Of a stretch of 21,959 nt of DNA, positions 1 through 21,959 are shown in pieces (position 1 is the first letter of the stretch; the number at the start of each line of letters is the position of its first letter). The stretch lies in the IMG/VR virus record IMGVR_UViG_3300017769_000149, positions 1-21,959 of that record; one strand, written 5' to 3'. A model generated the notes under the pieces. That model worked only from the letters and a program-made list of their open reading frames with translations, searched no databases and had not been told where the DNA came from. The translations under genes were made by a program, and so were the position numbers. Source of the stretch: a virus.

Positions 1-1
1 A

Positions 2-70
2 TCAAAACGGGAAAAAGCAGCATACAGAATAACCAAAACTCTTGGTGGTAAGAAAAGGAGAGATAAGTAA
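2..70 (+). CDS. C-terminal end of an upstream gene (partial)
   Basis: An open frame enters from the left edge and stops at TAA (68-70), giving the last 22 residues of a protein. The visible tail is very basic and ends in GGKKRRDK. The stop overlaps the next start as TAATG, the coupling style used throughout this strand, which supports a real gene end rather than chance. Nothing can be said about function from so short a piece. Confidence 0.5.
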   Translation, partial: SKREKAAYRITKTLGGKKRRDK

Positions 71-459
71 TGGCAGATTTTAATCACGATATTCCAGAAG
101 AATATCTAGGTGACAGTTTTGATTTTGGATTCACCGCAGCGGACGATGGTGATCTGAACGAACTTCTTGAACTTGATGCCTCTAAAACAACCCCCGATGA
201 GATCGCAGCAATCAAGAGCCAACTCGATTTGATTCTTGAAATGAACTCGACTTGCGAGGGTGCAAACCAAGTCAAAGCACAGTATGACGAACTGCTCAAA
301 GCAAAACTTCTTGAGATCGAGCGTGCCGTTGTTCCTTTGCTTCTGAACCTGAAGAAAAACAAAGCCAAAGACTACATACACTGGCCTGGCAAACAACGGG
401 AAGCCCAGTGTGATCTTCAGATTCAAAAAGTTCTAGGGATGACGAGAAGCGGATTATGA
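70..459 (+). CDS. Conserved T4-like phage hypothetical protein (129 aa)
   Basis: This 129-residue protein has an acidic N-terminus (about 1-40) followed by a mostly helical region (about 45-105) and a conserved-looking C-terminal motif around DYIHWPGKQRE. A block of this kind (helix, several prolines and leucines, then YI-x-WP and a run of charged residues) is familiar to me from short hypothetical proteins of T4-like marine phages, but I know of no assigned function. The start is supported by AAGGAG at 55-60, about 9 bases upstream. It begins inside the upstream stop (TAATG) and its own stop overlaps the next gene as ATGA, so it is probably translationally coupled to the nucleotidyltransferase fusion downstream. 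No membrane segment or signal peptide is visible. Confidence 0.8.
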   Translation: MADFNHDIPEEYLGDSFDFGFTAADDGDLNELLELDASKTTPDEIAAIKSQLDLILEMNSTCEGANQVKAQYDELLKAKLLEIERAVVPLLLNLKKNKAKDYIHWPGKQREAQCDLQIQKVLGMTRSGL

Positions 460-1982
460 ATTTTAGAGATTTCTTACTTGCGGAAGAAAAGAACGACACT
501 GCCGTGATGACATTCGGTAGGTTCCAGCCTATCACATCGGCACATGAAACTCTTATCAAACAAGTTGGAAGTCTGGCAAAAGAGAAAGGGGCACATCCCT
601 TTGTTTTTACGAGTCGAAAGACTGGTGACAAAAAGAATCCTTTGGATTTCAACACAAAGTCCGGCATGCTCCGAAAGCACTATGGAGTCAACGTTCCCGA
701 CTCGGAAGAAATTAAAAATCCATTTCAAGCGGCACAACATTTAGGCAAACTCGGATACAAAAATGTTCACTTGGTGCTTGGTGGTGATCGTGTCAAAGAC
801 ATCGGTGGCATGATAAAGAAATACATGGGACACGAGGATCCAGAGAAAAGAATCAACATCTCAAACCTGACTTTGCACTCCGCAGGTGAGCGTGATGCAA
901 ACCCAGTCTCAGGCACCGCTGTAAGAGCAGCAGCACGCTCAGGCAACGTCAAGGAGTTTCAGCGAATGATTGCACCCTCTCTCGGTAAGGAGTCCACAGA
1001 GACGATCTACAGGGTGCTACGGGGAGAGCAGCAATTAGGTGAATCACTGGACAACCCATTCCCCACGACATATACGAAAGATAGGTCGTATGACCAAATA
1101 AATCACCACTATGCTTTTGAAATGCCACCAGAGGGTAAGCAAAAAAAGAGTAAGACGGGCAAAGTAATGATTTCTCCGACATTCAGGGGACGAGGACATT
1201 ACGATGTAGAATTTGATGTGGATGATCAAGACACTCCGACTGGGGCAGGAAACACAGCAAAAATTTTCTCAACGGTTGCAAGTTCTCTTGATCAACACTT
1301 GAAAAAATACCCAAAAACAAAGGGGTTTGAGGCTATCATACCAGCGGGTATGGAATATAAAACAACTGATACAGGTGAATACGTTCCTTCTGGACGATCA
1401 AAACTTTACACAAGACTTGCAAACCGATTGGGCAAAAAATATGGATTTGATGTTAAAGTTGATGACGACGGAGGGGGATTCAGTGGGACAAGAAAAAAAG
1501 CCCCCAAATTGGCTGAAGAGGTAAAAGTGAAGTATCCAAACAGAACAGGACCAAGAACTGGTCTTGGCTCGGTCAAGTTTGTAGGATTTACAGATTACAA
1601 AACTGGTAAACACAGAATTAAACCAGTGTTTGCACATGAACCATTACCCGATCACATTCAAATATCACTTGGATTAAAACCAAGACCAACAAACGAGGAA
1701 GCAAACCCAAGAATCCCACGGAAAAAAGGTCAACCCGCAAAATCCAAAAAGCACTCTGATCTCTACACCGACGAGGATCCAAAAGGCACAATCCACGGTC
1801 TTGGCTTTAAGAATGCCTCAGTTGCAAAAGCATCCGTGAAAAAGATCGAGTCGTCGGACAGATCACATGCACATAAAATACAAGCCGCTGTTGCGATGGA
1901 GCAGCGAGCAAGAGTAGCAAATAAAGATGCTGCTGCTGCAATTTACAGAAGATATATTGACAGAAACAAAAAATCAGACTAA
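456..1982 (+). CDS. Nucleotidyltransferase fusion protein with capsid-targeting-like N-terminus and DUF5872-type C-terminus
   Basis: A 508-residue multi-module protein. Residues 15-190 form a nucleotidyltransferase of the HIGH superfamily: GRFQPITSAHETLI (21-34) is the GRFQPxTxGH-type nucleotide loop, LGGDRV (108-113) follows, and VSGTAVR (151-157) is the ISGTxxR-type motif. The family activates small molecules with a nucleotide (NMN adenylyl- or cytidylyl-transfer); the substrate is unknown. Residues about 200-345 are a second module ending in SGRSKLYTRLANRLGKKYGF, resembling the GNAT-like modules of T4-like phage proteins. Residues about 415-505 (HSDLYTDEDPKGTIHGLGF, then HAHKIQAAVAMEQRAR) match a small phage domain I recall as DUF5872. 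The N-terminus MNFRDFLLAEE resembles the T4 internal-protein targeting peptide MKTYQEFIAEA. L-x-E sites occur at 8-10, 194-196 and 352-354, near the module borders. The gene overlaps its upstream neighbour by 4 bases. Confidence 0.85.
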   Translation: MNFRDFLLAEEKNDTAVMTFGRFQPITSAHETLIKQVGSLAKEKGAHPFVFTSRKTGDKKNPLDFNTKSGMLRKHYGVNVPDSEEIKNPFQAAQHLGKLGYKNVHLVLGGDRVKDIGGMIKKYMGHEDPEKRINISNLTLHSAGERDANPVSGTAVRAAARSGNVKEFQRMIAPSLGKESTETIYRVLRGEQQLGESLDNPFPTTYTKDRSYDQINHHYAFEMPPEGKQKKSKTGKVMISPTFRGRGHYDVEFDVDDQDTPTGAGNTAKIFSTVASSLDQHLKKYPKTKGFEAIIPAGMEYKTTDTGEYVPSGRSKLYTRLANRLGKKYGFDVKVDDDGGGFSGTRKKAPKLAEEVKVKYPNRTGPRTGLGSVKFVGFTDYKTGKHRIKPVFAHEPLPDHIQISLGLKPRPTNEEANPRIPRKKGQPAKSKKHSDLYTDEDPKGTIHGLGFKNASVAKASVKKIESSDRSHAHKIQAAVAMEQRARVANKDAAAAIYRRYIDRNKKSD

Positions 1983-1991
1983 ACTACTACC

Positions 1992-2321
1992 ATGAATGGA
2001 AAGCATCTTTTAGTTAACGGTAAAAATGTGACTGCGGACGTTGATGACGAATCTTTGTGGAGAGAAGTCTTCGACAAAACTGTTGACATAACCAAGACAA
2101 CCAAAATGCGTGACTTTGATCTTGTCAAGTTTCCAGAGAAAGGTGTGACGGCTTTTCTTGTTCTTGGTGAGTCTCACATTTCTGTTCACACATACCCCGA
2201 AGATAACGCTTACTACTTCGATGTTTTTTCATGCAAAGATTTTAATGTGACGAGGGTTGTTCGGATTCTTTTGGACATCCTTGGAACTCACGACATGGAG
2301 TATGAGTTTTTACAGCGATGA
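1992..2321 (+). CDS. speD: S-adenosylmethionine decarboxylase proenzyme
   Basis: A 109-residue pyruvoyl-dependent AdoMet decarboxylase of the small bacterial class. It makes decarboxylated AdoMet, the aminopropyl donor for spermidine synthesis. The signature GESHISVHTYPE (59-70) contains the self-cleavage site Glu60-Ser61; Ser61 would become the pyruvoyl group. His66 and Cys81 (in DVFSCKD) sit at the same spacing as the Thermotoga maritima catalytic set Ser63/His68/Cys83, so the enzyme looks complete. It lies 9 bases after the fusion gene with no clear Shine-Dalgarno sequence, and overlaps the next gene by 4 bases. It opens a three-gene polyamine cassette with a divergent SpeD paralogue and SpeE. 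Confidence 0.93.
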   Translation: MNGKHLLVNGKNVTADVDDESLWREVFDKTVDITKTTKMRDFDLVKFPEKGVTAFLVLGESHISVHTYPEDNAYYFDVFSCKDFNVTRVVRILLDILGTHDMEYEFLQR

Positions 2322-2701
2322 ACTATGTGAGTAAGAAACAGTTTTCGGGACAGGAAATGTGGGGACTTTCCACTTGCGTTGATCTATACAATTGCAATTA
2401 CCGAATTAAGCACGCTGACGAGATCGAGCGATACGTTGTAGAACTCTGTGACTTGATCGACATGAAAAGATTTGGTCCATGTAATGTCGTTCACTTTGGA
2501 GAGGATCCAAAGGTGGAGGGATTCTCCATGACGCAGTTGATCGAAACGTCTTTGATTTCCGGTCACTTTGCAAACAAAACATGGACCGCATATTTGGATA
2601 TCTTTAGTTGCAAGTGGTATGACCAAAGAGTGGTCGAGGCATTTAGCAGAGAATTTTTTGGATCAAACAAATCTGAATGTAAGGTGAATATTCGACAATG
2701 A
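2318..2701 (+). CDS. Divergent SpeD-like pyruvoyl decarboxylase homologue
   Basis: A 127-residue homologue of SpeD, of a type found in T4-like cyanophages and usually annotated AdoMet decarboxylase. The motif SMTQLIETSLISGHFANK (70-87) aligns with the SpeD active site. Ser78, His83 and Cys98 (in DIFSCKW) keep exactly the Ser-5-His-15-Cys spacing of the upstream SpeD (61/66/81). However, the residue before the putative pyruvoyl serine is Thr77 instead of Glu, and the HTYPE segment is replaced by HFANK. These changes could mean altered processing or another substrate. Pyruvoyl enzymes with other residues before the serine exist, and SpeD relatives acting on arginine or ornithine have been reported. 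It overlaps both neighbours by 4 bases and sits between speD and speE, so a role in polyamine synthesis is likely; AdoMet, ornithine or arginine are all possible substrates, as is a non-catalytic partner of SpeD. Confidence 0.8.
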   Translation: MNYVSKKQFSGQEMWGLSTCVDLYNCNYRIKHADEIERYVVELCDLIDMKRFGPCNVVHFGEDPKVEGFSMTQLIETSLISGHFANKTWTAYLDIFSCKWYDQRVVEAFSREFFGSNKSECKVNIRQ

Positions 2702-3543
2702 AAATTACAGATAGTTGGGATGAAGCACTTGGACGAACAATTTCAATTGACGGTAAGTTAATCAAAGAGGTTCAGTCCGAATACCAAAACATTAAAGTTT
2801 ATGACACACTGTCGTTTGGTAAACTTTTGCAACTCGATGGTGTGATTCAACTCACCGAGTTTGATGAAGCAAACTACCATGAGATGTTTGCACATGTTCC
2901 TCTGACATCACATGAAAACCCAGAGCGTGTTCTGGTGATCGGTGGTGGTGATGGTGGCATTGTTCGTGAGGTAGTAAAGCACAAGCATGTCAAGAAGATT
3001 GACTTGGTTGAGATTGATGAAGAGGTTATTAAAATCTCCGAGGAACATTTTCCAAACATCTCATGTGGTCTACAAGATCCTAGAGTGACTATTCATTTTG
3101 ATGATGGTTCGTCTTACATTAAGGACTTGGAGTTTCAGTATGATGTTATTATCATTGATTCTACCGATCCGATTAGTGTGGGTGAGTCTTTGTTCACAGA
3201 AGAATTTTATAAGGATCTTACCCAAGCAATTCGTAAACACGGGATGATTGTGTCTCAGTCCGAAAGTATGTTTTACAACGCATCTATGATTTCTAACTTG
3301 AAAGAAGTTAAGACTAAATACTTTGGATCTGTTAAGTATTATTACACTATGGTTCCGACATATCCTTCGGGAACAATCGGTTTTCAAATTTGCTCTGATG
3401 GTCATTATAGCCCACACCACCCAAATGAAAATTATCGACACGGAACTTTAGGATATGATTTGGGTGATCTCAAGTATTACAATGCTGGGATTCACATTGG
3501 AAGTTTTCTTTTACCGAATGAGGTTAAACAATGGCACAAATGA
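2698..3543 (+). CDS. speE: Spermidine synthase (polyamine aminopropyltransferase)
   Basis: A 281-residue class I methyltransferase-fold enzyme that transfers the aminopropyl group from decarboxylated AdoMet to putrescine, giving spermidine. Visible family features are YHEM (60-63), the nucleotide-binding loop IGGGDGG (81-87), LVEIDEEV (103-110), the catalytic and gate segment IDSTDPISVGESLF (153-166) and the substrate-side motif PTYPSG (220-225). Length is normal for bacterial SpeE. The usual GPA after DSTDPI reads SVG here, a modest change in the gate loop. It overlaps the SpeD-like gene by 4 bases and the next gene by 13. With speD upstream, the last two steps of spermidine synthesis are present. 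No putrescine-forming enzyme is evident in the window unless the middle gene supplies it. Confidence 0.93.
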   Translation: MKITDSWDEALGRTISIDGKLIKEVQSEYQNIKVYDTLSFGKLLQLDGVIQLTEFDEANYHEMFAHVPLTSHENPERVLVIGGGDGGIVREVVKHKHVKKIDLVEIDEEVIKISEEHFPNISCGLQDPRVTIHFDDGSSYIKDLEFQYDVIIIDSTDPISVGESLFTEEFYKDLTQAIRKHGMIVSQSESMFYNASMISNLKEVKTKYFGSVKYYYTMVPTYPSGTIGFQICSDGHYSPHHPNENYRHGTLGYDLGDLKYYNAGIHIGSFLLPNEVKQWHK

Positions 3544-4169
3544 TTGCAAACATACCCAACCAAAAAGTCTGGGTTCGCAAAGAGTATCTTCAAGATGGAC
3601 AGAGCGGACACGGTGAATTTGTTGAGGGACACTGGGTCACGGCAAAGAGTTTGCCTGGCAGAGCATTTTATTTTGAAACTTATTTACCAGAGTATGGTGC
3701 ATTGTATGACAAACTGCCCATCTCTGCCTTTGTTTCTGATCCAGAGAAACCTAAACTGGATCTTGAACTTCCGGACTTACAATTCTGGAACTGTATGGAC
3801 TATGGTGTGACTGCCATTTATAAGCAGTTTATCGGTAGCATGGATTTTGAAATCTTCACACGATCACATAAGATCGTGAAAGGCACATATCTCTTTACGC
3901 TCGATAATTACCACATTCATGCAGACGAGATTGACTTCAGCACTGCTGAGATTCCTTCAGAGCATAAGTCATTTAACTGTCTTGAACTTGAAAACGGTCA
4001 GTTTGCCTTATACCCAAACAACCGAATGAGAGTGTATGACAACTCTCTTACTCCCAAGAATCCGAAACAACCTGACTTCAAGGTCAGTACGGAATATTAT
4101 CAAGTTGAAAATGGCTTTGAATATCGTTTAGGTGATACTGATGAATATTTTTGGAAAACAAAGGATTAA
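3531..4169 (+). CDS. Conserved T4-like phage hypothetical protein (212 aa)
   Basis: A 212-residue protein of a family I recognise from T4-like cyanophages, where it is hypothetical. The hallmark segments are KVWVRKEYL near residue 12, LPEYGALYDKLPISAF (52-67), an FWNCMDYGVT block near 85-94 and IPSEHKSFNCLELENGQFA near 140. It is rich in Tyr, Phe and Trp and looks like an all-beta soluble protein; no catalytic motif, membrane helix or signal peptide is seen. The start has GAGG about 7 bases upstream and lies inside the 3' end of speE. Function is unknown. Confidence 0.85.
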   Translation: MAQMIANIPNQKVWVRKEYLQDGQSGHGEFVEGHWVTAKSLPGRAFYFETYLPEYGALYDKLPISAFVSDPEKPKLDLELPDLQFWNCMDYGVTAIYKQFIGSMDFEIFTRSHKIVKGTYLFTLDNYHIHADEIDFSTAEIPSEHKSFNCLELENGQFALYPNNRMRVYDNSLTPKNPKQPDFKVSTEYYQVENGFEYRLGDTDEYFWKTKD

Positions 4170-4172
4170 TTT

Positions 4173-4475
4173 ATGAAAGTTAAAAACACAAATGCCCATC
4201 GTGCGGCAGACAGAGAATACTTTTTTGCCACCCATGTCAAGTCTGAAGCGGGTGTCGGTGAAGATGATGTCGTGATGCTTTTGCTCACGGACAAGGAACT
4301 CGAACGGGCCGCAAAGCGTGCCGATAAAAACAAAGAGGACCTGCCGAAATACTTTGCCATCGTTCAAGGCTCGACTGAGCCAATTGTTAAAGAAAAGCCA
4401 GTTTGTCTTGATGACACATATGTAGCGAAACCAGTGGAATCTAAAGGATTCTTTGGTTGGTTGATGGGAGATTGA
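4173..4475 (+). CDS. Hypothetical protein (100 aa)
   Basis: A 100-residue charged protein with no motif I can name. The central part (about 35-60) is a Lys/Glu-rich helix, and the C-terminus ends in a hydrophobic GFFGWLMGD segment too short to span a membrane. AAAGGA lies about 7 bases before the ATG, and only 3 bases separate it from the upstream stop, so it closes the first plus-strand gene run. A new promoter begins 3 bases after its stop. Confidence 0.7.
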   Translation: MKVKNTNAHRAADREYFFATHVKSEAGVGEDDVVMLLLTDKELERAAKRADKNKEDLPKYFAIVQGSTEPIVKEKPVCLDDTYVAKPVESKGFFGWLMGD

Positions 4476-4478
4476 ATC

Positions 4479-4506
4479 TTGACATAGACTCAAATTCTGC
4501 TATAAT
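4479..4506 (+). promoter_or_regulatory. Consensus sigma70 promoter, apparently leaderless
   Basis: TTGACA at 4479-4484 and TATAAT at 4501-4506 are perfect -35 and -10 hexamers with a 16-base spacer. Transcription would be expected to start 6-8 bases after the -10 box, at 4512-4514, which is the ATG of the next gene (4513). No Shine-Dalgarno sequence lies between box and ATG. It would let the host polymerase express the small-gene cluster early in infection (inference). Confidence 0.8.
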
Positions 4507-4512
4507 ATCCGT

Positions 4513-4698
4513 ATGGCAAAACGAGTCTTAGACCAATTTGATCTGGAGGCAGAACGTGAGGGTTCTGCTGTAAAACGTCACACAATCATTCGCTCCGCTT
4601 GGGGTAAGGGAACCATGAAGTCTCGTCGGGGACGGAAGGATGCCGAAACTGCTATTGAGCGAAAGACCGTAAAAGGACATTATCATAGGAGTGTCTAG
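4513..4698 (+). CDS. Small basic hypothetical protein (61 aa)
   Basis: A 61-residue Arg/Lys-rich protein with no recognised family. The ATG at 4513 is 7 bases after a consensus -10 box and has no Shine-Dalgarno sequence, so it is either translated from a leaderless message or starts at the in-frame ATG at 4615, which has a purine run (TAAGGGAACC) before it. The stop overlaps the next gene's GTG start as TAGTG. It is the first gene of the 4.5-6.9 kb small-gene run, whose members resemble early host-takeover genes of T4-like phages (inference from context). Confidence 0.6.
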   Translation: MAKRVLDQFDLEAEREGSAVKRHTIIRSAWGKGTMKSRRGRKDAETAIERKTVKGHYHRSV

Positions 4699-5066
4699 TG
4701 CAAACATCTGCTGTCAAACATGGGATCTACAACATCCATAAACAATTACATTATCGTGAACTCTCCGAGTCTGCGGTTGGTTGGTTTTTAGATAAACACA
4801 GGTTATCTGATACTTGTGTTCTTGTTAATCTTCAAACCTCTAAGCAACTTGATTGTTGGGGAACTTGTCACGAAGGTGACAATGATGATTATATTGTCAA
4901 CGTTGCCACGGATCAAAGCATCCGTGACTTCCTTGCAACTCTGATGCACGAACTTGTTCATGTTCTCCAGTGGGAGCGTGGAACTTGGGAGGGTGACGGA
5001 GAGGAAGAGGCAGAGAAGAAACAATACAAACTCACAGACAAATTTTGGAAGGAGGGGTTGTTATGA
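4698..5066 (+). CDS. HExxH zinc metallopeptidase-like protein
   Basis: A 122-residue protein with HELVHVLQWE at 84-93, a zincin HExxH motif on a predicted helix preceded by a hydrophobic DFLATLM stretch. The acidic run EEEAE (102-106) could provide the third zinc ligand in gluzincin fashion, but this is not certain. It resembles small SprT- or WLM-like phage metallopeptidases; the substrate is unknown. It starts with GTG overlapping the upstream TAG, preceded by AGGAG at 4687-4691, and its stop overlaps the next start as ATGA. There is no signal peptide, so it would act in the cytoplasm. Confidence 0.75.
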   Translation: MQTSAVKHGIYNIHKQLHYRELSESAVGWFLDKHRLSDTCVLVNLQTSKQLDCWGTCHEGDNDDYIVNVATDQSIRDFLATLMHELVHVLQWERGTWEGDGEEEAEKKQYKLTDKFWKEGLL

Positions 5067-5161
5067 TGGGAATGTTACTTTTTGCATTGGGTGGATTTAC
5101 ATTTGGTCTGATCTTTGGTGTATGTCTTGGATCGGGATTCATTGATACTTACTGGAGATAA
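5063..5161 (+). CDS. Single-span membrane peptide (32 aa)
   Basis: An ORF of 33 codons starts at ATG 5063, overlapping the previous stop (ATGA), with GGAGGGG at 5051-5057 as a strong ribosome site. Residues 3-24 form one hydrophobic, Gly-rich helix, followed by a short polar end (FIDTYWR), so it should be a one-span inner-membrane peptide. The stop is followed by the next ATG one base later. Tiny membrane peptides in early phage operons often act on the host envelope or on superinfection, but nothing here proves that. Confidence 0.6.
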   Translation: MMGMLLFALGGFTFGLIFGVCLGSGFIDTYWR

Positions 5162-5162
5162 G

Positions 5163-5372
5163 ATGAATTGTATTGATTGTGGTGAAAAAATTTCCGAGAT
5201 TCGACTTGAAGCGAATCCCGATACAGACTATTGTGTGAAGTGTGTTGACAAACACATCCCCAAAGTCCGTGGTTATATGATCTATGGTCATAAGACTGCG
5301 GGTGAAATTGTTATTGCGAAGGGTAAAGAAAATATCCGTCGCTTGGAAAGAGAATATCATAGGAGTCGATAA
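5163..5372 (+). CDS. DksA/TraR-type zinc-finger protein (69 aa)
   Basis: A 69-residue protein that starts with a four-cysteine zinc finger: Cys3, Cys6, Cys24 and Cys27, in the pattern C-x2-CG-x2-I-x3-RL-x-A-x-P then C-x2-C, diagnostic of the DksA/TraR finger. The coiled-coil part of full DksA is absent, but short TraR-like proteins can bind the RNA polymerase secondary channel. The rest is basic. I chose ATG 5163 (GGAG at 5154-5157, 5 bases before the ATG) rather than 5115, because the upstream frame overlaps the membrane peptide and adds unconserved residues. The stop overlaps the next start as TAATG. A role in adjusting host transcription is an inference from the family. Confidence 0.75.
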   Translation: MNCIDCGEKISEIRLEANPDTDYCVKCVDKHIPKVRGYMIYGHKTAGEIVIAKGKENIRRLEREYHRSR

Positions 5373-5533
5373 TGGCAAACAGCAAACAATCAGCCGTGAA
5401 AGCGAAGCATCGCAAACGAAAGAACCGAAAGCGTGAACTTCGTATCGAAGAACTGCGAAACGCAAAGAGGAAAACTCTTCGTCAAATGAGGAACGAAGGT
5501 GGACTTCCAACAATTTTGGAGGAGTTGATCTGA
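5372..5533 (+). CDS. Very basic small protein (53 aa)
   Basis: An ORF of 54 codons runs from ATG 5372, which overlaps the upstream stop, to TGA 5531-5533, which overlaps the next start as TGATG. AGGAG at 5361-5365 is 6 bases before the start. The N-terminal half (about 10-38) is packed with Lys and Arg on a predicted helix and suggests nucleic-acid or ribosome binding; the C-terminus (GGLPTILEELI) is hydrophobic and acidic. I do not recognise a family. Spacing and overlaps on both sides argue for a real gene. Confidence 0.65.
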   Translation: MANSKQSAVKAKHRKRKNRKRELRIEELRNAKRKTLRQMRNEGGLPTILEELI

Positions 5534-5748
5534 TGTATGGGCTTTGGCATAACGAATTGAATAAATGGATGATTGACAGATTCAATCACGAAACACAGGA
5601 AGAAGATGTTGTTCTTTTCAAATCAAAAAAAGAAGCACTCGAAGAAGCCGATATTATCAATCGTGAGTGGTCAAAGCGAAACGGAAAGATGACAATGAAA
5701 AAAACCGAGGAAGTAAAAGTCAAGCAGTACCGAAAGACAAAGAAGTGA
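5533..5748 (+). CDS. Hypothetical protein (71 aa)
   Basis: A 71-residue protein with an N-terminal segment MYGLWHNELNKWM and a DVVLFKSKKEALEEADIIN block (25-43), the look of a short beta-beta-alpha domain, followed by a Lys-rich tail. GGAGG at 5519-5523 precedes the start by about 9 bases. The start overlaps the upstream stop and the stop overlaps the next GTG (GTGA). No function can be assigned. Confidence 0.65.
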   Translation: MYGLWHNELNKWMIDRFNHETQEEDVVLFKSKKEALEEADIINREWSKRNGKMTMKKTEEVKVKQYRKTKK

Positions 5749-5981
5749 GTCAATACCGATTACACATTGATATTCCACTTGGCACGAACGAGGAAGAAGC
5801 AAGGAAGATTGCTCGCAACTTTGTTCAGTCTCACCTTGACTTCTCAAGCACTTCCAGCGATGGTGTCAAAGAAGTAAATTACCGACTCGGACACGATGAG
5901 GATCGACAACGATCAAACTATCTTGACATCAACGAGAACGGTCATTGTAGTAATAAAAAACTTCGCATTAACTATGTTTAA
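5745..5981 (+). CDS. Hypothetical protein (78 aa)
   Basis: The frame is open from 5667, but its first 26 residues there overlap the upstream gene and are low-complexity. I place the start at GTG 5745, which overlaps the upstream TGA as GTGA, giving 78 residues that begin MSQYRLHIDIPLG. The protein has a beta strand, then a helix (EEEARKIARNFVQSHL) and further strands with LGHDEDRQRSNYLDI, consistent with a small alpha/beta fold. No known motif is visible. Twelve bases separate its stop from the GIY-YIG-like gene. Confidence 0.6.
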   Translation: MSQYRLHIDIPLGTNEEEARKIARNFVQSHLDFSSTSSDGVKEVNYRLGHDEDRQRSNYLDINENGHCSNKKLRINYV

Positions 5982-5993
5982 GTTTGGAATGAC

Positions 5994-6458
5994 ATGGCTA
6001 GATTAATTGAAACAGAAGTTAGTGAGTTAAGTGATGGGATTATAAATCAAATCCAAAGACTCGCTGAAATTCAACTAGAAAATGGATGGCATCAACCACA
6101 AGCCATAAAAAATTCTATTTACTCTCGATTCATCGGAATGTATAAGATTATTCACGAGGAAGATGGAGTAATGTATATCGGCATGGGTAATATAAACCAA
6201 CGAAGGGTGAGACACGTTGGTGTGTTTAAAAATAACGGGAAAGCAATGGTTTCGGGAAATGGAAGATCATCAGACTCCCCCGTTGCAAGAAAGATGTATG
6301 AACACGATTCGGATATTAATCGGTGGAGCATCAGTTTCATGACACTGGATGATGACATTGATCGTTTCGTTGCCGACGCTGTTATGAAAAGAATTGAGTG
6401 CATATTATCTGAGGAATGTAGTCCGGTTTTTTCCACAAAACACATGGTGGGTAAATGA
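5994..6458 (+). CDS. GIY-YIG-like nuclease domain protein
   Basis: A 154-residue protein with a candidate GIY-YIG core: GMYKI (48-52), then YIGMG (61-65), Arg/His-rich RRVRH (70-74) and a C-terminal helix containing Glu135 followed by Pro144, matching the catalytic Glu and the Px-F/N element of the family. The first 45 residues are an added helical region. GIY-YIG enzymes cut DNA (homing endonucleases of T4 Seg type, repair nucleases); this could be a free-standing homing-type nuclease or a degenerate relative, since the Gly-Met-Tyr start is not canonical. It overlaps the DUF4385 gene by 4 bases. Confidence 0.55.
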   Translation: MARLIETEVSELSDGIINQIQRLAEIQLENGWHQPQAIKNSIYSRFIGMYKIIHEEDGVMYIGMGNINQRRVRHVGVFKNNGKAMVSGNGRSSDSPVARKMYEHDSDINRWSISFMTLDDDIDRFVADAVMKRIECILSEECSPVFSTKHMVGK

Positions 6459-6949
6459 AAGAGTTTGATTACAGTTTAGATTATGAGAACATTAACTTTC
6501 GGAAGAATCCCGAACTCTATCGTATTGGTAGAGGTGAACAAGGAGTATTGCTAGTTGAACCATATAAATCGGAAATCTGTCAACATTGGAGATTCCGAAC
6601 TCCAGAAATTGCAGAAGTATCGTCTGCTAAAATCACTTCTATGTTTTATGAGTATCTTATTTGCGATGACTTTGTTGGTGCTGATATGGCACGCAAGTTC
6701 CTCATGATGGGATGGACGAGAGCAAGACGATACGCAAACCATCGAAGTGGAAAAAAGTATGATAACAAAGGCAACGTGAAACCACAGGAACCAGATCACT
6801 GGACTTGTGAGAAAGCGGAGTCTGCAAGAATCTTCAAAAAATCATATGATGAGGCTAGACATAACCCAACTTATCGTGTAATGTATGCAAACTGGAGAGC
6901 ATATGAAAGCGCCGTGGGAGGAATAGGCATTTCTCAGGACGACTTATAA
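6455..6949 (+). CDS. DUF4385 family protein
   Basis: A 164-residue protein matching DUF4385, a family shared by phages and bacteria with no known activity. Hallmarks are FDYSLDYENINFRKNPELYR (4-23), GRGEQGVLLVEPYKSEI (25-41), HWRFRTPEIA (44-53) and the MARKFLMMGWTRARRYANH block near 78-96. The C-terminal residues after about 150 (SAVGGIGISQDDL) are encoded by DNA that also forms the 5' half of a candidate tRNA, so the tail may be a secondary addition. It overlaps the preceding gene by 4 bases (ATGA). No membrane segment is present. Confidence 0.85.
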   Translation: MKEFDYSLDYENINFRKNPELYRIGRGEQGVLLVEPYKSEICQHWRFRTPEIAEVSSAKITSMFYEYLICDDFVGADMARKFLMMGWTRARRYANHRSGKKYDNKGNVKPQEPDHWTCEKAESARIFKKSYDEARHNPTYRVMYANWRAYESAVGGIGISQDDL

Positions 6950-6983
6950 TCGTGCAAACTTGGTTCGATTCCAAGACGGCGTA
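6909..6983 (+). tRNA. Candidate tRNA-Ile (anticodon UAU) overlapping the DUF4385 stop
   Basis: A cloverleaf can be drawn over 75 bases. The acceptor stem GCGCCGT (6909-6915) pairs with ACGGCGT (6976-6982), 7 of 7 with one G-U. The D arm is GAGG/TCTC with loop AATAGGCATT containing GG. The anticodon stem ACGA/TCGT has loop CTTATAA, giving T33 and anticodon TAT for the AUA codon. The T arm CTTGG/CCAAG has a perfect TTCGATT loop, and the discriminator is A (6983). Weak points are a G-G mismatch at the fifth anticodon pair, one extra base between D and anticodon stems, and a 4-base variable loop. CCA is not encoded. It overlaps the last 41 bases of the DUF4385 gene, with the UAA stop inside the anticodon loop. 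Confidence 0.62.
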
Positions 6984-6985
6984 TT

Positions 6986-7036
6986 GTAGAGCATATACAT
7001 ACTCTACTGGTTTAAAACATGTTTTAATCGTTTTTT
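6986..7036 (+). terminator. Hairpins and T-run after the tRNA (possible weak terminator)
   Basis: GTAGAG (6986-6991) pairs perfectly with CTCTAC (7002-7007) around a 10-base loop. It is followed by the 16-base palindrome TTAAAACATGTTTTAA (7012-7027) and six T residues (7031-7036). Together they could end the small-gene and tRNA transcript or mark its 3' processing. The second stem is AT-only, so termination would be weak. Confidence 0.35.
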
Positions 7037-7051
7037 GTAAGGAGAATGCCA

Positions 7052-7399
7052 ATGGCAGATCATGAAATTGTAAAGAGAGCGTTTCTCAATAAAACCCCGG
7101 CTCGGGAAGACTTCTTTGTTCTTTCTGTGTCAAACATCGTCGATGTTCTTCCCGGTCAAGTGATCGAAGCATCACAAGTTCAAGACCTCTTTGATGCAGG
7201 TGTTGACGTTACCATCAACCTCCCAATGCCTCCTCAAGGTGGCATGGCTCCTCCCCAAGCAGGGGCACAACAGTTTCGTGATGTCGAAACTGAAAAGCCC
7301 GGTGGTTGCATGAATTGTGGTAAGAAGAAAGAACAACAACTTGATGGTGACATCATCGAAGAAGAAACTTCAGTCGAAGTCGCAGAAGTTTCTGAGTGA
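7052..7399 (+). CDS. Hypothetical protein with Pro/Gly linker and CxxC motif (115 aa)
   Basis: A 115-residue protein: a folded N-terminal part (1-55) with VLSVSNIVDVLPGQVIEA, a Pro/Gly/Met/Gln-rich linker (about 58-72), a GGCMNCGKKK motif (82-91) that could bind a metal, and a very acidic Glu/Val tail. Two ATGs are possible. AAGGAG (7039-7044) is only one base from ATG 7046 but 7 bases from ATG 7052, so I choose 7052. It stands alone between the tRNA region and a strong terminator. I do not recognise the family. Confidence 0.75.
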   Translation: MADHEIVKRAFLNKTPAREDFFVLSVSNIVDVLPGQVIEASQVQDLFDAGVDVTINLPMPPQGGMAPPQAGAQQFRDVETEKPGGCMNCGKKKEQQLDGDIIEEETSVEVAEVSE

Positions 7400-7421
7400 T
7401 CTAAGATCACAATCGAATAAG

Positions 7422-7448
7422 AAAGGGAGCCTTTTGGCTCCCTTTTTT
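7422..7448. terminator. Rho-independent terminator between convergent genes
   Basis: AAAGGGAGCC (7422-7431) and GGCTCCCTTT (7436-7445) form a perfect 10-bp stem with a TTTT loop. On the plus strand the stem runs directly into a T tract ending at 7448, ideal for the 7052 gene. On the minus strand the stem is followed by TTTCTTATTC, a weaker tract, so it may also stop the minus-strand structural operon. The minus-strand stop codon at 7449-7447 overlaps the T run. Confidence 0.9.
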
Positions 7449-10400
7449 AATATGAGTATCCCCCCATTGATCCACTTGATGGTGGTGATGGGGGAGGTGT
7501 TGGTGTTACAGTTGCTCTTCTTGGTGCCGCTGTGGGTACTGGTGTGGGTGCTGGTGTTTGTTGCACATAGGTAATCGCTGCTTGAGTTCGTTCTGTGATT
7601 GAGTAACCCGGATCAACCACAACCGCATTTGTATCTGTGACATCGGTATACTTACCCACAAACACTTGCTCTTCTACATCAGGGTTATCGTTAAACAAAC
7701 AGTTAGTGTCTTTGCAAGAAACACCCGGACTGAAGAAACCACCTTGATGCTGACAAGCAATCCTGTTAACATATCGTTTCTGGAAACCACCCGGCTCCGG
7801 AACGCAACAGCAACCAACTGCACATGGTGTATCATAGTCTTCACATTTGTTCAGTAAAGTTCTGTGTGTAGCGTTTTCTGGACAACCCTGTCCCAGAGTT
7901 GATGTGCTACATGTGTATGAAGTAATGTCTCCAAACTCATTTTGTGTTGGGGTACAACAAAGAAGTGGTTCGTCCGGTCCATATTCACTTCCGCATGGAT
8001 TTCTTGGATCGTCGCAAGATTGTCCAGCAAAAAATGTTTTGGCACTGTCAACACTGTCATCACAATCTTCTGGTCTTGTCGTTTCACCATAGGTGATAAT
8101 TGATCCGTCTGGAAGATACTCTACTTGACAGCAACAACCATTACACGGACCGGATTCACACTCTGCACCGGGATTATGTAATCCACCAAGTCGATCACAA
8201 TCATCTTTTGTTAAGTTGTCAATCGTTGTATTACCAACACAGCAACATCCTTTTGGTGACGGTGTTCCTGTCGGTGAAATTACTGGACCTAAACACTCTG
8301 GACATTCGGTCTGCATAAGTGATTGAACTCGTGCCCAGTATTGATTTGCTCTCGCACATGGTCCACCACCTTCCGCTTCGTTTGGATTCTGATAACAACA
8401 ATCCGGTTTTTGGCAACATCTATGACCGCATGTTCCCTCCTTATGCATTTTTGCTAAGTCTTCGCATGTGTAACATGTGTGTCCGTCTTGACGACTCTTA
8501 TGTCCACTACCTGTGCAAGCAGGGAGTCCACATGTTCGTTTTCCTTGATTTCGAGTCCACCTTCTATACCAACAATAGACAATAAGTCTGGACAGTTTTA
8601 ACTTAAATTGACAACATTCCACTTGAAGCAGTAAAGGAAGTTCGCTACAATCTCGACAAAGCAGTTCATGTGCATTTGCCGGTATGTCGCAGCAGTGTGG
8701 TTCACTTTGTCCTCCACCATAACGACAAACGCTTCTTGCGTCTTCGATGTACGCTGGGAAAATTTGGAATGGACCACAACCATTAGCCGTGGCGGACGCT
8801 CTAGCATCGCATTGTTTAAGCGGCTGTTGATCATCAAACGGATTTCTCCAATCACCAGACTCAACCGCTTGAATCGCTTTGAACAAACACTCCATACAAT
8901 TTGTTTGACATCCTCGTTGTTCACATGTGCAACAAGTGTTTACTCCACCGGGAAAGTCTGGAGGATCTCTTAATGTTGGGTAGTTTCCGTTCGCTATGTC
9001 TTCGGGACTAACGGTGATGTATTCGGGATCATATGGAATTGATCTAGCATAAGTTTCATCATCGACATAGTTACCGTGAAATTGTTGACCCAGCACATCA
9101 AGACCGTTTGGCATAAAGTAGGTAATGCCGTCCAAAACGTGAATATGATACCCAATAAATCCTAGTTGTCTTTCTTCCTCGTTTCTGGCTTGAGTTGGAG
9201 TTGGACTTGCGGCAACTGCGGACTGGGCAGTATTGTAAAGCGGATAATATCCACTAATTGAAAACGGACCAATTGCTCTTTTTTCTTTGACGTTATAAAG
9301 TCCAAGATAATATTCATATAGAGAATCAGAGTTACACGGAAGGTAATACTCTTGATCATTTACTTTTTGTGTTCTGATGCCGGGACAACCCAACATAGAC
9401 GATCTCTTGACTGCTTTTTCTTCAGTGAGGAACATGTCATAGGCTTCAAAAATAGATTCAGAATAATCATTCGTCCGAATGACGGGTGATGTTACAGAAG
9501 ACTCATTTGATGCTTTTTTAACGACAATCTCACCACCAAGATCCGTACCCTCGATGTACCAATAATAATTTCTATAATCAATCGGTGGACGGAATGTAAC
9601 ATAAGCACCAACAGACCCGAGAGATCCAGAGCGATCAACACCGCTACTAAATTCACTTGCACCTACATTACTTCCACCACGAACTTTTGATATCGCAAAT
9701 CTTTTTCCTAAGTTCTTCAAACTAGGATCGGATAAATCGAAACGATAATATTCACCCGCAAAAAGTTCTATGTTTGTTTTGCTTTCATCATTAATGGTAA
9801 ACGAATCGTTATTGTATTTAATATCAAATAGTTCTTTTACAATCTGACGAATTGACCGAGGGACTTTAACTTGTCCAAGCGTTTGAACATAGTCTCTATA
9901 TTCTCCCGTGGAAAGAAGGTTTGTTGGAACAACCTCCGGTTCCTCTGGTTGCTGTGTTAGCAGTTGATCTGAACTCTGAAATGTTTCGGGACAAAGATCA
10001 CAACTACCATCCATTGGACCCTCAACATTTGTTAAGTTATAATCTTCCCTGTCCGCTCGAATTGTAGCCCAGAAATTATAGTTTTCCTCACATTCCACAA
10101 ACTGATTTGGTTCGATATATCTTTGTGTGTTTGTGTCAAAGATTGTTTCTTTTGCATAGTAACAATTTTTAAACTTAGTGTCAGAGCCTCGACCCTTGAA
10201 GAGCGTTATAATAACCGGAGATCCAGTAAAGTTTGCCTCTTCAAGCCTTCGATTGACAGAAATAATTTCTGTGCCGTCACTGGCAATATCAATGTCGGTA
10301 ATTTTGTATAATTTGTTTTCGTTTGCTGCCGCAGATGCCCCAGAAAGTTTTAATGTATCACCAATTAAAGCACCTAAGTTTGCAAAGGATTCACTTGAGT

Positions 10401-10896
10401 CAACACCAAGTTCATTTACAATTTTATATGATTGTGTATTATTTGGTGGAAGAGTGATTCCAATCAAAGGTGTAGTATCAAAAAAGTTTGACTTATAAAT
10501 GTTTCTTTCTGTATCGTAAGAAACACCAGAGACAGGGGTTACTAAAATTCTGTCGTCACCGATGAATCTCTTAAACGTGTAGGTTCCTGAAAAGTCGGCT
10601 TTGATTCCTTGGATAGAATCTGAGTAATTTGCATTTTCAATGGTAAACTGTTTGTTTGTTCCTTTTTTTCGGAAAATTGATTGGAACTCATCCAAGTCCA
10701 AACGATTTTTGACACTGGAGTAGTCAACGAGAACATCAGTTCCCTGAATAATAAAATTTGGTTTACTCGTTAATCTTCTCTCGGAAAATAAATCATCCTC
10801 TGAGTCTATAAACCTCAGTCCTAAAAAAGTCTTTGAATCTACAGCGTTTAATCTTCTGTTAGATGCATAAGAGTCATTATAAATGTCATTATTCAT
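7447..10896 (-). CDS. Large Cys-rich virion structural protein with i-type (destabilase) lysozyme-like domain
   Basis: A 1149-residue protein. Residues 1-645 are beta-rich, with nearly no Cys, and look like tail or baseplate appendage structure. Residues about 655-830 resemble invertebrate-type lysozyme: CMECLFKAIQAVESG (667-681) with candidate catalytic Glu679, GCGPFQIFPAYIEDA (706-720) preceded by candidate Asp697, and CEDLAKMHKEGTCGHRC (811-827) matching the family's C-terminal YARIHNGGPxGC block. Residues 884-1066 hold four CCC-led cysteine repeats; I count about 52 Cys between 655 and 1066. The end is a Pro/Thr linker and GGYSY. It would degrade cell-wall glycan or act as a host-binding disulphide-rich appendage (inference). 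It follows the fibre-like gene with one base between stop and start; AGG lies about 8 bases upstream. Confidence 0.85.
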   Translation of the reverse strand: MNNDIYNDSYASNRRLNAVDSKTFLGLRFIDSEDDLFSERRLTSKPNFIIQGTDVLVDYSSVKNRLDLDEFQSIFRKKGTNKQFTIENANYSDSIQGIKADFSGTYTFKRFIGDDRILVTPVSGVSYDTERNIYKSNFFDTTPLIGITLPPNNTQSYKIVNELGVDSSESFANLGALIGDTLKLSGASAAANENKLYKITDIDIASDGTEIISVNRRLEEANFTGSPVIITLFKGRGSDTKFKNCYYAKETIFDTNTQRYIEPNQFVECEENYNFWATIRADREDYNLTNVEGPMDGSCDLCPETFQSSDQLLTQQPEEPEVVPTNLLSTGEYRDYVQTLGQVKVPRSIRQIVKELFDIKYNNDSFTINDESKTNIELFAGEYYRFDLSDPSLKNLGKRFAISKVRGGSNVGASEFSSGVDRSGSLGSVGAYVTFRPPIDYRNYYWYIEGTDLGGEIVVKKASNESSVTSPVIRTNDYSESIFEAYDMFLTEEKAVKRSSMLGCPGIRTQKVNDQEYYLPCNSDSLYEYYLGLYNVKEKRAIGPFSISGYYPLYNTAQSAVAASPTPTQARNEEERQLGFIGYHIHVLDGITYFMPNGLDVLGQQFHGNYVDDETYARSIPYDPEYITVSPEDIANGNYPTLRDPPDFPGGVNTCCTCEQRGCQTNCMECLFKAIQAVESGDWRNPFDDQQPLKQCDARASATANGCGPFQIFPAYIEDARSVCRYGGGQSEPHCCDIPANAHELLCRDCSELPLLLQVECCQFKLKLSRLIVYCWYRRWTRNQGKRTCGLPACTGSGHKSRQDGHTCYTCEDLAKMHKEGTCGHRCCQKPDCCYQNPNEAEGGGPCARANQYWARVQSLMQTECPECLGPVISPTGTPSPKGCCCVGNTTIDNLTKDDCDRLGGLHNPGAECESGPCNGCCCQVEYLPDGSIITYGETTRPEDCDDSVDSAKTFFAGQSCDDPRNPCGSEYGPDEPLLCCTPTQNEFGDITSYTCSTSTLGQGCPENATHRTLLNKCEDYDTPCAVGCCCVPEPGGFQKRYVNRIACQHQGGFFSPGVSCKDTNCLFNDNPDVEEQVFVGKYTDVTDTNAVVVDPGYSITERTQAAITYVQQTPAPTPVPTAAPRRATVTPTPPPSPPSSGSMGGYSY
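7699..8247 (-). repeat. Four tandem cysteine-rich protein repeats
   Basis: In the 1149-residue protein, residues 884-1066 contain four units that each open with CCC or CC and then follow the pattern C-x-n-C, G/F-rich turn, G-x2-C, x4-6, P/N-C. They begin near residues 884, 921, 980 and 1029. Units 1 and 4 are closest (GCCCV, then CDRLGG or CQHQGG, then PGAEC or PGVSC). The pattern resembles bacterial extracellular GACCL-type cysteine repeats. Divergence between units is high, so the duplication is old. Confidence 0.7.
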
Positions 10897-10897
10897 A

Positions 10898-12187
10898 TTA
10901 AGAACCTAAGTAGTAAACAGTTTGCGCACCTTTGCCACCGCCGGATCGAACATAAATTAATCCAACATCGCTAACGTTTATGAAACAAGACTCACCGGGT
11001 TCAAGTGGATATCCTGCCCCCGCATTCAGTGTCAATGCAAAGTTTCCGACCAGAACACTATCTGTATTGTCAATGTCTGCCTTAATCTTAACACCAACTT
11101 TAACCGACAGACCACTTGTGATTTGTATCGCACCAGTCGGGGGTACGGATTTTAATCCAGCATGGATGATCCCCGGTTGCTCAGTTTCTGAAATCTTAAC
11201 TTTGACATTACCAGAATTAAGATCATTGCGAATTAATGGGATGCTATCAGTATCTTGATTAATACCAGAAAGATTTGTGATAAGAGGTTTCGAGGAACTT
11301 TCAAGAGAATTTACAATATTTGTATCATCAATTGTTTGAGTTCCGCTGAATGAAACCGGAAGAGAGGACAGAGAGGTGACGGGAATCGCACCACCATACT
11401 CACCCTTAACCAGCACTGGTTCACCACCAGAAAGTCCCTGAACTCTCAAAGCGTTACCTGCGGAGTCGTTTGTAACCCCAGTCGTTGCAGAAACGGTTAC
11501 ATTCGCAGTGAATGATGTGTTGGTGACTGCAACTTTCAGAGAGTCTCCAGAGAATCCTGCGGTTGAACCGGATCTGTCTTTTGCTAAAACAACTGGAACA
11601 TATGGTGTTGCGTCTGAGCCGAAAACTTTAATACTGTCGGTTGCAGCAAGAATTGTTCTACCACCAGAAACCCCAATAACACTGTTTTCAATACTAACAC
11701 TGTCCGTTGAGTGATTTAATCTTCTTCCACCAGTTACCGCAATTGCGGTGGCACCACTTAATCCAAAGACGGCAAGTCCAGTATTATTGGAAACATTTAC
11801 CGTTCCTGAAACGGGAACAGGGAAACCACCACTAATACCTTGAATGGTTCCCGTGATACCAACGTTTCCTCCCGTTGAAGTTCCAGCAACTTTAATAAAG
11901 TTATTCGTTACACCTGTTGGCACTGGCTCAAACGGAACAACAATTGTTGCGTTACCAGTAAGACCAACCGAACCAGAGACACCAACAAGTTCTTGGTTAC
12001 TTTGAATTGTGATTGGTAATGGGGTACTTGCCGAAACACGAGTGCTTACAGTGTCATCACCAAAGGCAATTTTCTGGATAGGAATGTGAGCGTTGGTAAT
12101 TCCAACCCCAGATGAAGCGAAATCTGTTGCCATATTGGCTGTGTTACCGCTAATGTCGATGATGATGTTTGATCCGGTATCAGGCAT
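10898..12187 (-). CDS. Repetitive fibre-like virion protein (429 aa)
   Basis: A 429-residue protein dominated by Gly, Ser, Thr, Val and Asn in short beta-type repeats: GVSGS, GLTGN, GITGT, GISGG, GLSGG, GFSGD and similar G-x-S/T-G units recur roughly every 15-35 residues from about 70 to 260. The C-terminal 80 residues form a compact domain (DNTDSVLVGNFALTLNAG, YPLEPGESCFINVSD, GGGKGAQTVYYLGS) of a type common at the ends of phage structural proteins. This suggests a trimeric beta-helical fibre or decoration protein. GGAG is 7 bases before the start. It leads a two-gene minus-strand operon with the Cys-rich protein. No signal peptide or enzymatic motif is seen. Confidence 0.8.
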   Translation of the reverse strand: MPDTGSNIIIDISGNTANMATDFASSGVGITNAHIPIQKIAFGDDTVSTRVSASTPLPITIQSNQELVGVSGSVGLTGNATIVVPFEPVPTGVTNNFIKVAGTSTGGNVGITGTIQGISGGFPVPVSGTVNVSNNTGLAVFGLSGATAIAVTGGRRLNHSTDSVSIENSVIGVSGGRTILAATDSIKVFGSDATPYVPVVLAKDRSGSTAGFSGDSLKVAVTNTSFTANVTVSATTGVTNDSAGNALRVQGLSGGEPVLVKGEYGGAIPVTSLSSLPVSFSGTQTIDDTNIVNSLESSSKPLITNLSGINQDTDSIPLIRNDLNSGNVKVKISETEQPGIIHAGLKSVPPTGAIQITSGLSVKVGVKIKADIDNTDSVLVGNFALTLNAGAGYPLEPGESCFINVSDVGLIYVRSGGGKGAQTVYYLGS

Positions 12188-12196
12188 TTAAAACTC

Positions 12197-12204
12197 CATA
12201 AATA
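12197..12204 (+). promoter_or_regulatory. Late-promoter-like box CATAAATA
   Basis: CATAAATA fits the NATAAATA late-promoter motif described for T4-like cyanophages (T4: TATAAATA). It lies 43 bases before the gp33 ATG and could add late expression of gp33 and gp32. The motif is short and AT-rich, so chance occurrence is possible. Confidence 0.4.
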
Positions 12205-12212
12205 GTTTTGAG

Positions 12213-12241
12213 TTGACTTATCTTCCGAAAGGCCTTATAAT
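12213..12241 (+). promoter_or_regulatory. Sigma70 promoter for gp33/gp32, apparently leaderless
   Basis: TTGACT (12213-12218, five of six consensus) and TATAAT (12236-12241, perfect) are separated by exactly 17 bases. The gp33 ATG at 12248 is 6 bases after the -10 box, just where transcription should start, and there is no Shine-Dalgarno sequence. This repeats the arrangement at 4479-4513. Confidence 0.75.
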
Positions 12242-12247
12242 TCTGTC

Positions 12248-12475
12248 ATGGTATTTATTGATCAAGAACAAGAAAAGTTTTGTAAACAAGTTGAAAAATA
12301 TGTTTCCGAAAATGGTGGAACATATTTAGACGCTGTTTTATGTATATGTAAAGAAAATAACATCTCACCGGAGGTTGGTGGAAAAATGATTTCTAAACCT
12401 CTAAAAGAGAAGTTGCAAATGGAAGCGATTGAGTTAAACTATCGTTTGCCCAACGTTGGGGCAAGTTTATTTTGA
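12248..12475 (+). CDS. 33: gp33-like late promoter transcription accessory protein
   Basis: A 75-residue protein placed directly before gp32, as T4 gp33 is close to gp32. The diagnostic block is TYLDAVLCICKENNISPEV (25-43) followed by ISKPLKEKLQMEAIELNYRL (48-67), matching the cyanophage gp33 pattern of DAVLxxCEE, I-x-PE, S-x-PLKEK and E-x2-LN. In T4, gp33 bridges RNA polymerase and the gp45 sliding clamp so that gp55-bound polymerase fires late promoters. The T4 clamp-binding tail is hydrophobic and acidic; the end here (NVGASLF) is hydrophobic. The ATG is 6 bases after a consensus -10 box with no Shine-Dalgarno sequence, and no other good in-frame start exists upstream of the conserved block. 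Confidence 0.8.
   Translation: MVFIDQEQEKFCKQVEKYVSENGGTYLDAVLCICKENNISPEVGGKMISKPLKEKLQMEAIELNYRLPNVGASLF
12252..12259 (-). promoter_or_regulatory. Late-promoter-like box AATAAATA for the fibre operon
   Basis: On the minus strand 12259-12252 reads AATAAATA, matching the NATAAATA late motif of T4-like cyanophages. It lies inside the first codons of gp33 and 64 bases upstream of the fibre-like gene start at 12187, leaving a leader of about 55 bases with a good ribosome site. Position and strand fit a late structural operon. Confidence 0.5.
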
Positions 12476-12476
12476 A

Positions 12477-12525
12477 GTGGGGAGTTCCCACCAAGTATCA
12501 GACCGAGGGAGATCCTCGGGGAAAG
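12477..12525 (+). promoter_or_regulatory. Structured gp32 leader: two hairpins and a sequesterable ribosome site
   Basis: The 57-base gap before gp32 contains hairpin GTGGG/CCCAC (12477-12481, 12487-12491; loop GAGTT) and hairpin CCGAGG/CCTCGG (12503-12508, 12514-12519; loop GAGAT). The second abuts the ribosome site GGGGAAAG (12518-12525), 7 bases before the ATG, and TTCCC (12485-12489) could pair with GGGAA in that site. An A-rich run follows. T4 gp32 represses its own mRNA through a structured leader in the same relative place, so autoregulation is plausible. Confidence 0.5.
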
Positions 12526-12532
12526 AAAATTT

Positions 12533-13414
12533 ATGAGTTTTAAAGACATGAAAAGAAAGTCTGTCGGTAGCATTAGCGAACTGACAAAAAAACTGGAAAG
12601 TTCTGAAAAGAAAAATTCTTATCAGGATGATCGGTTCTGGAAACCAACTCTTGACAAAGCAAGTAATGGAATGGCTGTGTTCCGCTTTCTCCCTGCACCG
12701 GAGAATGAGGATATGCCTTGGGTGAAACTCTACACCCACGCTTTTAAGGTTGGTGGTCGTTGGTATATCGAAAACTCTCGCACCACGATTGGTGAAAAGG
12801 ATCCAGTTTCAGAGATGAACTCAGAACTCTGGAACAGCGGTCTTGAATCCGACAAGGACATCGCTAGGGATCGTAAGCGTAAGTTGTCTTACATCTCAAA
12901 CATCCTTGTTCTAAAGGATCCGGGCGCACCCGAGAATGAGGGAAAAGTGTTCCTCTACAAGTATGGTGTGAAAATCTTCAACAAGATTCAGGAAGCAATG
13001 CAACCTGAGTTTGATGACGAAGATCCTATCAACCCGTTTGATTATTGGGCTGGTGCGAATTTCAAGTTGAAGGTTCGTAAAGTTGGTGGTTACATCAACT
13101 ATGACAAGTCTGAGTTTGAATCACCTTCCGAGTTGCTCGGTGGTGATGATGCCAAACTTGAAGAGTTGTGGAAGACAGAACATGCTCTTCAAGCGTTCGT
13201 TGCTCCAGATCAGTTTAAGCCTTACGATGAATTGAAGAAGAAGTTGCAGGATGTAGTCGGTGAAGACATTCGTGCAACGGAATCGGATTTCGTGAGTCAA
13301 AAGACTGCGGAGGATGTTGTTGTGGAGGATGCGACCTCTTCTGACAGCGGAAATACAGAGGGTGAGGAAACTGACGCTTTGTCATATTTCCAAAGTCTGG
13401 GTAACGAAGACTGA
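12533..13414 (+). CDS. 32: gp32-like single-stranded DNA-binding protein
   Basis: A 293-residue homologue of T4 gp32, which coats ssDNA cooperatively in replication, recombination and repair. The N-terminus has KRKSV (7-11), the LAST-type cooperativity motif (T4 KRKST). The core shows FRFLPAP (50-56), LYTHAFKVGGRWYIEN (66-81), LWNSG (99-103), ISNILVLKDPGAPENEGKVF (121-140) and NPFDYW (167-172). The C-terminal tail (about 245-293) is acidic and ends DALSYFQSLGNED, the typical recruiting tail. The T4 zinc-ribbon cysteines are missing: the segment reads EKDPVSEMNS, with no Cys in the whole protein. It is transcribed with gp33 and followed by a strong terminator. Confidence 0.95.
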   Translation: MSFKDMKRKSVGSISELTKKLESSEKKNSYQDDRFWKPTLDKASNGMAVFRFLPAPENEDMPWVKLYTHAFKVGGRWYIENSRTTIGEKDPVSEMNSELWNSGLESDKDIARDRKRKLSYISNILVLKDPGAPENEGKVFLYKYGVKIFNKIQEAMQPEFDDEDPINPFDYWAGANFKLKVRKVGGYINYDKSEFESPSELLGGDDAKLEELWKTEHALQAFVAPDQFKPYDELKKKLQDVVGEDIRATESDFVSQKTAEDVVVEDATSSDSGNTEGEETDALSYFQSLGNED

Positions 13415-13445
13415 TTTCATTTTTCAGATGGATGAAATCGAAAAG

Positions 13446-13470
13446 CCCCCGCTTCGGCGGGGGTTTTTTT
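13446..13470. terminator. Strong rho-independent terminator after gp32
   Basis: CCCCCGC (13446-13452) and GCGGGGG (13457-13463) form a GC-only 7-bp stem with a stable TTCG loop, followed by seven T (13464-13470). The plus strand is a textbook terminator. The minus side is followed by CTTTTC, a weaker T tract, so it can also serve the tape-measure-like operon. The minus-strand stop (13471-13469) lies in the T tract. Confidence 0.95.
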
Positions 13471-15169
13471 ATCCGTTTCCTATTCTCCAGATAGGGAACA
13501 TTTTATTTGCCATACCTATCATGTCAAACATAGTTTGACCACCTCCACCTCCACCGAGTCCTGTCGCATGAGGTGTCTTTACTTTCGCTGGATTTGAAGG
13601 TTTCACTCTTGGTGTGTTTGCTTGTGAAGTTTGTTCTCTTCCGGACTGCGAATTTCTATATTTTTCTCGCTGTTCTTGAAGAGCGGAAAGTTGTGCGGAA
13701 AACTCTTTCATTTTTTGCTCTCCCTCCATCGTGATAAGTTCTTCTCTGAGTTTTTCTCCTCTTGGTGCTGGTCGATAATCAATCCCACCGGGCGCCTGTT
13801 CATCTCGATGTCGTTGCACAACAGCCCGTGCGGCTCCCAAGTAGTCTCTATCCTTGTCCATAGCATCCGTCATCGGGTACATATATTTTTCATTCCGAGG
13901 ATCAAATGGACGGCTAGGAAGCACTAATGGATTGTTGTCCATACCTCTGTCTATTTCTAGATCCACTGGGCTACCTTGAGGACCAATGCCATTGATTGTT
14001 AATAAGTTCTGTCGTTGTCTTTCTGCACGTTCAAAGACATCTATACCAGCCTTACGCACCAATCTTGCCTTACTCTCCTCATTTTTTCGATCCAAACCCG
14101 CAAGTCTTTTTTGTCTATCTGATCTTGCTTTTTCTTTTTCTGCTGCTTCTTTCTCTCGATCTGCAAACATCTTTTCCCGTCTTGCACGCAAATCCTTTCC
14201 CGGTTCTCCAACACTCTTCATTCTTTCTTCTGCTCGTCTATCGAGTTTAGCACTCTGAGATTCTTGAGTTTCTGGTCTTGGAATTCCTCCGGGCCCATAC
14301 CTATCTCTCAAATCCATCGCTAAAACCGGTCTTCGATCTCTTTGCATTTGTAGATACATTTCTGGATTTACTTTCTCTGCGGTTTTCAAAATCTGTTCGG
14401 CACGATCTGGAAATCTTTCTGCCTGTGTTATTAGGACTTGAATCTCTGCACGATCTTTTCTGTTCTGTATCCCAGAACTAAATCTCTCTGATTCCACTTG
14501 TCCGGGTGTTTTTAAAAGTCCGGGTGTAGTGGGAGCAATTTTGTCTAGTCTTGCTCTAAATTCTTGATTGTATGAATCCATGTCAGATGAAGGAGATGGG
14601 TTGGTTATTTGCCTAAACATACTGGAAATTTGAATTTCATCGGCGTTTGGCATAAGATTTCTTGCCATCGTCCCGAAACCCTCTTTACTCATGGGCATCT
14701 GATTATAAAGAGATCGTAATCTTTCTAGTGGAATCACAGCCTCTGGTCCATTTTCACCAATCAATGCTTGTGTTGGACTTGTAACAATACCACCTGTGCG
14801 TAATGCGGGAAGTTGTGTCATACCTTTTTCAGTTTTAATCACTGCTGTCTTGAAAGTATATTTGTCAAGTTTTTTGATATCTCGTGGGTCGATTTTTTTG
14901 AATTTAGTATCTTTTGGTGTGTTCTTACTCAACACTTTTTGTACCATATCTTTTAATTCATTAAAGTCCTTTTCGTATGAAACTTCTTTTGTTTCAGAAA
15001 CAGACTCCAACTTTTCTTGATCAAATCCTCTACTCTTACTGGTGAACTGAATTGCATTGAAAAATTCAACCTCACTCATTGGAGTTGGTGTAGTCTCTTT
15101 CTTCCGCTTTCTCCCCTTTTTCTTTCCACCAAGAGAGTCTATAATTTTATCTAAGGGTTTGTTTTGCAT
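13469..15169 (-). CDS. Tape-measure-like tail protein (gp29 position)
   Basis: A 566-residue protein. Residues 126-148 read GGIVTSPTQALIGENG followed by PEAVIPL, the G-x-ALIGExGPEAVIPL motif common in phage tail tape-measure proteins. Residues about 300-385 are an Arg/Lys/Glu-rich helix suited to a coiled coil, and the C-terminus has a Gly6 run and a hydrophobic MFDMIGMANKMF segment. It lies directly after gp26 and a -1-frame chaperone-like ORF, the place of the tape-measure gene in many tailed phages, and its length is close to T4 gp29 (590), so it may set tail length. In other phages the motif is often nearer the C-terminus, and no clear gp29 similarity is visible, so another hub-associated role remains possible. 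The start overlaps the upstream ORF by 23 bases. Confidence 0.6.
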   Translation of the reverse strand: MQNKPLDKIIDSLGGKKKGRKRKKETTPTPMSEVEFFNAIQFTSKSRGFDQEKLESVSETKEVSYEKDFNELKDMVQKVLSKNTPKDTKFKKIDPRDIKKLDKYTFKTAVIKTEKGMTQLPALRTGGIVTSPTQALIGENGPEAVIPLERLRSLYNQMPMSKEGFGTMARNLMPNADEIQISSMFRQITNPSPSSDMDSYNQEFRARLDKIAPTTPGLLKTPGQVESERFSSGIQNRKDRAEIQVLITQAERFPDRAEQILKTAEKVNPEMYLQMQRDRRPVLAMDLRDRYGPGGIPRPETQESQSAKLDRRAEERMKSVGEPGKDLRARREKMFADREKEAAEKEKARSDRQKRLAGLDRKNEESKARLVRKAGIDVFERAERQRQNLLTINGIGPQGSPVDLEIDRGMDNNPLVLPSRPFDPRNEKYMYPMTDAMDKDRDYLGAARAVVQRHRDEQAPGGIDYRPAPRGEKLREELITMEGEQKMKEFSAQLSALQEQREKYRNSQSGREQTSQANTPRVKPSNPAKVKTPHATGLGGGGGGQTMFDMIGMANKMFPIWRIGNG

Positions 15170-15350
15170 TTTGTCTTTCCCGTAACTTTTTGTTTTCCTC
15201 TTCGATATGTTGTTTTACTAATTCAACATAAATGTCTCTTTCCCACGGAATCATCATGTCGGTTTCAAGTAAACTCATCTTAAAGTGTATAAACAAATCA
15301 AAATTAATTTTAAATATTGTTTCTAACGAGTCATGGCAAAGACTTAGCCG
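15147..15350 (-). CDS. gp51-like / tail-assembly-chaperone extension, probably made by -1 frameshift from gp26
   Basis: In the -1 frame relative to gp26, a frame is open from the gp26 slip site to TAA at 15149-15147, encoding 67 residues that begin RLSLCHDSLETIFKINF. It includes HFKMSLLETDMMIPWERDIY and a charged helical end (EEENKKLRERQ). The MxPWERxIY block is, from memory, typical of cyanophage gp26/gp51-region proteins. Read alone it could start at ATG 15278 with a weak AAG site (43 residues), but the conserved-looking helix before that ATG suggests fusion to gp26, giving 295 residues. In lambda-type phages such G/GT fusions chaperone the tape-measure protein, which is the next gene here. 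Confidence 0.65.
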   Translation of the reverse strand, partial: RLSLCHDSLETIFKINFDLFIHFKMSLLETDMMIPWERDIYVELVKQHIEEENKKLRERQNAKQTLR

Positions 15351-16033
15351 AAAAAATCTTTCATTCCCTCCAACTTAATTGATCTTTCCGTACCGTCCGA
15401 TGTTCTGTATGGTACATCCATTGTAATTTTTGGTTGCTCAAGAAGGTAGTCTTGAATTTTATAATATTGTTCCTTTGTGAGATTTTCCAATATGGTTTCC
15501 TTTTCCGTCGCACTCAAAGAAACACCTTCATACACTTCGTCTTCCACAACAATTTTTTCAACACAGTGTGAAAGAATACTATCAAAATCCGTGTTACTCT
15601 CTTCAATGTAATCTCGAACCATAGGAGAACGCATATGAAAAGTAATTGCATCGTTTATTTTAATTTCAGAAGCCGGATTGTTTCTTGAAATTTCAATTTT
15701 TGTTAAATCAATTCCAATTTTGACGTTTTCACCCGTTTCTGGACAAGTAAAAATCGGTTCCACCATCTCAGAAACAGATTTTGATCGAATTTGACAAAAA
15801 AGGTATTCTAGATCGTGCATTGGAATCTTCTTTGCATCATTGACGTTATCCACGCAGTTTTCAACGACTGCGGCAATCGCTAAAAGCATTTCGGATGACT
15901 TTTCTGAATCTGCCATCATCAAAACTCTTTGCTCTTTCATCAAAAACGGTCTAAATGTGGTTTTTGATCCCGTTGACGGAATAACTACCTCATATTTTGG
16001 TAAAGTTGTTTGTATCGCTTCAAGTATGCTCAT
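15344..16033 (-). CDS. 26: gp26-like baseplate hub / tail assembly protein
   Basis: A 229-residue protein matching the gp26 family of T4-like phages (T4 gp26: 208 residues). Recognised segments are LPKYEVVIPSTGSKTTFRPF (12-31), LMKEQRVLMMADSE (32-45), DLEYLFCQIRSKSVSEM (74-90) and a TCPETGENVKIGIDL block (100-114). T4 gp26 takes part in making the baseplate hub. AGGAG sits 6 bases before the ATG. It lies between the tail-tube-fold gene and the tape-measure-like gene. The last codons form a slippery site, so two products are likely: this one and a longer -1 fusion. The family position and the frameshift suggest a tail-assembly-chaperone role rather than only a hub part (inference). Confidence 0.85.
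   Translation of the reverse strand: MSILEAIQTTLPKYEVVIPSTGSKTTFRPFLMKEQRVLMMADSEKSSEMLLAIAAVVENCVDNVNDAKKIPMHDLEYLFCQIRSKSVSEMVEPIFTCPETGENVKIGIDLTKIEISRNNPASEIKINDAITFHMRSPMVRDYIEESNTDFDSILSHCVEKIVVEDEVYEGVSLSATEKETILENLTKEQYYKIQDYLLEQPKITMDVPYRTSDGTERSIKLEGMKDFFG
15350..15356 (-). promoter_or_regulatory. Candidate -1 ribosomal frameshift site T_TTT_TTC
   Basis: At the end of gp26 the codons GAT TTT TTC GGC TAA contain the heptamer T_TTT_TTC in the correct phase (X_XXY_YYZ). Slippage back one base re-reads TTT TTT CGG and continues for 67 codons instead of stopping two codons later. A small GGC/GCC stem with loop AGTC able to pair with downstream GACT lies immediately after, possibly a mini-pseudoknot, though its spacing is short. 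Confidence 0.65.
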
Positions 16034-16048
16034 TATCTTCTCCTATTA

Positions 16049-16642
16049 TCAATAACTTGCTGGGTTGCTTCCCAGAGATCCAATTTCGGGTATGTATTCT
16101 TTAAATCCAATTGCCACATTAAGCATGGCAAGTTGATTCATTTGCTCTTGCGAGTATGTTTCTTGAATGATGGTTGAAACATAAGGTTCAATGACTCGCA
16201 TTTGCCATCTGATGTTATCGTTCATATCCAAAAAAGAAATCCTCATGGTTGAACCTTCCGCAAGATTAACATAACTACCGCTGCGTTGAAGGTAGGCATC
16301 AGAAACGTCTTGAGTTAATGGGTAAAACCTGTCTGCCCATTTTTCAAAAAACGCTCTGGTGAACCAATTCTGATCTATAAAAAATCCAAGTAGAATGGTT
16401 GCTTCTCCACCATACGCTCTTCTCATCGGAACTATTCGTGGGTTTGAACCTTGGGCAACGATATCGTCTGGCATCCCAAGAAAACTTCTACCGGGAAGAG
16501 ATACCGTTTGTGCGGGCATACTTAAAGTACCAATCCCCTCGACGTTAATAAAAACCTCGAACCGATTTGCTCGTTGAAGTCCTCTGGAAATAACTTTCCA
16601 TCTTAGTGCATCGGGGTTTGATGGATGTCTTGATTTTGCCAT
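16049..16642 (-). CDS. Tail-tube-fold protein (gp19/gp54-like)
   Basis: A 197-residue protein with the layout of T4-like tail-tube proteins: ANRFEVFINVEGIGTLSMPA (25-44), QTVSLPGRSF (45-54), TILLGFFIDQNWFTRAFFEKW (82-102) and a C-terminal VIEPYVSTIIQETYS and LNVAIGFKEY strand pair. The NRFEV-x-I start, S-x-PGRS turn and ILLGFFID-x-N strand recall the gp19/gp54/gp48 fold that forms the inner tail tube and its initiator. Being next to gp26, gp4 and gp48, and not next to a sheath gene, it is more likely a gp54-like tube initiator than the main tube protein gp19, although T4 gp54 is longer (320). Its ATG overlaps the gp4 stop as TAATG. Confidence 0.7.
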   Translation of the reverse strand: MAKSRHPSNPDALRWKVISRGLQRANRFEVFINVEGIGTLSMPAQTVSLPGRSFLGMPDDIVAQGSNPRIVPMRRAYGGEATILLGFFIDQNWFTRAFFEKWADRFYPLTQDVSDAYLQRSGSYVNLAEGSTMRISFLDMNDNIRWQMRVIEPYVSTIIQETYSQEQMNQLAMLNVAIGFKEYIPEIGSLGSNPASY

Positions 16643-17073
16643 TAAAATATTTCCTTTTCAGTTAAAACCAAAAATTCCCAGTTCTTTTTAGAGCAAAAAT
16701 CCTCGGCTGCCCTCCATTTCGCTTGGTTTACAACATATGTAGCACATTCGTTTGCATATGTGGCTTTTCTTTTTTTACCTCGCTCTGGTTTTTTTGTTTG
16801 TTTAAATGGTTTAACCTCAATAACTTTTGTTTTTACGTCACCAGTATTTTCTTTTATCCTAACGATAAAGTCCGGAAAGTAACGATGTCTTCGATTGTCC
16901 AGAGGAGAAATGTACGGTATGACTATTTCTTCACTTCCCCAATTTATCACATTTTCGTTTGTATCAAGGTATTTGCAAACACGACGTTCCCATAGTGACC
17001 TACATATAATGTTGGTGTAGTCACCTACATACTTAGATTCATTTAACGGTTTGTAAACTGTTTTGTATGCCAT
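16642..17073 (-). CDS. 4: gp4-like head completion protein
   Basis: A 143-residue homologue of T4 gp4 (also called gp50; 150 residues), needed to complete filled heads before tail joining. The family has a restriction-endonuclease-like or TnsA-like core. Visible blocks are YVGDYTNIICRSLWERRVCK (15-34), VINWGSEEIVIPYISPLD (42-59), RHRYFPDFIVRI (62-73) and TKVIEVKPFKQT (81-92). PD in the third block and E-x-K in the fourth give the PD-(D/E)xK nuclease signature. The frame is open to 17157, but the upstream residues are low-complexity and overlap gp48, so I start at ATG 17073 (MAYKTVYKP). It is divergent from gp48 with only 23 bases between the starts, and is the first gene of the minus-strand tail operon. 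Confidence 0.9.
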   Translation of the reverse strand: MAYKTVYKPLNESKYVGDYTNIICRSLWERRVCKYLDTNENVINWGSEEIVIPYISPLDNRRHRYFPDFIVRIKENTGDVKTKVIEVKPFKQTKKPERGKKRKATYANECATYVVNQAKWRAAEDFCSKKNWEFLVLTEKEIF

Positions 17074-17096
17074 ACTATATTTAGGTGGGGGTAACA

Positions 17097-18020
17097 ATGG
17101 CTGAAGAAGAATATGAACCCGATTTGCTCGATAATCAAATTGCTGGAGCGTATCCAACGAATAATGTTAATTTGGAATACCCAGAGTATAGACAAAACGA
17201 AGTTAGATACTGGCTCAACTTTTCTGCTAGAAGATATAGTAACAGAAGAGCAGAAAAAGCAGGTGGTGGACGAAAAGGTAAATTAGTAGATATTACATTA
17301 CCAATGCCCACAAATATGAACTCAACATCAAATGTTAATTATGAAATTGATCAAAGCAATGAAACACCCTTTATTGAAGTCATACAAAGTAGTCTCGATC
17401 AACTCATGGCTGGGAACGTTTTAGGTGCGGCAAAACGTGCTATCGGTGGTATTCTTGATCCGTTGTCTGAAAGTATTATTGACTTAACTGTTGGTGGAAA
17501 TCTTGGTCGAGTCAGTATGGACACGGGTGAGAGTTTATTCCAATCCGCAAACCCCAGAACATTTAACTTTTCGTTTGCATTGATCGCTAGAAATGCAAGC
17601 GAATCTACAAAGATTGGTAGAATTGCAAAAGCGTTTGAAGCATATGCTCTTCCCTTCCCTGCAACCAGCCTTGCTGGTAACATCTCTGCCAACGCAATGA
17701 TTCACCCACCACTTTGGTCGTGGTCTCCATACGTTACAACTCCTACTGGATTTGGATTTGTTCAAACGAAAGAACAAAAGCCAAATTTAGAATTTTGGAC
17801 AAGTAGTCCGCAAACCTCCGTTCTCACTCAAGTTAGTGTTGATAAAACACCACTGAATACCATTTCTGGTTCTGGTAGTGACGCACCAATCGCAACAATT
17901 ATTACTTTACAATATTTAGAACTAGAGCCAAACATGAATGTTAACGGAAAAATTAGAAGTCGTTCTGCTATTACAAGTAAAGCAGGTCAAAGTATTGATG
18001 CAAGTGGATTATTTGGCTGA
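17097..18020 (+). CDS. 48: gp48-like baseplate tail tube cap
   Basis: A 307-residue protein similar to T4-like gp48 (T4: 364), which caps the baseplate and receives the tail tube. Visible features are an acidic start (MAEEEYEPD), a VDITLPMPTNM strand (about 64-74), a helical linker with LGAAKRAIGGILDPLSESII (near 115-135), a FNFSFALIARNASESTKIG strand and helix (near 154-172) that is the tube-fold core, and FPATSLAGNISANAMIHPP. The C-terminal TIITLQYLELEP strand closes the fold. GTG 17085 would add four residues, but AGGTGG (17083-17088) is well spaced for ATG 17097. Its stop codon overlaps the gp53 start. Confidence 0.8.
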   Translation: MAEEEYEPDLLDNQIAGAYPTNNVNLEYPEYRQNEVRYWLNFSARRYSNRRAEKAGGGRKGKLVDITLPMPTNMNSTSNVNYEIDQSNETPFIEVIQSSLDQLMAGNVLGAAKRAIGGILDPLSESIIDLTVGGNLGRVSMDTGESLFQSANPRTFNFSFALIARNASESTKIGRIAKAFEAYALPFPATSLAGNISANAMIHPPLWSWSPYVTTPTGFGFVQTKEQKPNLEFWTSSPQTSVLTQVSVDKTPLNTISGSGSDAPIATIITLQYLELEPNMNVNGKIRSRSAITSKAGQSIDASGLFG

Positions 18021-18961
18021 TGGAATATTTTAACAACTTTCCAAAATTGAAGTATAAATTTCCCAATAACGTTTCAGTTGAAATGTTAGATATCTTTCGT
18101 AATGTAAAGATGAGACGTTTTTTGGATAAACCTGAACTTTTTGAATATTACACCTTAACTGACGGAGAAAGACCTGAAGGTATAGCAAACAAATATTATG
18201 AGGATCCTTCATTATATTGGTTAGTCCTCATGTCAAACGATATTGAAGATGTAAACACTGAGTGGCCAAGATTTACTGCGGATGAGGATAGAACTCTCAC
18301 AAATCAATACTCCGGATATGCGTTTTTCTTTGATAATGAAATGGAACTCCAAAAAGGTGATATCATTACAAAATATGATGTTTCCGCAGAAGGTACAGTT
18401 TCTGGGGATTATGGTGTTGTTTATAACCATGATTTTTCGTTAAACAAAACCGAAGTAAGAAATCACAATTTTACTTCATCGACCATTACAACGGGAACAA
18501 CTGGTCTTGGTGCGTATTATGTTTTTCGTGAAACTTCCAACGGACAGTTCACCACTCTTGGAAATCAGTTAACACCAAAAAGAATTGAAAACTTAAAAGA
18601 TGCCGTTTTATATTTTAGACACAAAGATGGTTATGTAGTAAGTCCAGCATTAAAACTTACCACGGCTTCTGCATTTGATAATCTTGATGTTAATTTATTT
18701 CCAACAAATAATCTTAAAACAAGTGTTAATACAGTTTTACAAAAATATTTAAATGGTAGAACAAATATTATAGAAGACGCAAATATTTCAATTGTCGCAC
18801 TTCAAAATCAGTTGGATGAAAATTCCTCAAACACTATACGTTTGCTTAGAAAAGAATTTGTCGGTCCAGTTGTAGGTGAAATTAGAAGACTTCTCTCCGA
18901 GAGTGGAAGTCAAAGTTCGATTGTTTCTTTGTCATCTGGAGGACTTGGTGGTTATGGTTGA
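18020..18961 (+). CDS. 53: gp53-like baseplate wedge protein
   Basis: A 313-residue protein with the gp53 baseplate wedge signature in the first 80 residues: YFNNFPKLKYKF (3-14), MLDIFRNVKMRRF (22-34), YYTLTDGERPEGIANKYY (43-60) and LYWLVLMSNDIEDV (66-79). T4 gp53 is 196 residues and bridges wedges to the hub, so this protein carries about 115 extra residues, mostly a beta-rich insertion (about 85-230) and a C-terminal Ser/Gly-rich tail (SSIVSLSSGGLGGYG). The fold may still carry the LysM-like part that the conserved block encodes. It starts on the gp48 stop codon (TGATG) and overlaps the next gene by 8 bases. Confidence 0.88.
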   Translation: MEYFNNFPKLKYKFPNNVSVEMLDIFRNVKMRRFLDKPELFEYYTLTDGERPEGIANKYYEDPSLYWLVLMSNDIEDVNTEWPRFTADEDRTLTNQYSGYAFFFDNEMELQKGDIITKYDVSAEGTVSGDYGVVYNHDFSLNKTEVRNHNFTSSTITTGTTGLGAYYVFRETSNGQFTTLGNQLTPKRIENLKDAVLYFRHKDGYVVSPALKLTTASAFDNLDVNLFPTNNLKTSVNTVLQKYLNGRTNIIEDANISIVALQNQLDENSSNTIRLLRKEFVGPVVGEIRRLLSESGSQSSIVSLSSGGLGGYG

Positions 18962-21959
18962 TGCTTCTGTTGCGAGTTTTAATTTACGTTCTGCTGCAAT
19001 TGTAAAACGATCTGGAAAAATAATTGATATCATGCGAGGTGATATCACTCAAATTTTCGACCGTCTTGAGATAATTGAGGATATCTTTACTCCCGGTGTT
19101 CACGGAAAATTATTGTTCCATGAACCAAATAACATTGGTGAGGCTCTACCTCTTGTTGGTGGTGAACTTTTGTTTCTTGACATTGAAACACCAGAAGTTG
19201 CAAACTCAAGGAAACAACTTCGTTTCTTCGTTCACTCTCTTAGTCCAGCAACCGATGAGGTTCAAGGAGCAATGCTTGGTAACGAAAAAAGATTGACATG
19301 GGTTGTAGAATTTGGTGGTTCCGAAACTGTTTTTTCCAACTATACAGCCTCTGCTATTTTTGAATACAATGAAGATGGTGATGAGGAGGAAAGCGACACA
19401 GATGAAGTCGTATTGAAAATTGCAACATCAACGGAAGATAATGGGGAGTCTGACGAAAAGGGACTTGTAAATATTCTTGCGGAAAAGTTTTTTAACCCAT
19501 CTGAAGAAAACACAAACAGACTTGACATGGACATCGAGCCAACGGCAAATTATGTTTGGTTAAAGAAAAATGAAACTCTTTACCCTCACAGAAAACCCGT
19601 TGGTGAACTACCTCTTATAAAGTTAATGAATTATTTGATTGAAAAATCAATCCCAGAAACAAATATTAATGCTGCAAACTATTTGTTTTGGCAAGACCTT
19701 GACGGATGGCATTATAAGTCTGTAAATAAAATTATTGGTGATTACGAAGAGCGAGATATAAGAAATTATATTATTGAACAAAACACCCCCGGTGATTTAA
19801 GAAATGCTTTTTTAAACTTTGTTCCAACGTCTGATTTTTCACCACTAAATTTATTCCACAACGCAGCACTCATCTCTGAGTATGAGCGTGTAGATCCAAA
19901 TTATGAGGATCCTTATCTAGATTTCATTTCATCAAAAAGCACGCATCAAAATGCGAGTAAACTGGTTCAATATTCATATTTTGAAGAGTTTGATAAAATC
20001 AAACGAATCGAACAGTATCCAATTGTCTCGAATGAGTTTGAAGAATATACTCCCAGTGTCGCTGTCAGAAGATATGATACAATGCACGGCTACTATGAGG
20101 ATTCAATATACAATGATCCTCAAATTAGAATGAGAAACGAACATACAGAATATAGTGAAGTTTACAAAAAAGATCGAGACACTGATTCTAGAGTTCTATG
20201 GCAGCCCATGTTTGATCATGTTGAATATGATGGTAGTATTCTGAAAAAACTTATTCAGTTTAAGAAAGAACAAAAGAAAAAGAAAAAAGAACTAGAGGAA
20301 AAAAGAGAACTTAAAGAAAAGTGGTCTGCTTATCGTTGCTCTATTTGTTGTTTAAAGAACTACAATCCGGACGCAGGATATACTGGTGACAAAAACACTA
20401 CAAGTGGTGATAATGATTTTAATGTTGCGGCGGCTGGAACTTTAACTGATGCGGTTAATTATGATCCCGATGATCCAAGATCAAATGAAAACGGCTTCTT
20501 TTCAAGTTATCAATTTGATGAAGAGCAAGGAATTGAGGCCGATCCTGCATTACAGGAAACAATGAAAACTCTCTACAGACTCCGTGAATCGGGAGAACTA
20601 CAATCTCTTCGTTATTTGCTTGAGGGTAGAATCTGGACAATGCAACAACATTTAATCGGTCTTCAAAGTATGATTGATACTTGTACAAATTCAAATGGAG
20701 TTCCTCCGTTTGAAACCACTAGAGCGTATGACAAGTCAATTGAGTCAGGAACCAATTTTCAATTTGCAGATGGCTGGACTACTTTGTGGCCATGTGGTGG
20801 TTGTTACTATGATGAGGTAGTTCTCGATGCTGATGGTAATCCTGAAAAAATCTTTGAGCCAAATCCAGATGGTGGGTTCCCTAATCAATTCACTAAAAGA
20901 AGATTTGTTTCTGATATAAACAGTCCCAATTGTGCTATTGCATCGTATCAAAGATCATATGATGCTTTACAGGAAACTTTGGCAGAGTTTTTGGATTACA
21001 AAGAACTTTTGTTCACAGACTACGATGAATTCATCAACAGAAAAGTTTACGTTCAATCCAAAAAACCATATTTGGAAATTCCAGAAGTTTCAACAAACAC
21101 TTTTAAGAATGTAAAAAGCATCACTCGTCAAAAAATACGAGGAAGTAGATATGAAGTTTTAGCAAAAAAACAATCTTTAAAAGAGGACGTTGCTGACTCA
21201 TATGATTATTTTGTAAACTACTTAGGATTTGGTGAAGAAGAATCAGAGGCACCACACCCATACTATGATCAAAAACTAGAGTTGTTTAATGGAAACGCAA
21301 CGGTTTCCCCCGGAGTCAAAACATATCCTTATTTAAGTAACTCATACAATTATGAGGGGAGATTCTGGGACAGAGGAAATGGTTATGTGCGAGATGTTCC
21401 CGTTACTTATTCAACATCTAGTGGATTGTTAAATCAGTATTGGGGTTCAAGAAACTGGAGTTGGTTAAATTGGTATGGTGGTTGGGGTAGTTTCCTACCA
21501 ATCTTCAGAAACAATTGGTGGTATAACAGTTATTGGCAAAACAGATATAATTATGATTATAGCACTAGAGGTTCTGGTTATTACGATGATTATTGGGATA
21601 ATTTCAATTACGCATCGGTTTCTGGAGGAAATATTGCCGGGGGACTTTATTTTACAAGTTACGGTGGGTACATTGATGAATTTGAATCGACACCCATATG
21701 GTTTGAAACACAACTTACAAATCCAGCGAAGCCTGATCCAATTTTAGATGAGAATGGATCCGTTGTTGAAAATCCACCACGACCACCCTCAGACTATACC
21801 TCAGAAATAAGCGGATTCCATGTGTTGCCGGGTGTTAATGGAGTTGGTATTACGAATTATATTACTGGATTTTCACAGATTCGTGGAGATGGAGACATAA
21901 ATCAAATAATTGGAAGTGACGGAGCATATGCGGCAATCTATTACGGTGATTCCAGCAAC
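18954..21959 (+). CDS. Giant gp27-like baseplate hub protein (partial, runs off the window)
   Basis: From ATG 18954 the frame stays open to the window end: 1002 codons without a stop. GGAGG (18938-18942) is 11 bases upstream. The N-terminal 270 residues resemble the gp27 hub of T4-like phages: DIMRGDITQIFDRLEIIEDI (26-45), GELLFLDIETPEV (70-82), a KKNETLYPHRKPVGELPLIK block and NYLFWQDLDGWHYKSVNKII (near 242-261), equivalent to the hub's FVWQD segment. After that come a Lys/Glu coiled-coil stretch (near 430-456), a CSIC motif just after it, long acidic Tyr-rich segments and a 62-residue Trp/Tyr-rich segment (825-886). T4 gp27 has 391 residues, so most of this protein is additional. The product and the hub role are inferred from the N-terminus and the gp48-gp53 context. 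Confidence 0.8.
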   Translation, partial: MVDASVASFNLRSAAIVKRSGKIIDIMRGDITQIFDRLEIIEDIFTPGVHGKLLFHEPNNIGEALPLVGGELLFLDIETPEVANSRKQLRFFVHSLSPATDEVQGAMLGNEKRLTWVVEFGGSETVFSNYTASAIFEYNEDGDEEESDTDEVVLKIATSTEDNGESDEKGLVNILAEKFFNPSEENTNRLDMDIEPTANYVWLKKNETLYPHRKPVGELPLIKLMNYLIEKSIPETNINAANYLFWQDLDGWHYKSVNKIIGDYEERDIRNYIIEQNTPGDLRNAFLNFVPTSDFSPLNLFHNAALISEYERVDPNYEDPYLDFISSKSTHQNASKLVQYSYFEEFDKIKRIEQYPIVSNEFEEYTPSVAVRRYDTMHGYYEDSIYNDPQIRMRNEHTEYSEVYKKDRDTDSRVLWQPMFDHVEYDGSILKKLIQFKKEQKKKKKELEEKRELKEKWSAYRCSICCLKNYNPDAGYTGDKNTTSGDNDFNVAAAGTLTDAVNYDPDDPRSNENGFFSSYQFDEEQGIEADPALQETMKTLYRLRESGELQSLRYLLEGRIWTMQQHLIGLQSMIDTCTNSNGVPPFETTRAYDKSIESGTNFQFADGWTTLWPCGGCYYDEVVLDADGNPEKIFEPNPDGGFPNQFTKRRFVSDINSPNCAIASYQRSYDALQETLAEFLDYKELLFTDYDEFINRKVYVQSKKPYLEIPEVSTNTFKNVKSITRQKIRGSRYEVLAKKQSLKEDVADSYDYFVNYLGFGEEESEAPHPYYDQKLELFNGNATVSPGVKTYPYLSNSYNYEGRFWDRGNGYVRDVPVTYSTSSGLLNQYWGSRNWSWLNWYGGWGSFLPIFRNNWWYNSYWQNRYNYDYSTRGSGYYDDYWDNFNYASVSGGNIAGGLYFTSYGGYIDEFESTPIWFETQLTNPAKPDPILDENGSVVENPPRPPSDYTSEISGFHVLPGVNGVGITNYITGFSQIRGDGDINQIIGSDGAYAAIYYGDSSN

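Follow-up and report, generated by a model that had tools for sequence, protein, structure and literature searches.

In lambda, the heptamer of the -1 frameshift in the G/GT chaperone pair is G_GGA_AAG, and the tail gene frameshift of P2 is a related case. The dnaX gene of E. coli combines an SD-like element, the slippery heptamer A_AAA_AAG and a downstream hairpin. For T4-like phages, Vladimirov, Gautam and Davidson reportedly identified gp26 as TAC-N and gp51 as TAC-NC in 2022; the frameshift is said to be conserved in several T4-like groups, T4 using genes 26 and 51 instead. Excerpts of two articles credit this work with tail assembly chaperones of T4-like phages that come in two forms, one short and one long by fusion (Vladimirov et al., 2022, cited in PMC10885494 and PMC12846349), and an excerpt of the second names poly-T as a known -1 signal in the TAC-N genes of such phages (PMC12846349). 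Neither gpG nor gpGT of lambda is present in the virion according to an excerpt of a review (PMC5009743).

The window analysed here is a stretch of 21,959 nucleotides (IMG/VR virus record IMGVR_UViG_3300017769_000149) from an uncultured, distant member of the T4-like phages, of a kind that is common in the sea. Judged from its sequence, gene 26 and the ORF in the -1 frame very probably constitute one tail assembly chaperone gene with a short and a frameshifted long product. The features of the locus are as follows.

16049..16642, minus strand: tail-tube-like gene upstream of gp26 (phrog_45 tail tube, E 1.4e-7)
15344..16033, minus strand: gp26, putative TAC-N, the chaperone short form, 229 aa in the zero frame (PF12322, phrog_150, AF2 model)
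15366..15371, minus strand: GGAGGG, which resembles a Shine-Dalgarno sequence and lies 9 nt before the heptamer; it may be a stimulator of the dnaX type
15350..15356, minus strand: slippery heptamer T_TTT_TTC, in phase, followed by the two codons GGC TAA and the end of gp26
15344..15346, minus strand: gp26 stop codon TAA, which a -1 shift would bypass
15147..15353, minus strand: -1 frame domain from the slip to the stop codon (TAC-C, the 'gp51' domain; phrog_634)
15276..15278, minus strand: codon 26 of the -1 frame, its first ATG, unlikely to serve as start
13469..15169, minus strand: 566-aa gene that follows the pair, a tape measure candidate (short motif matches and position)

The 3′ end of gp26 reads GAT (15358-15356) TTT TTC (15352-15350) GGC TAA (15346-15344) on the minus strand, which confirms the in-phase heptamer described in the sequence-only reading. 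The 67 open codons claimed for the -1 frame are also present, ending with a stop codon at 15149-15147, and they match phrog_634 (E 1.6e-19, 71.3 bits, residues 2 to 64). The joined product of gp26 and the -1 frame would be 295 aa long, with a joint that reads ...KDFF and then RLSLCHDSLE.... For chance counts, 22 ORFs were taken as the main genes of the window. Their 6789 codons contain five in-phase T_TTT_TTN heptamers including that of gp26, and at none of 753 positions sampled in these ORFs is the -1 frame open for at least 67 codons. The same reading had cautioned that 24 open codons are not rare by chance, and rightly so: 39% of random frames and positions in the window stay open for at least 24 codons. 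The evidence for the -1 ORF is its conservation and not the openness of the frame.

Collected relatives that have the -1 ORF, termed tandem loci, comprise 167 loci, or 128 distinct ones after removal of identical slip regions (the window's own copy among them). Both elements proposed for the locus proved to be conserved: in-phase T_TTT_TTN is kept in 167/167 loci (128/128 distinct), each of which also has 53-74 open codons in the -1 frame. The third base of the last heptamer codon is C in 127 loci, T in 38 and A in two. The slip region of L007 is GAT TTT TTT in its HMM-defined ORF. One sequence, L180, has five T's and hence no heptamer. In the relatives, purifying selection acts on the codons that precede the ATG, and of the three frames it does so in the -1 frame alone. 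For their -1 frame codons 4-23, 35 disjoint pairs of distinct relatives gave a pN/pS of 0.13 in this frame, whereas the two other frames gave 1.47 and 1.96; over all 482 pairs the values are 0.20, 1.24 and 1.53. Comparison of the window with L003, its one close distinct relative, yielded only three base differences before the ATG, two synonymous and one not; the selection is therefore a result on the family as a whole, which this pair does not show by itself.

The homologues fused in one frame that the sequence-only reading had asked about exist: T4 gp51 contains both domains, PF12322 (residues 1-201) and the TAC-C domain. A profile built from -1 frame translations only found gp51 in all seven T4-group loci searched (E 3e-9 to 2e-7). 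T4 gp26 corresponds to the first domain alone and has neither T_TTT_TTN nor a -1 ORF; the heptamer is likewise absent from gp26 in 7/7 T4-group loci without the -1 ORF (4 distinct 12-base sequences). T4 gp28 was considered as a T-like partner, gene 28 preceding gene 29, the tail length determinator; it was rejected with a best E of 0.5 to the joined product and matches its own family.

gp26 matches PF12322 (E 1.4e-49 and 169.2 bits with a curated cut-off of 24.5) and phrog_150 (E 5.4e-51), and its identity is below 60% to each of 562 matched phage records. The -1 frame domain matches 527 phage records; among the matches listed (60 of the 527), the match starts at query residue 1 in 57 and at residue 2 in three. 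The AF2 model of gp26 has a pLDDT of 94.4, and the solved structure that matches it best is gp13 of HK97, a tail assembly chaperone (2ob9, Z 8.5, rmsd 3.8), aligned over 87 residues (gp26 residues 1-87) with 18% identity. RBSTP2171 follows with Z 6.8, and the next, unrelated entry has 4.5. Foldseek alone also ranks 2ob9 first, but with E 0.12, and according to the notes of the aligner a top Z of 7-8 often arises where no clear match exists; the resemblance of the modelled gp26 to the HK97 chaperone fold is thus modest. This fold covers gp26, the longer protein, over its first ~90 residues only. The ~140 residues beyond them have no clear solved fold among the matches listed, which does not mean that their fold is new. 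When two alignments were used to search solved structures by sequence, nothing credible resulted. The -1 domain was modelled with a pLDDT of 80.4 and predicted helices at 10-23, 30-33 and 36-67.

The order of genes is tail-tube-like gene, gp26/-1 ORF pair, 566-aa gene. The last of these starts at ATG 15169 and overlaps TAC-C by 23 nt, exactly as had been noted. As for its description as tape-measure-like, the position fits a tape measure gene, but the identity is not firm, the best match to tape-measure PHROGs (E 3.5e-6) extending over 32 residues only. The tape-measure motif pattern was found in 2/72 complete downstream ORFs of more than 300 aa. A PHROG comparison of T4 gp29 and the genes that follow the pair in five relatives gave no family common to all, and the family of T4 gp29 was matched by 0/5 of the relatives' genes; the tape-measure label is therefore positional. 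That gp26 itself may be a tape-measure chaperone, as the sequence-only reading suggested, agrees with the modelled fold, the two-domain pattern and the gene order.

Upstream of the heptamer, an SD-like 4-mer is located at a distance of 7-10 nt in 44/52 representatives vs 94/1040 random positions, which exceeds the synonymous-codon expectation (t ~-3.8). AGAGG is also found upstream in T4 gp26, which needs no shift, and the SD-like element is thus not specific to shifting. Just downstream of the slip there is extra RNA structure family-wide (mean z -1.57 vs -0.78 to +0.17 at other offsets), and the hairpin is strong in many cyanophage relatives. Its covariation in relatives is weak: one pair has a double change in 3/11 sequences, and a second set of 15 sequences contains none. 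A notable downstream hairpin is absent from the window (z -0.6 to -1.2), so that it is unsupported as part of the window's own signal.

A different reading of the locus treats the second ORF as a small gene in its own right (gp51), with its own translation or with re-initiation after the gp26 stop. It would agree with the annotation of a separate gene in the -1 frame in 10 of the 13 named tandem records inspected (none is annotated in the other three) and with a junction ATG within nine codons in 66/167 loci (48/128 distinct). Counting any start codon, 81/167 loci (58/128 distinct) have one at most nine codons from the slip, and in those loci separate synthesis of the domain is therefore possible; the first nine -1 frame codons are free of ATG, GTG and TTG in 86/167 (70/128 distinct). 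Cultured relatives that lack a start codon at the junction include cyanophage DSL-LC03 and Pelagibacter phage Mosig. In the window, however, translation in the -1 frame could start at codon 20 (TTG) or codon 26 (ATG 15278) at the earliest, with the slipped Phe codon counted as the first. By eye, no SD-like sequence lies directly upstream of this ATG, which falls within the conserved phrog_634 domain and is an unlikely start because the predicted helix 10-23 would be lost. In relatives, the codons before the ATG are under the -1 frame selection described above, and the heptamer, for which re-initiation has no need, occurs in every tandem locus, even in those with a junction ATG. We consider a separate gene very unlikely.

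Marginally less probable still is transcriptional slippage on the T run, in which one extra U in the transcripts would bring the second ORF in frame. A run of at least six T's is indeed conserved, but it is short, and the codon phase xxT TTT TTN is kept with a non-T third base in 129/167 loci; this conserved phase counts against slippage of the polymerase, which needs none. The SD-like element 7-10 nt upstream likewise points to ribosomes. Conservation could finally reside at the protein level only, in a D/S-F-F end of gp26 whose phenylalanine codons produce the T run. FF is kept in T4-group gp26 without a -1 ORF, yet three of the four distinct sequences there have TTC TTT and the fourth, still present in L136, is GAG TTT TTT without a preceding T. 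In the tandem loci, by contrast, the codons are fixed beside D, S, N and A (log10 P = -12.7, P ~2e-13, for the heptamer when amino acids and codon usage are allowed for; 31 clusters, 50% identity), and the two loci with A as third base retain the heptamer despite the change from F to Leu. The probability of this explanation is close to nil.

Observed here were the sequence elements and their conservation, the fused homologue, the fold match and, for the -1 frame, purifying selection. Because of the fused homologue, the heptamer conservation, the -1 selection and the fold match, gp26/gp26-51 looks like a chaperone pair of the lambda G/GT type. For the frameshifted chaperone gene we infer the slipping as well as its efficiency and the product ratio: most ribosomes would end at TAA 15346-15344 and produce the short TAC-N (gp26), and a minority would slip back one base on T_TTT_TTC, where tRNA-Phe could re-pair with UUU in both sites, probably aided by the GGAGGG nine bases upstream. 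Slipped ribosomes would read 67 more codons, resulting in the 295-aa TAC-NC with a helical C-terminal domain. The binding partners are suggested by analogy to lambda gpG/gpGT: many short and few long copies would form a coat around the tape measure protein, with the long form's C-terminal domain recruiting tail tube subunits. Both forms would presumably be absent from the virion.

In T4, the two forms are encoded by two genes on opposite strands, whereas here one gene with a shift would give both; the families are the same (PF12322/phrog_150 and the phrog_634 domain). The slip sequence T_TTT_TTC differs from the G_GGA_AAG of lambda. As in dnaX, an SD-like element is located ~10 nt upstream of the heptamer, and many relatives have a hairpin ~6 nt downstream; in contrast to dnaX, the heptamer is U_UUU_UUC instead of A_AAA_AAG, the window is without a clear hairpin and the stimulation is putative. 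It is an even question whether T4-like phages in general have a dnaX-like composite gp26 signal, built from U_UUU_UUN, a conserved SD-like element located 7-10 nt before it and a hairpin whose place is fixed but whose sequence was rebuilt per lineage, whether some lineages gained a start codon at the junction and may thereby produce the C-terminal domain in free form too, and whether the T4 lineage later swapped the slip for gene duplication. Two genes annotated apart ('baseplate hub' and 'baseplate hub assembly catalyst') would become a single chaperone gene that yields two products, and this in a large group of phages to which the marine cyanophages belong. What may be of use is the signal in quantified form, comprising the heptamer, the SD-like element and lineage-specific hairpins, which lends itself to reporter tests. 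The novelty that the sequence-only reading saw in frameshift logic for gp26 does not hold, as excerpts of PMC10885494 and PMC12846349 date the publication of T4-like chaperones to 2022. Since the principle of a frameshifted T4-like chaperone has already been published, the locus described here is no surprise, but a confirmation and extension of it.

Gene 26 lies on the minus strand of the window, a virus record of 21,959 bases, which profile matches to gp32-like, gp4-like, gp48-like and gp53-like genes assign to a T4-like phage. The gene ends GGA ATG AAA GAT TTT TTC GGC TAA, with the following elements in this region:

16033-15344, minus strand: gene 26
15371-15366, minus strand: GGAGGG, SD-like
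15356-15350, minus strand: heptamer T_TTT_TTC, the proposed -1 frameshift site
15149-15147, minus strand: stop of the -1 frame

The sequence-only reading had described the end of gp26, the heptamer and the -1 ORF correctly. The joined gp26/-1 frame product would comprise 295 aa if made. Translated, the -1 frame gives from residue 2 onwards a match to phrog_634 ("baseplate hub assembly catalyst", gp51; E 1.6e-19), and there is also a weak match to the extreme C-terminal end of phrog_150, the profile of the gp26 family (E 0.012). The proposed -1 frameshift and a probable chaperone function of gp26 are well supported by the conservation of the heptamer, selection on the -1 frame, the fused gp51 of T4 and the predicted fold.

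A search of named phages found gp26 relatives in 562 records. The -1 frame domain was matched in 527, of which 446 are, by the first word of the phage name, Synechococcus, Prochlorococcus or "Cyanophage". Among the 60 matches listed of these 527, the match starts at query residue 1 in 57 and at residue 2 in three, that is, from the slip. In 13 named tandem records inspected (gp26 followed by the -1 ORF), the domain is annotated as a separate gene in 10 and carries no annotation in three (DSL-LC03, Atu_ph04 and ACP17).

A set of 181 entries, every one with a gp26 match, was made up of the window, the window's own copy (L001) and 179 further loci. In 175 the gp26 ORF ends inside the locus, and 167 of these have a -1 ORF of 53-74 codons. 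The conservation proposed for heptamer and -1 frame was borne out: an in-phase T_TTT_TTN stands at the same place in all 167 (third base N: C 127, T 38, A 2) and, since several contigs are present twice, in all 128 distinct slip regions (C 97, T 29, A 2). The zero-frame stop follows 0, 1, 3 or 8 codons past the heptamer in 13, 131, 12 and 11 of the 167 loci; thus, the heptamer is fixed and the stop is not. Conditional on the amino acids and on the codon usage of these genes, chance would give xxT TTT in all 31 clusters (50% identity) with a probability of approximately 10^-12.7. In the 11 loci with the 8-codon extension (L037, L145-L149, L153-L155, L158 and L159) the heptamer position is unchanged, and the two frames therefore overlap.

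The eight gp26 ORFs lacking a -1 ORF are seven T4-group genes and L180. The T4-group genes have four distinct 12-base sequences, with GAG or GAA TTC TTT, or GAG TTT TTT, and their -1 frame shuts after one codon. The GAG TTT TTT in one of them, L136, is close to GTTTTT, the slip site reported for Vandenendeviridae (PMC12846349), but its -1 frame is likewise closed after one codon. The L180 gp26 gene is 99% alike to that of L179 / L043 (phage Moby) but carries one T fewer (five, against six in Moby), so that the heptamer is lost and gp26 runs into another frame; the missing T is possibly a homopolymer sequencing error.

If the second ORF were a separately started gene, its earliest possible starts in the window would be codon 20 (TTG) and codon 26 (ATG) of the -1 frame. 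A start at this ATG would remove the helix predicted at residues 10-23 of the domain (AlphaFold2 model, pLDDT 80.4), and ATG, GTG and TTG are all absent from the first nine -1 codons in 86 of the 167 loci (70 of the 128 distinct). For codons 4-23, upstream of the ATG, 35 disjoint pairs of distinct relatives gave a pN/pS of 0.13 for the -1 frame and of 1.47 and 1.96 for the remaining frames, compared with 0.20, 1.24 and 1.53 over all 482 pairs; with duplicates retained, the -1 frame values are 0.14 (45 pairs) and 0.18 (787 pairs). The window contributes one pair (with L003) with only 3 base differences in these codons, and the result is therefore one for the family. In the family, the -1 frame is selected upstream of the ATG (15278 in the window), where the sequence-only reading had expected a separate gene to show no conservation.

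An SD-like 4-mer 7-10 nt upstream of the heptamer is present in 44 of 52 representatives (clusters at 70% identity) versus 94 of 1040 random positions; a conserved glycine accounts for part of this enrichment. Even so, compared with synonymous recodings, duplex energies are stronger (t about -3.8, indicative only, because the representatives are related). T4 gp26 (L044), in which T_TTT_TTN is absent, has AGAGG at the same place upstream of the former slip position, which counts against a shift-specific role of the element; this AGAGG may be a remnant or mere codon choice. The 67 nt directly downstream of the heptamer are enriched in RNA structure (mean z -1.57, SE 0.23; other offsets -0.78 to +0.17). 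Single-sequence folds gave hairpins of several unrelated sequences beginning about 6 bases after the heptamer in many cyanophage relatives. At least three such sequences, unrelated to one another, hold this same place across cyanophage lineages (L038, L040, L052-L129; 51-63 nt from the heptamer). Covariation in these hairpins is weak, with a single pair changed on both sides in three of 11 sequences and none in the P-SSM2-type set (n = 15), in which the stem hardly varies. RNA folding of the window gave no such downstream hairpin.

Among solved structures, the gp26 model (pLDDT 94.4, alignment of 46 sequences) matches 2ob9, the tail assembly chaperone of HK97, best (Z 8.5, rmsd 3.8, 87 residues), followed by RBSTP2171 (3fgx; Z 6.8) and a next match at Z 4.5; the aligner itself warns that top scores of Z 7-8 occur often. 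RBSTP2171 is likewise counted among the tail assembly chaperones (PMC9603447). Foldseek alone also ranked 2ob9 first, yet with E 0.12 and probability 0.96. A comparison of the model with predicted viral proteins brought up many baseplate hub proteins of T4-like phages.

The gene upstream of gp26 is tail-tube-like (phrog_45, E 1.4e-7). The downstream gene, which starts 23 bases before the end of the -1 ORF, encodes 566 aa and is a candidate tape measure protein: position and length suit (T4 gp29 has 590 aa). The motif behind its earlier tape-measure label is short and occurs in two of 72 complete downstream ORFs of more than 300 aa, and no single tape-measure family was common to the downstream genes of five relatives compared. 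Elsewhere, the window carries a polyamine synthesis cassette (1992-3543, plus strand) with two adjacent S-adenosylmethionine decarboxylase genes (PF02675) and a spermidine synthase (PF01564). On the minus strand, a gp4-like head closure protein (16642-17157) has a further match to a TnsA-like endonuclease domain (PF08722, E 6.6e-23), a 1149-aa protein (7447-10896) with a visibly cysteine-rich second half has no Pfam match at E 0.001, and a 429-aa protein (10898-12187) matches neither PHROG nor Pfam families at E 0.1.

Homologues joined in one frame, as the proposed shift would produce, are found in T4. There, gp51 (249 aa) has a PF12322 match at residues 1-201 and a phrog_634 match at 147-246; gp26 matches PF12322 only and ends ...GLKEFFELL. 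Searched with a profile built from -1 frame translations only, the seven T4-group loci each gave a match at the C-terminus of gp51 (E 3e-9 to 2e-7). Since gp51 carries both domains and genes 26 and 51 lie on opposite strands, T4 has as two genes what in the window one gene apparently gives by a shift. The principle is already in print, contrary to the suggestion that it was undescribed for gp26. A review describes wide conservation of G-T frameshifting, "except T4" (Atkins et al., 2016; PMC5009743), and two papers citing Vladimirov et al. (2022) describe a short and a fused copy replacing frameshifting in some T4-like phages (PRFect; PMC10885494) and poly-T -1 signals in T4-like genes for TAC-N, the short chaperone form (phage Adele; PMC12846349). 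In the literature searched, mostly titles and abstracts and without Vladimirov et al. (2022) itself, we noticed no report on the cyanophage gp26 signal. To the known case, our analysis adds the breadth of conservation, the upstream SD-like element and hairpins that are specific to lineages.
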